This document shows, in pieces, positions 1 through 64,000 of a DNA stretch of 64,000 nucleotides (the first letter of the stretch is position 1; every line of letters starts with the position of its first letter). The DNA comes from Candidatus Limnocylindrales bacterium. GTDB taxonomy: Bacteria > Desulfobacterota > Binatia > UBA1149 > CAITLU01. Made by a program: the position numbers and the translations under genes. Below the pieces are notes generated by a model that searched no databases, had not been told where the DNA came from, and saw only the letters and a list, made by a program, of their open reading frames with translations. Location: NCBI GenBank assembly GCA_035571835.1, contig DATNBU010000045.1, positions 1 to 64,000 on the forward strand. Reading direction: 5' to 3'.

Positions 1-808
1 CGAGCTCGGGAAACTCGTAGTAGCCGTCGTAGTAGGAGAGCGCGGCGTCGACACCGCGGATCGTCGTCTTCGCCCTCACGCCGACCTGCGAATGCCTGAG
101 GTCCGACGACGGTGCGGGCGCATGCGCGAGCCGCACGATCGCGTCGTAGTCGCCGGCCAGCTCCGGAAAGCCTTCGTTGAACGTCTTGCGGTCGAGACCG
201 ACCCAGCGGCTGTCGAGCGTCGGCAGGCGCGACGGTGAGAAGAACGGGACCCACACGACCTCGAGCTGCACGTCGTGGAACGTCGTGGTCGCAGCCGCCG
301 ACCATGCCGCGAGCTTTTCGTCGCGCCGGTGGCCGTCGACCGGATCGCGCCAGTCGTGCGAGTTCAGCCGGTCGGTCGGATTGTACGAATCGCCGCTTCC
401 CCACGCGTAGATGCGGCGCCCCGCGTAAAAGCGTGCGTTGCCGTAGCGGGCGGCAATCTCGCATTCGGCGATGTCGAGGATGCTGCGATCGCGCCGGTTG
501 TCGGGGATCTCGATGACGACGTCGTCGACCAGGCTTCCGTCGTCGGCCTGCGCGCGCAGCTTGGCCGACGCGCGGAAATTCTCGCCGAGCTTGCGCTGCC
601 AGTCGATGTCGAGGCGCGCTTCGTTACGGATCGTGTGGTCGCCGGCGACGGCGTGGAAATGCGAGAAATTGCGAAGCTCGAGCGTGGCCTGAAGGCCGAG
701 CGCATCGAGGTGGAGCGCATCGGCGGCCGGTCCGGCGAACGCAGCGCTCGAACGCAGAACGGCGAGTATGCACGCCGCGACGAACGTGATGCGGCAGCGG
801 CCAGTCAC
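1..808 (-). CDS. Outer-membrane beta-barrel protein, DUF1302-like (partial at window edge)
   Basis: The reading frame starts at a GTG (808-806) and runs off the window edge after about 269 codons. The N-terminus has a basic start, a hydrophobic stretch and an AFAGPA-type signal cleavage region. The mature part shows alternating polar and aromatic strands (LELRNFSHFHAV, FYAGRRIYAWGSGDSYNP, ALSYYDGYYEFPEL). The phrase WGSGDSYNPTDRLN followed by HDWRDP resembles outer-membrane proteins of the DUF1302/alginate-export type, in which a GxGD..NP..L segment is typical. The GTG overlaps the TGA of the upstream hydrolase gene (GTGA), so the two are probably translationally coupled. Function is not assignable beyond an outer-membrane barrel; a role in uptake or export of a hydrophobic compound would be a guess. 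Confidence 0.72.
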   Translation of the reverse strand, partial: MTGRCRITFVAACILAVLRSSAAFAGPAADALHLDALGLQATLELRNFSHFHAVAGDHTIRNEARLDIDWQRKLGENFRASAKLRAQADDGSLVDDVVIEIPDNRRDRSILDIAECEIAARYGNARFYAGRRIYAWGSGDSYNPTDRLNSHDWRDPVDGHRRDEKLAAWSAAATTTFHDVQLEVVWVPFFSPSRLPTLDSRWVGLDRKTFNEGFPELAGDYDAIVRLAHAPAPSSDLRHSQVGVRAKTTIRGVDAALSYYDGYYEFPEL

Positions 809-2199
809 GGCGCCGGCCTCCTGCAGAAAAGCTCGACGCCCAGACCGACAGCGCGGCGAAGCACGATCAGCGAGTCGGTCGCCTTGACGGCGTCGTTTGC
901 GTCGACGTCGCAGACGCACGCCGGGCATTGGCTGCCGAGTCCGACGGCCGACAGCAGCACCGCACGCGCGTCGCCGGCGCCGGGAAGCTCGGCATCGATC
1001 GAGAGCGGCTGGCCGCACGACGTGCAGGCCGCAGCAACCATGCACGATCCGAACGGACACGCGCCGCCCGAAGCGTTCGTCGTCACGTCCGGCTCCCCGT
1101 CGAGCCCGGTGACGAGCGCTTCGTATGCTGCCGCCGAGCCGCGGAGCTCGGCGTCGAAGAACTCGACGACGGCTGTTCGCGTAAGATCGTGCTGGCGCTC
1201 TTCGTCCATGAAGTCGCCGCTCCACGTCGGGCAGATCGAGCCGCACGACCCGGGCTCGATCTCGGGAGAGTCGCCGATCGACGACGGCAGCTTCGGCGTC
1301 GGCAGCGGCCGCAGTCCGAGCAGGCCGAACGTTCCGTCGCAATAGACGTCGTCGGGATTTTCACCCGCATCGATGTCGAACAGCGCGCGCGAGAAATTGA
1401 TGTGGATTCCGTCCTCGAGCGTGACGAGCACGCGCGGCGAAGAGGCGCGTTCGAACGGAAGCGCCTGGTTCCTGTTGTACGGTGTGATCAGGTCGGCGGT
1501 GCCGCCCATCCAAAGCGCCGGCACGTCCGACCCGTCGAAGAATTCCTGCTGCAGCGAGCATGCCCACGGAGCGAGCGCGGCGACGGCCCGAACACGCGGG
1601 TCGCGAGGCTCCGCGCTGTAGCCGTGCAGCAGCACGGTAAGTCCGCCGAGCGAATGGCCGAGACTCCCGATCTTTCCGGTGTCGATGCGGCCCGCAAGAA
1701 AGCCCTGCGGCTCCGCAGAGTTTCCGATGAGCTGATCCGCAACGAACGACAGGTCGCCCGGCTGCTCGGCGATGTCGAAATACGTCGGAATCAGCGCAGG
1801 CGTATCGAACTTCGACAGCGGAAAGCTCGGCGCGGCGACGACGTAACCGTGGCTTGCGAGGAACGTCGTCAGGTAGACGGCATCGCGTGCGCGTCCGCCA
1901 AGGCCGTGCGCGCGCAGGATCAGCGGAAACGGATTCAGCGAGCTCGCCGGCGGGGCATCGCGAACTTCGACGAGACCCTGGCCGGTATCGGCCGGATACC
2001 AGACTTCGACGTCAAGCTCGCGCGAATCGCTGCCGTCATACGGGCCGTACGCCATCGTTGACCGTGACGGGTCGACGAGATGCAGCGTGCGCACGCCGAC
2101 TCCGTACGGGCCCGGCTCCCCGTAAGCGCCGGTATCGGCTGATGCGAGAGCCACCGGGAAGACCGCGGTCCATGCCGCGAAAAAGAGATAACGGAGCAT
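805..2199 (-). CDS. Secreted alpha/beta-hydrolase (PAF-acetylhydrolase/lipase-like) with C-terminal dockerin-like module
   Basis: A 464-residue protein. Residues 1-20 are a signal peptide (hydrophobic, ending near ALASADT). The hydrolase core has an oxyanion segment LRAHGLGG (about 96-102), a nucleophile elbow GHSLGG with Ser183, an acid in GGTADL (Asp236) and a His in DGIHINF (His266), giving a complete Ser-Asp-His triad. The layout resembles platelet-activating-factor acetylhydrolase and dienelactone-type esterases. The last ~55 residues hold two half-motifs of the dockerin-like type (LLSAVG..CPACVCD.DANDAVKATDSL..LRRAVG...C). Start chosen at ATG 2199 because it begins the signal peptide; longer in-frame extensions overlap the phosphatase gene. 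It ends in a GTGA overlap with the next gene. The substrate cannot be told from sequence. Confidence 0.82.
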   Translation of the reverse strand: MLRYLFFAAWTAVFPVALASADTGAYGEPGPYGVGVRTLHLVDPSRSTMAYGPYDGSDSRELDVEVWYPADTGQGLVEVRDAPPASSLNPFPLILRAHGLGGRARDAVYLTTFLASHGYVVAAPSFPLSKFDTPALIPTYFDIAEQPGDLSFVADQLIGNSAEPQGFLAGRIDTGKIGSLGHSLGGLTVLLHGYSAEPRDPRVRAVAALAPWACSLQQEFFDGSDVPALWMGGTADLITPYNRNQALPFERASSPRVLVTLEDGIHINFSRALFDIDAGENPDDVYCDGTFGLLGLRPLPTPKLPSSIGDSPEIEPGSCGSICPTWSGDFMDEERQHDLTRTAVVEFFDAELRGSAAAYEALVTGLDGEPDVTTNASGGACPFGSCMVAAACTSCGQPLSIDAELPGAGDARAVLLSAVGLGSQCPACVCDVDANDAVKATDSLIVLRRAVGLGVELFCRRPAP

Positions 2200-2210
2200 C
2201 CGCCGGATAA

Positions 2211-3008
2211 TCAGCGCGCGCCGAGAACGTCGAGGGCGGCACGGTGCATGCGATCGTCGCCCGACATCACGACCCGCCCGTCGCTTTCGAACGTGAGGGG
2301 ATCGCCCGACCAGTCGGTGAGCCTGCCGCCGGCGCCGTCGGCGATCGGGACGATCGCGGCCCAGTCGTGGATCTTCAGGTTTGCCTCGACCACCAGGTCG
2401 ACCCAGCCGCTCGCGACGAGCCCGTAGTTGTGGCAGTCGCCGCCGAACAGCGGATAGCGAACGCGCGAGCGCAAGCGGTCGTACGCCGCCGCATCGTCTC
2501 CGCTGAACATATACGGCGACGTCGAGTACATCAGCGCGTCTTCGAGGCGGCCGCAGCGCCGCGTGTGGCACGGCATGTCGTTGTGCGTCGTCGGCCGGCC
2601 CTCGAGCCCGACCCAGCGGTCGTCGATGCCGGGGCAGTCGATGATCCCGAGTATGGGCTTGCCGTCGCGGCAGAGCGCGATCAGCGCTCCGAACAGAGGC
2701 CGTCCGCTGACGAACGCCTTGGTCCCGTCGATCGGGTCGAGAACCCACACGTGGCTCGCGCCCGGATTATCGCTGCCGTGCTCTTCGCCGATGATGCCGT
2801 GCTCGGGAAAAACCCGCCGGATCTCCTCGCGCATCAGCCGTTCGCATTCGCGGTCGGCGATCGTGACCGGGGTCGCGTCGGATTTGGTCTCGGTGACGAA
2901 CTCACTGCGGAAATACCGCAGCGAAACGGTGCGAGTGATGTCGGCAAGCGAGAAGGCGAGTGCGACGAACTTGTCGAAATCGCCATCCACGAGACGCCGC
3001 CGCGTCAT
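2211..3008 (-). CDS. Inositol-monophosphatase-family phosphatase, histidinol-phosphatase-like
   Basis: A 265-residue cytoplasmic enzyme of the Mg-dependent, Li-sensitive phosphatase superfamily. Metal-binding signatures are present: GEEHG (Glu75/76), WVLDPIDGTKAF (Asp91, Asp94) and, near the C-terminus, IHDWAAIVPIADGAGG, matching the family's second signature. The sequence is closest in style to the HisN-type histidinol-phosphate phosphatases (SDATPVTIADRECE near the N-terminus), but inositol-1-phosphate or another sugar phosphate cannot be excluded. The ATG overlaps the TGA of the VOC gene by one base (TGATG), suggesting coupling. No other his gene is in the window, so context does not confirm a histidine role. 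A second family member (cysQ) lies at 33164-33946. Confidence 0.82.
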   Translation of the reverse strand: MTRRRLVDGDFDKFVALAFSLADITRTVSLRYFRSEFVTETKSDATPVTIADRECERLMREEIRRVFPEHGIIGEEHGSDNPGASHVWVLDPIDGTKAFVSGRPLFGALIALCRDGKPILGIIDCPGIDDRWVGLEGRPTTHNDMPCHTRRCGRLEDALMYSTSPYMFSGDDAAAYDRLRSRVRYPLFGGDCHNYGLVASGWVDLVVEANLKIHDWAAIVPIADGAGGRLTDWSGDPLTFESDGRVVMSGDDRMHRAALDVLGAR

Positions 3009-4000
3009 CAGTCGCCCATGAAGGCGAGCTGGATGCCGCCGAGCGGTGTAGTCATTCCGGTGATGCGGCCGCCCTGAACGGCGCGGTGCGGATCGCCGAC
3101 GTCGACGCCTGCCATGCGCAGGAACGTGACCGTCGCGTCGATGTTCGTGCTCGCGAATGCCACTCCCCACGGGCCACCGGTGATGCGGGGCAGGACCTTT
3201 CCCGGCGGCGTTTCTGCGGCGCCGGGCTTGAGCGGGCCGACGATCTCCAGCAGCGAGCGTCCGGCCTTGAGGAATGCATAGTAGCGATCGTTCATCGCCG
3301 ACGTGCGGCCCTTGAGGCCGAAGTGTTTTTCGTAAGTCTGCGATGCGGCCTTGGACGCGCTCACCTGCAGCACGACATGATCGAGGCGCACCAGCGAGTT
3401 TGCATGCGAGTGCGACGCGGCCTCGGCCGGCGGCCGCTCGAGCCACGTCGCGGCGGCAGGCGTAAGCTCCATCGGGATCTGCACGATCGAATCCGACCAG
3501 TCCTCGCACTCTTCGTGGAACGGGCTGCCGGCGAGCTGACCGATGGCGACTGCGGAACGATGCGGCTCGCTCGCGGCCCACGTCCAGCCGAAGAGTCCCG
3601 AACCGAGGATCAGGCGCTGGCGAACGAGATCGGCTGCGGCGGTCGCGTCGGCGTGAGAATCGGCGGCGAGGAAACGAATTCCGCCGCCTTCGAGGTCGAT
3701 GTGCGCAGCGTGACAGCCCTGCCACGTGTAGGCCTCGCTGACGTGGAACCCGAGCTTGCGCCACGCTTTGACGGTGGGTCCGAGCGAAGGCACTGCGGCC
3801 AGCGCATATCCGATGCCATCGACGACCTGCTCGGCGGGGACGCGACGGGTCTTTCCCTTGCCGGTCGGACGCTCGGCTTTGGCGGGCTCGGGCGCAGCCT
3901 CGGCGACGGCTTGCTTCGCATCCTGCTCGGCAGCTTTGTCGGCCTGTTCGGCTTCTTCCTTGGCCTTGCGCTTTCGCGATCTGAAAAACGGAAGCTTCAT
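3008..4000 (-). CDS. VOC/glyoxalase-fold protein with charged N-terminal extension
   Basis: A 330-residue protein. Residues 1-50 are a basic and Ala/Glu-rich low-complexity region (RSRKRKAKEEAEQADKAA), perhaps a coiled coil. The rest looks like two VOC-type halves: one beginning around VVDGIGYALAAVPSLGPTVKAWRKLGF and the second at RLDHVVLQVSASKAAS, where LDHVVLQV is a typical opening strand. Later segments SLLEIVGP, GVAFASTNIDATVTFLRMAGVDVG and TTPLGGIQLAF fit the fold. Metal ligands are not obvious in both halves, so the reaction is unknown. First gene of a minus-strand run; upstream lies a divergent intergenic region shared with the phosphotransferase gene. Confidence 0.72.
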   Translation of the reverse strand: MKLPFFRSRKRKAKEEAEQADKAAEQDAKQAVAEAAPEPAKAERPTGKGKTRRVPAEQVVDGIGYALAAVPSLGPTVKAWRKLGFHVSEAYTWQGCHAAHIDLEGGGIRFLAADSHADATAAADLVRQRLILGSGLFGWTWAASEPHRSAVAIGQLAGSPFHEECEDWSDSIVQIPMELTPAAATWLERPPAEAASHSHANSLVRLDHVVLQVSASKAASQTYEKHFGLKGRTSAMNDRYYAFLKAGRSLLEIVGPLKPGAAETPPGKVLPRITGGPWGVAFASTNIDATVTFLRMAGVDVGDPHRAVQGGRITGMTTPLGGIQLAFMGD

Positions 4001-4145
4001 CCGGAGGAAAACAGGCCGCCGTTCGCGAGCACGTACCGCACGAACGCGACCAATTGACTGGCGCGATGTAACTCTTTACCCACCACAAAGACAAGGCGTT
4101 ACGCCGGGTTCGTCGGCCGGACCGGCCGCGCCTGCCTCCCTTCCC
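4001..4145. promoter_or_regulatory. Divergent intergenic region between VOC and phosphotransferase genes
   Basis: 145 bases between two outward-facing genes, so both promoters should lie here. No clear -35/-10 pair, sigma-54 element or operator palindrome could be picked out by eye. Confidence 0.35.
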
Positions 4146-5171
4146 GTGAGCGACGACGACCTTCGAAAAGCCCTCGAGCAATACCTGCGCGGTCACGGCC
4201 GCCCGGGCGTTGCGGTTACTTCGCTGCGGGAGCTTTCCGGTGGCGCGTCGTGCCGCGTCTACGCGTTCGAGCTCGACTGCGGTCCGCCGGCCCTCGTTCT
4301 GCGCCTCGACCGTGCGGGCGGCGGAGTCCAGGGTACCCGCCGCGAAGAGCACGCGCTGCTCGATGCAGCGTCGCGCGCGGGCGTGACGGTGCCGGGCGTG
4401 CATCAGTTCGGCGACGAGGCGGACGGTCTCGGCGGCGCGTTCTTCGTGATGGACCTGGTCCCCGGCGAAGCCTTGGCGCGGCGCCTGCTGCGCGATGAAC
4501 GTTATGCGGCAGCGCGCCGCGCGCTGCCTGCCCAGCTCGGCCGAGAGCTCGCCCGCCTGCATTCGATCGACCTCGCGCAGCCTTCGCTGTCGTTTCTCAC
4601 GGCTCGGGCGCCGGCCGGCGAAGATCCGCGCCGCTATGCGCTGGCCGAGGTCGAACGCTACCGGCAGATCCTCGACGTGATGTCGGCCGACCAGCCGTAT
4701 CCGCTGCTTCGCCTGACGGCGCGCTGGCTCGAGCAGAACGCGCCCGAAGTGCGCCGGCCCGCGCTCGTGCACGGCGACTTCCGCATCGGCAACGTGATGT
4801 TCGACGAGCGCGGCCTGACTGCCGTGCTCGACTGGGAGCTCTCGCACGTCGGCGATCCGATCGAAGACCTCGGCTGGCTTTGCGTGAAGACGTGGCGCTT
4901 CGGCAACGACAGCCTTGCAGCCGGCGGACTGTGTTCGCGCGAGGAGCTGCTCGGATACTACGAGGCTGCCGGCGGCATCGGCGGGGCGTGGAGCGCGCTT
5001 TCGTGGTGGGAGCTGTTCGGCAACTGGAAGTGGGCGATCATCTGCCGCATGCAGGCCGGCCGTCACACGGCCGGCAAATGGCCGGACGTCGAGCTTGCGG
5101 CAATTGGCCGGCGCGTCGCCGAGACGGAGCAGGAGATTCTGTCGCTGATGGAGTCCGGTGACGGATGCTGA
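4146..5171 (+). CDS. Phosphotransferase family protein (APH/choline-kinase fold)
   Basis: A 341-residue kinase-fold protein. The N-lobe has SGGASCRVYAFELDCG followed by LVLRLDRAGG, which should carry the nucleotide-binding Lys/Arg region. The catalytic loop is VHGDFRIGNVMF (His209, Asp211, Asn216), the Brenner motif of aminoglycoside phosphotransferases, followed by AVLDWELSHVGDPIEDLGW with the Mg-binding Asp. The SHVGDPIEDLGWL form is typical of the ACAD10/acyl-CoA-dehydrogenase-associated kinases rather than antibiotic-resistance enzymes. Start taken at GTG 4146, just before the conserved helix; no ATG is nearby. It is followed 46 bases later by a DUF6285 gene, a pairing seen in fatty-acid or CoA-related loci. 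The true substrate is unknown. Confidence 0.8.
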   Translation: MSDDDLRKALEQYLRGHGRPGVAVTSLRELSGGASCRVYAFELDCGPPALVLRLDRAGGGVQGTRREEHALLDAASRAGVTVPGVHQFGDEADGLGGAFFVMDLVPGEALARRLLRDERYAAARRALPAQLGRELARLHSIDLAQPSLSFLTARAPAGEDPRRYALAEVERYRQILDVMSADQPYPLLRLTARWLEQNAPEVRRPALVHGDFRIGNVMFDERGLTAVLDWELSHVGDPIEDLGWLCVKTWRFGNDSLAAGGLCSREELLGYYEAAGGIGGAWSALSWWELFGNWKWAIICRMQAGRHTAGKWPDVELAAIGRRVAETEQEILSLMESGDGC

Positions 5172-5217
5172 ACCTTCGCGATGACCTGACGATGAAGTCT
5201 CTCATGGAGAAGCGCTG

Positions 5218-5631
5218 ATGCAGGACAAGCCTTCGGCCGTCGAGCTTCTCCAAGCGCTCGCCGCATTCCTGCGCGAGGAAGTCGCGCCGCGCATGGAAGG
5301 CGGGATGCGTTTCAAATCGATCGTCGGCGCCAACGTCGCCGGCATCGTCGCGCGCGAGATCAGGCTCGGTCCGGCGCAGGATCGTGCGCAGCTTCGGCGC
5401 CTCGTAGCGCTTCTTCGAGAGCCGGCAGCCGCCGCGCAGAGCTCAGGAGAAGAAGCGCGTGGCGAAGACGTGCGCGCACGCGTCGAGGAGCTCTCCTTCG
5501 AGCTGTGCCGCCGCATCGAGGCCGGGCTCGCCGACAGCGGTCCGTGGCGAGAAGAGGTCATCGCGCATCTGCGCGCGACCGTCGATGAAAAGCTTGCGGT
5601 CGACAATCCGAAAGCCCGCGAGAAACGCTGA
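5218..5631 (+). CDS. DUF6285-like small protein
   Basis: A 137-residue, probably cytoplasmic, mostly helical protein. Features seen: LLQALAAFLREEVAPRMEGGMRFKSIVGANVAGIVAREI, then a variable Glu-rich centre and a C-terminal FELCRRIEAGLADSG...VIAHLRATVDEKLAVDNPK. This matches the pattern of DUF6285 proteins, which commonly sit immediately after APH-family kinases. The ATG is preceded by GGAGAAGCGCTG, and the gene follows the kinase on the same strand, so they are likely one operon. No biochemical role is known; the pairing suggests it assists or regulates the kinase. Confidence 0.75.
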   Translation: MQDKPSAVELLQALAAFLREEVAPRMEGGMRFKSIVGANVAGIVAREIRLGPAQDRAQLRRLVALLREPAAAAQSSGEEARGEDVRARVEELSFELCRRIEAGLADSGPWREEVIAHLRATVDEKLAVDNPKAREKR

Positions 5632-5686
5632 AATAGAGTCCTGTATTCCGCGACGCTCCTCCCGATCGCGCCGCGCGTACCAGGCG

Positions 5687-6397
5687 TCAGTCGCAGCTCG
5701 CCTCCGTCCCCGGCGACAGGTCCACCACCCAGTACGTCCCGTACGTGCCGCCTCCGGTTGCACGTCCGATCCCGATGCTGTCGGCGTCGTTGTCGAGCAG
5801 AAGAGCGGCGATGCTCGGGGAATCCTTGAAGCTGTCGAGCATTGCCGCGGCGGTGGAGAATCCCGCGCCGATCGCTTCGGCCTGGTCGAACAGGTTGCAC
5901 GCTCGCGCGAAGCACGCATCGCACAGACGGTCGAACAACGAGGATCCGTCCTTGCCGACAGTCGAGAAATAATTCTGGTCGCGCATGTCCTCGGCATGTC
6001 CCTGCGTCGAGCGCGACATCGACCTGCAGTTCTGCACGGCGCCTCGCCCGTGGTCAGCGCGGTAAGCGTTCACGAGCGACAGGAACGCCTGTTCCTCGGA
6101 GTCGAGCAGCGTTGTCTCCGGGCTGCCGCCGCTGCAGTTGCTGCAGACACCGCAGTCGGACGCGCAGGTCTCGCACGTCTCTCCGCTATCGCACGACTGA
6201 TCGCCGCAGGTCGGAAGTCCGCAGACCTGCGGACATTGCAGCTCCACCTGCTGGCCGACTGCGCGGCGCAGTACACGCAGCGCGTCCGAGACGCCGACAT
6301 CGCCGCTGCCGTCGTGATCACCGCACGTTTGCGTGTCGGCGTCCGATGCGGAAACGAAAAGCACGAGAACGAAAAATGCGGCGAGCGGGATTCTCAT
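5687..6397 (-). CDS. Secreted CAP/SCP-domain protein with N-terminal dockerin-like motif and Cys-rich linker
   Basis: A 236-residue exported protein. Residues 1-20 are a signal peptide. Residues 24-56 hold one dockerin-like half-motif (CGDHDGSGDVGVSDALRVLR followed by RAVG and a closing Cys). Residues 59-84 are a Cys-rich repeat of the CGD..CD.GETC..C..DCG type found in myxobacterial exported proteins. From about residue 98 to the end is a CAP (PR-1/SCP) domain: LDSEEQAFLSLVNAYRADHG, then RSTQGHAEDMRDQNYFSTVG with the conserved His-Glu/Asp, and a closing strand YGTYWVVDLS. CAP proteins are extracellular and often Ca- or lipid-binding. Downstream of DUF6285 but convergent with it; single transcription unit. 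Confidence 0.8.
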   Translation of the reverse strand: MRIPLAAFFVLVLFVSASDADTQTCGDHDGSGDVGVSDALRVLRRAVGQQVELQCPQVCGLPTCGDQSCDSGETCETCASDCGVCSNCSGGSPETTLLDSEEQAFLSLVNAYRADHGRGAVQNCRSMSRSTQGHAEDMRDQNYFSTVGKDGSSLFDRLCDACFARACNLFDQAEAIGAGFSTAAAMLDSFKDSPSIAALLLDNDADSIGIGRATGGGTYGTYWVVDLSPGTEASCD

Positions 6398-6679
6398 AGC
6401 GCCTCCGGACTGCAGCGCCCGCTCCCCGCGACGAAATCACGCAGTCATGGCAAGGCTAGAAGCGCCGGAGTCGGGCGACAAGACAGGGAGGCGATTCTCC
6501 AACTCACCTGGACCGACTGACTCGGCTGCTCCCGCTATGGACTCTCGTGTGCGTCCCGGGCGGCGGCGGCACGGCCTGCGCGCTGGCGCAGAATTGCGAG
6601 TTCTTGCGTGTCACGGCTCTTGTCACACTTCTGCTCGGCGGGCATGTTGACGCACATTTCATTGATGGGGGAATATCCG
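6398..6679. promoter_or_regulatory. Divergent region between CAP gene and Hint-protein gene
   Basis: 282 bases between outward-facing genes. A good ribosome-binding site (GGGGGAA, about 6667-6673) precedes the ATG at 6680 and fixes that start. A GGCACGG..TGCG segment near 6567-6582 weakly resembles a sigma-54 site, but the match is poor. No gene is seen here. Confidence 0.35.
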
Positions 6680-7789
6680 ATGCTTCGACGTCTGTCCCTG
6701 TACCTCGCCGTGTTCGCGGCGATGGCCCTGATGCCCGCGCACGCGAACGCCCAGTTCTTCTATCGGCCCGACCTGCCGTTCATCGGGCTGCTCGGAGTCG
6801 GTGATCTCGGCGGCGCTACCAACTATGCCGCCGTGTTCGAATTGTCGGAGGCGCCATACTGGCTCATCCAGAGCGGCGGCAAGTGCTTTTCTCCGACCGA
6901 TCCGACGCGGGCTTTCGAGATCTACGCGCAGATCCCGGAGTCGGTGTCTCACTCGACGAAGGGCGCGAAGGGAAAGCAGAAACAGGAAATCACGGTCACG
7001 TTCTATACGGCCGACGCCGTGTACTCGTCGATCGTCTCCGACAACTGCTCGATCAAATGGCAGGTCAAGGACGTCGACGGCGATTTCGACTACGATGGCG
7101 GCACCGACGTGATGACCGGCGCCTTCAAGTGCAAACCCGCCGTGGCGGCGGAGTTTGCCGGCCTCGGGCTCGACGACGCGGGGCAGGCCGCTTTTCTGGC
7201 GGCGTTCGGCGGAAAGCTCGCATGCAAAGTCAGCGGCGTTCCGGTCAACGGGCCGGCGCCGGTCTGTTTCCGCGGTGACACTCCGGTGGCCACCGAGTCC
7301 GGACTGCGCGCGATCCGCGACCTGAAGGTCGGCGATCTCGTCTGGTCGCGAGATGAAGCCACCGGCAAGGACGTCCTGTCGCCGGTCGAAAGAACCTTCG
7401 AAAATCCGGGCTTCGCGCTTCGCGAAATCGTTGCGGGCAGCGAAACCCTGCATACGACCGACGCGCATCCGTTCCGCGTTGAAGGCAAGGGCTGGGTCAA
7501 GGCGAGGGACCTCACGATGGGCGATCGCCTCGTTGCGCGAGATGGCACGCCGATCGGCGTTGCGTCGAACCGGATCGTCGACGGTACACGCTTCTATGCG
7601 GGCTACGACCGGCCCGCGCCGGCGAGATCGGCCAGGCTTTCGGATCTGCGCTGGACTGCGGCTTCGTACGCACCGCAGTCACGGATCCCGCAGGACACTC
7701 CGGAAGCGCCGACGGTCTACAACATCGAAGTCGGCACGCATCACAACTACTACGTCGGCGCGAGCCGCATCCTCGTGCACAACAAGTGA
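6680..7789 (+). CDS. Secreted protein with Ca-loop domain and C-terminal Hint (intein/hedgehog-type) domain
   Basis: A 369-residue protein. Residues 1-24 are a signal peptide ending HANAQ. Residues 25-190 are an exported domain containing DVDGDFDYDGGTD (131-143), a Ca-loop-like segment, and paired cysteines. From Cys196 to Asn368 is a complete Hint domain: CFRGDTPVATESGLR with the nucleophile Cys196, VGDLVWSRDE, block B TTDAHPF with the TxxH His263, and the C-terminal block VYNIEVGTHHNYYVG...ILVHN with His367-Asn368, followed by a single Lys and stop. All splicing or cleavage residues appear intact. PT-HINT domains normally precede a toxin; none follows here. The downstream gene encodes a paralogue of the N-terminal domain lacking Hint. 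Start chosen at 6680 from the ribosome-binding site and signal peptide. Confidence 0.88.
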   Translation: MLRRLSLYLAVFAAMALMPAHANAQFFYRPDLPFIGLLGVGDLGGATNYAAVFELSEAPYWLIQSGGKCFSPTDPTRAFEIYAQIPESVSHSTKGAKGKQKQEITVTFYTADAVYSSIVSDNCSIKWQVKDVDGDFDYDGGTDVMTGAFKCKPAVAAEFAGLGLDDAGQAAFLAAFGGKLACKVSGVPVNGPAPVCFRGDTPVATESGLRAIRDLKVGDLVWSRDEATGKDVLSPVERTFENPGFALREIVAGSETLHTTDAHPFRVEGKGWVKARDLTMGDRLVARDGTPIGVASNRIVDGTRFYAGYDRPAPARSARLSDLRWTAASYAPQSRIPQDTPEAPTVYNIEVGTHHNYYVGASRILVHNK

Positions 7790-7806
7790 GAAGGGGGAAC
7801 ACCGCC

Positions 7807-8355
7807 ATGCGCAACTCACTGGGCAGATCATCGGCAGCTCTGGCAGCAGCCGCGCTCGCAGTTCTTACGTTTTCTTCCGCGGCTCAAGCGGTCCGGCCGT
7901 CGCTGTCTTCCGGCAAAGAGGTGAACGACGGTGCCAACAACATGACGATTTACGACATCGGCCAGTCCATCCACTGCGTTTCGGCGACCGACAGCCAGAC
8001 ATTCCTGAACGGAGCCGTCAGCATCCCCGACTCGGTCAAGTTCGGGAAGAAATCGGCGGAGGCCGTCGAGTCGCAATATGCGGTGCTGCAGGTGAGCCTC
8101 GGCGATGGTGCCGGCGGTACACTCATCGACAGTGGCCCGCTGCAGCCTGCAACGTGCTCGATCTCGTGGAGCATTGCCGACAACGACGGGGACGGTGACT
8201 ACGAGGGCGGAACGGACGAGATGACGATGTCGTTTCACTGCAGCCCCGGCGAGCTGATGGCGACGATGGGATTCGACTACGCGCAGGCGACGTCGTTTCT
8301 GTCGCAGTTTGGTGGCGAGCTCGGCTGCACCATGTCCGGAGTTCCGCAGCCCTGA
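7807..8355 (+). CDS. Secreted Ca-loop protein, Hint-less paralogue of the preceding gene
   Basis: A 182-residue exported protein with a clear signal peptide (LAAAALAVLTFSSAAQA). Its C-terminal half aligns by eye with residues 120-190 of the upstream Hint protein: CSISW.IADNDGDGDYEGGTDEMTMSFHC against CSIKWQVKDVDGDFDYDGGTDVMTGAF.C, then FLSQFGGELGCTMSGVP against FLAAFGGKLACKVSGVP. The DGDGDYEGGTD stretch is a plausible Ca-binding loop. Start set at ATG 7807, preceded by GAAGGGGGAA only 17 bases after the upstream stop, so the two genes form an operon by tandem duplication. Followed by a strong terminator. Function unknown. Confidence 0.82.
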   Translation: MRNSLGRSSAALAAAALAVLTFSSAAQAVRPSLSSGKEVNDGANNMTIYDIGQSIHCVSATDSQTFLNGAVSIPDSVKFGKKSAEAVESQYAVLQVSLGDGAGGTLIDSGPLQPATCSISWSIADNDGDGDYEGGTDEMTMSFHCSPGELMATMGFDYAQATSFLSQFGGELGCTMSGVPQP

Positions 8356-8361
8356 ACAGAT

Positions 8362-8384
8362 GCCGGCGTCTAAAGAGACGCCGG
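8362..8384 (+). other. Short hairpin after the Ca-loop protein gene
   Basis: CCGGCGTCT (8364-8372) pairs with AGACGCCGG, loop AAAG or similar. It has no T-run and precedes the stronger terminator; it may protect the 3' end of the message. Confidence 0.4.
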
Positions 8385-8410
8385 GGTTCGCCATCTCGCG
8401 TTTAGTGAAA

Positions 8411-8444
8411 CGGCCCGCGCTCCACAGGAGGCGGGCCGTTTTTG
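8411..8444 (+). terminator. Rho-independent terminator of the Hint/Ca-loop operon
   Basis: CGGCCCGC (8411-8418) pairs with GCGGGCCG (8431-8438), extended by imperfect GCTCC/GGAGG pairing around an ACA loop, and followed by TTTTT. Confidence 0.85.
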
Positions 8445-8727
8445 CCTGTGCGGCCGACCGTCGGACGTGTCGCGTCGAGCTCGCAAGCGCCGACGGTGCT
8501 CCAACAATCGCCATAGGGCCCGCGCGCCGGGTGCCGGCAGCTCGAGGTCGGGATCGTGTGACCGAGGCTACAGCACGGTATGTTCCGGCCAGAAAAAGCG
8601 GCATTCGGCCTTGATGGATCCAGCGCTATCCGTCATCGACGCTATCTTTCAAACAACTCGGTGGTGCGAGCCGTAACCCGCCGGTCGCTGACGGCGATCG
8701 CGCCATGCTGTTCGATGGAGGAGCTCG
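8445..8727. other. Non-coding gap upstream of the phospholipase D-like gene
   Basis: About 280 bases with no convincing gene. A ribosome-binding-like GGAGGAG sits at about 8717-8723, just before the next ATG (8728). No promoter motif could be fixed with confidence. Confidence 0.4.
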
Positions 8728-10416
8728 ATGCGCGTTCGAAAAGTGGACAACAACATCTCTGTGCACGCCGTCTCGGGGACCTACGTCGTACTTCTTGGCA
8801 TCGACATGAAGCAGGCCGACACGACTGGTTTGCTCGGATTCGCGATTCGACGGGCCGATCCGGTGGAGAACGAGGACTACTGGCTTCAAGGGATGCGGAC
8901 GTTCGAGGCTTCGTATCCGAATCCGCCCGACGGAGCGCTCGTTTCCACGCGTGACCATCCCGTGCAGGATTTTCTGTGGAGCGACTTCACTGCCAAGCCG
9001 GGGCGCAAATACACGTACACGATCGTTCCGGTGACCGGCAAGCCGAAGAAGCTGCTGCACGGCGCCGGGGTAAGCATCGAAGTGGAGACGGAATCGGAGT
9101 CGGACGGCGAGCATGCCATTTATTTCAACCGCGGCGTGATTGGCAGTCAGGCGTACGCCCGCAACTGGCAGGCGGCACCGAACAAGCTGAGCCCGATCGA
9201 AAAGGAAAAAGCGCTCGACTGGCTCTCCCGCGGTCTCGATGAAGCCGTCATGGCTCATATTGCCAAGGCGAAGGATGAGTCTTACGGGCTTCGCGCCGCC
9301 GTATACGAATTCGACTACGAGCCGGTAATCGAAGCTTTTCAGAAGGCGCACGCGTCATGCAGGAACGTTCAGATCGTCTACGACGCGAGGGTATCCAAAA
9401 ACAAGCAGGGAATCCCCGACCCCGAGGAGAAGAAGCGGGTAGCCCATGTCGAGGAGCTTCTGGACGAATACGGTTTAACCGATGTCGCGACGCCGAGGCG
9501 TGCGAGCCCGAGCTACATCGCCCACAACAAGTTCATCGTGTTACTCAAAGACGGCGCGCCGATCGAGGTCTGGACCGGCTCCACGAATTTTACGATGTCG
9601 GGTATCTTCGGCCAATCCAACGTCGGTCATCTCGTTCGTGATCCGGATATTGCCGCCAAGTACCTCGCATACTGGGAAACGCTACAGAAGGATCCGGAGA
9701 GCGATCCCCTGAAGGACAGCAACGAGCTGGCGACCCCGACTCTGACGGATTTTCCGCCGGAAAAGGGTACGACACCGCTCTTCAGTCCGCGCCACGGGCT
9801 TGCTCAGCTCAACTGGTACGGCGTCGCGATGGCCGGCGCGACCTCGGCGATGTGCTTTACGGGAGCATTCGGCATCAACAAGGTCTTTCTCGACGACTTC
9901 GAAAAGGACAAGGACTATCTCCGGTACGTATTCCTGGAGAAATGGGGAACTACCGCGAAGACTTCTCAGGAAACCGAGAAAGCGCTCAGCGACGACTTTG
10001 ATATTCAGGTTGCCATCGGAGCGACCCTGCCCGGTGAAGCGATCTCTCACTGGCTTGCAGAGCAGTCGAACACCATCAGTCGCAACATCAAATACACACA
10101 CACGAAGTTCATGCTCATCGATCCATTGAGTGACGATCCGATCGTCATCACTGGTTCGGCGAACTTCAGCGACGCGTCCACCAGCCAGAACGACGAGAAC
10201 ATGCTCGTGATTCGCGGCGATCTTCGCGTCGCGGATGTCTATCTCGGCGAATTCATGCGGCTATGGCGACATCACAACTTCCGCTACATCGTCACGACGG
10301 TCGATGAGGGAACAGGCGAGCCAAAGCACAACTATCTGCGCCCGAACGATACGTGGGCAGCGGATTTCTATGCGCCGACGAAGATCAAGACGAAGAGGCG
10401 CAAGATGTTTGCGTGA
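8728..10416 (+). CDS. Phospholipase D-like protein (two HKD-type motifs)
   Basis: A 562-residue protein without a signal peptide. The N-terminal ~115 residues look like an immunoglobulin/fibronectin-type beta domain (TYVVLLGID, GRKYTYTIVPVTGKPKKL). The rest is a PLD-superfamily pair. Motif 1 is AHNKFIVLLKDGAPIEVWTG followed by STNFT; motif 2 is THTKFMLIDPLSDDPIVITG followed by SANFSDASTSQNDENML. Both retain His and Lys plus the downstream Asn/Ser, while the Asp six residues on is partly displaced, as in the PLDc_2 group. Members act on phosphodiesters (phospholipids or nucleic acids). It stands alone between two terminators. The composition, somewhat richer in A/T and Lys than its neighbours, hints at transfer. 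Confidence 0.85.
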   Translation: MRVRKVDNNISVHAVSGTYVVLLGIDMKQADTTGLLGFAIRRADPVENEDYWLQGMRTFEASYPNPPDGALVSTRDHPVQDFLWSDFTAKPGRKYTYTIVPVTGKPKKLLHGAGVSIEVETESESDGEHAIYFNRGVIGSQAYARNWQAAPNKLSPIEKEKALDWLSRGLDEAVMAHIAKAKDESYGLRAAVYEFDYEPVIEAFQKAHASCRNVQIVYDARVSKNKQGIPDPEEKKRVAHVEELLDEYGLTDVATPRRASPSYIAHNKFIVLLKDGAPIEVWTGSTNFTMSGIFGQSNVGHLVRDPDIAAKYLAYWETLQKDPESDPLKDSNELATPTLTDFPPEKGTTPLFSPRHGLAQLNWYGVAMAGATSAMCFTGAFGINKVFLDDFEKDKDYLRYVFLEKWGTTAKTSQETEKALSDDFDIQVAIGATLPGEAISHWLAEQSNTISRNIKYTHTKFMLIDPLSDDPIVITGSANFSDASTSQNDENMLVIRGDLRVADVYLGEFMRLWRHHNFRYIVTTVDEGTGEPKHNYLRPNDTWAADFYAPTKIKTKRRKMFA

Positions 10417-10436
10417 TGGCATTGCCAGACCGGCGA

Positions 10437-10478
10437 CAAAAAAAGGGCCAGGTACGTGTGTACCTGGCCTCTTTTTTT
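10437..10478. terminator. Bidirectional rho-independent terminator
   Basis: Perfect 10-bp stem GGCCAGGTAC (10446-10455) / GTACCTGGCC (10460-10469) with a 4-base loop, an A-run on the left and T-run on the right. It lies between the converging phospholipase gene and ahcY and can serve both. Confidence 0.9.
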
Positions 10479-10497
10479 CCGAAAACGCGCAGCCGGT

Positions 10498-11865
10498 TCA
10501 GGACGTCCCGAACTCCCAGCTGCTCAGATACTTTTTCTGCTCCGGCGTCAGCTTGTCGATCGCGATGCCCATCGCGGCGAGCTTGAGCGATGCGACGTCG
10601 TCTTCGATCTGGCGCGGAACGGCGTGCACGCGGATGTCGAGCTTGCCTTTCTGCGCGCTCTTCCACGCCCATTCGGCAGCGAGTGCCTGCGTCGCGAAGC
10701 TCATGTCCATGACCGACGCCGGATGGCCTTCGGCCGCTGCGAGATTGACGAGCCGTCCTTCGGCAAGAAGGTAGACGCGCTTGCCGCCGGCAAGCACGTA
10801 CTCGTCGACGCAGTGCCGCAGGTTCTTGGTGACCTTCTTGGCGAGCTTGGTGAGGCCCTTGACGTCGATCTCGATGTCGAAGTGACCGGCGTTCGCGACG
10901 ATCGCGCCATCCTTGAGAAGGGGAAAATGCTTCTCGGCGATCGTGTGCATGTTGCCCGTCACGCTGACGAAGATGTCGCCTTCGCGTGCGGCCTTGGCCA
11001 TCGGCATCACGCGGAAACCGTCCATCGCGGCTTCGAGCGCCTTCATCGGATCGATTTCGGTGACGATCACCTGCGCGCCGGCACCGGCTGCACGCGACGC
11101 GAGGCCGCGGCCGCACCAGCCGTAGCCGATCACGACGAATACCTTGCCGGCCAGCAGCACGTCGGTCGCGCGGATGATCGCGTCGATCGTTGACTGGCCG
11201 GTGCCGTAGCGGTTGTCGAACAGGTGCTTGGTGTCGGCGTCGTTGACGGCGACGACCGGAATTGTCAGGCGGCGCTGCTTCTCGAGCGCCTTCAGGCGGA
11301 TCACGCCGGTCGTCGTCTCTTCCATCGACGCGACCACGCGCGACGCGTACTGCGTCATCGTCGTGTGCAGCAGCGTCACGAGGTCGGCGCCGTCGTCCAT
11401 CGTCAGGTTCGGCTGCCGCTCGACTCCGAGCTGGAGGTGGCGGTGATAGGTCTTGGAGTCCTCTCCGCGAATTGCCCACGTCGGGATACCATCGTCGACC
11501 GACAGCGTCGCCGCGACGTCGTCCTGCGTCGACAGCGGATTCGACGCGCACAGCGCGACGTCCGCGCCGCCGGCCTTGAGCGTGCGCATCAGGTTGGCGG
11601 TCTCGGCGGTCACGTGGAGACACGCCGTCATCTTCGCGCCCTTGAGCGGCTTTTCCTTGCGGAAGCGCTCGGCGATCAGGTTGAGGACCGGCATGTCGCG
11701 CGATGCCCAGTCGACTCGCTTCTTTCCGGCCGCGGCGAGTTTCGGATCCTTGACGTCGGAGGCTTCGGGTTTCTTTACCATGTTCTGTTTCCGCGCGGCG
11801 GCGCCCTGTGAAGTTGAGTTACCGGCATCGCGCGCTTCGCGTGCCTCTCGGTCGTTCTTGAGCAT
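10498..11865 (-). CDS. ahcY: S-adenosylhomocysteine hydrolase
   Basis: A 455-residue cytoplasmic enzyme that splits S-adenosylhomocysteine into adenosine and homocysteine, removing the inhibitor made by methyltransferases. Seen: VDWASRDMPVLN, CLHVTAETANLM, ALCASNPLSTQDDVAA, NDADTKHLFDNRYGTGQS, the NAD-binding VVIGYGWCGRGLASR and the closing EFGTS-like C-terminus. Start at ATG 11865 has AGGAGA about 11 bases upstream; an alternative ATG at 11781 would remove a Lys/Ala-rich N-terminal extension of 28 residues and would also give a normal-length enzyme. It lies 38 bases after metK on the same strand, so the pair forms a SAM-cycle operon. Identification is secure. Confidence 0.96.
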   Translation of the reverse strand: MLKNDREAREARDAGNSTSQGAAARKQNMVKKPEASDVKDPKLAAAGKKRVDWASRDMPVLNLIAERFRKEKPLKGAKMTACLHVTAETANLMRTLKAGGADVALCASNPLSTQDDVAATLSVDDGIPTWAIRGEDSKTYHRHLQLGVERQPNLTMDDGADLVTLLHTTMTQYASRVVASMEETTTGVIRLKALEKQRRLTIPVVAVNDADTKHLFDNRYGTGQSTIDAIIRATDVLLAGKVFVVIGYGWCGRGLASRAAGAGAQVIVTEIDPMKALEAAMDGFRVMPMAKAAREGDIFVSVTGNMHTIAEKHFPLLKDGAIVANAGHFDIEIDVKGLTKLAKKVTKNLRHCVDEYVLAGGKRVYLLAEGRLVNLAAAEGHPASVMDMSFATQALAAEWAWKSAQKGKLDIRVHAVPRQIEDDVASLKLAAMGIAIDKLTPEQKKYLSSWEFGTS

Positions 11866-11903
11866 GGGTTTTTCCGTCTCCTGGTGGAGGTCTGGTCGTT
11901 CGT

Positions 11904-13058
<1,155 letters not shown>

Positions 13059-13071
13059 GGCCGGCCTACGT

Positions 13072-13100
13072 ACCGGTCACACCGCGGGGGGTCAACCGGT
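13072..13100 (-). promoter_or_regulatory. Inverted repeat in the metK leader
   Basis: ACCGGT (13072-13077) and ACCGGT (13095-13100) can pair around a G/C-rich loop, 14 bases before the metK ATG, where a ribosome-binding site would be expected. It does not match a known SAM riboswitch class by eye. It could affect initiation. Confidence 0.25.
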
Positions 13101-13294
13101 GCTCTACCCCTTGGCCGCCTTCGTATAAGGGCCCATCTGCCGCGTCAGAAATCGGCTGCGTTCGGTCGACGTACGGGAAGTACGACTCCCTCTCTTCGCC
13201 GATTTCTTCCTTGCATCTGGACCCTTCTACGAAGTCGGCTTCGTTACGCGCACGCTCTCGGTGGCGCTTTGTTCTTTGCGATGGGGGTCGTGCT

Positions 13295-13567
13295 TTATTC
13301 GGCGAAGTTACGAGCGATGAGGTCGCCGAGGGTGGCTACGGCGGATTCGGCGTCGGTGCCTTCGGCTTCGACGATGATTTTGGTTCCTTTGCTTGCGGAG
13401 AGGGTCAGCAGGTCGAGGACGCTTCGGGCGTCGGCGACGCTCGAGCCGGCGCGGATCGAGACTTTGCTCGCGAAGGGCGTCATCGTCCGCACGACCATGG
13501 CGGCAGCGCGGACGTGCAGTCCGAGCTGGTTGCTGACGATGAATTCGGCGGTTGCCTTCTCGCTCAT
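13295..13567 (-). CDS. ptsH: HPr-family phosphocarrier protein (PTS-Ntr type)
   Basis: A 90-residue HPr-fold protein. The phosphorylation site is in NQLGLHVRAAAM (His18), slightly changed from the usual GLHARPA. The regulatory-serine region reads ARSVLDLLTLSASKGT (Ser49 in the position of Ser46). It relays phosphate from enzyme I to EIIA proteins. The ATG (13567) overlaps the rapZ stop as ATGA, and the gene ends the twelve-gene cluster. The cluster carries EIIA-Ntr but no sugar permease, so a regulatory nitrogen-PTS role (NPr-like) is inferred. No enzyme I gene is in the window. Confidence 0.92.
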   Translation of the reverse strand: MSEKATAEFIVSNQLGLHVRAAAMVVRTMTPFASKVSIRAGSSVADARSVLDLLTLSASKGTKIIVEAEGTDAESAVATLGDLIARNFAE

Positions 13568-14457
13568 ATCGACTCCTTGGAAATGTCGCGGTGACGCACG
13601 ATCACTGCGGCACCGTGCTGGCGCAATCGGCGCGCGCACTCCTCGACGATGGCCACCGAGCGATGCTTGCCGCCGGTGCAGCCGATGCCGACGGTCAGGT
13701 ACGCGCGGCCTTCCTCGGCGTAGTGCGGCAGCACGAAATCGAGGAAATCCATCAGCCGGTCGATGAATGCGCGGGTCAGCTCGTTCTCCAGCACGTAGCC
13801 CGAGACGGACGCGTCCAGTCCGGTCAGGGCGCGCAGCTCGGCGACAAAATACGGATTCGGCAGAAAACGCACGTCGAAGACGAGATGCGCGTCGACGAGG
13901 CTGCCGAACTTGAAGCCGAAGCTCTTGAGCGTCACGTTCGGACCGGTGTACGCGTCGCTGTCCTCGGCAAACGAGCGCAGGCGGCGCTTGAGCTCGTGCA
14001 CCGACAGCTCGCTCGTATCGATGACGACATCAGCGGCACGCTCGAGCGGCCGCAGCAACTCGCGTTCGGCACGGATGGCATCGTGGAGGTCGCGGCCGGC
14101 GCCGAGCGGATGCACGCGCCGGGTTTCCGAATAGCGCCGGATCAGCGTCTCGTCCGCGGAATCGAGGAAGACGACGGTCACGCGGTGGCCGGCCTTCTCG
14201 AGCGCTTTTCGTACCGACGGCCACGCGTCCACGTAGCCGTCGTCGCGCACGTCCATGCCGAGGCCGACTTTGGAGCGGCCGGCGTGCGAGCCGGCAAACA
14301 GCGCCACGAACTGCTCGACGAGCGCGCTCGGGAGGTTGTCGATGCAGTAGTAGCCGAGATCCTCGAGGACGTGGATTGCCGTGGAGCGGCCCGATCCCGA
14401 CATGCCGGTGATGACGGCGACGTCGACCTGGCCTGATGCGGCGGACGCGGACGTCAC
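13564..14457 (-). CDS. rapZ: RapZ-family nucleotide-binding protein
   Basis: A 297-residue protein of the RapZ/YvcJ family. In E. coli RapZ binds RNA and steers decay of the GlmZ small RNA, controlling glucosamine-6-phosphate synthase. Seen: GMSGSGRSTAIHVLEDLGYY followed by CIDNLP, where the Walker A Lys is Arg as in actinobacterial members; FLDSADETLIRRYSETRRVHP; and the C-terminal VGIGCTGGKHRSV signature. Start GTG 14457 overlaps the ptsN stop (GTGA). Located, as in many proteobacteria, between ptsN and ptsH in the rpoN cluster. Confidence 0.95.
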   Translation of the reverse strand: MTSASAASGQVDVAVITGMSGSGRSTAIHVLEDLGYYCIDNLPSALVEQFVALFAGSHAGRSKVGLGMDVRDDGYVDAWPSVRKALEKAGHRVTVVFLDSADETLIRRYSETRRVHPLGAGRDLHDAIRAERELLRPLERAADVVIDTSELSVHELKRRLRSFAEDSDAYTGPNVTLKSFGFKFGSLVDAHLVFDVRFLPNPYFVAELRALTGLDASVSGYVLENELTRAFIDRLMDFLDFVLPHYAEEGRAYLTVGIGCTGGKHRSVAIVEECARRLRQHGAAVIVRHRDISKESI

Positions 14458-15074
14458 GTCGTGCCCTTGCGGTCGGGGCCGCCGGAACGGACCGGAGGCA
14501 TGGCGGAGAGCGGCGGAGCGGGCGGCAACTGCGGCGACGGTTCCGACTGTCCGGACCGTTTCGTCTGGTCTGTCCGGTCCGTCTCGGTCGTCTGATCCGT
14601 CCCGGTCTGGGCGGCCTCGAGCTCGGCTTCGCGTTCGCGCAGAACCTCGAGGATCTGCTCGCGGGAATCGGCATCGACCAGGCGACTTCGCGTCACCGCA
14701 TCCGAAAGCACACGCGCGATATGCGCGAGCCATGCGACGTGCAGGGAAGGATTGTCGAGCGGCGACAGCAGCAGGAACAGAAGGCGGGTAGGCTTGCCGT
14801 CGAGCGAGTCGAACGCGACGCCGGCGGTCGAGCGGCCGAACGCGGCGATCGCTTCGCGCACGGGCGGCCTGGCGTGCGGGATCGCGATGCCGTCGGCGAT
14901 CGCGGTGCTGCTTTCCGCTTCGCGCCGATCGAGCTCGGCGACGACGGCAGGAGCGTCGAGGTCGGGACGCAATTCGAGGATCGGAGCGGCGAGCCGCGCG
15001 AGCACGTCGTGCTTGGACCCCGTGCCGACATCGAGAACGATGCAGCCCGGGTCCAGGATCGACGACAGGCGCAC
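14454..15074 (-). CDS. ptsN: PTS-Ntr EIIA protein with low-complexity C-terminal tail
   Basis: About 206 residues. The EIIA-Ntr/fructose fold is clear: a start like RLSSILDPGCIVLDV, the phosphorylated His in GIAIPHARPP, and LLFLLLSPLDNPSLHVAWLA later. The last ~60 residues are Thr/Asp/Gln- then Pro-rich (TGTDQTTETDRTDQTKRSG) and beyond the usual family length of about 150. Start taken at GTG 15074, which has GAGG 8 bases upstream and aligns with family N-termini; a TTG at 15101 would extend it into hpf. EIIA-Ntr acts as a regulator (potassium, nitrogen, envelope functions). It overlaps rapZ by GTGA. Confidence 0.92.
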   Translation of the reverse strand: MRLSSILDPGCIVLDVGTGSKHDVLARLAAPILELRPDLDAPAVVAELDRREAESSTAIADGIAIPHARPPVREAIAAFGRSTAGVAFDSLDGKPTRLLFLLLSPLDNPSLHVAWLAHIARVLSDAVTRSRLVDADSREQILEVLREREAELEAAQTGTDQTTETDRTDQTKRSGQSEPSPQLPPAPPLSAMPPVRSGGPDRKGTT

Positions 15075-15084
15075 CGGGACGACC

Positions 15085-15636
15085 TCAGGCGGTCGGGACA
15101 ATGAGCCCGTAGTGCCCGTCGCGTCGCTTGTAGACGACGCTGATCGAGCTGTTCGCGGAGTTGCGGAAGACGAGGAATTCCGAATGCGTCAGCTCGAGCT
15201 GCAGCACGGCGTCGTCGACCGACAACGGCTTGGCGACGAGCGTTTCGGTTTCGATGACCTTGGTCGCGCCCTGATCGCCGGTCTGCTGGACGACGTCGAC
15301 CGAAATCGTCGTCGCGATCTCGTGCAGGCTCGCGCGGCCCTTGCGGTCGTTGATGCGGTCCTTGTGCTTGCGAAGCTGCGCTTCGACCTTGTCGACGGCG
15401 AAATCGATGGCCGCGTACATGTCGGCGTTGTCGGCGTGCGCGGAGATGTCATAGCCGGCGGCGTGGATGTTGATCTCGGCCGTGCACTGCTGGCGATGGC
15501 GGTGGGAGAGGAGAATCACATGCGCCTCGACGGCGTTTTTCAGGTATTTTGCGATGATGCGCTCGACTTTCTCGACTGCGTAGTCCCGCAGCGCATCGCT
15601 CACATCCATATGTCGGAAAGTCACGGAAACTTGCAC
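15085..15636 (-). CDS. hpf: Ribosome hibernation-promoting factor, long form
   Basis: A 183-residue protein. The N-terminal S30AE domain begins QVSVTFRHMDVSDALRDYA and includes DISAHADNADMYAAIDFAVD. The C-terminal domain (about 125-183) has SVDDAVLQLELTHSEFLVFR and ISVVYKRRDGHYGLI, typical of long HPF that dimerises ribosomes to 100S particles. The start is GTG 15636, with AGGAG six bases upstream and an N-terminus matching the family; the ATG at 15675 would add 13 unmatched residues. Position next to rpoN is conserved in proteobacteria. Confidence 0.94.
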   Translation of the reverse strand: MQVSVTFRHMDVSDALRDYAVEKVERIIAKYLKNAVEAHVILLSHRHRQQCTAEINIHAAGYDISAHADNADMYAAIDFAVDKVEAQLRKHKDRINDRKGRASLHEIATTISVDVVQQTGDQGATKVIETETLVAKPLSVDDAVLQLELTHSEFLVFRNSANSSISVVYKRRDGHYGLIVPTA

Positions 15637-15671
15637 GGAATTCTCCTGAAGAGCGCGGGCTGTGGGCGTTT

Positions 15672-17174
15672 TCATCGGCGTCGGAAGCCGTTCTGGTCGT
15701 TGAGTGCGATCATTCGCTTGCGCTTGGACGAAGGAAGAATCCCCAGTCCTTCGCGATATTTCGCCACGGTACGGCGGGCGATGTCAATGTTTTCCCTGGC
15801 CAGCTGCTCGCAGATGTACTGATCGCTGAACGGCTGGCGCGGATCTTCCTTGGCAACGATGTCGAGGATCTTGCGGCGCACGCTTTCCGACGACACGTCT
15901 TCGCCGACGCTCGAGTGAAGGCTGCTCGTGAAGAACCATTTGAGCTCGTAGATCCCCTGCGGGGTATGCACGTACTTGCCGGACGTCGCGCGGCTGATCG
16001 TGGACTCGTGCATGCCAATGTCGCCGGCCACGTCCTTGAGCACCATCGGCCTGAGCGCGCTGACGCCCTGGATCAGGAAGTCGCGCTGATGACGGACGAT
16101 GCTCTCGACAACCTTTCGGAGAGTTCTCTGGCGCTGCTCGATCGACTTGATGAGCCAGCTCGCCGCTCGCACGCGTTCCTGCAGGTAGCCGGTCGCTTCG
16201 CCGCCGGCCTCGCGGCCCTTGATCATGCTGCGGTAGTACGAATTGACCTGCAGCGCGGGGATGCCTTCATCGTTGAGCGCAACCTGGAATTCGTCGCCGA
16301 TGCGCACGATGTACGCATCGGGCGTGATGTAGCGCGTCTCCGCGCCGCCGAAACCGCGTCCCGGACGCGGATCGAGCGAGCGGATGATGCGATGGGCTTC
16401 GACGATTTCGGCCGCGGTCGTGCCGAGCTCTTTGGCGACCTTGTCGTACTTCTGCGACTCGAGCTCTTTGAGATAACGGTCGGCGACCGCGACCACGTAG
16501 TCGTCGCTCTCGTAACCGATCAGCCGCAGCTGCACGAGCAGGCAGTCGCGAAGGTCGACGCTTCCGCATCCCGGAGGCTCGAGCTCCTGGACGATCTCGC
16601 GCGCTTCTTCGAGCTGTTCGATGGTGGCGCCCGACAGAAACGCGAGCTCCTCGACCGTGCACGCAAGATAACCGTCGTCGTCGAGGTTGTTGGCGATCAT
16701 CGTTGCGATGCGGCGCTCGTCGTCGCTCATCGCAAGCAGGCCGAGCTGGTCGACGAGCGCGTCGGCGAGCGTGTCTTCGCGGGCCTTGGCGTTCTCGAAG
16801 AGCCGGTCGCGGTTGTCGTCGCGGTCCGAGCCGGCGCCGACCGAGCCGTGGATGTCGGCCGAGTGGCGGTCGAGGTATTCGTCGATGTCGAGCTGGCCGA
16901 CTTCCTGCGCGCTCTCGGGCTCGCGCTCATTGGTGACGGCGACCCCGTCGGGGCTTTCGCTCTCGGAGACTTCAAGGTCCCCGGTGCGCTGCTCGACGCG
17001 TTCGGGGACGGCGTCCATGATCTCCTCGAGCACCGGGTTCTGGCAGAGCTCGTCGGCGATCATCACCTCGAGCTCGGGACGCGACAGCTGCAGGATCTTG
17101 ATCGCAAGGCGCAGCTGCGGCGTCATCCGCAGCTGCAGGCTTTGTTTGAGCAGTAGTCGTTGCTCGAGTCCCAT
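15672..17174 (-). CDS. rpoN: RNA polymerase sigma-54 factor
   Basis: A 500-residue sigma-54. The Gln/Leu-rich region I is seen (MGLEQRLLLKQSLQLRMTPQ, then ILQLSRPELE), an acidic region II around residues 70-130, the core-binding region, the helix-turn-helix DVAGDIGMHESTISRATSGK that reads the -12 element, and the RpoN box ARRTVAKYRE that reads the -24 element. It directs transcription that depends on AAA+ activators; one such activator is encoded at 48209-49588 and three sigma-54-like promoters are visible in this window. Confidence 0.97.
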   Translation of the reverse strand: MGLEQRLLLKQSLQLRMTPQLRLAIKILQLSRPELEVMIADELCQNPVLEEIMDAVPERVEQRTGDLEVSESESPDGVAVTNEREPESAQEVGQLDIDEYLDRHSADIHGSVGAGSDRDDNRDRLFENAKAREDTLADALVDQLGLLAMSDDERRIATMIANNLDDDGYLACTVEELAFLSGATIEQLEEAREIVQELEPPGCGSVDLRDCLLVQLRLIGYESDDYVVAVADRYLKELESQKYDKVAKELGTTAAEIVEAHRIIRSLDPRPGRGFGGAETRYITPDAYIVRIGDEFQVALNDEGIPALQVNSYYRSMIKGREAGGEATGYLQERVRAASWLIKSIEQRQRTLRKVVESIVRHQRDFLIQGVSALRPMVLKDVAGDIGMHESTISRATSGKYVHTPQGIYELKWFFTSSLHSSVGEDVSSESVRRKILDIVAKEDPRQPFSDQYICEQLARENIDIARRTVAKYREGLGILPSSKRKRMIALNDQNGFRRR

Positions 17175-17201
17175 CCTTTTTTCGCGCGACGCTTCGAGTC
17201 G

Positions 17202-17936
17202 TCAGAGCCGGAAACGTTCGCCGAGGTATATCTCGCGCGCCTGCCGGCTCGAAGCGATCGACTCGGGGCTGCCCTCCTCGAGGATCCGCCCTTCGTTGAG
17301 GATGTACGCCCTGTCGCAGATGCCAAGGGTCTCGCGGACGTTGTGGTCGGTGATCAGCACGCCGATTCCGCGTTCCCGGAGCTGCGCAATGATGCTTTGG
17401 ATGTCGATAACCGCAATCGGGTCCACGCCGGCGAACGGCTCGTCGAGCAGCATGAACTTGGGCGAAATGACGAGCGCCCGGGCGATTTCGACGCGCCGCC
17501 TCTCGCCGCCCGACAGCGCCGCGCCCATTGTCTTGCGGACGTGCGTTACGCCGAGCTCCTCGAGCAGAGTCTCGAGGCGTTCGCGCCGCTCGGCTTCGTC
17601 GATATCGAGAGTTTCCAGGATTGCGAGAAGATTGTCCTCGACGCTGAGGCGCCGGAAGACCGAGGGTTCCTGCGGAAGGTATCCGATGCCGGCGCGCGCC
17701 CGTTCGTACATCGCAAGGCCGGAGATCGCTCGGTCTCCGAGCATTACCGAGCCTTCGTCGGCCTTCTCGAAACCGACGACGATGTGGAACGTGGTGGTCT
17801 TGCCGGCTCCGTTCGGACCGAGCAGGCCGACGACCTCGCCCTGCTGAATTTCGAGCGACAGGTGGTCGACGACCGTACGGGCACCGTAGCGCTTGACGAT
17901 GTCGCGTGCCGACAGACGAATGGGGGCGGTCGTCAC
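17202..17936 (-). CDS. lptB: LPS export ABC transporter ATP-binding protein
   Basis: A 244-residue ABC ATPase powering LPS transport with LptFG. Walker A is [11 protein letters not shown], the Q-loop region is [17 protein letters not shown] (LptB-typical), the signature is [15 protein letters not shown], Walker B is [16 protein letters not shown], and the switch His is in [10 protein letters not shown]. Start GTG 17936 overlaps the lptA stop (GTGA). Neighbouring lptC, lptA and rpoN confirm the assignment. Confidence 0.96.
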
Positions 17937-18700
17937 TTTTTGGCAGGTCCCTTCTTGTCGACCGCGTCCGGTCCCTTCTTGTCGAGCGCGTCGGGCATGA
18001 AGACCGCCTTGATGCGGCCGCCCGCGGCCGGCGCGGTCTCGGAGCCGGCAGTGGCCGTGCCGGAGGCTGGCGTCGCCGCACCTCCGAGAACCACCGCCCG
18101 CTTTTCGTTCAGATAGACGACGACCTTCTCGCCGGCAACCGAGTTCGGCCCCGAGCCGAGCCGGGCGTTCTGCGAAAGCGTGATCGTCCCGCCGGTCGGA
18201 TCGTACTCGGCGACCTCGCCGCGCGCTGATTCGTCGCCGCGCGTGACTTCGACGTTGCCGCGCGCCGTGATCTTTTTCAGGCTTCGCTTGCCTTCGGGCT
18301 CGAACGAAACGTCGAGCGACTGCGCGCGGATCTTCGCGCCGGCGTGGTCGACCGTCACGTTGCCCTGGTAGCGGAGCAGGCCCTCGCCGTAGAGGAACTC
18401 GAGGCGGTCGGCCGTGATGTTGATCGGCGACGGCACGTCGGCCAGCTCGAGATTCTTCGCAATGCCGGCCACCGAGCTCAGCACATCATTCGTCTTCCGC
18501 GCCGTATCCTCCGCCCCCGCAGAACCCACCCCAAGAAAAATCAGCAGAATTAAAAAGGGGACAGGTACATTTATGCAACTGCGCGGAAACGCAGGGGGCG
18601 TCGAAAAATGCGGGTTCAGCTGTGCTCGCAGATCCGTGGCGGCATTCGTGCGGCGCGCGAAAAACCACGACTTTTTTAAATGTACCTGTCCCCTTTTCAC
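17933..18700 (-). CDS. lptA: LPS transport periplasmic protein LptA with mobile-element-derived N-terminus
   Basis: A 255-residue protein as read. The OstA/LptA core begins near [20 protein letters not shown] and includes [37 protein letters not shown] and [12 protein letters not shown] Lys/Gly/Pro-rich C-terminal tail follows. The only in-frame start is GTG 18700, which overlaps the lptC stop (GTGA). Codons 2 to about 49 are encoded by a 145-bp inverted-repeat element (18553-18697); the hydrophobic signal core [14 protein letters not shown] begins immediately after it. The signal peptide is thus chimeric with an unusually long, mostly uncharged leader. The ORF stays open across the insertion. 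Confidence 0.85.
18553..18697. mobile_element. 145-bp MITE/REP-like element with perfect 21-bp terminal inverted repeats, inserted at the lptA start
   Basis: The left end begins AAAAGGGGACAGGTACATTT (18553-18572, plus A) and the right end (18677-18697) is its exact reverse complement. The interior (~103 bp) has no transposase. GGGGACAGGTACATTT-type termini are widespread in genomes with REP-associated tyrosine transposases, so a non-autonomous element is likely; that link is from general knowledge. It begins one base past the GTG start of lptA. Confidence 0.8.
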
Positions 18701-19284
18701 GACGGGGTCTCCGCGTGCGGGCGCAGGGTCATGCTTACGCCGGTGCCGATCACGACGCTGCGGTTTAGCATGTCCACGGTCATGTCTGTACCGGTCAGGT
18801 CGAGCTCGGCGGCCGAGACGCGCGCCACCCCATGCGCGTTGATGTGGCTCGACGCCTTGTCGTACGTGAGGTTGTCGGTCATCAGGCGCAGCCGGCCGAG
18901 CTCGAAGAGGACCTCGCCGCTGACTTCGACCGACTGGACGTCGGTGCCGTCGAGAAAAAGCCGTCCCCTCGTGGCGGAGACTTCGCCGACGCGCTCGCCG
19001 CCTTCGTAGAACACCACCTTCGGCGCGACGATCTCGATCGCCTTGTCGTTCTTGAAGTAGCTCGCCTCGCTGGCGGAAACCTCGAGCACCTTGCGGCCTT
19101 CGCGCGTGATCACGCGATGGAAGTTGCGGATGCGCTGCAGCAGCTCGGGAAGAGCCTGCGACGCGAGGAACGACGTGCTGACGAGCTCCGAGACGCTCGC
19201 CCGGCGCGTGAGCGAAAGGCCGAGCCCGGCCAGCGCCACGATGAGCACTGCCCCGAGCAGAAAGCGCCAGCCGCGTCGGCTCAC
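18697..19284 (-). CDS. lptC: LPS export protein LptC
   Basis: A 195-residue, single-pass inner-membrane protein. The membrane anchor is at residues 7-25 (FLLGAVLIVALAGLGLSL). The periplasmic part shows the LptC pattern: SEASYFKNDKAIEIVAPKVV, GEVSATRGRLFLDGTDVQSV, TDNLTYDKASSHINAHGVA and TGTDMTVDM. It passes LPS from LptB2FG to LptA. It starts with GTG seven bases after kdsD, and its stop overlaps the lptA start. The kdsC phosphatase gene that often sits between kdsD and lptC is missing here. Confidence 0.9.
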   Translation of the reverse strand: MSRRGWRFLLGAVLIVALAGLGLSLTRRASVSELVSTSFLASQALPELLQRIRNFHRVITREGRKVLEVSASEASYFKNDKAIEIVAPKVVFYEGGERVGEVSATRGRLFLDGTDVQSVEVSGEVLFELGRLRLMTDNLTYDKASSHINAHGVARVSAAELDLTGTDMTVDMLNRSVVIGTGVSMTLRPHAETPS

Positions 19285-19291
19285 GAAGGTT

Positions 19292-20278
19292 TCAGGCGAC
19301 GCTCGCCTTGAGCAGGTCGTGGAGGTGGACGATGCCGATCGGCCGGCGCGTATCGCGCTCGAGGATGAACAGCGCGGTGATCGAATGCTTCTCCATCGTC
19401 GCGAGCGCTTCCTCGACGAGCGCTTCGGCGCGCGCGGTCTTGGGATTCTGCGACATCAGGTCGCTGGCTTTCTTTCCCGAGACGTCGCCGTGCCGCAGCA
19501 CGGCGCGGCGGATGTCGCCGTCGGTGATGACGCCGGCAAGCTCGCCGCTGGCGTCGTCGACGACGCCGACGGTTCCGAGCCCGCCTTCGGTCATCGTGCG
19601 AAGCGTTTCCGTCAGGCTCGAGCTGGTCGTGACCAGCGGCACCTGGGCATCCGGATGCATCACTTCCTCGACGCGCATCAGCTTGCGGCCGAGCGCGCCG
19701 CCCGGATGAAGCTGCGCGAAGTCGCGATCGGTGAAGCCCTTGGCTTCGAGGACCGCGACCGACAGCGCGTCGCCGATCGCGAGCGTAACGGTCGTGCTCG
19801 CCGTCGGCGCGAGGTTCATCGGGCAGGCTTCCTTGCGCACGCGCACGTCGATGACCACGTCGGCGGCCTCGGCGAGCGGCGACGAGAGCCCGCCGGTGAT
19901 CGCGATCAGCGGAATCGCGAGGCGCTTCACGCCTGGAAGGAGCGCGAGCACCTCCTGCGTGGTGCCGCTGTTGGAAATCGCAATGCAGACGTCGCCGCGG
20001 GCGAACATTCCGAGGTCGCCGTGCACGGCTTCGCCCGCATGAAGGAAGAACGCCGACGTTCCGGTGGACGCCATCGTCGCGGCGATCTTGCGGCAGATCT
20101 GCCCGGACTTGCCCATGCCCGTCACGACCACGCGGCCCTTGCAGTGGAGGATCAGGTCGACGGCGCGCGAGAAATTCTCGTCGAGTCGCGACGCCGTCTC
20201 GTCGAGCGCCTCGCATTCGATGCGCAGCACACGGCGCGCGGTCTCGAGCGCAGCATTCGGATCCAGGTCACGCACCAT
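19292..20278 (-). CDS. kdsD: Arabinose-5-phosphate isomerase
   Basis: A 328-residue enzyme converting ribulose-5-phosphate to arabinose-5-phosphate, the first step to KDO. The SIS domain has GRVVVTGMGKSGQICRKIAA, STGTSAFFLHAGEAVHGDLG and AISNSGTTQEVL. Two CBS domains follow (EEVMHPDAQVPLVTTSSSL...; ASDLMSQNPKTARAEAL). Start at ATG 20278 has CGAGGA eight bases upstream and gives exactly the E. coli length; a GTG at 20302 overlapping the kdsA stop is possible. Confidence 0.95.
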   Translation of the reverse strand: MVRDLDPNAALETARRVLRIECEALDETASRLDENFSRAVDLILHCKGRVVVTGMGKSGQICRKIAATMASTGTSAFFLHAGEAVHGDLGMFARGDVCIAISNSGTTQEVLALLPGVKRLAIPLIAITGGLSSPLAEAADVVIDVRVRKEACPMNLAPTASTTVTLAIGDALSVAVLEAKGFTDRDFAQLHPGGALGRKLMRVEEVMHPDAQVPLVTTSSSLTETLRTMTEGGLGTVGVVDDASGELAGVITDGDIRRAVLRHGDVSGKKASDLMSQNPKTARAEALVEEALATMEKHSITALFILERDTRRPIGIVHLHDLLKASVA

Positions 20279-20298
20279 CGAGAAATCCTCGAACCGTC

Positions 20299-22913
<2,615 letters not shown>

Positions 22914-22956
22914 TTACCTGGCTCCTCGGCGGGCGAAGCGCGCCCGCGTTGCTATC

Positions 22957-23742
22957 CTACCGTCCGGCATGCGCCGGCGCATTGATGGCGTGCGTTCCGG
23001 CCGCGAGCTGCGCGCGCAGCGCGGCCAGATCCTCGGGCGTATCCACTTCGATCGGAACTCCGTGCGCACGGCGGACCACACCGATGCCGATTCCGTTTTC
23101 CAGTGCGCGAAGCTGTTCGAGACTTTCGGTCTGTTCGAGCGGCGTCGGCTTCATGGCTGCGAAGGCCAGCAGCGTCTCGCGTCGATACGCGTAGATGCCG
23201 ACATGACGAAACGCTCCGGCGATCGAACCGGGTCGCGCGCGATCGAACGGAATCGCAGCCCGCGAGAAATACAGCGCGCGACCGGCAAGGTTGCAGACGA
23301 CCTTGACGACCGACGGGTTCTGGAGCTCGTCGGCATGCTCTAGAGGCACCGCAACGGTGGCCAGCCCGAGACCGGGGTCGCTGCGGAGCATTTCGATGAG
23401 ATCGTCGACCAGCGTCGGATCGAGCAGCGGAAGATCGCCCTGCACGTTGACGACGATCGCGCAGTCGAGCGACTCGGCGACCTCGGCGATGCGGTCGCTT
23501 CCACTCGGATGGTCGGCGCGTGTCATGACGACGTCCGCTTCGGCGGGAAGCGCCGCGCGGATGCGTTCATCATCGGTGGCAACCAGCACCCGCGACGGGA
23601 GGCGGGCCTCGCAGGCCCGTCGCCAGACGTGCTCGACGAGAGGCATGCCTCCGAGATCGGCCAAAGGCTTTCCCGGCAGCCTCGTCGACCCGTACCTTGC
23701 GGGGATGACGACGACCGCGACGTCGTTCGAAGTTGCGTGCAT
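22957..23742 (-). CDS. kdsB: CMP-KDO synthetase
   Basis: A 261-residue cytidylyltransferase activating KDO with CTP. Seen: VVIPARYGSTRLPGKPLADL, TDDERI, RADHPSGSDRIAEVA, VNVQGDLPLLDP, VGIYAYRRETLLAF, and PTPLEQTESLEQLRALENG near the end. First gene of the minus-strand cluster; the promoter should lie in the 164 bases shared with the divergent gmd-like gene. Confidence 0.95.
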   Translation of the reverse strand: MHATSNDVAVVVIPARYGSTRLPGKPLADLGGMPLVEHVWRRACEARLPSRVLVATDDERIRAALPAEADVVMTRADHPSGSDRIAEVAESLDCAIVVNVQGDLPLLDPTLVDDLIEMLRSDPGLGLATVAVPLEHADELQNPSVVKVVCNLAGRALYFSRAAIPFDRARPGSIAGAFRHVGIYAYRRETLLAFAAMKPTPLEQTESLEQLRALENGIGIGVVRRAHGVPIEVDTPEDLAALRAQLAAGTHAINAPAHAGR

Positions 23743-23906
23743 CGAGATCGGCGCGGACGGTACCGCGCCGGAGAACGATATAGCGAGCCCTGTGGCGGGA
23801 AGTCAAAGCGGCTGCGACCGGCATTTGGCCGGTCCGCACGGGAATGCGCAAAACCCCTGTGCGCTTTTGACTCCGTGTGCGCTGCGGCGTACTCGCGGCA
23901 CGTCGC

Positions 23907-24893
<987 letters not shown>

Positions 24894-24894
24894 C

Positions 24895-25614
24895 TCACAC
24901 CAGCAACGTGCGGATGACGACCGCGAGCGCCGAAACGCTGGCGACCGCGAGAACCGCGCCGCGCGTGCGGCCTTCGTCGAGGTAACGCCGGCTCGCGCCG
25001 GACATCGCGAAGCCGACGCCGGTGGCCGGCAAGAGCAGCAGGCCGCTCGCGAGCTCGACGCGTCCGAAATGACCGGCGAGCGCCAGAGCAGGGATCGACA
25101 TGGCGCTTCCGAGTGCGAAGTACGTGTTGAGCGTCGCGCGCAGCTCCGGCCCTTCGGCGTGCTGGTAGACGAGCGCAATCGGCGGCCCGCCGATCGACGT
25201 CATCGTTCCCATCACTCCCGAAACGAATCCGGTCGTGACCAGCGTGCGCCGGTTTCGCGGCAGCGCGAGGCCGGACAGGCTGAGCGCGACGGCCACGAGC
25301 ACGAGCACGCCGAAGACGACGTTGGTCGTGTGCTCGGAAAACCATGCCAGCGCAGCCGCACCGATCGCAACGCCCGGAAGGCGGCCGAGAAGTGCGAGCG
25401 CGACGCCGGAGCGGTCGATGCTGGTGCGTTCGCGCACGGCCGACGCGAGCGACAGCACCAGCGAGCTCAGCATGATCGGGCCCGGAACGAGCTCCGGTGC
25501 GACGAGCGCGAGCAGCGGTGCGGAGATCAGCGCGTAGCCGAAGCCGACCGAGCCCTGCACCCAGGCGCTCACGGCAACCGCGATCATCGCTTCGACGGTC
25601 GCCTGATGCTCCAT
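24895..25614 (-). CDS. TauE/SafE-family membrane permease
   Basis: A 239-residue polytopic membrane protein with about seven or eight hydrophobic segments. The conserved N-terminal GSVGFGYALISAPLLALVAP and the second-half repeat VSGVMGTMTSIGGPPIALVY mark the TauE/SafE (sulfite exporter) family, whose members export or import small anions such as sulfite, sulfoacetate or formate. Substrate cannot be told. It converges on gmd with a one-base gap. Confidence 0.85.
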   Translation of the reverse strand: MEHQATVEAMIAVAVSAWVQGSVGFGYALISAPLLALVAPELVPGPIMLSSLVLSLASAVRERTSIDRSGVALALLGRLPGVAIGAAALAWFSEHTTNVVFGVLVLVAVALSLSGLALPRNRRTLVTTGFVSGVMGTMTSIGGPPIALVYQHAEGPELRATLNTYFALGSAMSIPALALAGHFGRVELASGLLLLPATGVGFAMSGASRRYLDEGRTRGAVLAVASVSALAVVIRTLLV

Positions 25615-25736
25615 GCACGCGACGCTATCACCGGCGTGCGCGCGAACGCATCGCGCGGCGGTGCACGCGAATCGCGTTCGTGCGGGCGCGCAACGTGAAC
25701 CGTCGCTGCGACGACGGGCCAGCGGAATGCAGAAAA

Positions 25737-25768
25737 GCGGCGTGCGTTCCGGATGGAACGCACGCCGC
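25737..25768 (-). terminator. Rho-independent terminator for the NFD-family secreted protein gene
   Basis: Perfect 14-bp stem: GCGGCGTGCGTTCC (25737-25750) with GGAACGCACGCCGC (25755-25768), loop GGAT. On the minus strand it is followed by CTTTTC. It lies 28 bases beyond the stop at 25796. Confidence 0.85.
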
Positions 25769-25795
25769 CGCTGCGAATCGGGACGGAAGTCCGGG

Positions 25796-27313
25796 CTACT
25801 TCGTCAGGTTCGCCTGCACGCTCGCCGTGCCGTTGACGGCCAGCGTACAGGTCGCCGCGGTTCCGGTGCACGCGCCGGTCCAGCTCACGAAGCGGAAGCC
25901 GGGCTCCGGAAGGATCGACAGCGTGATGCTGGTGCCCGGCACCGCCTTGACCGAGCACGTGCTGCCGCAACTGATCCCGGCCGGTGTGCTCGTGATCAGG
26001 CCTTTGCCGCCGCTGGTCTTGACGGACAGCGATGCCGTGGACGTGGTCGTGCCGCCGCCGCCGCCACCACCACCGCCGCCTCCACCGCCTCCACTCGTCG
26101 AAGCGGTGAACGTCGCGTTCGCCTGCAGATGTCCGTTCGTGACGACCGTGCACGTGCTGCCGAGGCCGCTGCACGCTCCGGTCCATCCGCTGAACACGTA
26201 GCCGCTCGCCGCCTTTGCGGTCAGCGTGACCGACATTCCGGCATTGTACGGAGAGACGCATTTGCTGCCGCAGCTGATCAGGCGATCGGCAGAATCGACG
26301 CTGCCGTTCCCGGTCTTCGTCACCGTCAGCGAATCCGACTGCACGTTGGCGGCCGTCATCTGCGTGCTGACGAGCTCGCCGAGCTCGCCGTCGGCCGGGG
26401 TGGTGCAGGTGCCGTCGGCACACAGGGCTTCATGCGTGACGGGATCGTAGGCGCCGGTGTACGCGTACATCTCGATGCGGCGCACGACCGAGCGCGTGGT
26501 CGGCTGGATCGGGCCGCCATTGCGCTTGCGCTGGCGCTTTCCGTTGCCGCCGAGCGGTTCGGTCTGGATCACGTCCCAGTTCGATTCGAGCTGGGCAGCA
26601 TCCATCGGGACGATCGCCGCGTTGTCGGCGACGAGCTGGTCGAGGTTCACCTCGAAGGGAAGCTGCCGCACGTACACGCGCATCCACTGCGCATCGCCGT
26701 AAAGGCTCGGCGCTTCGGCGGGCTGCGGAGCCTGCACTTCGACGACGATCTCCGGCGGATTGCCGACCACGGCAGGCTGCTGCACGTAGTAGCTGGGCAT
26801 CGGGATCGCGGTCGGAGGATCGACCGGAGTGAGCACGCCGGGGCTCGCCGGATCGTCGCAGAGCCAGCGCGCGGTCACGTGCGACGGATTGCCGTACGCG
26901 CTCGTTCCGAAGTGTTCGCAGCCCGAATCCTGGTACGTCGCCGGACCGGTCCACTGGTAACACTGCCCGGGAAACCAAGGCACGGTGTGCTGCAGCGTTC
27001 TTTCCGTGTACGCGCCGTTCGCGTCGACCGGGCTCTCCCATCGCACGCTTACGCCGCCGGCATAGTCGGTAACCGTCGGCGCTCCGTAGCGCTCGGTGGA
27101 GAACGAATACGGGATGTCGGCTTTGGTCAGCCCGTCGATGTCGATCTCGAAACCATGACAGACGAGGCCGGTGTCGTTGGCGATGTCGAAGTTTCCGATC
27201 GAGCCGTAAATGATCGCTGACTGCGCGTGCGCGTCATGCGGTCCGGCGATGAGGCCGGCCGCGACCAGGCCTGCGAGTGCGGCGCCGTGAAATGTGCGTC
27301 TGCTGCGTTGCAT
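25796..27313 (-). CDS. Secreted protein with an NFD..NDTG N-terminal domain and two divergent InlB-type repeats
   Basis: A 505-residue exported protein. A signal peptide (AALAGLVAAGLIAGPHDAHA) leads a domain starting YGSIGNFDIANDTGLVCHGF, then DIDGLTKADI, RYGAPTV, DYAGGV and SGCEHFGTS. The gene at 53099 encodes a clear paralogue of this region. The C-terminus has two Cys-containing repeats of the divergent InlB-B/Big type (ISCGSKCVSPYNAGMSVTLT..FSGWTGACSG; ISCGSTCSVKAVPGTSITL..FVSWTGACTG) joined by a 14-glycine linker. Start at ATG 27313 opens the signal peptide. A sigma-54-like promoter lies about 85 bases upstream. Function unknown; likely surface or extracellular. Confidence 0.82.
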   Translation of the reverse strand: MQRSRRTFHGAALAGLVAAGLIAGPHDAHAQSAIIYGSIGNFDIANDTGLVCHGFEIDIDGLTKADIPYSFSTERYGAPTVTDYAGGVSVRWESPVDANGAYTERTLQHTVPWFPGQCYQWTGPATYQDSGCEHFGTSAYGNPSHVTARWLCDDPASPGVLTPVDPPTAIPMPSYYVQQPAVVGNPPEIVVEVQAPQPAEAPSLYGDAQWMRVYVRQLPFEVNLDQLVADNAAIVPMDAAQLESNWDVIQTEPLGGNGKRQRKRNGGPIQPTTRSVVRRIEMYAYTGAYDPVTHEALCADGTCTTPADGELGELVSTQMTAANVQSDSLTVTKTGNGSVDSADRLISCGSKCVSPYNAGMSVTLTAKAASGYVFSGWTGACSGLGSTCTVVTNGHLQANATFTASTSGGGGGGGGGGGGGGTTTSTASLSVKTSGGKGLITSTPAGISCGSTCSVKAVPGTSITLSILPEPGFRFVSWTGACTGTAATCTLAVNGTASVQANLTK

Positions 27314-27393
27314 GTTCGTCCCCTGTCCTTGCGAAGCGACTCTGCGCTCCGTTGTGATTTGGATTTCCGGCGTTCGCCGGACGGACAGGGAAA

Positions 27394-27410
27394 TGCAGCA
27401 AGCGTGCCAC
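27394..27410 (-). promoter_or_regulatory. Candidate sigma-54 promoter for the secreted gene 25796-27313
   Basis: Minus strand reads GTGGCACGCTTGCTGCA: a perfect TGGCACG -24 element and TGC at -12 with the required GG-to-GC spacing (14 of 17 consensus positions). The predicted start is about 70 bases before the ATG. Confidence 0.55.
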
Positions 27411-27556
27411 CGGGAACCGACGCGTTGGTCGAGCGCGCGACGTCCGATTGCGCTCCGGAACCGGGAAAGCGTGCAGATTTTTGCAGGGTCGAGAAAAAAC
27501 GTTCGCGCGATCTGGCCCGTGCGGGCGAGATGCCCCGGGCCTGACACACCGCCGTC

Positions 27557-28816
27557 TCAGCCTGCGGCGAGCGTCGTGATCACCGAATCGGCGATCTCCA
27601 GGCCGCGATCCGTCAGCGTGACGACGTGTCCGCGGCGCGTCAGAAGGCCGCGTTCGACGAACGAATCGAGCCGGGGCGCGGCATCGATGAGCGGAATGCG
27701 AAACAGCTTTTCGAATTCCGCTGCGTCGATGCCGCGCGACAGGCGCAGGCCGACCATCAGGAACTCCGCGATCGCCATCTCGCGCGAGAGCGATTCCTCG
27801 CTCGCGTGCCACGCGCCGTCTTTGGCCGACATGTACAGCTCCGGCAGTCTTCGATTGGCGTAGCGACGGCCCCAGGACGCACTCTCGAAGTCAGCAGCCG
27901 GTGCGCCGCTTTCCCTGTCGTCACCGACGCGCGGGCCTGCAGACACATCATCCGTTCCGGCGGCGAAGCCGTGCGCGCCGGCGCCGAGGCCGAGGTAATC
28001 GCGCCACGTCCAGTATGCGAGGTTGTGGCGGCTCTCGCGTCCCGGCCTTGCGTAGTTGGAAATCTCGTACTGGCCGAGGCCGGCGTCGCCGAAGCGCTCG
28101 CGCGCGAGGCGAAACATCGCGAGCTCGGTTTCCTCGTCGGCGGCGGTGATCATGCCGGCGTTTCGCATGCCGGTCATCGGCGTGCCCTTTTCGTACGTGA
28201 GGCAGTAGGCCGACACGTGCTCGCTCGCGAGCCCGATCGCCAGGCGCACGTCGCTCTCCCAGTCGGCCAGCGACTGTTCGGGGATGCCGTAGATCAGATC
28301 GCACGAGATATTCTCGAAACCGGCGCGGCGCGCGGCCGCGAACGCTCCGACGGTTTCGTCCGCGCTGTGAATGCGCCCGAGCGTGGCCAGATGCCTGGCC
28401 TGGAAGGATTGCGCGCCGAAGCTGACGCGGTTGATGCCGGCTTCGCGAAAGCCGCGCAGCTTGGCTTCGCCGCCGCCTTCGAGCGACCCCGGATTGGCCT
28501 CGAGCGTGATCTCCGGGTCGTCCGTAAATCCCCACAGCTCGTCGAAGGTTCTCAGCAGCACCTCGATGCTCGGCGGCGCGAACAGCGACGGAGTTCCGCC
28601 GCCGAAGAACACCGTCGAGACCCGGCGGCCGGTCCACTCGGGACCCCGCGCAGCAAACGCTGCTTCGCGGACGAGCGAAGCCACGTATCGCTCCTCGGGA
28701 ATCCGTTCGGCGACGTAGGTGTTGAAATCGCAGTACGGACAGCGCTTCGCGCAGTACGGGAGGTGGACGTAGATCGAGAACGGACTCGTCAACGGACTCG
28801 TCATCGGACTCAGCAT
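27557..28816 (-). CDS. hemW: Radical SAM protein HemW (coproporphyrinogen-oxidase-like)
   Basis: A 419-residue protein. The radical-SAM cluster is CAKRCPYCDFNTY (CxxxCxxC plus the F/N typical of HemW), followed by VSTVFFGGGTPSLF, TLEANPGSLEGG, RVSFGAQSFQ, CDLIYGIPEQS, SAYCLTYEKGTPM and GQYEISNYARPG..HNLAYW. HemW acts in heme trafficking rather than as the true oxygen-independent oxidase. The N-terminus carries a short 12-base tandem repeat encoding TSPL/TSPM. Follows lexA on the same strand with a 99-base gap. Confidence 0.92.
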   Translation of the reverse strand: MLSPMTSPLTSPFSIYVHLPYCAKRCPYCDFNTYVAERIPEERYVASLVREAAFAARGPEWTGRRVSTVFFGGGTPSLFAPPSIEVLLRTFDELWGFTDDPEITLEANPGSLEGGGEAKLRGFREAGINRVSFGAQSFQARHLATLGRIHSADETVGAFAAARRAGFENISCDLIYGIPEQSLADWESDVRLAIGLASEHVSAYCLTYEKGTPMTGMRNAGMITAADEETELAMFRLARERFGDAGLGQYEISNYARPGRESRHNLAYWTWRDYLGLGAGAHGFAAGTDDVSAGPRVGDDRESGAPAADFESASWGRRYANRRLPELYMSAKDGAWHASEESLSREMAIAEFLMVGLRLSRGIDAAEFEKLFRIPLIDAAPRLDSFVERGLLTRRGHVVTLTDRGLEIADSVITTLAAG

Positions 28817-28915
28817 GGGTCCGCCGTCAGCGAGCCTGTTTGCGGGCCGTGAGCCTTACGTGCGTACGGCCGCCGCCCGGTGCGCATCGTGCGGATGCGC
28901 ATGGCGGTGTACGGA

Positions 28916-29524
28916 TCAATGATAGCGCCGCACCAGCCCCACCACACCGCCGCGGATCTTCAGGTCGCCGTTCTCGACGACGATCGGCTTGTAGGCGGCA
29001 TTGGACGGCTGCAGCCGGACGCTTCCGTTCTTCTCGCGGTAGAAGCGCTTGACGGTGGCTTCACCGTCGACGGTCGCTACGACGACGTCGCCGTTGCGCG
29101 GATCGGGCCGCTCTTCGACGAGGATGACGTCACCGTCGAGAATGCCTTCTTCCATCATCGAATCCCCCGTCACCCGAAGCGCGTAGCTGTCGCGTTTGCG
29201 GATCAGGCTCTGCGGGACGTCGATCGTGTCGTTGCCTTCGATCGCTTCGATCGGACGGCCGGCCGCGACGCTGCCCAGAAGCGGGATCGTGATCGATGCA
29301 GGCCGTCGGCGCTCTTCTGTGATTTCGATCGCGCGGCTGTGATTCCATTTGCGGCGGATCAGCCCCTTGGTTTCGAGATTCGAAAGATGCTTGTGAACGG
29401 TTGCCATCGAGCGCAGCTCGAAGCGCTCGCCGATCTCCTCCAGCGTCGGCGCGTAGCCGTTCTTCGTGATGCTCTGTTCGATGTAGTCGAGGATTTCTTT
29501 CTGGCGCTTGGTCAGTGTGGCCAT
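28916..29524 (-). CDS. lexA: SOS repressor LexA
   Basis: A 202-residue repressor, the E. coli length. The winged helix has LTKRQKEILDYIEQSITKNG and APTLEEIGERFELRSMATVH. The self-cleavage site is SVAAGRP (Ala-Gly), with Ser in GDSMMEEGI and Lys in DGEATVKRF. Start at ATG 29524 matches the family. RecA, its co-protease, is encoded at 38098. No LexA operator could be recognised upstream of lexA or recA. Confidence 0.96.
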   Translation of the reverse strand: MATLTKRQKEILDYIEQSITKNGYAPTLEEIGERFELRSMATVHKHLSNLETKGLIRRKWNHSRAIEITEERRRPASITIPLLGSVAAGRPIEAIEGNDTIDVPQSLIRKRDSYALRVTGDSMMEEGILDGDVILVEERPDPRNGDVVVATVDGEATVKRFYREKNGSVRLQPSNAAYKPIVVENGDLKIRGGVVGLVRRYH

Positions 29525-29737
29525 CGGATTCGCTCCATACGCGCGTGCGTTCGCGGATTCCCTGCGGTGTCTCTGCCGGCTTATTGCCGACATTCCGGTC
29601 AATTCTCGAATCGTCGGACCTGTGTGCCAGATCCGGGATCAACCTAGGCGAAAATGTAGCGAAGCTCAATGCCTTCGGCGTCATTTTTCGGGATTACGCA
29701 TGGATCGTCCGAAATCGTCCGGACCGCGAACGTCGGG

Positions 29738-30823
29738 CTATTGCGGGGCCGGCGGGGCCGCAGTGGGCGGCGGACCGTCGCCGTCCTGCACTGCGCGCCG
29801 TCCGCGGCCGAGCTGGTACTCGCGCACCGCCCGGTTGTGCGTCGCAAGATTCGGGCTGAACTCATGCGAGCCGTCGCCTCGCGCGACGAAGTAGAGATCG
29901 CCGACGGGCGCCGGATGCAGCACGGCGTCGATCGATGCCCTGCCGGGATTGCAGATCGGCCCCGGCGGAAGCCCCTTCCTCATATATGTGTTGTAGGGAG
30001 TCGGGGTCGCGAGGTGCGCCCGGGTCAGGTTCCCGTCCCACGGCAGTCCCGAATCGATCACTCCATAGATGACCGTCGGATCGGTCTGCAGCGGCATCCC
30101 GGCTTTCAGCCGATTGAAGAACACGGCGGCGATTCGAGGCCGCTCCTCTCCCTGGGCCGTTTCCTTCTCGACGATCGATGCAAGCGTCAGCAGCTCGTCG
30201 AGCGGCAGCGGCGGCTGGCGAGGCGCCGCCGCGAGCAGCGGATCGACCACCTGATGAAAACGCGCGAGCTGGAGCGCGACGATCTCTCCCGGGGACATCC
30301 CGGGAACGAGGTCGTAGGTGTCGGGGAACAGGAAGCCTTCGGCGCAGCTTGCCGTCGCCGGCGCTCCGGCCGCGCGACGGAACTCGTCGGAGCAGGCGAC
30401 CGCCACATAGCTGGATGCCGTGACGGCGCCGGCCGCTTCCAGCAGCGCTCCGATCTCGCGCAGCGTACGGCCCTCGGGGATTGTCACGCGCAGGATCGGT
30501 TTCGGCGGGCTCGCGAGCTCGGCGAGAACGGACGCCAGCGTCACCGTTCCCTCGAACTCGTGGCGCCCGTACTTGATCGTACGGTCGATGCCTTTCCAGT
30601 GTGCCATCGCCAGGAACGCGCGCTCGTTGCCGACCAGATCCGCTTCGCGAAGCTTGCCGGCGATGCGCCGCAGGCTCTCGCCGGGCTGCACTTCCACGCT
30701 GGTTTTTACCGGGAGAACGACGCTGCGACTCGTCTCGCTCTTTATGACTGCGATGACAGTGACGGCTGCTGCCGCGAGTGCGACAACCACGAGCATGACG
30801 AGTGCGACGAGAGCGCGTTTCAT
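29738..30823 (-). CDS. mltG: Endolytic murein transglycosylase MltG
   Basis: A 361-residue membrane-anchored enzyme that cuts nascent glycan strands. Transmembrane segment at residues 5-25 (VALVMLVVVALAAAAVTVIA), LysM-like region PGESLRRIAGKL, and the catalytic YceG domain with EGFLFPDTYDLVPGMSP, LASIVEKETAQGEERPRIAA (catalytic Glu), GMPLQTDPTVIYG and NTYMRKGLPPGPICNPG. The C-terminal FVARGDGSHEFSPNLATHNR is typical. It sits between ruvX and lexA; ruvX-mltG adjacency is common in bacteria. Confidence 0.95.
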   Translation of the reverse strand: MKRALVALVMLVVVALAAAAVTVIAVIKSETSRSVVLPVKTSVEVQPGESLRRIAGKLREADLVGNERAFLAMAHWKGIDRTIKYGRHEFEGTVTLASVLAELASPPKPILRVTIPEGRTLREIGALLEAAGAVTASSYVAVACSDEFRRAAGAPATASCAEGFLFPDTYDLVPGMSPGEIVALQLARFHQVVDPLLAAAPRQPPLPLDELLTLASIVEKETAQGEERPRIAAVFFNRLKAGMPLQTDPTVIYGVIDSGLPWDGNLTRAHLATPTPYNTYMRKGLPPGPICNPGRASIDAVLHPAPVGDLYFVARGDGSHEFSPNLATHNRAVREYQLGRGRRAVQDGDGPPPTAAPPAPQ

Positions 30824-30911
30824 CGGCGATGTGGACGGCGCCAAAAAGCGCCGGTCGTGGTCGCACGCCACGAACAGACAGAGGAAGGGCGAGGCCGAGC
30901 CGGAGCGAGGT

Positions 30912-31331
30912 TCACGGGCGTGGCTGCGAGTCGAGCCACGACTGAAGGATGAGCGCGGCGGCGATGCGATCGCGGACCTGCCTGCGGCGATTTCGCCGCA
31001 TCCCGCTCTCGATCAGCATCCTCTCGCCCTCGGCCGTCGTGAGCCGCTCGTCCTGGAAAACCACCTCGCGGCCGGTTTCGCGGATGAACCTTTCGCAGAA
31101 ATGGCGCACGCGGTCGGCCTGTTCGCCTTCTTCGCCGCGAGGGTTAAGTGGTAGTCCTGCAATGACTTTTTCGACATCGTACGATTCCAGCATGGTCTGG
31201 ATGGCGGCGCAGTCGACCGCCAGCGAACGGCGCTCGACGACGCCGATCGGCTGCGCCGTGAGGCGCAATGCGTCACTTACAGCGACGCCAATACGTTTGT
31301 CTCCCACGTCCAGTGCGGCTAGCCTGCGCAT
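30912..31331 (-). CDS. ruvX: Putative Holliday-junction resolvase / pre-16S rRNA nuclease RuvX
   Basis: A 139-residue RNase H-fold nuclease. Seen: ALDVGDKRIGVAVSD (first Asp), VIAGLPLNPRGEEGEQA, FQDERLTTAEGERML and RRQVRDRIAAALILQSWLD (final Asp). YqgF/RuvX processes the 5' end of 16S rRNA. Start at ATG 31331 fits the family start MRRLAALDVG. Leads the ruvX-mltG pair. Confidence 0.93.
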   Translation of the reverse strand: MRRLAALDVGDKRIGVAVSDALRLTAQPIGVVERRSLAVDCAAIQTMLESYDVEKVIAGLPLNPRGEEGEQADRVRHFCERFIRETGREVVFQDERLTTAEGERMLIESGMRRNRRRQVRDRIAAALILQSWLDSQPRP

Positions 31332-31594
31332 GGTCAGGGATCCATCGCCCAGGGGACTGGTCGGGCGAGGAGACCTCGGGGAAGTCGGGATAGTCGGTAA
31401 AAGGCTCGGGCCACGGACTGAGAGTAACGGGCGAGGCCGGTCGGGCAAACGACGGCTCGTCACAGGGAGACTGCTGGCACAGGTGCTGGCGTTGACAGGC
31501 GCAGGACGGGAAGGCAACGTACTTTGAACTTGCGTAAAACAGGTTTCATGGATTGGCGGCCGCTTGGGCCGCTGTCCAGCGTGGGGTGTGGAAG

Positions 31595-33133
31595 ATGATG
31601 GTGGGAACGCTGGGGCAGCCGCCCAAGAATGGTGATCTCGGTCCTGGGCGCCTCGTGGTGCTCGGACTCGTGGTCAGCATGGTGTCCTTCGCGGGATTCC
31701 GTGTGGCGACCGACACGAAACCGGTACGTATCGCTGCGGCGAAACAAGACACCGAAGATATCGTCAGCGCATCGATCCCTTCTCCCATTCCTCGCGGCTT
31801 CTTCACTCCTTCTACTGCACTTCCAGCCGCACCAGCCGCCGCACCGGCCGCCGAATCCTCTCCTGAAGAACAAAGCCTCTCCGACGTGCTCCCGGTCTTC
31901 GAACCGGTCGAGCCGGAATCCAAAGTCTCCGCGGTCCTTGTCTCGACGCCGGTCGATGACGCTGGATCGCTCGCCGATGTTCCCGAGTTCCGCGACACCG
32001 AGCATCGCTTCCGCACCGGCGAGACGTTCGCCGAGGTTCTCGGTTCGAACGGCGTCAGCAACACCAACGCGGCGGCGTGGATCAAGGCTGCGAGCCGCAT
32101 CTACGCCCTCAGCCAGATCCGCGAAGGCCAGAAGCTGGCGATGCGCATCGACGTCGCGGCTTCCGACCTCGTCTCGATGAAGATGGACATCGACGCGACG
32201 ACCTATCTGGTCGCGCGCCGCAAGGACGGCGTCGTCGTCGCCAACCGCGAGTCGGTCGAGTTCGGACGCGTCCGCCGCGTCGTCGAAGGAACCATCGACG
32301 CGAGCTTCTACGCGAGCGCCGCGCGCGCCGACGTACCCGACGAGATCATTGCCGAAGTCGCCGAAGTGCTCGGGTGGGAGCTCGACTTCGAGAAGCTACC
32401 GCAGGGCTCGCGCTTCAACATCCAGTTCGAGGAGCTGCGCAATCCGGACGGCGCCGGCACGCTTCCCGGACAGCTTCTCTCGGTGCGTATCGTCGAGACC
32501 GGCGGCAAGCTTCACGAAGGCATCTGGTACCGCCAGGGCGACGACAAGACCGGAGCGTACTACACGAGCAAGGGCCAGGCGCTCGGCCGCGACTACCTGC
32601 GTTTCCCGGTGTCGTTCACGCGCATTTCTTCCGGATTTACGTTCTCGCGGCTGCATCCGGTGCTGAACCGGGTTCGCCCGCACTACGGCGTGGATCTCGC
32701 AGCGCCGACCGGAACGCCGGTTCACGCGGTGGCCGACGGCAGCGTCGAGCTTGCGGCATGGAAAGGTGGATACGGACGCTACGTCGAGATCCGCCACGAC
32801 GACACGTACAAGTCGGGCTACGGACACCTTTCGCGAATCGCGACGGGCCTTCGTCCGGGCTCCACCGTCAAAAAAGGCGACATCATCGGGTACGTCGGCT
32901 CGACCGGCATCGCGACCGGTCCGCATCTTCACTACGTGATGTACAAGGACGACGTCTACATCGATCCGATGAGCGCCGCAGCGCCGCGTTCGCGGTCACT
33001 GACCGGCGATGCGAGCCGCCGCTTCTTCGACATGGTCAAGAAGATCGAGGCTGCCTACGCCGCAGCCGAACGCGCCGGCGGCACGCTGGTGCTGGCCGCG
33101 AGCTCGAAGCCGGGATCGACGTCGATCGACTGA
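31595..33133 (+). CDS. M23-family murein endopeptidase (MepM-like)
   Basis: A 512-residue envelope protein. One transmembrane anchor near residues 19-36 (LVVLGLVVSMVSFAGF), a Pro/Ala-rich spacer, then a LysM/OapA-like domain (FRTGETFAEVLGSNGVS) and the peptidase. Zn ligands are in RPHYGVDLAAPTGTPVHA (His363, Asp367) and GPHLHYVMY (His444, His446). MepM-type enzymes cut peptidoglycan cross-links to allow growth. ATG 31595 is used; GGGGTG lies upstream, and an ATG at 31598 is equally possible. Divergent from ruvX. Confidence 0.9.
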   Translation: MMVGTLGQPPKNGDLGPGRLVVLGLVVSMVSFAGFRVATDTKPVRIAAAKQDTEDIVSASIPSPIPRGFFTPSTALPAAPAAAPAAESSPEEQSLSDVLPVFEPVEPESKVSAVLVSTPVDDAGSLADVPEFRDTEHRFRTGETFAEVLGSNGVSNTNAAAWIKAASRIYALSQIREGQKLAMRIDVAASDLVSMKMDIDATTYLVARRKDGVVVANRESVEFGRVRRVVEGTIDASFYASAARADVPDEIIAEVAEVLGWELDFEKLPQGSRFNIQFEELRNPDGAGTLPGQLLSVRIVETGGKLHEGIWYRQGDDKTGAYYTSKGQALGRDYLRFPVSFTRISSGFTFSRLHPVLNRVRPHYGVDLAAPTGTPVHAVADGSVELAAWKGGYGRYVEIRHDDTYKSGYGHLSRIATGLRPGSTVKKGDIIGYVGSTGIATGPHLHYVMYKDDVYIDPMSAAAPRSRSLTGDASRRFFDMVKKIEAAYAAAERAGGTLVLAASSKPGSTSID

Positions 33134-33163
33134 GCCACCGCGCGGCTCGCCTTCCAGCTTTCT

Positions 33164-33946
<783 letters not shown>

Positions 33947-34295
33947 GGCTGGTTATCCTGATGGGCTGCTGGATCGCCGCGGGCTGTCCGTCCGGCCTGG
34001 CGCTCGCCCGCCGCGCGACCCGCGATCCGTTTCGGCGCAGTTTCCCGAAGATCCTGCGACGGCAAAATTGTCCGGGGACGTCCGGGACGCGGACGCAATA
34101 ACGGGTTCGCGCGCCGCTTCCAACTTTGGGCGCCGCCGAAATCCACTTGCACAGCCAGCCTTTCCCTTGGATTCTCTCCTTTCGCCCGCCGTTCGAACGG
34201 CCGTCGAAGGACCGTTGGTCCCGGGAAGTCTTCCCGCGGCGCCCGAGGGATTTCCCGAAGGCGCCCGAGGTGTTTTCCGAGGATACGGACGCAGG
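33947..34295. other. Divergent intergenic region with 22-bp tandem duplication
   Basis: 349 bases between cysQ (minus) and a secreted protein gene (plus). No gene is seen. Two adjacent 22-bp units (34238-34259 and 34260-34281), each opening GGCGCCCGAGG and sharing about 17 bases, lie just before the start at 34296. No sigma-54-type site was found. Confidence 0.45.
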
Positions 34296-35720
34296 ATGAA
34301 CGTGCGCAGCAACTCCACCCGCGGAATCGCCGTCTTCGGCCTCGCCCTCGCATCCGTCCTGATGGCGGCCGCCGAATCGCCGGCCGCCACCCCGCTACCC
34401 GTGCAGATCACCGCGGACGATTCCGGGACCGGATGCGCCAGCTCCACGCCGGTATCGGATTCTACGGGTACGATCGCCGCGTGGCAGTCCGATTGCGATC
34501 CGGCCACGACCAACGCGGACGGCAGCACCGAGATCTTCCGTGCGATCGTGGGCTCGGCGCCCGTGCAGCTTACCGACAAGACCGCGTGCACGAGCAGCCG
34601 CCCGACCATCAGCGCCGACGGAACGCGCATCGCGTTCGAGTCCGACTGCGACCTGGTCGGCGCCAACGCCGACGGCAACATCGAGATCTTCCTGTGGAAG
34701 AACGGAACTCTATCGCAGCTCACCACATCGACCGACTGCGAAAACCTGGCGCCATCGATCAACGGCCCCGGCTCGTTCGTCGCGTTCGACAGCACCTGCA
34801 ACATCTTCGGAACCAACAACGACGGCCGCGGCTCGGAGATCTACCGCGTCTCGGTGCAGGGCGTGCTGAAGCAGCTCACGACCGACGCGACCGGCAACTG
34901 CGACAGCACGTCTGCGTCGATCGACAGCAGCGGCAACCTCGTCGCGTTCGATTCGGACTGCGACCTCACCGGCGAGAACGAAAACCTGGCCGTCGAGATC
35001 TTCACCGTGACCTCTGCGGGCGCCGTCAGACAGCTCACGTTCGCGCCCGACGATTCGTGCTCGAGCGTGCATCCGGAAATGGATGCTGCAGGGACCATCG
35101 TCGGCTTTCACAGCGATTGTGACTTTACCGGAGGCAATCCGGACGCCGGCGACGAGATCTTCACGGTAACGACCGCTTCGCGCACGGTGCAGCAGGTATC
35201 GAGCTCGCCTCTCGGAGCCGCGTGCGCGAGCGGCGAAGTCCGCATGGCGTCGTCGGGCGGTGCGCTCGCGTTTTCGAGCTACTGCAAGCTTGCCGGCAAC
35301 AGCGACGGCAGCATCGAGGTCTACCAGGTCACTCTCGGCGGCAGCAGCGTCGGCGGGCTTCTCGCCGTGACGAGCGGCAGCGACTGTTCGAGCATGGCCG
35401 GCGGCCTCAGTGCCGACGGCTCGCGCGTGATGTTCGACAGCGACTGCAATCCGTCCGGCGACAACGCCGACGGCAGCGTCGAAGTCTTCCGCGCGAGCGC
35501 GTGTGCGTGCGGCGCTCCGAACACGCGGCGGCTGCCTCCGCAGGATCCGCTCGCGAGCGATGCGCTGCTCATTCTGAAGGGCGCCGTCGGCAGCGCGAGC
35601 TGTGCGGCATGCGAGTGCGACACGAACGACGACGGCAAGGTCTCGTCCACGGACGCGCTTCGCACGCTCAAGGCGGTCGTCGGCGAGGCCGGCATCACGC
35701 TCGACTGTCCGAGCGAGTGA
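34296..35720 (+). CDS. Secreted seven-repeat beta-propeller protein (PD40/TolB-like) with C-terminal dockerin-like module
   Basis: A 474-residue exported protein. Signal peptide: IAVFGLALASVLMAAAESPA. The body holds seven repeats of about 45-50 residues, each with an [AGM][FW].S.C[DNK]..G.N.DG..E[IV][FY] core (AWQSDCD, AFESDCD, AFDSTCN, AFDSDCD, GFHSDCD, AFSSYCK, MFDSDCN), consistent with one closed seven-bladed propeller, each blade with a paired Cys and an acidic loop that may bind Ca. The C-terminus (from 35545) carries two dockerin-like half-motifs (SDALLILKGAVG, then CDTNDDGKVSSTDALRTLKA). Start at ATG 34296 opens the signal peptide. Confidence 0.83.
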   Translation: MNVRSNSTRGIAVFGLALASVLMAAAESPAATPLPVQITADDSGTGCASSTPVSDSTGTIAAWQSDCDPATTNADGSTEIFRAIVGSAPVQLTDKTACTSSRPTISADGTRIAFESDCDLVGANADGNIEIFLWKNGTLSQLTTSTDCENLAPSINGPGSFVAFDSTCNIFGTNNDGRGSEIYRVSVQGVLKQLTTDATGNCDSTSASIDSSGNLVAFDSDCDLTGENENLAVEIFTVTSAGAVRQLTFAPDDSCSSVHPEMDAAGTIVGFHSDCDFTGGNPDAGDEIFTVTTASRTVQQVSSSPLGAACASGEVRMASSGGALAFSSYCKLAGNSDGSIEVYQVTLGGSSVGGLLAVTSGSDCSSMAGGLSADGSRVMFDSDCNPSGDNADGSVEVFRASACACGAPNTRRLPPQDPLASDALLILKGAVGSASCAACECDTNDDGKVSSTDALRTLKAVVGEAGITLDCPSE

Positions 35721-35760
35721 CGCGCCTCAGCGCCCCCGGCGGAAGCCAAGGGCCGATCTC

Positions 35761-35940
35761 GGTGCTCAAGATACGGATCACTCAAAGCGCTGATGCATCC
35801 TGAGCGCTGATGCATCGGACGAAACCTGGATCACATTCCCCGGGGAATGTTCGTGCAGCAGGGACCAGGCGCGCCGACCGTGCTGTGCATCGCAACAACA
35901 AGCCCATCGCCGGTAGCGGCATCGCCACAAGGCGGTGTCC
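35761..35940. repeat. Interspersed repeat, copy A, containing an 18-bp palindrome
   Basis: About 160 bases align with 63389-63545 at high identity. The core palindrome ACATTCCCCGGGGAATGT is at 35833-35850. This copy has an internal duplication of GCGCTGATGCATC (35788-35816). The same palindrome is in the 3' end of the HNH gene at 61777-61794. The surrounding 35721-36023 gap holds no gene. Confidence 0.8.
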
Positions 35941-36023
35941 GTCGCGAGGTTGGCCATGTGTGCCCAAAGCCGTTGCCAGCCCGAACCCGCGCGCATAGCT
36001 TCCGCGACCGGAGCGATGGTGCG

Positions 36024-36524
36024 ATGGTCGAACCTCAACAGCCGGATGCCGCTGGGACCGGCGGATTTGCCACGTTCGTCGCGACCGGTTTCGGTGCCGG
36101 GTTCTCGCCGGTCGCGCCGGGAACCGCCGGTACGATCGTTGCGATCCCGTTCGGCTGGCTCCTGACGTCCGGGCTTGCCGGACATCCGGTCGGCCAGATC
36201 GTCGCGGTCGCGCTCGCCGCCGCCATCGCCGTCTGGTCGGCCGGCGCCGCGGCTCCCGGCTTCCGACTGAAGGACCCCGGCCAGATCGTCGTGGATGAGA
36301 TCGCCGGCTATCTGGTCACGGTGGCGCTGCTTCCACCCGGATGGCTGACCCTGGTCGCCGGATTCCTGCTGTTCCGGGTCTTCGACGTCCTCAAGCCGCC
36401 CCCGTGCCGACAGGCCGAGAAGCTGCCGGGCGGAATCGGCATCGTCGCGGACGACCTTTTGGCCGGTTTGTATGCCAATCTTTCGATCAGAATCTTGTGC
36501 ATTTCCGGCATTCTTTCGCTTTAG
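36024..36524 (+). CDS. pgpA: Phosphatidylglycerophosphatase A
   Basis: A 166-residue membrane enzyme that dephosphorylates phosphatidylglycerophosphate. Signatures: FVATGFGAGFSPVAPGTAGT, IVVDEIAGYLVTVAL (acidic active-site region) and FRVFDVLKPPPCRQAEKLPG followed by GIGIVADDLLAG. About three or four hydrophobic segments. Start at ATG 36024, with GGAG about ten bases upstream. It heads the plus-strand block pgpA-cinA-recA; pgpA-cinA-recA order is conserved in many proteobacteria. Confidence 0.92.
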   Translation: MVEPQQPDAAGTGGFATFVATGFGAGFSPVAPGTAGTIVAIPFGWLLTSGLAGHPVGQIVAVALAAAIAVWSAGAAAPGFRLKDPGQIVVDEIAGYLVTVALLPPGWLTLVAGFLLFRVFDVLKPPPCRQAEKLPGGIGIVADDLLAGLYANLSIRILCISGILSL

Positions 36525-36578
36525 TTTCGTGCAGGTCTGGCAATCGGTCCGAGGTTGGCGTAGAAAAAGCGAAAATCC

Positions 36579-37928
36579 ATGACGACGACCATTCGTACAG
36601 CGGCGATCCTGGCAACCGGGGATGAAATCACCGGCGGCAGGACGGTCGACACCAACTCGGCCTGGATCGCCGACCGCCTGGCCGAGATCGGAATCGACGT
36701 CTCGCTGATTCTCGGCGTCAGCGACGATGTCGACCGGATCTCGTGGGCATGGCGGTCAGGCGTCGAAAAAGCCGACCTCGTCATTTCCACCGGAGGCCTC
36801 GGACCGACCAGCGACGATCTTACGACCGAAGCCGTAGCGGCCGTGGCAGGTGCGGCGCTCGAGCTCGACAACCGCGAGGCCGAGCGCATCCGCGAGTTCT
36901 TCCGTTCGCGCGGTCGCGTCATGCCGGAGAACAATCTTCGCCAGGCGATGATTCCGGCCGGCGCGGTGATCGTCCCGAATCCCGTCGGAACCGCACCGGG
37001 CTATCGCCTTTCGATCGCGCGCACGGGCGGCGGGGCTTCCGGTCGCAGCGCCTCGGTCGGCATCGTGCTGCCCGGCGTGCCGCGCGAAATGAAGCCGATG
37101 TTCGAGGCCAGCGTGCTGCCGTGGATCCGCGAACACGTCGATCCGTCACGCGTCGTCGTCTCGCAGACATTCTCCACGTTCGGCCTTCCCGAGTCCGCTC
37201 TCGACGAACGCCTTCGCGGCGCCGTCCCTCCTTCGCGTGGCCGTCTTTCGTTTCGTGCGAGCTTTCCGAAGATCACCGTGCGCATCGGCGTTGCCGGTGC
37301 TCGCGAGACTGCGGCGCGTGAGCTCGAAGCACTGGCTCACGACGTGCGCGCACGCATCGCCGAAGTCGTCTACGCCGAAGGCGACCTTAAGATGGAAGAG
37401 GTCGTCGGCCGTCTGCTCGGCGAACGAAAGCTGATGCTTGCGACCGCCGAGTCGTGCACGGGCGGGCTCCTGTCGAGCCGCATCACCGATGTTGCGGGAA
37501 GCTCGGGTTATTACAGCGGTGGCGTTGTGGCCTACAGCAACGATCTGAAACAACGTCTTCTCGGAGTCCGCGTGAAGACGCTCAACGAATTTGGTGCCGT
37601 CAGCGAACAGACGGCACGGGAAATGGCGACCGGTGCGCTTTCTGCCGGCGCCGCCGACATTTCGATCGCGACCACCGGCATCGCCGGACCCGACGGCGGC
37701 ACGCCGGAAAAACCGGTCGGCACCGTCGCGATCGCGATTGCGCGCCGCGTGGCCGGAGGAAGCGACGAGGTCGATTCGCGGCTCTACCGGTTCTGGGGCG
37801 GCCGCGACTGGATCAAGATCCTGACGGCGCAGGTCGCTCTCGACTGGATCCGCCGCAGCCTTCTCGGGCTGCCCGTACTCGAGCCGGGCAATCTTACGCC
37901 GGCCAGACCGAAGACGGAGGCCGCATGA
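36579..37928 (+). CDS. cinA: CinA-family protein (NMN amidohydrolase / competence-damage inducible)
   Basis: A 449-residue two-domain protein. N-terminal MoaB/COG1058 domain: AAILATGDEITGGRTVDTNS, LVISTGGLGPTSDDLTTEAV, VPNPVGTAPGY, LPGVPREMKPMF. C-terminal PncC-like domain: LMLATAESCTGGLLSSRITD, YSGGVVAYSNDLKQRLLGV, SIATTGIAGPDGGTPEKPVG. It converts NMN to NaMN and may have ADP-ribose pyrophosphatase activity. Followed by recA, the typical arrangement. Confidence 0.95.
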   Translation: MTTTIRTAAILATGDEITGGRTVDTNSAWIADRLAEIGIDVSLILGVSDDVDRISWAWRSGVEKADLVISTGGLGPTSDDLTTEAVAAVAGAALELDNREAERIREFFRSRGRVMPENNLRQAMIPAGAVIVPNPVGTAPGYRLSIARTGGGASGRSASVGIVLPGVPREMKPMFEASVLPWIREHVDPSRVVVSQTFSTFGLPESALDERLRGAVPPSRGRLSFRASFPKITVRIGVAGARETAARELEALAHDVRARIAEVVYAEGDLKMEEVVGRLLGERKLMLATAESCTGGLLSSRITDVAGSSGYYSGGVVAYSNDLKQRLLGVRVKTLNEFGAVSEQTAREMATGALSAGAADISIATTGIAGPDGGTPEKPVGTVAIAIARRVAGGSDEVDSRLYRFWGGRDWIKILTAQVALDWIRRSLLGLPVLEPGNLTPARPKTEAA

Positions 37929-38097
37929 ACCAGATGCAGGCAGGCATCGGCGCGCGCGCCGAGAGCATGATCGTAAATCGGGCAACGGCCGGCCACAGAG
38001 GCCGGCCCGGGAAATACAGCAGGCCGTAACGGCGGCCATGGAACAACCGGCAATCAAGCCGAGGCAATAAAGCCGAGAAGGAAAGGAGCGGAAGAAG
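37929..38097 (+). other. cinA-recA spacer with possible 34-codon overlapping ORF and GGCCGGCC hairpin
   Basis: An ATG at 37925 overlaps the cinA stop (ATGA) and opens 34 codons to a TAA at 38027; it resembles no known protein and is probably not real. Within it, GGCCGGCC (37987-37994) can pair with GGCCGGCC (38000-38007). AAGGAG precedes the recA ATG. No recognisable SOS box. Confidence 0.3.
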
Positions 38098-39216
38098 ATG
38101 TCGACGGAAGAAAAGAAGAAGGCTCTCGAGCTCGCAGTCAGCCAGATCGAAAAGCAGTTCGGCAAGGGCTCGCTGATGCGGCTCGGCGCCGATGACGTGG
38201 CCAAGGATATCCCGGTCGTGCCGACCGGATCGCTCGGGCTCGATGTGGCGCTCGGCGTCGGCGGCCTGCCGTGCGGTCGCGTGATCGAGATCTACGGGCC
38301 GGAATCCTCGGGCAAGACCACGCTGGCGCTGCAGGTGATCGCGCAGGCGCAGCGGCGCGGCGGCACGGCGGCGTTCGTCGACGCCGAGCATGCACTCGAC
38401 ACGAACTATGCCCGCAAGCTCGGCGTGCGTACCGCCGAGCTGCTTATCTCGCAGCCCGACAACGGCGAGCAGGCGCTCGAGATCACCGAGACGCTCGTGC
38501 GCAGCGGCGCGATCGACGTGCTGGTCATCGATTCGGTGGCGGCCCTCGTTCCGCGCGCCGAGATCGAAGGCGACATGGGCGAGCCGCAGATGGGACTCCA
38601 GGCGCGCCTGATGTCGCAGGCGCTCCGCAAGCTCACCGGCACGATCTCACGCTCGAACTGCATCGTCATCTTCATCAACCAGATCCGCATGAAGATCGGC
38701 GTGATGTTCGGCAACCCCGAGACGACCACCGGCGGCAATGCGCTCAAGTTCTACGCGTCGGTGCGCCTCGACATCCGCCGCATCGCTTCGCTCAAGCAGG
38801 GCGAGCAGGTCATCGGCAACCGCACGCGCGTGCGCGTGGTCAAGAACAAGGTCGCACCGCCGTTCCGCGAAGCGGAGTTCGACATCCTTTACGGCACCGG
38901 AATCAACAAGGACGGCGAGCTGCTCGATCTCGGCGCCGAGATGAACATCGTCGACAAGAGCGGCTCGTGGTACTCGTTCGGCGGTGAGCGGATCGGCCAG
39001 GGGCGTGACAACGCGTGCGAATTCCTGCGCGAGCATCACGACATGGCCAACCAGATCGAAGCCAAGGTTCGCGAAGCCGTCGGGCTTCCGTCGGGCGCGC
39101 CGGTTCTGAAAGTGGTCGACGGCGGTCTCAGCGACGTCAAGTCCGATGCGAGGGCCGACGACGCCGACGGCAAGGCAAAGAACCTGAAGGCCGCAAAGGC
39201 GACCGGCTCGAAGTAG
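38098..39216 (+). CDS. recA: Recombinase RecA
   Basis: A 372-residue recombinase. Walker [28 protein letters not shown], Walker [22 protein letters not shown]2 loop region [20 protein letters not shown] followed by [16 protein letters not shown]. The C-terminus is Lys/Ala/Asp-rich. AAGGAG sits upstream of the ATG. It promotes strand exchange and LexA cleavage; recX follows at once. Confidence 0.98.
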
Positions 39217-39232
39217 GCGTCCCGGCGCCATC

Positions 39233-39847
39233 ATGATGGAGCGGGCAAAAGCCGCACGCCCGGGGCGTGCGGCGCCTTCGCGCAAGCGCGAAACGTCGCG
39301 CGGCGCGCCTCGCGAGAAGTCAGCGCGCGCAGCGACGAGCGCAGTCGAATATGCGATTGCGCTCGTTGCTGCCCGGTCGCTGCCGGAGAAGCGGCTGCGC
39401 GAGAAGATCGCGCAGCGCTACGACGCAGACGAAACCGAAAACGCGATCGTCCGCATGCGCGAGCTTCGGCTCGTCGACGACGTCGCGTGGGCTGAGCGCT
39501 TCGTGCGCGATCGCTTCGAGCGCAGCGACAAGGGTCGTCACCGTATTCGCAACGAGCTCGTGCGGCTCGGAATCGCCGCGGCATCGATCGATGCCGCGAT
39601 CGAGCGCGTGGTCGATCCCGACTCCGAGCGCGACAAGGCGGCTCGTGTTCTGGAGCGCATGCAGGCGCGGACGGGTCGGGACCGTCACGAGCAGGATGAT
39701 GCGGGCGGCTGCGGCGACGTCGACGATGCGACCGCCGATCGCAGCGCATCGCGCGAGGCGGAAATGGCGAAAAACCGCCTGTTCCGCCGCATGCTCGCGC
39801 GCGGATATCCCGCCGGACTGGTGCGTGACTTGCTGGACGTTTCCTAG
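39233..39847 (+). CDS. recX: RecA regulator RecX
   Basis: A 204-residue helical-repeat protein that modulates RecA filaments. Basic, disordered N-terminus (1-35), then AVEYAIALVAARSLPEKRLREKI, LRLVDDVAWAERFVRDRFERSDKGRHRIRNEL-type RecX repeats (shown here in part) and a second repeat ending LFRRMLARGYPAGLVRDLLD. An acidic insert (EQDDAGGCGDVDD) splits the last repeats. Sixteen bases after recA, so co-transcribed. Confidence 0.88.
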   Translation: MMERAKAARPGRAAPSRKRETSRGAPREKSARAATSAVEYAIALVAARSLPEKRLREKIAQRYDADETENAIVRMRELRLVDDVAWAERFVRDRFERSDKGRHRIRNELVRLGIAAASIDAAIERVVDPDSERDKAARVLERMQARTGRDRHEQDDAGGCGDVDDATADRSASREAEMAKNRLFRRMLARGYPAGLVRDLLDVS

Positions 39848-39864
39848 TATCCCGTGACCGCTGC

Positions 39865-42507
39865 ATGACCGGTACCGAAGTCCGCAAGTCCTTCCTCGAT
39901 TTCTTCCGTTCGAAGGGCCACCTGATCGTTCCGAGCGCGCCGATCGTCCCCGTGGGCGACCCGACGCTGATGTTCACCAACTCGGGCATGGTGCAGTTCA
40001 AGAACGTGTTTCTCGGCATGTCCGAGCCGCCGGCTGCACGCGTCGCCGACAGCCAGAAATGCCTGCGCATCTCCGGCAAGCACAACGACCTCGAAGACGT
40101 CGGCCGCGACACCTACCATCACACGTTCTTCGAAATGCTCGGCAACTGGTCGTTCGGCGACTATTACAAAGCCGAAGCGATCGAATGGGCGTGGGAGCTG
40201 CTGACGGGCGTCTGGGGTCTGCCGAAGCAGCATCTCTACGCGACCGTCTACAAGACCGACGACGAAGCCGAGCAGCTCTGGAAAAAAATCACCGACATCG
40301 GGCACGACCGCGTGCTGCGCTTCGCCGAGAAGGACAACTTCTGGGAGATGGGCGAGACCGGGCCGTGCGGCCCGTGCTCGGAAATCCACATCGACCGCGG
40401 CGAAGGCTCGTGCGACATGCAGCATGTCGCCGGGCACGTGTGCGCGGTCAACGTCGGTTGCGCACGCTACATCGAGCTGTGGAACCTGGTCTTCATCCAG
40501 TACCACCGCGACGATGCCGGCAAGCTCCATGAGCTGCCGGCCAAGCACGTCGATACCGGCATGGGCCTCGAGCGCGTCGCATCGGTGCTCGAAAACGTGG
40601 CCGGCAACTACGACGGCACGCTGCTGCGGCGCCTGATCGCAACCGCCGAGAAGCTGTCGAAGCTTCCGTACGGAACAGGCGACGACCGCGACATTTCGTT
40701 CCGCGTGCTGGCCGACCACAGCCGCGCAATCTCGTTCATGATCGTCGACGGCATCGAGCCCGGCAACGAAGGCCGCGGCTACGTGCTGCGCCGGCTCCTT
40801 CGCCGCGCGGCGCGCCACGGGAAAACCCTCGGCCTCGGCGACGCGTTCCTCTACCGCATCTGCGACACCGTCGTCGAGACGATGGGCGACCAGTACGAAG
40901 AGCTTGGACGCAATCGGGACAAGATCCTAGCCACCGTACGCGACGAGGAAGAACGCTTCGCCGTGACGCTCGACCGCGGCCTGGTGCATCTCGACAGCGA
41001 GGTTGCGCGCCTCGGCACCGGCGCGACACGCCTTCCCGGCGACGTCGCGTTCCGGCTCTACGACACCTACGGATTCCCGGTCGACATGACCGACGACATC
41101 CTGCGCTCGCGCGGCATGGCCGTCGATCGCGACGGTTTCGAGGCTGCGCTCGAAGAGCAGCGCGAACGCGGTCGCGGCGCACAGGCCGCACGCGGCGGCG
41201 CTCGCGATTTCACGCTGCTCGTTGCTGCTGCGCGCGAGCGCGGAGTGCGTTTCGCCGGTGCGTTCGTCGAAACCGCCGAGTCGCGCGTCAGCGGCCTTTC
41301 GCGCGGCGGCGAGCTCGTTCCCGCATTGCGTGAGGGCGACGAAGGCGAGCTCACCGTCGAGCTCACGCCGTTTTACGGCGAAGGCGGCGGCCAGGTCGGC
41401 GACGTTGGCGTGATCGAGAAGGCCGACGGTTCGCTCCTGCGCGTGCTCGACACCCAGAAACCTGCGCCCGACGTCATCGTGCACCTGGTGCGTGTGGACA
41501 AGGGCGAGGTCCGCGTCGGCGACGACGTCGTGCTGCGCATCGATGCCGCGCGCCGTCAGGCGATCCGGCTCAACCATTCGGCGACCCATCTGCTGCACGC
41601 GGCGCTGCGCCACCATCTCGGCAGCGGCGTCCACCAGCAGGGCTCGCTCGTCGATCCGTCGCGCCTGCGCTTCGACTTCAATCATTCCGGGCCGGTTGCC
41701 GATCGCGCACTGGTCGACATCGAGAGCGAAGCCAACTCGGCCATCCGCGCGAACTACGAAGTGACCGAAACCGAGATGCCGTACGATGATGCGATCGCGG
41801 CCGGCGCGCTTGCGTTCTTCGGCGACAAGTACGGCGACGTCGTCCGCGTGCTGAAGATGGGCGACTATTCGGTCGAGCTCTGCGGCGGCACGCACGTGTC
41901 GCGAACCGGCGACATCGGCCTCGTGCGGATCACGGCAGAAAGCGGCGTCGCCGCCGGCGTGCGGCGCCTCGAAGCCACGACCGGCTCGGGCGCGTTCGAG
42001 ATGATCCGCCGCCGCGACGAGATCCTGCGGGAGATCGCGCAGATCCTGAAGATCCGCGAGGAAGACACGGTCGGCCGCATCGAGAAGCTCCTGAGCGAAA
42101 GCCGTGAGCTCGAAAAGAAGCTCGCGCGCGTGTCCGAAGGCCAGTCGCGCGACGTCGTGTCGGAGCTCGCTGCGCGCGCCCGATCGGCCAGCGACGGCAC
42201 GCATTTCGTGGTTTCGCGCGTCGAGGGCGTCGACGCCAAGTCGCTGCGCTCGGTCTCGGACCGGCTGCGCGAACGGCTCGGTTCGGCGGTCGTCGTGCTG
42301 GCCGCCGACAACGACGGCGCGGCAAGCGTGCTGGTCGGCGTTACGCAGAACCTCACGTCGCGCTGGAATGCCAACGACCTCATCCGCCAGTTTGTTCCGC
42401 TCGTCGACGGGCGCGGCGGCGGCAAGCCCGACTTCGCGCAGGCCGGCGGCAAGAATCCCGCGGGCATTCCCGCGCTACTGGAGAAAGCCAACGAAATCCT
42501 CGTCTAG
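39865..42507 (+). CDS. alaS: Alanyl-tRNA synthetase
   Basis: An 880-residue class II synthetase. Seen: EVRKSFLDFFRSKGHLIVPS, GMVQFKNVFLG, QKCLRISGKHNDLEDVGRD, HHTFFEMLGNWSFGDYYK (motif 2), the editing-site LNHSATHLLHAALRHHLG (HxxxH) and Zn-site CGGTHVSRTGDIG, and a C-Ala DHH-like end with GGGKPDFAQAGGK. A Cys- and acid-containing insert CDMQHVAGHVCAVNVGC occurs in the catalytic domain, as in several bacteria. alaS after recA-recX is a conserved order. Confidence 0.97.
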   Translation: MTGTEVRKSFLDFFRSKGHLIVPSAPIVPVGDPTLMFTNSGMVQFKNVFLGMSEPPAARVADSQKCLRISGKHNDLEDVGRDTYHHTFFEMLGNWSFGDYYKAEAIEWAWELLTGVWGLPKQHLYATVYKTDDEAEQLWKKITDIGHDRVLRFAEKDNFWEMGETGPCGPCSEIHIDRGEGSCDMQHVAGHVCAVNVGCARYIELWNLVFIQYHRDDAGKLHELPAKHVDTGMGLERVASVLENVAGNYDGTLLRRLIATAEKLSKLPYGTGDDRDISFRVLADHSRAISFMIVDGIEPGNEGRGYVLRRLLRRAARHGKTLGLGDAFLYRICDTVVETMGDQYEELGRNRDKILATVRDEEERFAVTLDRGLVHLDSEVARLGTGATRLPGDVAFRLYDTYGFPVDMTDDILRSRGMAVDRDGFEAALEEQRERGRGAQAARGGARDFTLLVAAARERGVRFAGAFVETAESRVSGLSRGGELVPALREGDEGELTVELTPFYGEGGGQVGDVGVIEKADGSLLRVLDTQKPAPDVIVHLVRVDKGEVRVGDDVVLRIDAARRQAIRLNHSATHLLHAALRHHLGSGVHQQGSLVDPSRLRFDFNHSGPVADRALVDIESEANSAIRANYEVTETEMPYDDAIAAGALAFFGDKYGDVVRVLKMGDYSVELCGGTHVSRTGDIGLVRITAESGVAAGVRRLEATTGSGAFEMIRRRDEILREIAQILKIREEDTVGRIEKLLSESRELEKKLARVSEGQSRDVVSELAARARSASDGTHFVVSRVEGVDAKSLRSVSDRLRERLGSAVVVLAADNDGAASVLVGVTQNLTSRWNANDLIRQFVPLVDGRGGGKPDFAQAGGKNPAGIPALLEKANEILV

Positions 42508-42541
42508 CTTCGAGTTCGCCGACCCGCAGCGGCTCCACGAG

Positions 42542-43462
42542 TTGTTCGGCAACCATGACGAGAACGTGCGCACGCTCGAGCGCGCTCTCGGCGTTCGCGT
42601 CGCAATGACGCCCGACGGCCTTCGAATCGACGGTGAGGATCACGAGAAAGAGCTCGCCGTGCGTGTGCTTCGCGAGCTTTACGGTGTCTCCACCGGCGGC
42701 CGTCCGGTTGCGCCCGGCGACGTCACGCGCGCGATCGAGATCCTCGGCGCGAGCAAGACCGCGACGCTCGCCGACATGTACCGGCGCCCGGTCTACGTCT
42801 CGCCGCGCGGCAAGGAGATCGCGCCCAAGACGACCAACCAGCGCCTCTACGTCGACGCGATCCGCGACCACGACCTCACGTTCGGAATCGGGCCGGCCGG
42901 CACCGGCAAGACCTACCTCGCGATGGCGATGGCCGTTGCCGACCTGTTCCGCGGCAAATACTCGCGCATCATCCTTACCCGTCCGGCGGTCGAAGCCGGC
43001 GAGAAGCTCGGCTTCCTTCCCGGCGACCTCGCCGAGAAGGTCAATCCTTACCTGCGGCCGCTCTACGATGCGCTGCACGACATGGTGAGCCTCGAGAAGG
43101 CGCAGACGATGATCGAGCGCGGCACAATCGAAGTGGCACCTCTCGCGTTCATGCGCGGCCGCACGCTCAACAACGCGTTCGTGATCCTCGACGAAGCCCA
43201 GAACACCACGCGCGAGCAGATGAAGATGTTCCTGACGCGTCTCGGCTTCGAGTCCAAGGCGGTGGTCACCGGCGACATCACGCAGGTCGATCTTCCGACC
43301 GCGCAGGTCTCGGGCCTGCACGACGCGTGGAAGATCCTGCAGAACATCCAGGGCATCGCGTTCATCGAATTCGAGGACCGCGACGTGGTCCGTCATCCGC
43401 TGGTCAAGCGCATCATCACTGCGTACGACAAGAAGACGTCGCCGCGCCGCGATAAAAGCTGA
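42542..43462 (+). CDS. phoH: PhoH-like ATPase (YbeZ)
   Basis: About 306 residues. P-loop GIGPAGTGKTYLAMAMAV, then ILTRPAVEAGEKLGFLPGDL, VNPYLRPLYDALHDM, the Walker B FVILDEAQNTTREQMKMFLT, TGDITQVDLP and DVVRHPLVKRIITAYD are all PhoH/YbeZ hallmarks. It works with YbeY in rRNA maturation. The start is uncertain: TTG 42542 is the first usual start codon, yet family-like residues (FEFADPQRLHELFGNHDENV) begin upstream, within and just after the alaS end, where no ATG, GTG or TTG is in frame. Confidence 0.88.
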   Translation: MFGNHDENVRTLERALGVRVAMTPDGLRIDGEDHEKELAVRVLRELYGVSTGGRPVAPGDVTRAIEILGASKTATLADMYRRPVYVSPRGKEIAPKTTNQRLYVDAIRDHDLTFGIGPAGTGKTYLAMAMAVADLFRGKYSRIILTRPAVEAGEKLGFLPGDLAEKVNPYLRPLYDALHDMVSLEKAQTMIERGTIEVAPLAFMRGRTLNNAFVILDEAQNTTREQMKMFLTRLGFESKAVVTGDITQVDLPTAQVSGLHDAWKILQNIQGIAFIEFEDRDVVRHPLVKRIITAYDKKTSPRRDKS

Positions 43463-43466
43463 CCGC

Positions 43467-43934
43467 TTGCCAATCGACATCGTCGACGAAACCGGTCGCG
43501 AGACAGTGCTCGCGGAAACGGCCGCCGCAGCTGCCGAGGCAATTCTCGCCATCGTCGGCCGGCCCGACTGCGAGCTCAGCATCGTGCTCGTCGGCGACGA
43601 TCGCATGCGCGAGCTCAACCACGAGTGGCGCGGCAAGGATTCGCCGACCGACGTGCTGTCGTTCCCGCAGCTCGATGCGAACGCGTTCGGCCCTTCCGCG
43701 ACGATGCTCGGTGACGTCGTGATTTCGCTCGACACGCTTCGCCGGCAGGCTGCCGACGGCGGTTGGACCGATCCCGAGGAGCTCACGCGGCTTCTCCTCC
43801 ACGGCGTGCTGCATCTTCTCGGCCACGATCACGAAGACGACGTCGATGCGCGCGTGATGCTCGCCGAAGAAGCGCGCGTGGTGCGCGAGCTCGCAGCGCG
43901 CGGCATCGCATGCGCGTCGGAGGACCTCGCGTGA
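43467..43934 (+). CDS. ybeY: Endoribonuclease YbeY
   Basis: A 155-residue metallo-RNase for 16S rRNA 3' maturation. The Zn motif is HGVLHLLGHDHEDD (HxxxHxxxxxH). Also LSIVLVGDDRMRELNHEWRG, KDSPTDVLSFPQ and MLGDVVISLDT. The start is TTG 43467, four bases after phoH, with family-like PIDIVDE following. phoH-ybeY-lnt order is classic. Confidence 0.94.
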   Translation: MPIDIVDETGRETVLAETAAAAAEAILAIVGRPDCELSIVLVGDDRMRELNHEWRGKDSPTDVLSFPQLDANAFGPSATMLGDVVISLDTLRRQAADGGWTDPEELTRLLLHGVLHLLGHDHEDDVDARVMLAEEARVVRELAARGIACASEDLA

Positions 43935-45655
43935 AACCCGCCGGCGTGCGCATCGCAGCCGCGGTGCTCTCGGGCCTGCTGCTGGCTGCGGCGTTTCCGA
44001 AGCTCGAGCAGGCGTGGCTCGCATGGATCGGCTTCGTTCCGCTTCTTCTCGCCGTGCGCGGCATCGGCGCGCGCCGCGCCGCACTGCTCGGATGGATCAC
44101 CGGCTTCGTCTGGCAGGTCGCGACGATCTACTGGATTCCGTCGACGATCAGCAATTTCACGGCGATCCCGCCGATCGCAGCGAAGATGATCCTCGTGCTG
44201 CTTGCGGGGTTTTCCGCGTATCCGTTCGTGATCCTTGCGGCGTTCTCGGAATGGATTAGCCAAGCGCGCCCTGCGCGCGTTCCAGAAGGAGGCCTGTCGC
44301 GCCTGCTCACGCTGCCGGCGGTCTGGGTCGTGGCCGAATGGCTTCGCGTCGTCGTGATCGCCGGCTTTCCGTGGAACCCGGTCGGCAACACGCAGATCGC
44401 GTACGTGACGATGGCGCAGGCTGCGGATCTCGGCGGAGTGTATCTTCTGTCCGCGATCATCGTGCTTGCGAACGTCGCGATCGTGGAGGCACTGGCCGCT
44501 CGCCGCGCGGGTGCCGGTTCCATGATGGTGCCTGCGATCGCAGGTCGTCTTGCGATTGCCGTCGCGTGTCCGTTGCTGCTCTTTGCGTACGGGATGTGGC
44601 GTCTCGACGAGCTTGACGCCATTCCGTATACAGGCTCGCTCAAGGTCGGCATCGCGCAGGGAAACATCGCGCAGGACGAGAAGTGGAATCAGCGCCTGCG
44701 CGACCGGATTCTCGAGAAGTACCTGGATCTGACGAACCAGGCGGCGTCGGCCGGAGCGCAGCTCGTCGTCTGGCCCGAAGCTGCGCTGCCGTTCTACATC
44801 CAGCGCGACATGCGGTCGCTCGAGCTGACGCGCGTCGCGCGTGAGCGCGGAATCGACCTGCTGGTCGGTGCGCCGGGCATCGTCGAGCACGAAGGCGGCT
44901 CGCTGACCCCGTACAACCAGGCGTGGCTCGTGCGCAGCAGCGGAGACGTCGAAGGGCCCTACAACAAGATCCAGCTGGTGCCGTTCGGCGAATACATTCC
45001 GTTCTACGGACTGTTCGGCATGGTCAAGGTGGCGGTGCAGTCGGTCGGGCAGCTCGGCGCCGGAACCGAGTACAAGATCTTCGATACGGTCGAGCTCTCG
45101 CCGCCGGCCGCTGCCGGATCTGCTTCGAACGCGCCGCCACGCGCGACGAGCGGCGCGGCGGAAGCGGGGACGGCAAGCGCGACGGCCGCGACTGCCAGCG
45201 CGCCAGGCGCAGCAAAACGACCGGCGCGGTTTGCGACTCTGATCTGCTACGAGGGCATCTTTCCGACGCTCACGCGCAGCTTTGCCGCGGAGGGAGCCGA
45301 CTTCCTCGTGAACATCAGCAACGACGCCTGGTATGGCGACACCTCAGCGCCGCACCAGCACCTCGCGATGGCTGCGATGCGCACGATCGAGAACCGCCTG
45401 CCGATGGTGCGATCGACCAACACCGGCATCTCGGCGTTCATCACCGACGAGGGCCGGATCGGGCCCGTGACGCCGCTGTTTCACGAAGACATGGTCGTCG
45501 AGACCGTTCTCGTGCGCGACGTATGGTCGTTCTACCGCGCATATGGCGACGTGTTCCTGCATCTGTGCCAGGCGTTCGTCGCCGTGGTCCTTGTCGCCGG
45601 TGCATACCGGCGGCGCATGCTACGGGCGGCCCGGCGTGCCGCGACTCCGCCGTAA
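43931..45655 (+). CDS. lnt: Apolipoprotein N-acyltransferase
   Basis: A 574-residue membrane enzyme that N-acylates lipoproteins. Six or so N-terminal membrane segments, then a nitrilase-like periplasmic domain with the Glu-Lys-Cys triad: VVWPEAALPF, YNKIQLVPFGEYIPFYG, and LICYEGIFPTLTR. Between the Lys and Cys segments a ~40-residue Ala/Ser/Pro/Thr-rich insert (PPAAAGSASNAPPRATSGAA and on) extends the usual length of about 510. Start GTG 43931 overlaps the ybeY stop (GTGA). A final membrane segment sits near the C-terminus. Confidence 0.95.
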   Translation: MKPAGVRIAAAVLSGLLLAAAFPKLEQAWLAWIGFVPLLLAVRGIGARRAALLGWITGFVWQVATIYWIPSTISNFTAIPPIAAKMILVLLAGFSAYPFVILAAFSEWISQARPARVPEGGLSRLLTLPAVWVVAEWLRVVVIAGFPWNPVGNTQIAYVTMAQAADLGGVYLLSAIIVLANVAIVEALAARRAGAGSMMVPAIAGRLAIAVACPLLLFAYGMWRLDELDAIPYTGSLKVGIAQGNIAQDEKWNQRLRDRILEKYLDLTNQAASAGAQLVVWPEAALPFYIQRDMRSLELTRVARERGIDLLVGAPGIVEHEGGSLTPYNQAWLVRSSGDVEGPYNKIQLVPFGEYIPFYGLFGMVKVAVQSVGQLGAGTEYKIFDTVELSPPAAAGSASNAPPRATSGAAEAGTASATAATASAPGAAKRPARFATLICYEGIFPTLTRSFAAEGADFLVNISNDAWYGDTSAPHQHLAMAAMRTIENRLPMVRSTNTGISAFITDEGRIGPVTPLFHEDMVVETVLVRDVWSFYRAYGDVFLHLCQAFVAVVLVAGAYRRRMLRAARRAATPP

Positions 45656-45750
45656 GGCCGGCGCACGCCTATCGCGTCGCGCGACCTCGCGTCGGGTCTT
45701 GCGACGTTCAAATTGATCGCGCACACCCCTCGTGAAAATCTCCGCCCGTC

Positions 45751-46894
<1,144 letters not shown>

Positions 46895-46919
46895 GAGCTG
46901 ACCCGGGACTCGCGGACGA

Positions 46920-47897
46920 TCAGGCGTCGTCGCTGCCGTCGTCCTCCGTTACGCCGTCGTCGTCGATTCCATCGTTGTCGTCGTCTTCGTCGTCGACATC
47001 GCTGACGCCGTCGTTGTCGTCGTCGCTGTCGTCGACGTCGTCGATTCCGTCGTCGTCGGCGTCGCTGTCGTCGACATCATCGATTCCGTCGTCGTCGTCG
47101 TCGGTGTCGGCCGCGTCTTCGATCCCGTCGTTGTCGTCGTCCGTATCGACGCTGTCGCTGATTCCGTCGTTATCGAGGTCGCCGTCCACGGAGTCGGCCT
47201 TGTGGTCGCCGTCCTCGTCGTTGTCGATCTTGTCCTTGACGCCGTCGTTGTCGTCGTCGCGGTCGCGTGGGTCGGCGATTCCGTCGTTGTCGTCGTCGGG
47301 ATCGACGTTGTCGGCAATCCCGTCGTTGTCGTCATCGCCGTCGTTCTCGTTGTAGACGCCGTCGCCGTCGAAATCGTCGTTGTCGATGTCGGCATCGTCG
47401 ACGTCGTCGAGAATGCCGTCGTTGTCGTCGTCCAGGTCCTGGAAGTCGCTTACGCCGTCGTTGTCGTCGTCGGCGTCCTTGCCGTCGGGGATACCGTCGT
47501 TGTCGTCGTCATGGTCACGGAAGTTCGCCTTGCCGTCGCCGTCAAAGTCGTCGTCGTCCAGCGTCGCCACGTCGGCGTCGGCCGAGTCCGGCACGCCATC
47601 GTTGTCGTCATCGGCGTCGGCGGTATCGTCGGTGCCGTCGTTGTCGTCGTCCGCGTCGCGGTCATCGCGTACGCCGTCGCCGTCGTCGTCTGTGTCATCG
47701 GCGTTGTCGATGCCATCGCCGTCGAAATCCGAGTCGTCGAGCTCGTCGGCGACCGCCGGCGACGGGCCGACTCCGAGATTGCTTCCGGCTGGCAGCAGCA
47801 GGACGGCGGCAGTCCCGAGGTGCAGACGGAAGAGCACCATCAGAAAGGTAGCGAAGTAGCGGCGGGCGTTGCCCGACCGCGAGTAGTGACTGTGCAT
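46920..47897 (-). CDS. Secreted protein made of thrombospondin type-3-like Ca-binding repeats
   Basis: A 325-residue protein. A basic N-terminus and hydrophobic segment (YFATFLMVLFRLHLGTAAVL) form a signal peptide ending near PAVADELDD. The rest is almost wholly Asp/Asn/Gly repeats (DDDNDGIADNVDPDDDNDGI and variants, some 20 units) of the thrombospondin type-3 / TSP3 type, each able to bind Ca. No catalytic domain or sorting signal is evident. GGGAGA lies about eight bases before ATG 47897. The DNA is a run of GTCGTC-type triplets, prone to slippage, so length may vary among strains. A sigma-54-like promoter lies upstream. Confidence 0.85.
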   Translation of the reverse strand: MHSHYSRSGNARRYFATFLMVLFRLHLGTAAVLLLPAGSNLGVGPSPAVADELDDSDFDGDGIDNADDTDDDGDGVRDDRDADDDNDGTDDTADADDDNDGVPDSADADVATLDDDDFDGDGKANFRDHDDDNDGIPDGKDADDDNDGVSDFQDLDDDNDGILDDVDDADIDNDDFDGDGVYNENDGDDDNDGIADNVDPDDDNDGIADPRDRDDDNDGVKDKIDNDEDGDHKADSVDGDLDNDGISDSVDTDDDNDGIEDAADTDDDDDGIDDVDDSDADDDGIDDVDDSDDDNDGVSDVDDEDDDNDGIDDDGVTEDDGSDDA

Positions 47898-47918
47898 CGA
47901 GTTGTTCTCCCTTTTCGA

Positions 47919-47939
47919 TTCGAAGCGAGAGGCTTCGAA
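47919..47939 (-). other. Hairpin in the 5' leader of the thrombospondin-repeat gene
   Basis: TTCGAAGC (47919-47926) pairs with GCTTCGAA (47932-47939), between the sigma-54-like promoter and the ribosome-binding site. It could modulate translation. Confidence 0.45.
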
Positions 47940-47953
47940 AGCGTGCCGGTGTA

Positions 47954-47970
47954 CGCAAGGCGCGTGCCGG
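47954..47970 (-). promoter_or_regulatory. Candidate sigma-54 promoter for the thrombospondin-repeat gene
   Basis: Minus strand reads CCGGCACGCGCCTTGCG: GGCACG at -24 and TTGC at -12 with correct GG-to-GC spacing (about 13-14 of 17 consensus positions). The predicted start is about 45 bases before ATG 47897. The rest of the 311-base gap (47898-48208) holds no gene. Confidence 0.5.
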
Positions 47971-48208
47971 AATGCCGCAGTGTCGCGCCGCATGGTCTTT
48001 TCTCACGACACGGACATTCCGGTTTGCGCGAATGCGTTGCTCGACACGTACTTGTATCGATATCGGCCGCGGATCGCCGGTAAGCCTCGCCTTGCGTCGC
48101 GTTCTGCCGGTGCATCGCATCCGCGCAAGATCTGGACGATCCGTGCAGGATTCTGCGCGACGATTGCGATCGTCAAGGTCGACCGCCGGCACCATGCGAC
48201 CGGCGGCG

Positions 48209-49588
48209 TTACGCGCAGCCGACGTCTCCGATGCGATGGCGTTTGATCTTGTACCAGAGGTTGCGCTCGCTGACGCCGAGCAGCCGTGCGGCCTTGGCCT
48301 TGTTGTCGCCGCATTTCGCGAGCGCCTGACGGATGGCTTCGGCCTCCGCGCGTCCGACGACGGCAGCAAGCGTGGCCGGCTCTGGGCCCATCGAAGCCGC
48401 AGCGGCCGGGTCGACCTCAGGAAGATCAAGCAGGTGTGCGACCATGTCGTCGTCCGCGCGGTCGCCTTCGCAGCGCACGGTCAAGCGCTCGCATACGTTC
48501 CGCAGCTCCCGGACATTGCCGGGCCACAGATAGGCTTCGAGAAGCTCGCGCGCGTCGCGCTGAAGCGTCAGCGGCCGGCGGCCGATGCGCGATGCCGACT
48601 CGGCAAGGAAATGCGCAGCGAGCAGGGCGATGTCGCCGTCGCGCTCGCGCAGCGGCGGCACGCGCAGCTGCAGCACGTTGAGGCGGTAATACAGGTCCTC
48701 GCGGAAACGGCCTTCGGAGACAGCCTCGGACAGATTGCGGTGCGTGGCCGAAACCATCCGCACGTCCACGTGCACCGGGATGTTGCTGCCCACGCGCTGC
48801 ACGATCCCTTCTTCCAGAACTCTCAGCAGCTTGGCCTGCAGCACCAGCGGCATGTCGCCGATCTCGTCGAGGAACATCGTGCCGCCCGAAGCCAGCTCGA
48901 ACTTTCCGATGCGCTGGTCGGATGCTCCGGTGAAGGCGCCGCGCGCGTGTCCGAACAGCTCGCTTTCGAGCAGCTCGAGCGGAATGGCGGCGCAGTTGAT
49001 CGGGACGAAAAGCGACGAGGCGCGGTCGCTGCATTCGTGAATCGCACGAGCGACATGCTCCTTGCCGGTTCCGGTTTCGCCGACGATCAGCACCGGAGCG
49101 CGCGACTGCGCGACGGACCGGACCTCGGCGAACATCTTCCGTATCGGGGCCGACTGGCCGACCATGTTGGCGAGTCCGCGGTGCCCGCTCTCGCGCAGGA
49201 AACGATTCTCGGAGGCGAGCCCGTCCAGCTCGAACGCACGCTTGATCAGCATGTCCAGCTCATCGAGGTCGAAAGGCTTCGTGATGTAATCGAACGCGCC
49301 GAGATGCATGGCCTGGACTGCCGAATCGACCGTGCCGTATGCGGTCATCACGATTACCGGCATTGCCGGATTGCTCCGGCGCGCCTCGCCCAGAAGCTCA
49401 ATGCCGTCCTTGTCCGGCATCCGGAGGTCGGTCAGCAGAAGGTCGATGCCCTCGTCGAGACGGGCGCTGGCTTCCTTTCCGCTCGCAGCAGTGACCACGC
49501 GGTGACCGCGCTGCGTCAGTGCCGCTTCGAGCAACCGCCGGAATCGCTCTTCATCATCGACGACGAGAATGGTGCGCTCGCGTTTCAT
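48209..49588 (-). CDS. Sigma-54-dependent response regulator (NtrC family)
   Basis: A 459-residue activator. Receiver domain: TILVVDDEERFRRLLEAAL, phosphoacceptor Asp in LLLTDLRMPDKDG, VIVMTAYGT, Lys in DYITKPFDLDEL. AAA+ domain: GETGTGKEHVARAIHE (Walker A), the sigma-54-contact loop RGAFTGASDQ, GGTMFLDEIGDM (Walker B). C-terminal Fis-type helix-turn-helix: AKCGDNKAKAARLLGVSERN. The ATG overlaps the kinase stop (ATGA). Its partner kinase, a PstS-like protein and a porin are encoded upstream in the same operon; a strong sigma-54 promoter faces the opposite way beyond the porin. Confidence 0.94.
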   Translation of the reverse strand: MKRERTILVVDDEERFRRLLEAALTQRGHRVVTAASGKEASARLDEGIDLLLTDLRMPDKDGIELLGEARRSNPAMPVIVMTAYGTVDSAVQAMHLGAFDYITKPFDLDELDMLIKRAFELDGLASENRFLRESGHRGLANMVGQSAPIRKMFAEVRSVAQSRAPVLIVGETGTGKEHVARAIHECSDRASSLFVPINCAAIPLELLESELFGHARGAFTGASDQRIGKFELASGGTMFLDEIGDMPLVLQAKLLRVLEEGIVQRVGSNIPVHVDVRMVSATHRNLSEAVSEGRFREDLYYRLNVLQLRVPPLRERDGDIALLAAHFLAESASRIGRRPLTLQRDARELLEAYLWPGNVRELRNVCERLTVRCEGDRADDDMVAHLLDLPEVDPAAAASMGPEPATLAAVVGRAEAEAIRQALAKCGDNKAKAARLLGVSERNLWYKIKRHRIGDVGCA

Positions 49589-51420
49589 CGCAGTTCTCCA
49601 TTGTTGCTTTGCTGGTGGACGGGAAGCGTTACGCGGAACTCCGCGCCGCCTTCGGGCCGGTTGCGGGCAGTGACCTCGCCGCCGTGTGCGCGCACGATGC
49701 GGCGTACGATGGCGAGGCCGAGCCCGATGCCGCCGTCCCGTTTGCTGGTGAACGGCTCGAACAGCCTTTCGAGGACCTCGGACGGGATCCCGTGCCCATG
49801 ATCGACGACCACGAGCTCTGCTGCGGGTCCGCATTCGGCCAGGCCAACCTCGACCTTCGATCCCCTGGGGCTCGCCTGCATCGCGTTCATCAGCAGGTTG
49901 AGACAGACCTGGTGCATCTGGTCGGAATCGCAGGCCACGATGATCGGCTGCCGGGCATGTTCAATGTCGATTGCCACGCCGCGCGCCGTCGATTCCGACG
50001 CGAGAAGGTGGGCCGAGCGTTCGACGATCACGCTCAGGTCGACGGACGACTTGAGCGGCGGCACAGGCTTGACGAAGTCGAGGAGGTCGGCGACGACGCG
50101 CGCCAGGCGATCGGATTCTTCCTTGATGAAGACGGACCATTCGGCGGCTTCGTTGTCGCCGCAGTCCTTCATCCTGCGCTCGAGCAGCTGCGCCGCGTTG
50201 CGGATGATACCGAGCGGAGTGCGCACCTCGTGTGCGATACCGGCCGCCATCTCGCCGAGGAACGCCAGCTTGGAGGTCCGGATCATTTCGTCATTGGCCG
50301 AGGCGACCGCCGTGACCATTCTCTGAAACGCGCCCGCCAGCTCGCCGACCTCGTCGTGCGAGCTCGGCGACGGCACGGGTTCGAGATCACCGGTTCGCGC
50401 GATTCGCGCGGCCACCTGCGTCAGCTCCTTGATCGGGCGTGCGAGGCGATCCGCCAGCAGCGCTGCCGCGGCGAGCGCAAAGAGAATCAGGCCGAACCCG
50501 GTGGCGAACACGCGATCCCGGACCGCGACGACCGGTGCGAGCGCCAGATCCCGCGGGATGCTCGCCGTCAGATGCCAACCGGGCGTCGGCAGTATTTTTT
50601 CGCTGCCGATCGGGACTTCCGCAACGATGAATGCGCGGCCCTCAAGGTCGGTTCCCTCGTGAATGATGGGCGGAGCGTCGGCGGGAAAGCGCTCCGGATT
50701 GCTGCCGCGTCCCACTTGCCAGCGCTCCGGATGCCGGATCGCAATCGGATCGCTGCGTCCGGCCACGAGGCGATCGTTGCCGTCGAAAAGGCGCAACTCC
50801 ACCTGCGAGTGGCCGGGCTTGGGCACGACGATCCGGTCGAGGACATCGCGATTGAGCATCGCGACGAGCGTGCCGAGCACTTCGCCGTCGTGGTCAGGGT
50901 CGGGAATCGTCGAGGCGAGCCGTACGTACCACGCGTGATGACGATCGGACCATTCCATCGATGGTACGGCGGAGTCGCCGTACGCCCCGTCGGTCGCCGT
51001 TGCGGCGGACTCGGGCAGCCGCCTGCCGATATCGTCCGCATCGCTCGACGCGACGCAGACGCCGTCCTTCCCGAACACGAGCATGTCGAGATAAACGCCG
51101 TAGTCACGCTGGAGCGATGCGAGAAAACGGGCGATCGTCTTGTCCATGTCCTGCACGACGATCTCGCGCATGATCGAAAGCCGCGCCCACGTGCGAACGT
51201 TGCGGTAGTGGGCGACCAGCATCTCTTCCAGCCCGCCCTTGACGTTGACGGTATCGTCGGCCAGCTGCTCGCGAATCGACGGCAGCAGCACGCTGCGTGC
51301 TGTCGCGAACGCGACCAGGCCATAAAGCAGCGTCGACCCGGTCAGCAGAATCGCCGACGCGGCCAGCAGCTTCGCGCGGATCGACGTCCTCGGGCCCGTT
51401 CGTGCGACTTCAGCGGACAT
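49585..51420 (-). CDS. Membrane histidine kinase with periplasmic Cache-like sensor
   Basis: A 611-residue sensor kinase. TM1 near residues 18-40 (LLAASAILLTGSTLLYGLVA), a ~240-residue periplasmic region with dCache-type features (YGVYLDMLVFGKDGVCVASS, GTLVAMLNRDVLDRIV, PGWHLTASIP), TM2 (VFATGFGLILFALAAAALLA), HAMP, HisKA with FLGEMAAGIAHEVRTPLGII, then HATPase with CLNLLMNAMQASPRGS, DHGHGIP and GGIGLGLAIVRRIV. Start at ATG 51420 overlaps the preceding PstS-like gene by 11 bases. It should phosphorylate the NtrC-type regulator next door. Confidence 0.93.
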   Translation of the reverse strand: MSAEVARTGPRTSIRAKLLAASAILLTGSTLLYGLVAFATARSVLLPSIREQLADDTVNVKGGLEEMLVAHYRNVRTWARLSIMREIVVQDMDKTIARFLASLQRDYGVYLDMLVFGKDGVCVASSDADDIGRRLPESAATATDGAYGDSAVPSMEWSDRHHAWYVRLASTIPDPDHDGEVLGTLVAMLNRDVLDRIVVPKPGHSQVELRLFDGNDRLVAGRSDPIAIRHPERWQVGRGSNPERFPADAPPIIHEGTDLEGRAFIVAEVPIGSEKILPTPGWHLTASIPRDLALAPVVAVRDRVFATGFGLILFALAAAALLADRLARPIKELTQVAARIARTGDLEPVPSPSSHDEVGELAGAFQRMVTAVASANDEMIRTSKLAFLGEMAAGIAHEVRTPLGIIRNAAQLLERRMKDCGDNEAAEWSVFIKEESDRLARVVADLLDFVKPVPPLKSSVDLSVIVERSAHLLASESTARGVAIDIEHARQPIIVACDSDQMHQVCLNLLMNAMQASPRGSKVEVGLAECGPAAELVVVDHGHGIPSEVLERLFEPFTSKRDGGIGLGLAIVRRIVRAHGGEVTARNRPEGGAEFRVTLPVHQQSNNGELR

Positions 51421-51883
51421 CGACGACCTCCACGACGGCCACGGACGGATCGACGTCGTTCGCATCGATGTATCCGATCGCGTTCGGCGTCACCGCAACG
51501 TACGCCCGAACGGCCTTGCTCGATTGCAGGACGGCGGGTGGCGCGACGCCCTGAAAGTATTCGCGGTTCCAGTAAGTCGCGAGGTTTTCCTCACTGTCGC
51601 GCATCGCTTGCGCGGAGAAAGCGCGGCGCAGCGGATCGCTGCCGGAAAGGTTGAGCGGAAGGATCGCGCTTCCGTCGCGCCAGAAGCGGCTCTTCCCACG
51701 ATAGATCCGTTCGAGCTCGTCGCGGGCAATCGAGCGTACGGGGTTGAGCGGATGAACGATCACCCTCCACGCGACATCGCCTGCGGCTGCCTGACCGCAT
51801 CGCCCGCTTGCCGGCAGGAGGGCTGCCGTCAGGCAGATCATGCCGGCCAGCGCGGCTCTCACGTACCTTCCACCGCGTGACAT
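51410..51883 (-). CDS. Small PstS-like periplasmic substrate-binding protein
   Basis: A 157-residue exported protein (signal: AALAGMICLTAALLPASGRC). The mature part looks like a truncated PBP/PstS-type domain: VIVHPLNPVRSIARDELERI, YRGKSRFWRDGSAILPLNLS, LRRAFSAQAM, LATYWNREYFQGVAPPAVLQ, and AVTPNAIGYIDANDVDPSV. These short phosphate-binding-like proteins often occur next to sensor kinases. No ABC permease genes are nearby, so a sensory rather than transport role is inferred. Confidence 0.82.
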   Translation of the reverse strand: MSRGGRYVRAALAGMICLTAALLPASGRCGQAAAGDVAWRVIVHPLNPVRSIARDELERIYRGKSRFWRDGSAILPLNLSGSDPLRRAFSAQAMRDSEENLATYWNREYFQGVAPPAVLQSSKAVRAYVAVTPNAIGYIDANDVDPSVAVVEVVDVR

Positions 51884-51890
51884 GGCTGGC

Positions 51891-52904
51891 TCAGAACAGC
51901 ATCGAGAACGACGAGAGCACGCCGTCGCCGCCGAGGCTCGTGTCATCACCACCGAGGATGCCTTCGAGCTTGAAGACGATGGCGTCGTACGGCTTCCACG
52001 CTGCTCCAAAGACGACGGGTACCCGGTCGAATCCGCGCAGGTCCACGTACTCGACACGAACGAACGGATGAAGGTTGAGCCCGGCATGCCAGACGATCTG
52101 CGCATAACCGCCGCCGGTCGCGTGTCCGGAATCGGGCGCATTGATTGCGATCTCGGACGAGAGCTCGACGAGCCGGGCAGTCCAGAAGGCATCGACGCCG
52201 AAGGTCGTTTCGTCGCGATGATCGACGTGGTCATGGAAGTGGACGACCGATGCACCGACGCGCACACCGCTGCTGGTGCCGGCCTCGGCGCGAGCGCCGA
52301 CGGCGCGGCGTGCTTTCTGCGGATCGTGGCTGTCATCGATCTGCGGTGTCACCTGCCCGAACGCCGTAATGATGAGATCGAAGGCAGTGACCGGCGCGAA
52401 CAAGGTGGCTTCCATGCCGGTGACGCTGGTGTCGAAGAACTCCGCGGTCGCGATCGGACGCGACGACGTCCAGACGAGCGGCTCGGCGTGAATGACGTTC
52501 CAGATGCCGAATGGCGTGAGCATCTGGCCGATCCGCAGCCGCACGTGCTCACCCGCCAGCCACTGCGAATAGAGCCGCTCGAGGTTGAACAGGTGATCGC
52601 CGCTGCCGAATCCGCCGGATTCGATGTGCACCGGATCTTCGAGCTCGGCTTCCGTGAAAAGCAGCCAATGGTCAGTGAGCCGAAGCGTAAGAAAAGCGCT
52701 GAGGTCATCGACGACGAGCTCGTCGCGGGAATCGTCGAGAAACGCGGCATCGACGGCAACGTAGCCACCGATGGTCAGCCTGTCATGAAAAAGTGGCAGT
52801 CCGCGGCCGGGTTCATAGTCGGCGTGTGCGTGCCAGGCGAAGCACAGCAGCAGCGACGCGACGAATGCGACTACGCGCACAAATCGGTGCCGGCGGACGT
52901 TCAT
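51891..52904 (-). CDS. Outer-membrane porin-like beta-barrel protein
   Basis: A 337-residue protein with a signal peptide (FVRVVAFVASLLLCFAWHAHA). The mature chain alternates strands and turns: RLTIGGYVAVDAAFLDD, LTLRLTDHWLLFTEAEL, VRLRIGQMLTPFGIWN, and ends in a C-terminal Phe (SFSMLF), typical of outer-membrane barrels recognised by BamA. The phrase RIGQMLTPFGIWN is common in porins of the phosphate-selective/OprO-like type. First gene of the operon with the PstS-like protein (7 bases on), kinase and regulator. Confidence 0.8.
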   Translation of the reverse strand: MNVRRHRFVRVVAFVASLLLCFAWHAHADYEPGRGLPLFHDRLTIGGYVAVDAAFLDDSRDELVVDDLSAFLTLRLTDHWLLFTEAELEDPVHIESGGFGSGDHLFNLERLYSQWLAGEHVRLRIGQMLTPFGIWNVIHAEPLVWTSSRPIATAEFFDTSVTGMEATLFAPVTAFDLIITAFGQVTPQIDDSHDPQKARRAVGARAEAGTSSGVRVGASVVHFHDHVDHRDETTFGVDAFWTARLVELSSEIAINAPDSGHATGGGYAQIVWHAGLNLHPFVRVEYVDLRGFDRVPVVFGAAWKPYDAIVFKLEGILGGDDTSLGGDGVLSSFSMLF

Positions 52905-52935
52905 GGTCTGCTCCGGTTCAACGCGGGACACACTC

Positions 52936-53002
52936 TCGCAAACGCCTGCAATCGCAAAAAGCGCGGCAGGCCTGGGCTGCGCGGATCACGCAAGAAATTG
53001 CG
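52936..53002 (+). promoter_or_regulatory. Candidate enhancer-type half-sites upstream of the 53029 sigma-54 promoter
   Basis: Two direct TCGCAAA copies (52936-52942 and about 52952-52958) and an inverted pair CGCAA-N4-TTGCG (52989-53002) lie in the divergent region between the porin operon and the secreted gene. They could bind the NtrC-type regulator; this is pattern-based only. Confidence 0.3.
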
Positions 53003-53028
53003 CACTCACTTCGCAGGTCGCATCCGTT

Positions 53029-53045
53029 CTGGAACGGGCTTTGCT
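53029..53045 (+). promoter_or_regulatory. Strong sigma-54 promoter for the secreted gene 53099-54340
   Basis: CTGGAACGGGCTTTGCT matches the 17-base YTGGCACGRNNNTTGCW consensus at all but one fixed position, with correct GG-to-GC spacing. Predicted transcription start is near 53056, about 43 bases before the ATG. Confidence 0.75.
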
Positions 53046-53098
53046 GAATACCGGACGGAGCCCGCAGCCATCGGAGTACGGCTGCCAAGGAGACACGC

Positions 53099-54340
53099 AT
53101 GATTCCGCATAAATCCTCATTTTCCGGGTTCGCAGCCGCCGTGGCGGTTGTCACCGCTGCGATCGGATTTCCCACTGCTGGCAACGCCGACTCGCCCACG
53201 TTCGGTACGCTCAGCAACTTCGACTGCTTCAACGATACCGGCGAGGAGACCCACGGCTTCGAGATCGAGCTCGACGGACTCTCGAGCGCCGATGTCGTGT
53301 ACACGTTCGGAGAGCAGCGCTACGGGAATCCCGTAGTCGTCGACTTCGCCGGCGGCGTCTATGTCCGCTACGAGAGCGCGTACGACCCCGGCACGCAGAC
53401 GTTCGCGGCGGCGACACCGCTCGCGCCGGCCGTGATCAGCCCGACCGACGGGCACGCATGCTGGACGGGCGGAGCCGGCGATTACCTGTCGAGCGGCTGC
53501 GAGCATTTCGGCGTTTCGCTGAACGGAAATCCGACGACCACGACGTACCGCTGGCTGGTTGCCGATCCCCAGCAGCCCGGCACGCTCAAACGTGCGGGCA
53601 CCGACGTGCACATTCCGGCGCCGATCTGGAACCTGAAGCCGCCGCCTCCGCAGTCGCCCGACCAGATTCATCCGGTCGTCGCGGCGGTGATCGAGCCGCC
53701 CGAGCCGCACGAGTTCCCGTTCGGCGATGCGATCTGGATGAAAGTCTACAAGACCGAATCGCCGGAGCCGGCCGAGCTGAACCATCTGGTGACCGACGAT
53801 GAGCGCGTGCCCGACGAGGCGGCCGAAGTCGAGATGGAATGGCAGCTTCTTCAGTCCGAGGTGGGCGTGCCGCACGAAGCCGAGCAGGAAGCGCAGATCG
53901 CCGAAGGCAACGAGTCGGTGACCCGCCGCTACGAATTCTACGAGTACACCGGCAAGTATAACGATGAGGACCACGAGGCCCTTCCGGAGAGCGATTCGAA
54001 TCCGGCCGAAGGCGAGGTCGGAAACTACATCGGCTCGCAGATGGCAGCGGTCAACCTCATCGCACCGGTAACGACCAGTACAACGACGAGTACGACGACC
54101 ACGTCGATGTCGTCGTCGACGACGACGCTCGATGCGGCCGTGTGCGGAGACGCGAACGACGACGGCGGGATCACGTCGACCGATGCGCTTGCCGCGCTGC
54201 GTGCGGCGGTCGAGCTGTCGTCGCCGTGCACGCTCGCGCGCTGCGACACCGACCACAGCGGCTCGCTGCAGTCGTCGGACGCACTGCGTATCCTCAGGTT
54301 CGCGGTCGGCCAGCCGGTCGTGCTCGACTGCACGGCCTGA
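53099..54340 (+). CDS. Secreted NFD-family protein with C-terminal dockerin-like module
   Basis: A 413-residue exported protein. Signal peptide: AAAVAVVTAAIGFPTAGNA. The N-terminal domain FGTLSNFDCFNDTGEETHGF, ELDGLSSADVVYTFGEQRYG, VDFAGGVYVRYES, SGCEHFGVSLNGNP parallels the gene at 25796-27313. A Glu-rich middle follows, then a Thr/Ser linker (TTSTTTSTTTTSMSSSTTT) and two dockerin-like half-motifs (CGDANDDGGITSTDALAALR; CDTDHSGSLQSSDALRILRF). It has an almost perfect sigma-54 promoter and is divergent from the porin/kinase/regulator operon. The 194-base shared region probably carries both promoters. Confidence 0.83.
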   Translation: MIPHKSSFSGFAAAVAVVTAAIGFPTAGNADSPTFGTLSNFDCFNDTGEETHGFEIELDGLSSADVVYTFGEQRYGNPVVVDFAGGVYVRYESAYDPGTQTFAAATPLAPAVISPTDGHACWTGGAGDYLSSGCEHFGVSLNGNPTTTTYRWLVADPQQPGTLKRAGTDVHIPAPIWNLKPPPPQSPDQIHPVVAAVIEPPEPHEFPFGDAIWMKVYKTESPEPAELNHLVTDDERVPDEAAEVEMEWQLLQSEVGVPHEAEQEAQIAEGNESVTRRYEFYEYTGKYNDEDHEALPESDSNPAEGEVGNYIGSQMAAVNLIAPVTTSTTTSTTTTSMSSSTTTLDAAVCGDANDDGGITSTDALAALRAAVELSSPCTLARCDTDHSGSLQSSDALRILRFAVGQPVVLDCTA

Positions 54341-54378
54341 CGGGCCCGGCGGTCGGGGCAGCAACGGTCCGGGCAGAA

Positions 54379-54412
54379 CGCCGGTCCGGCCACGGCGCGT
54401 GGCGGACCGGCG
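54379..54412 (+). terminator. Long hairpin after the secreted NFD-family gene
   Basis: CGCCGGTCCGGCCACG (54379-54394) pairs with CGTGGCGGACCGGCG (to 54412) with one bulged G. No T-run follows, so it is a possible terminator or RNA-end structure. The remainder of 54341-54611 holds no gene. Confidence 0.5.
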
Positions 54413-54611
54413 CCCGTGGACGGACCCGCGCCCATGGTCGTGGATCTTCCCAAAGCCGGGCAGCAACCGGCGACCGGCCCATCTTCAAGACCAATTCAAG
54501 AACTCCTCAAGTACTTCCGGGCTCGACCGGGCGACACTGCGATCATGACGTTGCGAGCGTCGCCGGCGTCGGGCCGGCGAGGCTCCAGGCCCAGCCGTGG
54601 AGGTACAGTCC

Positions 54612-55670
54612 GTGTCCAGAACACGTAATTCATTGATCCGTCTCGTCGGGATCGCTTTCGCACTGCTCGCGGCGGCATCGCCGTCGCGCGCAGACTTCGG
54701 AAACTGCGGCCAGCCAGCGAGTTTTGGACCCAAGCCGCTCGCGTCGGATGCGCTGAGCGTGCTGCGGGCGGCCGTCGGCACGATCGGCTGCACGACGTGC
54801 GTCTGCGACGCGACGGGCGACGGCAAAATCACGAGCTCGGACGCGCTGCGGGTGCTTCGCTTCGCCGTCGGGCTCGGCGACGGGCTGGAGTGCCCGGTTT
54901 GCCGGGCCGAGAAAGTCATCGGAGCCGCCGGCGGCACGATCGAATCGCTCGACGGCTCGGTCACGATCGCGGTTCCGGCCGGCGCGCTCGATTCGGATAC
55001 GACCGTTTCGATCGAAGGCGGTGCGCTCTCGGATCTTCCCGCCTCGTTGCGAACCAATGCGACCGCCTGGCGACTCGAACCTGCCGGACTCACATTCAAC
55101 GTGCCGGCGACGGTCACGATACCGCGCGACGACGCGTCGGTATCCGGACTGGGCGCAAAGATCGCAATGCTCGTTTCGATCGATGACGATGGCGTCGAGG
55201 TGCTCGACAACCAGACACAGACGGTGGATTCGACTTCCGGAACGACACGGGTCGCGGCCCGCGCCGACCTCGGACACTTCTCGACACTCGCCATCGTGCC
55301 TCTCGGCGTAACTGCCCGCGTAGTCGGCGTGCCGACGAGCGTCATCACCGTGGACGAGGGACTGGTGCTTACGGCGCTGGTTTCGGAGAATGCCGGCGAA
55401 GACGTTGTCGACGTCGTGGCGGCCTCGTATATCGACGACGACTTCGGATCGTTCCAACCGGATGGAATAGAAACCGCGGACGTTCCGCTCGAGGAGGTGA
55501 CCGAAGGCAACTTCGGCCACGGTCTCGATTACATCTGTTCGTCGCAGGTGAGCGCGTTCTTCACACCGCGGATCAGGACGGTGTACGACGTGGCGGCAGC
55601 GTTCGAGGGCGCGCCGTCGGGCGTCGAGCATACGACACTGATGAAGACGAACGTCGTCTGCGCGCCATAG
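54612..55670 (+). CDS. Secreted protein with N-terminal dockerin-like module and ZU5-like domain
   Basis: A 352-residue exported protein. GTG 54612 follows GGAGG at eight bases; the signal peptide is LVGIAFALLAAASPSRA. Residues ~35-100 carry two dockerin-like half-motifs (LASDALSVLRAAVG..CTTCVCDATGDGKITSSDAL). Next comes a ZU5-like beta region: GAAGGTIESLDGSVTIAVPA then GALDSDTTVSI, AWRLEPAGLTFNVPATVTIP. The C-terminal part (FSTLAIVPLGVTARVVGVPT...) lacks a recognised fold. In this protein the dockerin-like module is N-terminal, as in the CAP protein. Function unknown. Confidence 0.8.
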   Translation: MSRTRNSLIRLVGIAFALLAAASPSRADFGNCGQPASFGPKPLASDALSVLRAAVGTIGCTTCVCDATGDGKITSSDALRVLRFAVGLGDGLECPVCRAEKVIGAAGGTIESLDGSVTIAVPAGALDSDTTVSIEGGALSDLPASLRTNATAWRLEPAGLTFNVPATVTIPRDDASVSGLGAKIAMLVSIDDDGVEVLDNQTQTVDSTSGTTRVAARADLGHFSTLAIVPLGVTARVVGVPTSVITVDEGLVLTALVSENAGEDVVDVVAASYIDDDFGSFQPDGIETADVPLEEVTEGNFGHGLDYICSSQVSAFFTPRIRTVYDVAAAFEGAPSGVEHTTLMKTNVVCAP

Positions 55671-55687
55671 CGCAGCGTTCTGACCGA

Positions 55688-56899
55688 CTAGCCGGCAGCC
55701 GTGCGCGACAGCGCGCGCTCCATGCGAAGGCTCGCGTCGTCCAGCTCGGCTTCGTGAATGACGAGCGGCGGCGCGAGCCGCACGACCCGATCGTCGTGCA
55801 GCGTCCACCCGAGCAGCAGTCCCTCGCTGCGACAGGCCTGCGTGAACGCCGCGGCGCGCGAGGCGGCATCGAATTCGATTCCGATCAGAAGCCCGGCGTG
55901 GCGGATCTCGCGCACGGCCGGGCTTCGCAGCCGTTGGCGCAGCCGGTCCGTGAACCATTCGCCGAGCCGGGCCGCGCGATCGGCGAGCTTCTCCTCCAGC
56001 ATGACTTCGAGCGACGCGAGCCCTGCCGCGCACGAGAGCGGATGGCCGCCGAACGTCGTCACGTGCGCGAGCGGCGGATCGTGCGACAGCGTGCGCATCA
56101 CGCTGCGCGATGCGATGAACGCGCCGAGCGGCAGGCCGCCGCCGAGCGCTTTGGCCAGCACCAGCACGTCGGGCACGACGCCTTCGCGCTCGAATGCGAA
56201 GAGGCTTCCGGTCCGGCCGAAGCCCGTCAGCACCTCGTCGAAGATCAGAAGCACGCCGTGCTCGCTGCAGCGCGCGCGCAGCGCCGCAAGCCATCCCGGT
56301 TTCGGAAGGATCACGCCGGCTTCGGCCTGCACAGGCTCCACGATGACGGCCGCATGGCGTTCGTCGATCACCGCGAGGCCGTCGAAGTCGTTGAAATCGA
56401 TCTGCGCGACGTCGCCGACCAGAGGCTCGAACGGCGTGCGGTAGACCGGATTGCCGCCGACCGAGACCGATCCCATCGTATCGCCGTGGAAGCCGCCGCT
56501 GCACGAGACGAGCCAGGTCCTTCCGGTCGCCTTGCGCGCGAGCTTGAGCGCGCCTTCGACGGCTTCGGTGCCGGAGTTCGTGAAATACACGTTGTCGAGC
56601 GTTGCCGGCAGGACGCTCGCAAGCTTCCGCGCAAGCGCGGCCTGCGCCTCCTGGACGAGCTCGCCGTAGACCATCACGTGAAGATGCTTTTCGGCCTGCA
56701 CGCGGATGGCTTCGAGCACGCGCGCATTTCCGTGGCCGAGCGCGCAGACGCCGATGCCGGCAAGCAGGTCGAGGTATTCGCGGCCGCCGGCAGCGTGAAT
56801 CGTGCAGCCGCTCGCGCGCTCGACGACGAGGCCGAGCGGTGAGTCGGAAGTCTGCGCGACGTTGCGAAGGAACGCGGCGAGCTGCTCGCCCGGAGTCAT
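55688..56899 (-). CDS. Class III PLP-dependent aminotransferase
   Basis: A 403-residue aminotransferase. Seen: YLDLLAGIGVCALGHGNARV, VYFTNSGTEAVEGALKLARK, GGFHGDTMGSVSV, IVEPVQAEAGVILP, LLIFDEVLTGFGRTGSLFAF and VLAKALGGGLPLGAF with the PLP Lys. It resembles the acetylornithine/ornithine aminotransferase branch. ATG 56899 fits the family start. It follows luxC by 58 bases on the same strand, making luxE-luxC-aminotransferase an operon. Acceptor specificity is unknown; an aldehyde made by LuxC/LuxE is a plausible substrate. Confidence 0.9.
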   Translation of the reverse strand: MTPGEQLAAFLRNVAQTSDSPLGLVVERASGCTIHAAGGREYLDLLAGIGVCALGHGNARVLEAIRVQAEKHLHVMVYGELVQEAQAALARKLASVLPATLDNVYFTNSGTEAVEGALKLARKATGRTWLVSCSGGFHGDTMGSVSVGGNPVYRTPFEPLVGDVAQIDFNDFDGLAVIDERHAAVIVEPVQAEAGVILPKPGWLAALRARCSEHGVLLIFDEVLTGFGRTGSLFAFEREGVVPDVLVLAKALGGGLPLGAFIASRSVMRTLSHDPPLAHVTTFGGHPLSCAAGLASLEVMLEEKLADRAARLGEWFTDRLRQRLRSPAVREIRHAGLLIGIEFDAASRAAAFTQACRSEGLLLGWTLHDDRVVRLAPPLVIHEAELDDASLRMERALSRTAAG

Positions 56900-56957
56900 G
56901 GTGAGGTTGGTACGGCAGATGCCGCGGACATGCGAAAGACTGTCGCGGGCGGCCGGC

Positions 56958-58295
56958 TCAAACGGTCTCTTCGACGGTGCGCCATTCGAGAAGATCCGCG
57001 AGCCGGTGATGTCCGTCCTGCGCCCATTCGATCGGCGGGCGCTGCATCTGGCCGGGTGGGCAGATCCACGTCGCGCCGAGCTGCTCGAACGTTCCGGCAA
57101 GGTCTTCGTACGCGTGATGCGCGGGATCGAGCCCGAGCCCGACGCCGGCCAGCGGAAGCTGTGCGGTTCTCAGCCGCTCGACGAGCTCGGTGCGATTGGC
57201 GACCGATGCGACCACGACGGTGCGCAGCCCCGGTCCCGGCGCTGCCGGAGCAAGCGGCCGGTAGTGCACCACCCACGCATCGCCGCGCCCGCGCAGCAGG
57301 ATGCCGCCGCCTTCGCGAAGCGACACCATCTCGCACGCATCGAGAAACGCGCGCCGCCTCGTCTCGACCGCAAGCTCGCGCGGAAGCCGCGGACACAGCG
57401 CCTCGTAGCGGCTGAGCTGAATCCCGAGCAGGCGCGCAAGACGCGACGCGCGCTTCTCCGCACCTTCGACGAACACGACGTGCGGCGTCAGGCAGCCGAG
57501 GCCTTCGTACTGCACGATGTCGGCCGCAAAGCCTTCCTGCCACTGGTCGGTGTCGGCCTCGCGCGGCACGACGCCGACGCTGATGCGCGAGCCGCGCGTG
57601 ACGATCGGTCGGCGCGGATGCCGCGACACGATCGACTTCATCGTCGAGTCCGAGCCCGACAGCTCGACGCGATGGGCAAGCTCGAAAATCAGCTTCTCCA
57701 TTCCCATGTCGCCGGCACGCCACGACGCGGGGACGACCATGGCGGCAAGGTCGCGCGAATACTCGGCGAGCGTCGCGACGAACGCGGCCGTCAGCCACGG
57801 CTGCCGCTCACTGTCGCGCACCACGCAGATCGAGCGCGCCAGCAGCGACGCGACGATCGGAGGAATCGAAAGCCCCGGCACGTTGCCGGCCAGCGAATGA
57901 AATACGACGCGTGGGCCGAGCAGGCGCCCGCGACGGCCGCCGATCATCTCGGTTGCGGATTCGAGCGCTTGCGGCTGCTCGACTTCGCGCTCGACAAGGC
58001 GGCGAAGCGAGTCCTCGGTGACGACGCCGAAGATCGAGTCGAGGCCGCGCTCGAGAAGCACGCGCGACAGCCGGAGGTCGCGCGTCAGCAGCCCGACGAG
58101 GCGGATGCGCGGAGTGTAGTGGGGCTGGGTCCACGCGGTGGCCGCAGCTGCGAGAATTTCGATGATCTCGGCGGTGGTCATGGCGTCGAGAACACGCGCG
58201 CGCGCGCGCCCGCCTTCGCGGATCGCCTGTTCGAGCGCCGCGGCGTTGGTCGCGCACGGCGCGGAAGCGCCGCCTCCGCCCTGCGCAGCACGCAT
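56958..58295 (-). CDS. luxC: LuxC-type acyl-CoA/acyl-protein reductase
   Basis: About 445 residues. The NAD(P)-binding, aldehyde-dehydrogenase-like fold of LuxC is indicated by VFHSLAGNVPGLSIPPIVAS followed by LLARS, LAAMVVPASWRAGDMGMEKL, TVSGSDSTMKSI-like segments and the catalytic-Cys region VQYEGLGCLTPHVVFVEGA. LuxC reduces an acyl thioester (from LuxE or acyl-CoA) to an aldehyde. Start at ATG 58295 is a judgement; upstream in-frame starts would overlap luxE. No luxA/luxB luciferase genes are in the window, so bioluminescence is not implied. Confidence 0.85.
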   Translation of the reverse strand: MRAAQGGGGASAPCATNAAALEQAIREGGRARARVLDAMTTAEIIEILAAAATAWTQPHYTPRIRLVGLLTRDLRLSRVLLERGLDSIFGVVTEDSLRRLVEREVEQPQALESATEMIGGRRGRLLGPRVVFHSLAGNVPGLSIPPIVASLLARSICVVRDSERQPWLTAAFVATLAEYSRDLAAMVVPASWRAGDMGMEKLIFELAHRVELSGSDSTMKSIVSRHPRRPIVTRGSRISVGVVPREADTDQWQEGFAADIVQYEGLGCLTPHVVFVEGAEKRASRLARLLGIQLSRYEALCPRLPRELAVETRRRAFLDACEMVSLREGGGILLRGRGDAWVVHYRPLAPAAPGPGLRTVVVASVANRTELVERLRTAQLPLAGVGLGLDPAHHAYEDLAGTFEQLGATWICPPGQMQRPPIEWAQDGHHRLADLLEWRTVEETV

Positions 58296-58377
58296 CGCGC
58301 GATGACCTTCGCGCGTGCCCGGTTCCTGTTCGCCTGTCGAAGTCGTCTTCACAACCGTCCGCCCGATGCCTTCCGAT

Positions 58378-58460
58378 CTGTCCGCTTCGATTCCAACGTG
58401 TCCGTCCGCTTCGGTCCTTCTTATTCGTCCGCTTCGGTCCTGCTTTATCCGTCCGCTGCG
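58378..58460. repeat. Imperfect tandem repeats in the luxE-luxC spacer
   Basis: Three to four units of ~20-24 bases built on GTCCGCTTCGGTCCT lie between luxE and luxC and run into the end of luxE. A loosely similar TCCG/GGTC-rich stretch encodes the PtsN tail at about 14560-14610. Confidence 0.6.
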
Positions 58461-59599
58461 GGATCGCTGCCAGGTATGCTGCCGGAAAGGCCGGACATCA
58501 ACTGGCTGCAGCCGCGCGCGTCGGCTCCGCTCGCACGCCCCAGCACTTCGAACCCGCGTCCGGCAGCGACGCCGAGATCGAGAGTCTGGACGCACGAGAT
58601 GCTGCCGCAGTTCGCGAGATCGAAATGCCGGAGAATCCCGCGCTCGCCACGACCGGCCGGCGCGAGCGTGGCGGGATCGACGACGATCGTACGTGTCCAC
58701 CCAGGACCCACCATCGCCCGCGGCTCGTTCCTTCCGCTCCAGCGGCTGCGAAACGCATCGTCATAAAACTGCGAAAGCAACTCCGTCATGCCGTACTCCT
58801 CGACACAGAGATAGGAGGGAATGTGCAGGAATCTCCACACCGCCTTGAGGATGCCGGCGCGCGACATCGTGCGGCCGCCCTTGGTTCCACCCGTATGAAC
58901 CAGGCGGCTGTCGGCCGGCAGCCTGAGCGCGAGCCTGCGATCGCGAAGCGCATCGAGCACGGCCGTGATCGTCGATCGAAGCGCGAGCACGAGCACCGGC
59001 GTGGTGCCGGCCGCAGCGTGCTCGAGAGATGCGACTGCTCCGTCGACGTCGAGCTTGCCGGCGGCGTCGAACAGGCTCGCACGCGGCGCATCGGCTTCGC
59101 TCGAAGCGAACGCGTCGATCACGAACTGGTACATCTGGCCGAGCGATGAGGCCGGATGACTGACCGCGCCCGGCCCGAGCAGGATGATCTCCATCGGTCC
59201 CGGCGAGTCGGGCATCGTCATCGCAGCGAAATGGGCGAGAGAGCAGCGGCGGTAGAGATCGAGATCGCTCGCATCGAGCACGTGGCGGCTCGGACGATCC
59301 GGCCCCTGCGTAGTGCCGCTGCTGAGGAACGTCCTGGCCGGCGAATCGGTGCCGCACGAGAGGCTCTCTTCCTTGAACAGGTCCGCGGGCGCGGCGGGGA
59401 TTTCCCACCAATGCGTCACGTCGCGCGGGCCGGCGCCGCGAAGCTCGCAAAGCCTGCGGTACAGCGGAACGTTCTCGTACTGGTGCGCGAAGACCTCGCG
59501 TGCGAGCCGGGCGAACGTGGCGTCGTCGGACGGCTCCGCCGATCCTCCCGGCTGCGCGATCGACTGTGCGATGAATTCGTGGACCCGATCGAGAATCAT
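58445..59599 (-). CDS. luxE: LuxE-type acyl-protein synthetase
   Basis: A 384-residue adenylating enzyme of the LuxE/PaaK class (bacterial luciferase-associated acyl-protein synthetases are about 370-380). Seen: YENVPLYRRLCELRGAG, IPAAPADLFKEESLSCG, FLSSGTTQGPDRPSRHVLD (the adenylate loop), LVHTGGTKGGRTMSRAGILK, YLCVEEYGMTELLSQFYDD, and RGILRHFDLANCGSISCVQT. It activates a carboxylate and hands an acyl group to LuxC. Upstream of luxC by ~150 bases. Confidence 0.87.
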   Translation of the reverse strand: MILDRVHEFIAQSIAQPGGSAEPSDDATFARLAREVFAHQYENVPLYRRLCELRGAGPRDVTHWWEIPAAPADLFKEESLSCGTDSPARTFLSSGTTQGPDRPSRHVLDASDLDLYRRCSLAHFAAMTMPDSPGPMEIILLGPGAVSHPASSLGQMYQFVIDAFASSEADAPRASLFDAAGKLDVDGAVASLEHAAAGTTPVLVLALRSTITAVLDALRDRRLALRLPADSRLVHTGGTKGGRTMSRAGILKAVWRFLHIPSYLCVEEYGMTELLSQFYDDAFRSRWSGRNEPRAMVGPGWTRTIVVDPATLAPAGRGERGILRHFDLANCGSISCVQTLDLGVAAGRGFEVLGRASGADARGCSQLMSGLSGSIPGSDPAADG

Positions 59600-59690
59600 T
59601 CGGTCCGGATCATGCCGCCGGTGCGGCGACAGTGCTGCCGGAAGAGCTTCCGAGGATTGCTCCGCTGACCGGCGGCGATACGCTCGCCGC

Positions 59691-60041
59691 ATGAGCGAGC
59701 CGGAAGCCGAGGTCGACCTCGAAGAGCTGTTCTACGAAGGCAGCGATCTTCATGGGGAAGGAAAGCATGACGAGGCGATGGCGCGCTTCGATCGCATTCT
59801 CGAGATCGATCCGAACTACGCCGATGCGCTGCTCGGTAAAGCGATGGTGCACCTCGGCAGGAACGAGTTCGACGAGGCCATCGCGTGCGGCAAGCGCATG
59901 GTCGAGCTCTCGCCCGACGACATCCTCGCCTACACGAACCTGTCGGTCTTCTACCAGCGCGCCGGACGAATCGCCGAAGCCGAGGAAGCCGCGGCCAAGG
60001 CCAAGGTTCTCGACTGGAAGAAGCAGATCGGCGGAGCCTGA
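59691..60041 (+). CDS. Small TPR-repeat protein
   Basis: A 116-residue, all-helical protein with three tetratricopeptide repeats (LFYEGSDLHGEGKHDEAMAR, ALLGKAMVHLGRNEFDEAIA, AYTNLSVFYQRAGRIAEAEE). No signal peptide, so probably cytoplasmic scaffolding. The ATG at 59691 follows a divergent gap shared with luxE (92 bases). It ends in a shared terminator. Confidence 0.8.
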   Translation: MSEPEAEVDLEELFYEGSDLHGEGKHDEAMARFDRILEIDPNYADALLGKAMVHLGRNEFDEAIACGKRMVELSPDDILAYTNLSVFYQRAGRIAEAEEAAAKAKVLDWKKQIGGA

Positions 60042-60050
60042 CAAACAAAA

Positions 60051-60079
60051 GGGGCCGGTCCCTGGTCGGGACCGGCCCC
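60051..60079. terminator. Convergent-gene hairpin terminator
   Basis: Perfect 12-bp stem GGGGCCGGTCCC (60051-60062) / GGGACCGGCCCC (60068-60079), loop TGGTC, between the converging TPR and membrane-protein genes. The A-run is on the left; the T-run is weak. Confidence 0.8.
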
Positions 60080-60109
60080 TCGATATCGAGCGGATACGCG
60101 ACGCCAGGA

Positions 60110-60469
60110 TTATTTCGCGGCCGCGGCCGGAGCCGGTGCGGCCGGTGCGGGGGCCGCTGCTGCCGGAGCGGCAGCAGCAGCGTCGCCGCCGCCGCCGCCC
60201 TTGGCCAGCGCCTTCTCGCAGACTTCCTTGTCGCGTGTGATCTTTGCGAGCCTTGTGCTTGTCGTCTCCCGGTCATTCTCGAGATCGACGATGCGGTCCT
60301 GCTTCTGCTTGACCTGCCCCCGAAGCGCGGCGGCATCGCCCCACATCAGATAGCCGACGAGCAGGCCGGACCCGATCAAGGTGACGGCGACGACGATGCG
60401 GGTGGCTGCCTGCCAGGCCTTCTCCCTGAGCTCTTCCTGCGGGGTCTTGTCGAGGTCGATTTCGGACAT
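60110..60469 (-). CDS. Small single-pass membrane protein with coiled coil and Ala/Pro tail
   Basis: A 119-residue protein. A charged N-terminus, one transmembrane segment (IVVAVTLIGSGLLVGYLMWG, residues ~26-45), a short coiled-coil (LRGQVKQKQDRIVDLENDRE) and a C-terminal Ala/Pro low-complexity tail. GGAGGAAAC precedes the ATG, fixing the start. No family is recognised. Confidence 0.78.
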   Translation of the reverse strand: MSEIDLDKTPQEELREKAWQAATRIVVAVTLIGSGLLVGYLMWGDAAALRGQVKQKQDRIVDLENDRETTSTRLAKITRDKEVCEKALAKGGGGGDAAAAAPAAAAPAPAAPAPAAAAK

Positions 60470-60716
60470 GTTTCCTCCTTGAATTCAGTCGCCGCCGAAA
60501 CAGGCGAAGCCGTGCCCGTCGATCGAGACTTGTGTCCGCGGGCTATAGCAAACGGGCAGGCTACGTCCAAGCCACGCCCCACGCCGTCCACGGACAACGA
60601 CCCGGGACCGTTTGCGGGCAGGTTCGGCGCCGCTTACGGTCGAGTCCCATCGAACGACATCTCCGCGGCCTTCCATGAGGCCACCTGCGGAAAGAGACCA
60701 AAGAAGGAGGCGGGCC

Positions 60717-61511
60717 GTGACACGTCAGGCAGGGGACTGGGCGCTGATTCTGGGCGCATCGAGCGGCTTCGGCGCGGCCGTCAGCCGGGCCGTGGCGTCC
60801 AGAGGGATCAACGTCTGCGGAGTCCATCTCGACCGCCGTTCGACGATCGCGGCGGCGACCGAAACACGCGAAGCCTGCGAAGCGGCCGGCGTCGAAGCGC
60901 TCTTCTTCAATGCGAATGCCGCGGATCCGGAAAAGGTGCGCGCGATCCTCGACGAGCTCGCCACGCGCTGCCAGCCGGGACGGCTGCGCCTCGTGTTCCA
61001 CTCGCTCGCATTCGGAGCATTGATGCCGCTCGTCGGTGACACGCCGAAAACGTCGGCAACGCCTGCGCAGATCGCAATGACGTTCGAAGTGATGGCGAGC
61101 TCGCTCGTGATCTGGACGCAGGAGGCGGCGTGGCGCGGCCTGATGGGACCGGGGACGCGCGTGCTCGCGATGACGTCGGCCGGATCGACGCGCTCGATGC
61201 CGTCGTACGGAATGGTCTCGGCGGCAAAGGCTGCGCTCGAAGCGTTCGTCCGTCAGCTTGCGGTCGAGCTCGGGCCGCGCGGCATTACCGTCAACGCACT
61301 TCGCGCAGGCGTCACCGATACGCCGGCGCTTCGAAAGATTCCCGGGCATGAGCGGATGATGGAGGTTGCCGGAGCGCTCAATCCCGGCGGCCGCCTGACG
61401 AAGCCGGAAGACGTTGCGCGTTTCGTCGCGCTGCTGCTCGAGGCCGAAGCGGCGTGGGTTTCCGGAAGCGTGATCGGCGTCGACGGCGGCGAGGACGTGG
61501 CGGCGTCCTGA
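60717..61511 (+). CDS. Enoyl-reductase-type SDR (FabI/FabL-like)
   Basis: A 264-residue short-chain dehydrogenase. NAD(P) loop ILGASSGFGAAVSRAVA, catalytic AGSTRSMPSYGMVSAAKAAL with Tyr-x6-Lys spacing, which marks the FabI/FabL enoyl-ACP reductases rather than ordinary Tyr-x3-Lys SDRs. Also ITVNALRAGVTDTPALRKIP and VSGSVIGVDGGEDV. GTG 60717 has AAGGAGG six bases upstream. It may finish a fatty-acyl chain elongation cycle; nearness to luxE-luxC is suggestive but not the same operon. Confidence 0.85.
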   Translation: MTRQAGDWALILGASSGFGAAVSRAVASRGINVCGVHLDRRSTIAAATETREACEAAGVEALFFNANAADPEKVRAILDELATRCQPGRLRLVFHSLAFGALMPLVGDTPKTSATPAQIAMTFEVMASSLVIWTQEAAWRGLMGPGTRVLAMTSAGSTRSMPSYGMVSAAKAALEAFVRQLAVELGPRGITVNALRAGVTDTPALRKIPGHERMMEVAGALNPGGRLTKPEDVARFVALLLEAEAAWVSGSVIGVDGGEDVAAS

Positions 61512-61737
61512 TCCGAATCTCGGTAACGCGTGTCCACGCGGCGTGGGTCGTCCGGGTATCCATTGCCGATTGCATCGGCGGTAGCGCTGCGGGAGCGGGA
61601 AGAGGCACTCAGTTCCGGCGTTCGCAAGCGCATCCTGGCAGCGCTCGACGCCGATCTTGCGGCGGTGGTAATGGTCGAATTGATCCCGCCAGTATGTGTG
61701 CCCGCGGTTGCTGCAACGACACGCGCTGCGTGCCCCT
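61512..61737. other. Gap between SDR and HNH genes
   Basis: 226 bases with no supported gene. Confidence 0.35.
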
Positions 61738-63033
61738 TCACGGAGCGGCCGCCATCGCCCCGCGGCCGCCGGTACGACATTCCCCGGGGAATGTTCGCGC
61801 ATCGGCCAGATTGCCGCGCCTCGCATCCATGAAGGCGCGGCCAAAGTCGAGGTCCGCCTGATACTGGTTGTGTGCCGCGCAGCGCAGCTCGATGTTCTCG
61901 GGCGTAGGAAGTCCGCCCATGGCGAAGGGAGCTCTGTGGTGGAACTCGATGTTGCCCGTCTCGCGGCAGCGACGTCCTCGTGCGTCTACGTAGCAGCAGC
62001 GTCCCGAGTCGCGCCGCCATACGTCGCGCCGCACGGCTGCGGGGATGGTCCGCGATCGCTGTTCTCGCTGCGAAGCGGCTCTATCGGCCGCGGGCGTTGC
62101 GCCCGACCCATCGGTGCATTTTGCGTTCGTCGACGTCGTCGATTTCGGTCGGTCGGTCGAGCCTGCCTTGCGCGCGAGTGTCCGGACGAGCAGGACGTCG
62201 ATCGCACGACTGATGATCGCGGCCGCATCGCGACCGGTCGCCGAGCGGGCCAGCAGATCCTGTAGCGAGCGGAGCTTGTCGTGCGTCGCTTCATCTACGG
62301 TGATCTCGATCTTGTAACGACGCGGGCTGAGCGGAACGATCGGCTTCACTGTTGCCGGTTGCGCTGACCGTGGGGTGGTCGCGACGCCGGCGACCTCGGA
62401 GTCCGGCTGGATTGACCGTGAAGCGGTCGCGACGCCGGCGACCTTGGAGTCCGGCCGATTGTTCGAGCAACCGACGGACTCGCGGTCTGTCGAAGCGCAC
62501 CGATCGCTCGCACCGCCGGCACAACCGCCGGCAAACGCTGGCGCTGCCACCGCCGTCCCATCGCTCGCCGCGCCCGCACCGCGACGCCCGGGCATCGCAC
62601 GAACACGCGACGCCACATCCGCTCGTGGCTCCAGCTCGGCAACCAGCCGCTCGACCTCGCGCGAGCTCTTGTGCCTGGCGCGCTCGAGCACTCGCAGGTG
62701 GTTCTCGGTCGTCAGATGCCTGGCCAGCAGATGGATCGCGCTGAGATGCAGCTCGCCGCGTGCGACCAGGTCGAGGACGACCGGAAAACGGCGCGCCGTC
62801 CGTGCAGCCCAGAGCCGCTTGGCAGTCACCTGCTCCGACATGTGGAAGCGCTCCATGCAGAAGCTGAACATGGAGGAGCAGGCATGTCTCGCCCAGAGCT
62901 TGCGCTCATCGATCTCGGCGATCGCGACGAGAAGCGCCGCAGTCGTACGACGGTCGCGGGCGACGAGGCACTCGAAGTGATCGAGCAGTTCCTGTTCGGA
63001 GAGTCTTGCAACGCTTTCGAAGGATGTCGTCAT
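61738..63033 (-). CDS. HNH-endonuclease-containing protein (DUF222-like, element-associated)
   Basis: A 431-residue protein. The N-terminal helical region (LARLSEQELL-like, ECLVARDRRTTAALLVAIAE, WAARTARRFPVVLDLVARGE) resembles the DUF222-type part of 13E12/REP-associated HNH proteins. A variable middle with a ~40-base DNA tandem repeat (GVATASRSIQPDSEVAGVAT) follows. The C-terminal HNH nuclease has RDSGRCCYVDARGRRC, NIEFHHRAPFAMGG and NIELRCAAHNQYQ. The last codons (ARTFPGECRTGG) are encoded across an 18-bp palindrome shared with interspersed repeats at 35761 and 63389, which hints that this gene belongs to a mobile repeat family. Confidence 0.8.
   Translation of the reverse strand: MTTSFESVARLSEQELLDHFECLVARDRRTTAALLVAIAEIDERKLWARHACSSMFSFCMERFHMSEQVTAKRLWAARTARRFPVVLDLVARGELHLSAIHLLARHLTTENHLRVLERARHKSSREVERLVAELEPRADVASRVRAMPGRRGAGAASDGTAVAAPAFAGGCAGGASDRCASTDRESVGCSNNRPDSKVAGVATASRSIQPDSEVAGVATTPRSAQPATVKPIVPLSPRRYKIEITVDEATHDKLRSLQDLLARSATGRDAAAIISRAIDVLLVRTLARKAGSTDRPKSTTSTNAKCTDGSGATPAADRAASQREQRSRTIPAAVRRDVWRRDSGRCCYVDARGRRCRETGNIEFHHRAPFAMGGLPTPENIELRCAAHNQYQADLDFGRAFMDARRGNLADARTFPGECRTGGRGAMAAAP
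61777..61794. repeat. 18-bp palindrome shared with interspersed repeats
   Basis: ACATTCCCCGGGGAATGT, perfect palindrome inside the HNH gene's 3' end, identical to the core of copy A (35833-35850) and near-identical to copy B (63445-63462). Confidence 0.85.
62369..62455 (-). repeat. In-gene tandem repeat in the HNH protein linker
   Basis: Two units of about 45 bases with GGTCGCGACGCCGGCGACCT in common encode the repeated GVAT...PDS[KE]VAGVAT linker. Likely arose by slippage. Confidence 0.6.
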
Positions 63034-63388
63034 GACGACGCTTATAACACGGGTTTTTCAGACGTCGTTCGCCGTAAGGATGCGACCGGCCAGAGACATG
63101 CGCCTCTCGCGATAAGGCGCGAAGTCTGAGCGGCGCAACGCCCGAAGCCGCGAAAAAAGCAGAGCGCTCCGTTTCGCTTCGCTATACGCGACGTGAAGCG
63201 GCGAAAAATCGGCGTCAAGCGAAATCGACATCGCGACGACGCTCCCATAACAAAAATGGCATAGCCGGCCGTGATCTGCGCCCGATGTCGCACGTATCTG
63301 CGCCCGATGTCGCACGTACGAGTTCGCGCCGCGCGCATATTTCTGACGAAACCTTTCGGATCCGTCGCCAGTCACCCACCCCGGTGCA
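63034..63388. repeat. Non-coding region with a 22-bp tandem duplication
   Basis: A 22-bp unit beginning ATCTGCGCCCGATGTCGCAC is present twice in tandem (63274-63295 and 63296-63317). No gene is supported in this stretch. Confidence 0.6.
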
Positions 63389-63545
63389 GGTGCTCGAGAC
63401 ACCGATCACTCTGAAGCGCTGATGCATCGGACGAAACCTGGATCACATTCCCCGCGGAATGCTGGTGCACCAGGGACTACCGCGCGGGCCGTGCTGCGCA
63501 TCGCTACAACAAGTCCGGTAGCGGCATCGACACGAGCCCGTGTCC
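63389..63545. repeat. Interspersed repeat, copy B
   Basis: Aligns with copy A (35761-35940) over ~155 bases, including GATGCATCGGACGAAACCTG and the degenerate palindrome core ACATTCCCCGCGGAATGC (63445-63462). The region to 63710 holds no gene. Confidence 0.8.
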
Positions 63546-63710
63546 AGCCGCATGAATCAACGCTCGACGCGAACCAGGCCACCCGATCGTCCGGCGCGGT
63601 CACCTGACGTGCAGCCCGCACGCGCGGACCGTCCGTGAGCGCCTCTTCCACCGACTGTCCGCGGCCGACTGATCAACGGAGAGTGAGCGTCCGCGGGCAC
63701 GCCCGAGGCT

Positions 63711-64000
63711 TCAGTTTTGAATGAGCGGACTTCCCAGCAGCGCCGGCAATGGTTCGGGAAATGCGCATTCGAACGGCGCGAACTCGAGTGCCGTCGGGCC
63801 TTCGCTCTTTGCGGACGGGTCGATGACGACGCGGATCACGAGCGGACAGCCTTGCCAGCGAAATGTTTCTTCCGAGTCGCCTGACTTCTCGACGCTGGCA
63901 CCGAGAAGCTCGACCCAGCAGCGATGCGCGCGTTCGCGCTCGCGAATGACGAGGCGCGGACCTTTGAGCGTCGCGATGCTGCGCGGCGCACCTTCGTAGG
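63711..64000 (-). CDS. VOC/glyoxalase-like protein (partial at window edge)
   Basis: Reverse-strand frame from the window edge to TGA at 63711-63713, giving the last ~96 residues. Segments RERERAHRCWVELLGASVEK, SEETFRWQGCPLVIRVVIDP and ALEFAPFECAFPEP fit a VOC-fold ending. The start is outside the window, so length and function are unknown. Confidence 0.6.
   Translation of the reverse strand, partial: YEGAPRSIATLKGPRLVIRERERAHRCWVELLGASVEKSGDSEETFRWQGCPLVIRVVIDPSAKSEGPTALEFAPFECAFPEPLPALLGSPLIQN

Follow-up and report, generated by a model that had tools for sequence, protein, structure and literature searches.

The closest systems that we know from the literature are short dispersed repeats, some of which are tied to transposase genes. 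The accessible text of PMC3733652 describes RAYT-like genes that are flanked by inverted repeats sharing the motif GGGGWSAS, some of which also have dispersed copies. In the two genomes that are diagrammed there, the GTAG and CGTC repeats lie mostly between convergent genes, at most 20 bp from both gene ends. In the same text, the termini of GTAG repeats can provide stop codons, and copies are found within ORFs and at N-termini. It also cautions that repeats annotated as N-terminal are in many cases probably non-coding, with translation starting downstream; N-terminal cases in Rickettsia are described as expressed. PMC10969869, in the part available to us, reviews the Rickettsia palindromic elements that have been incorporated in-frame into proteins. 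Going by the accessible portions, PMC4853749 concerns a different MITE and PMC6006769 describes other tags (GT[AG]G and CnGA). A literature search for GTACCTGTCCCC, from the repeat family described below, returned only an unrelated match, and the titles found by combining MITE with N-terminal, start codon or fusion held nothing to the point. So, stop-adjacent repeats and in-frame repeats are already published, and the lptA gene described here adds another example. What is particular to it is that a stop-adjacent repeat lies on an overlapping start codon, in the sole LptA gene found in the genome.

We analyzed a stretch of 64,000 nucleotides (the window), whose minus strand encodes lptC (18697..19284; PF06835), lptA (17933..18700; PF03968) and an ABC ATPase (17202..17936; PF00005) that overlaps the end of lptA. 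We call the ATPase lptB-like from the gene order. At the junction of lptC and lptA, and upstream of the ATPase gene, is an inverted-pair element of 145 bp (18553..18697, minus strand). As originally predicted, its arms (18553-18573 and 18677-18697) are perfect inverted repeats, with 21 nt each and 100% complementarity. The TGA stop codon of lptC (18699-18697) overlaps the GTG start codon of lptA (18700-18698), forming GTGA, whose final base (18697) is where the element begins. This outermost base of the element doubles as the A of the lptC stop codon. The element therefore directly adjoins the GTG codon, instead of starting one base after it, as had been stated. The lptA reading frame does cross the element without a stop, as had also been noticed: the element supplies codons 2-49 plus one base, the first of codon 50, the native sequence then resumes, and the hydrophobic core of the protein runs from residue 49. 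This open frame is weak evidence of anything beyond chance. Four of the six frames of the lptA element are open, as are 46 of 126 frames summed over the 21 paired elements of the genome (see below), and we rejected an argument for selection from the open frame alone, because so many frames of the lptA element are open.

The original prediction proposed counting copies of the element across the genome, and the lptA element does belong to a dispersed family. Searching for GGGGACAGGTACATTT with up to 2 mismatches gave 99 ends (45 forward and 54 reverse), and the reversed control gave 0. All of these were counted, whether exact (52), with one mismatch (28) or with two (19), and every one of the 99 was found again in the fetched stretches plus the window. 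These ends are not independent, as they occupy 74 loci, namely the lptA element and 73 others. Within the window, a 16-base end motif with up to 3 mismatches occurs twice, versus 0.06 times expected. There are 21 pairs of ends that face one another (GGGG...CCCC) at distances of up to 300 bp; the opposite order was seen 0 times, and 4 neighboring ends have like orientation. The other 57 ends are partnerless at up to 2 mismatches, and some of these show degenerate partners by eye.

We considered that the family might be a uniform MITE with one conserved core, and rejected this: only the ends recur, and the core of the lptA copy occurs once. Using the inner 67 bases of the lptA element as the query, BLAST against the genome found the element itself plus two matches at chance level, each spanning about 20 bases (E = 0.09 and 0.17; 22 of 22 candidate matches were scored). 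With the whole element, the genome matches cover stretches at its two ends (40 of 112 candidates scored). Compared to a MITE, the element has inverted ends, a single-copy core, and no parent among the PF01797 genes. The LptA of the congener (G001) is only 67% identical and there is no empty site at base resolution, so a target duplication cannot be read. A contig scan for a closer empty site, in a collection that may omit the genomes nearest to that of the window, yielded a single relative, a Deltaproteobacteria groundwater MAG, and no such site was found. The description of the element as MITE-like was thus right in that this is a mobile-type repeat with inverted ends, but its ends occur both singly and in pairs, and its core is unique. 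To judge from its sequence, the family looks like REP/TIR-type repeats instead. A search of Rfam gave four matches, all far under the gathering scores.

The lptA family works like the GGGGWSAS TIR repeats of TIRYT or RAYT-like genes (PMC3733652, as far as its accessible text describes them), although it is not a proven member. The GGGGACAG of the 52 exact ends fits the motif; single and dimeric copies occur in both (here, the partnerless ends and the inverted pairs); and the host has a RAYT-like gene that is bracketed by inverted GGGGACAG repeats. But these bracketing repeats belong to a sister family, GGGGACAGACACTGATTT, while the lptA family, GGGGACAGGTAC, flanks no transposase in the loci that we read (see below). 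So it is the sister family that has the flanking feature. As in the REP and REPIN systems described in the same part of that source, the lptA family consists of dispersed short repeats, often in inverted pairs and near the 3' ends of genes, which occasionally supply stop codons or coding residues. Unlike them, it has no GT[AG]G tag at its ends (neither the consensus of the 99 ends over 60 bases nor the composition of the 16 flanking bases showed one), and where they have a short tagged hairpin, its conserved part is an arm of about 17 bases at the terminus. The Rickettsia palindromic elements, in the available portions of PMC10969869 and PMC3733652, resemble the lptA case in their in-frame incorporation, with some at N-termini and reported to be expressed. 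They differ in encoding a peptide that is conserved and in being located inside many genes, whereas the lptA family is found mainly at the edges of genes and its peptide varies with the frame.

The genome contains one Y1 transposase gene (C33:33788-34126; PF01797 at 49.1 bits, over the cutoff). Its protein scores 60.2 bits with NF047646, under the cutoff of 80. This RAYT-like gene sits between inverted copies of GGGGACAGACACTGATTT (G000:C33:33630-34647, locus L031). The sister repeat has 248 copies in the genome at up to 2 mismatches, and none in the window at up to 3 mismatches. At two other sites (G000:C29:38635-38793 and G000:C13:134759-135022), sister-family repeats are nested or in tandem between the ends of GGGGACAGGTAC-type pairs. 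We read 30 RAYT loci, the genome's own and 29 from relatives (many further matches exist in the relatives), and none of these 30 has a tyrosine transposase flanked by GGGGACAGGTAC. Inverted GGGACAG motifs, which are those of the sister family, bracket only the genome's own locus among the 30. At another locus (L100), a single GGGGACAG lies about 1.1 kb to one side, with no bracketing pair. Hence, the REP-type transposase with matching ends that had been suggested did not turn up in these 30 loci. Mobilization by a tyrosine transposase would fit these repeats, and the lptA family might be either moved by the sister enzyme or the orphan of a lost one.

The family has a narrow distribution. Among 395 genomes drawn from the phylum, the exact end was found in its own genome only (the reversed control had one match, in G132). 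Among a set of 58 genomes of relatives, ends with up to 1 mismatch were found 80 times in its own genome, 9 times in G003 and once in G030, with none in the others, including the congener. From this distribution, the family would seem to have recently expanded or arrived in the host lineage. Of the 9 related ends in G003, a genome from the same taxonomic family (loci L178-L186), four are arranged as two tight inverted pairs whose motif starts are about 30 bp apart.

LptA has a match in 55 of the 58 genomes, and LptC in all 7 of the genomes from the same taxonomic family that we searched. We read the region around the lptA start in 13 loci, including the genome's own. The overlap of lptC and lptA is GTGA in the congener and ATGA in G002 and G006. 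In G005, a GTGA is available at the junction, where the gene caller chose a later start; in G003, lptA starts 12 bp past the stop codon; and our reading of the junction in G004 is uncertain. None of the six other genomes from the same taxonomic family shows the leader. The original prediction would have been in doubt if distant LptA proteins carried the same leader, and across the 13 loci, the element is absent from the relatives' junctions and no distant LptA has this leader.

Why would a repeat insert at a start codon? Across the family, a stop codon is found at -2 to 5 bp outward for 38 of 99 ends (35 of 74 loci), and the lptC stop codon is one of these 38. For intergenic sites that were matched for A-runs, the corresponding count was 26 of 681; these sites came solely from the window and the stretches fetched around the ends, with about 150 bp masked per end. 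Across all intergenic base-orientations, 1160 of 57444 have a stop codon at 0 to 5 bp. The stop-adjacent proportion is 24 of 52 for exact ends, 12 of 28 for ends with one mismatch, and 2 of 19 for ends with two. Of the remaining ends, 12 are within 11 bp of a stop codon and 19 precede a called start by at most 40 bp. The bias towards gene edges is not absolute, as 16 of the 99 ends lie upstream of a called start at a distance of 60 bp or more, while 6 are inside called genes. The stop codons beside the ends are TAA (18), TGA (15), TAG (3) or overlapping (2), and some of them may take an A from the element; in all closed called genes, the counts are TGA 208, TAG 69 and TAA 58. An A-ending stop codon suits the A-rich end of the element. 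The genes were called by a codon-usage script that was trained on the window (58 genes, 90% coding), and the stop positions depend on this caller. For lptA, it picked the GTG at 18529, which we overruled (see below), so the end at 18557 was scored as being 27 bp from a start.

The family also changes the ends of other proteins. Five of the six intragenic ends are at the 3' end of the gene, and one, with two mismatches, is internal. Five other called genes gain C-terminal residues from the family, with tails such as KRGQVHLKK..., NGDRYI and KMGTGTIS. We compared one of these extensions to relatives, namely the longest tail, in a gene on contig C18: the congener's protein aligns to residues 1-406 of 430 and that of G005 to residues 3-405, which is up to the repeat, and the gene has no match in the other four genomes from the same taxonomic family. 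A two-mismatch end at G000:C33:113808 falls within a called gene (around residue 46 of 338) and is a possible case of internal in-frame absorption.

We propose that a REP/TIR repeat inserted at the lptC stop codon and lptA start codon and now codes for the leader of the LptA precursor. We give this a probability of about 0.72. LptA has the LptA/LptD_N domain intact (PF03968 at 54.5 bits, over the cutoff; TIGR03002 at 54.4 bits, under its cutoff of 71.7), its gene lies between lptC and the gene for the lptB-like ATPase, and no second LptA match turned up in the genome. Translation would start at the GTG at 18700, which keeps the overlap with the lptC stop codon and is preceded at 8 nt by a Shine-Dalgarno-like GGAG (18709..18712, minus strand, read by eye) within the end of lptC. 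(By eye, purine tracts akin to this GGAG are also present in G001 and G006.) The precursor that starts there would have 48 residues, with a net charge of +7, ahead of the hydrophobic core. The leader probably adds just a long cleavable n-region, and cleavage after AGA would leave a mature LptA that is free of element residues. So the original claim that LptA carries a transposon-derived leader holds in that the repeat forms the present 5' coding end of lptA, but the mature protein need not retain any of it. The LptA of G005, read from its GTG, likewise has a long charged stretch (25 residues), so the LptA proteins of this taxonomic family may tolerate long n-regions.

The best-surviving alternative is that LptA is translated from a downstream start, with the element, lying between lptC and lptA, serving as an untranslated spacer or as an attenuator hairpin. 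The published caution that many N-terminal repeats are probably non-coding (PMC3733652, in its accessible text) would fit this, as would the strong hairpin in the element. However, in going from 18700 down to 18529, the only in-frame ATG, GTG or TTG codons are the GTG codons at those two positions (otherwise there are CTG, ATT and ATA). And a start at 18529 loses the hydrophobic core: the best hydropathy over 11 residues is 3.02 with the start at 18700 and 0.04 with the start at 18529. Together with the lptC overlap and the GGAG, this makes a downstream start unlikely.

The hairpin right after the GTG has a predicted energy of -72.4 kcal/mol (181 nt folded; z = -5.64; 0 of 200 shuffles were as good). 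It would hinder free initiation, so translation of LptA is likely to be coupled to the termination of lptC. It is conceivable, but we think quite improbable, that the repeat was retained for such a function: the hairpin would tie LptA synthesis to the completion of LptC, the 48-residue n-region would alter targeting, and a selfish repeat would tune the operon for LPS export. Slightly more doubtful still is that lptA has been silenced or crippled by the hairpin at its start, with transcription possibly ending ahead of lptA and lptB, and that LptA is dispensable or has been replaced. The stable hairpin is followed by five T, as this would have it, but the LptA domain is intact, the genome has no other LptA match, and a strict terminator scan, which allows only short loops, found nothing (nor did a promoter scan). 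Finally, an assembly artifact at the inverted repeat is very improbable even for a draft genome in 46 contigs, as the element is just 145 bp within a 255-kb contig, its core occurs once, both flanks run into intact genes, and the family occupies 73 further loci.

Returning to our proposal, the element would be a non-autonomous REP/TIR repeat with two facing GGGGACAGGTACATTT-type ends that inserted at the overlap of the lptC stop codon and the lptA start codon. Its spread was most likely mediated in trans by a Y1 HUH tyrosine transposase, of the RAYT/TIRYT type. The placement of the family at gene edges is probably due to a compact genome, to selection against intragenic insertions, and to the fit of the A-rich ends to A-ending stop codons. 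Such a site would usually be harmless. Because the family sits on stop codons and the lptC stop codon lies within the lptA start, here the insertion would have fallen within lptA. The GTG, and the GGAG in lptC, would have been retained, with the frame open and the native hydrophobic core next. The first product would then most likely be an LptA precursor whose positively charged n-region is cut off by signal peptidase.

More broadly, where a stop codon and a start codon overlap, an insertion downstream of a gene that would normally be harmless becomes a change in a protein. Such a coding change may be tolerated where it is a removable signal peptide that is hit. And the family as a whole offers a case in which repeats next to stop codons can be counted in a compact genome.
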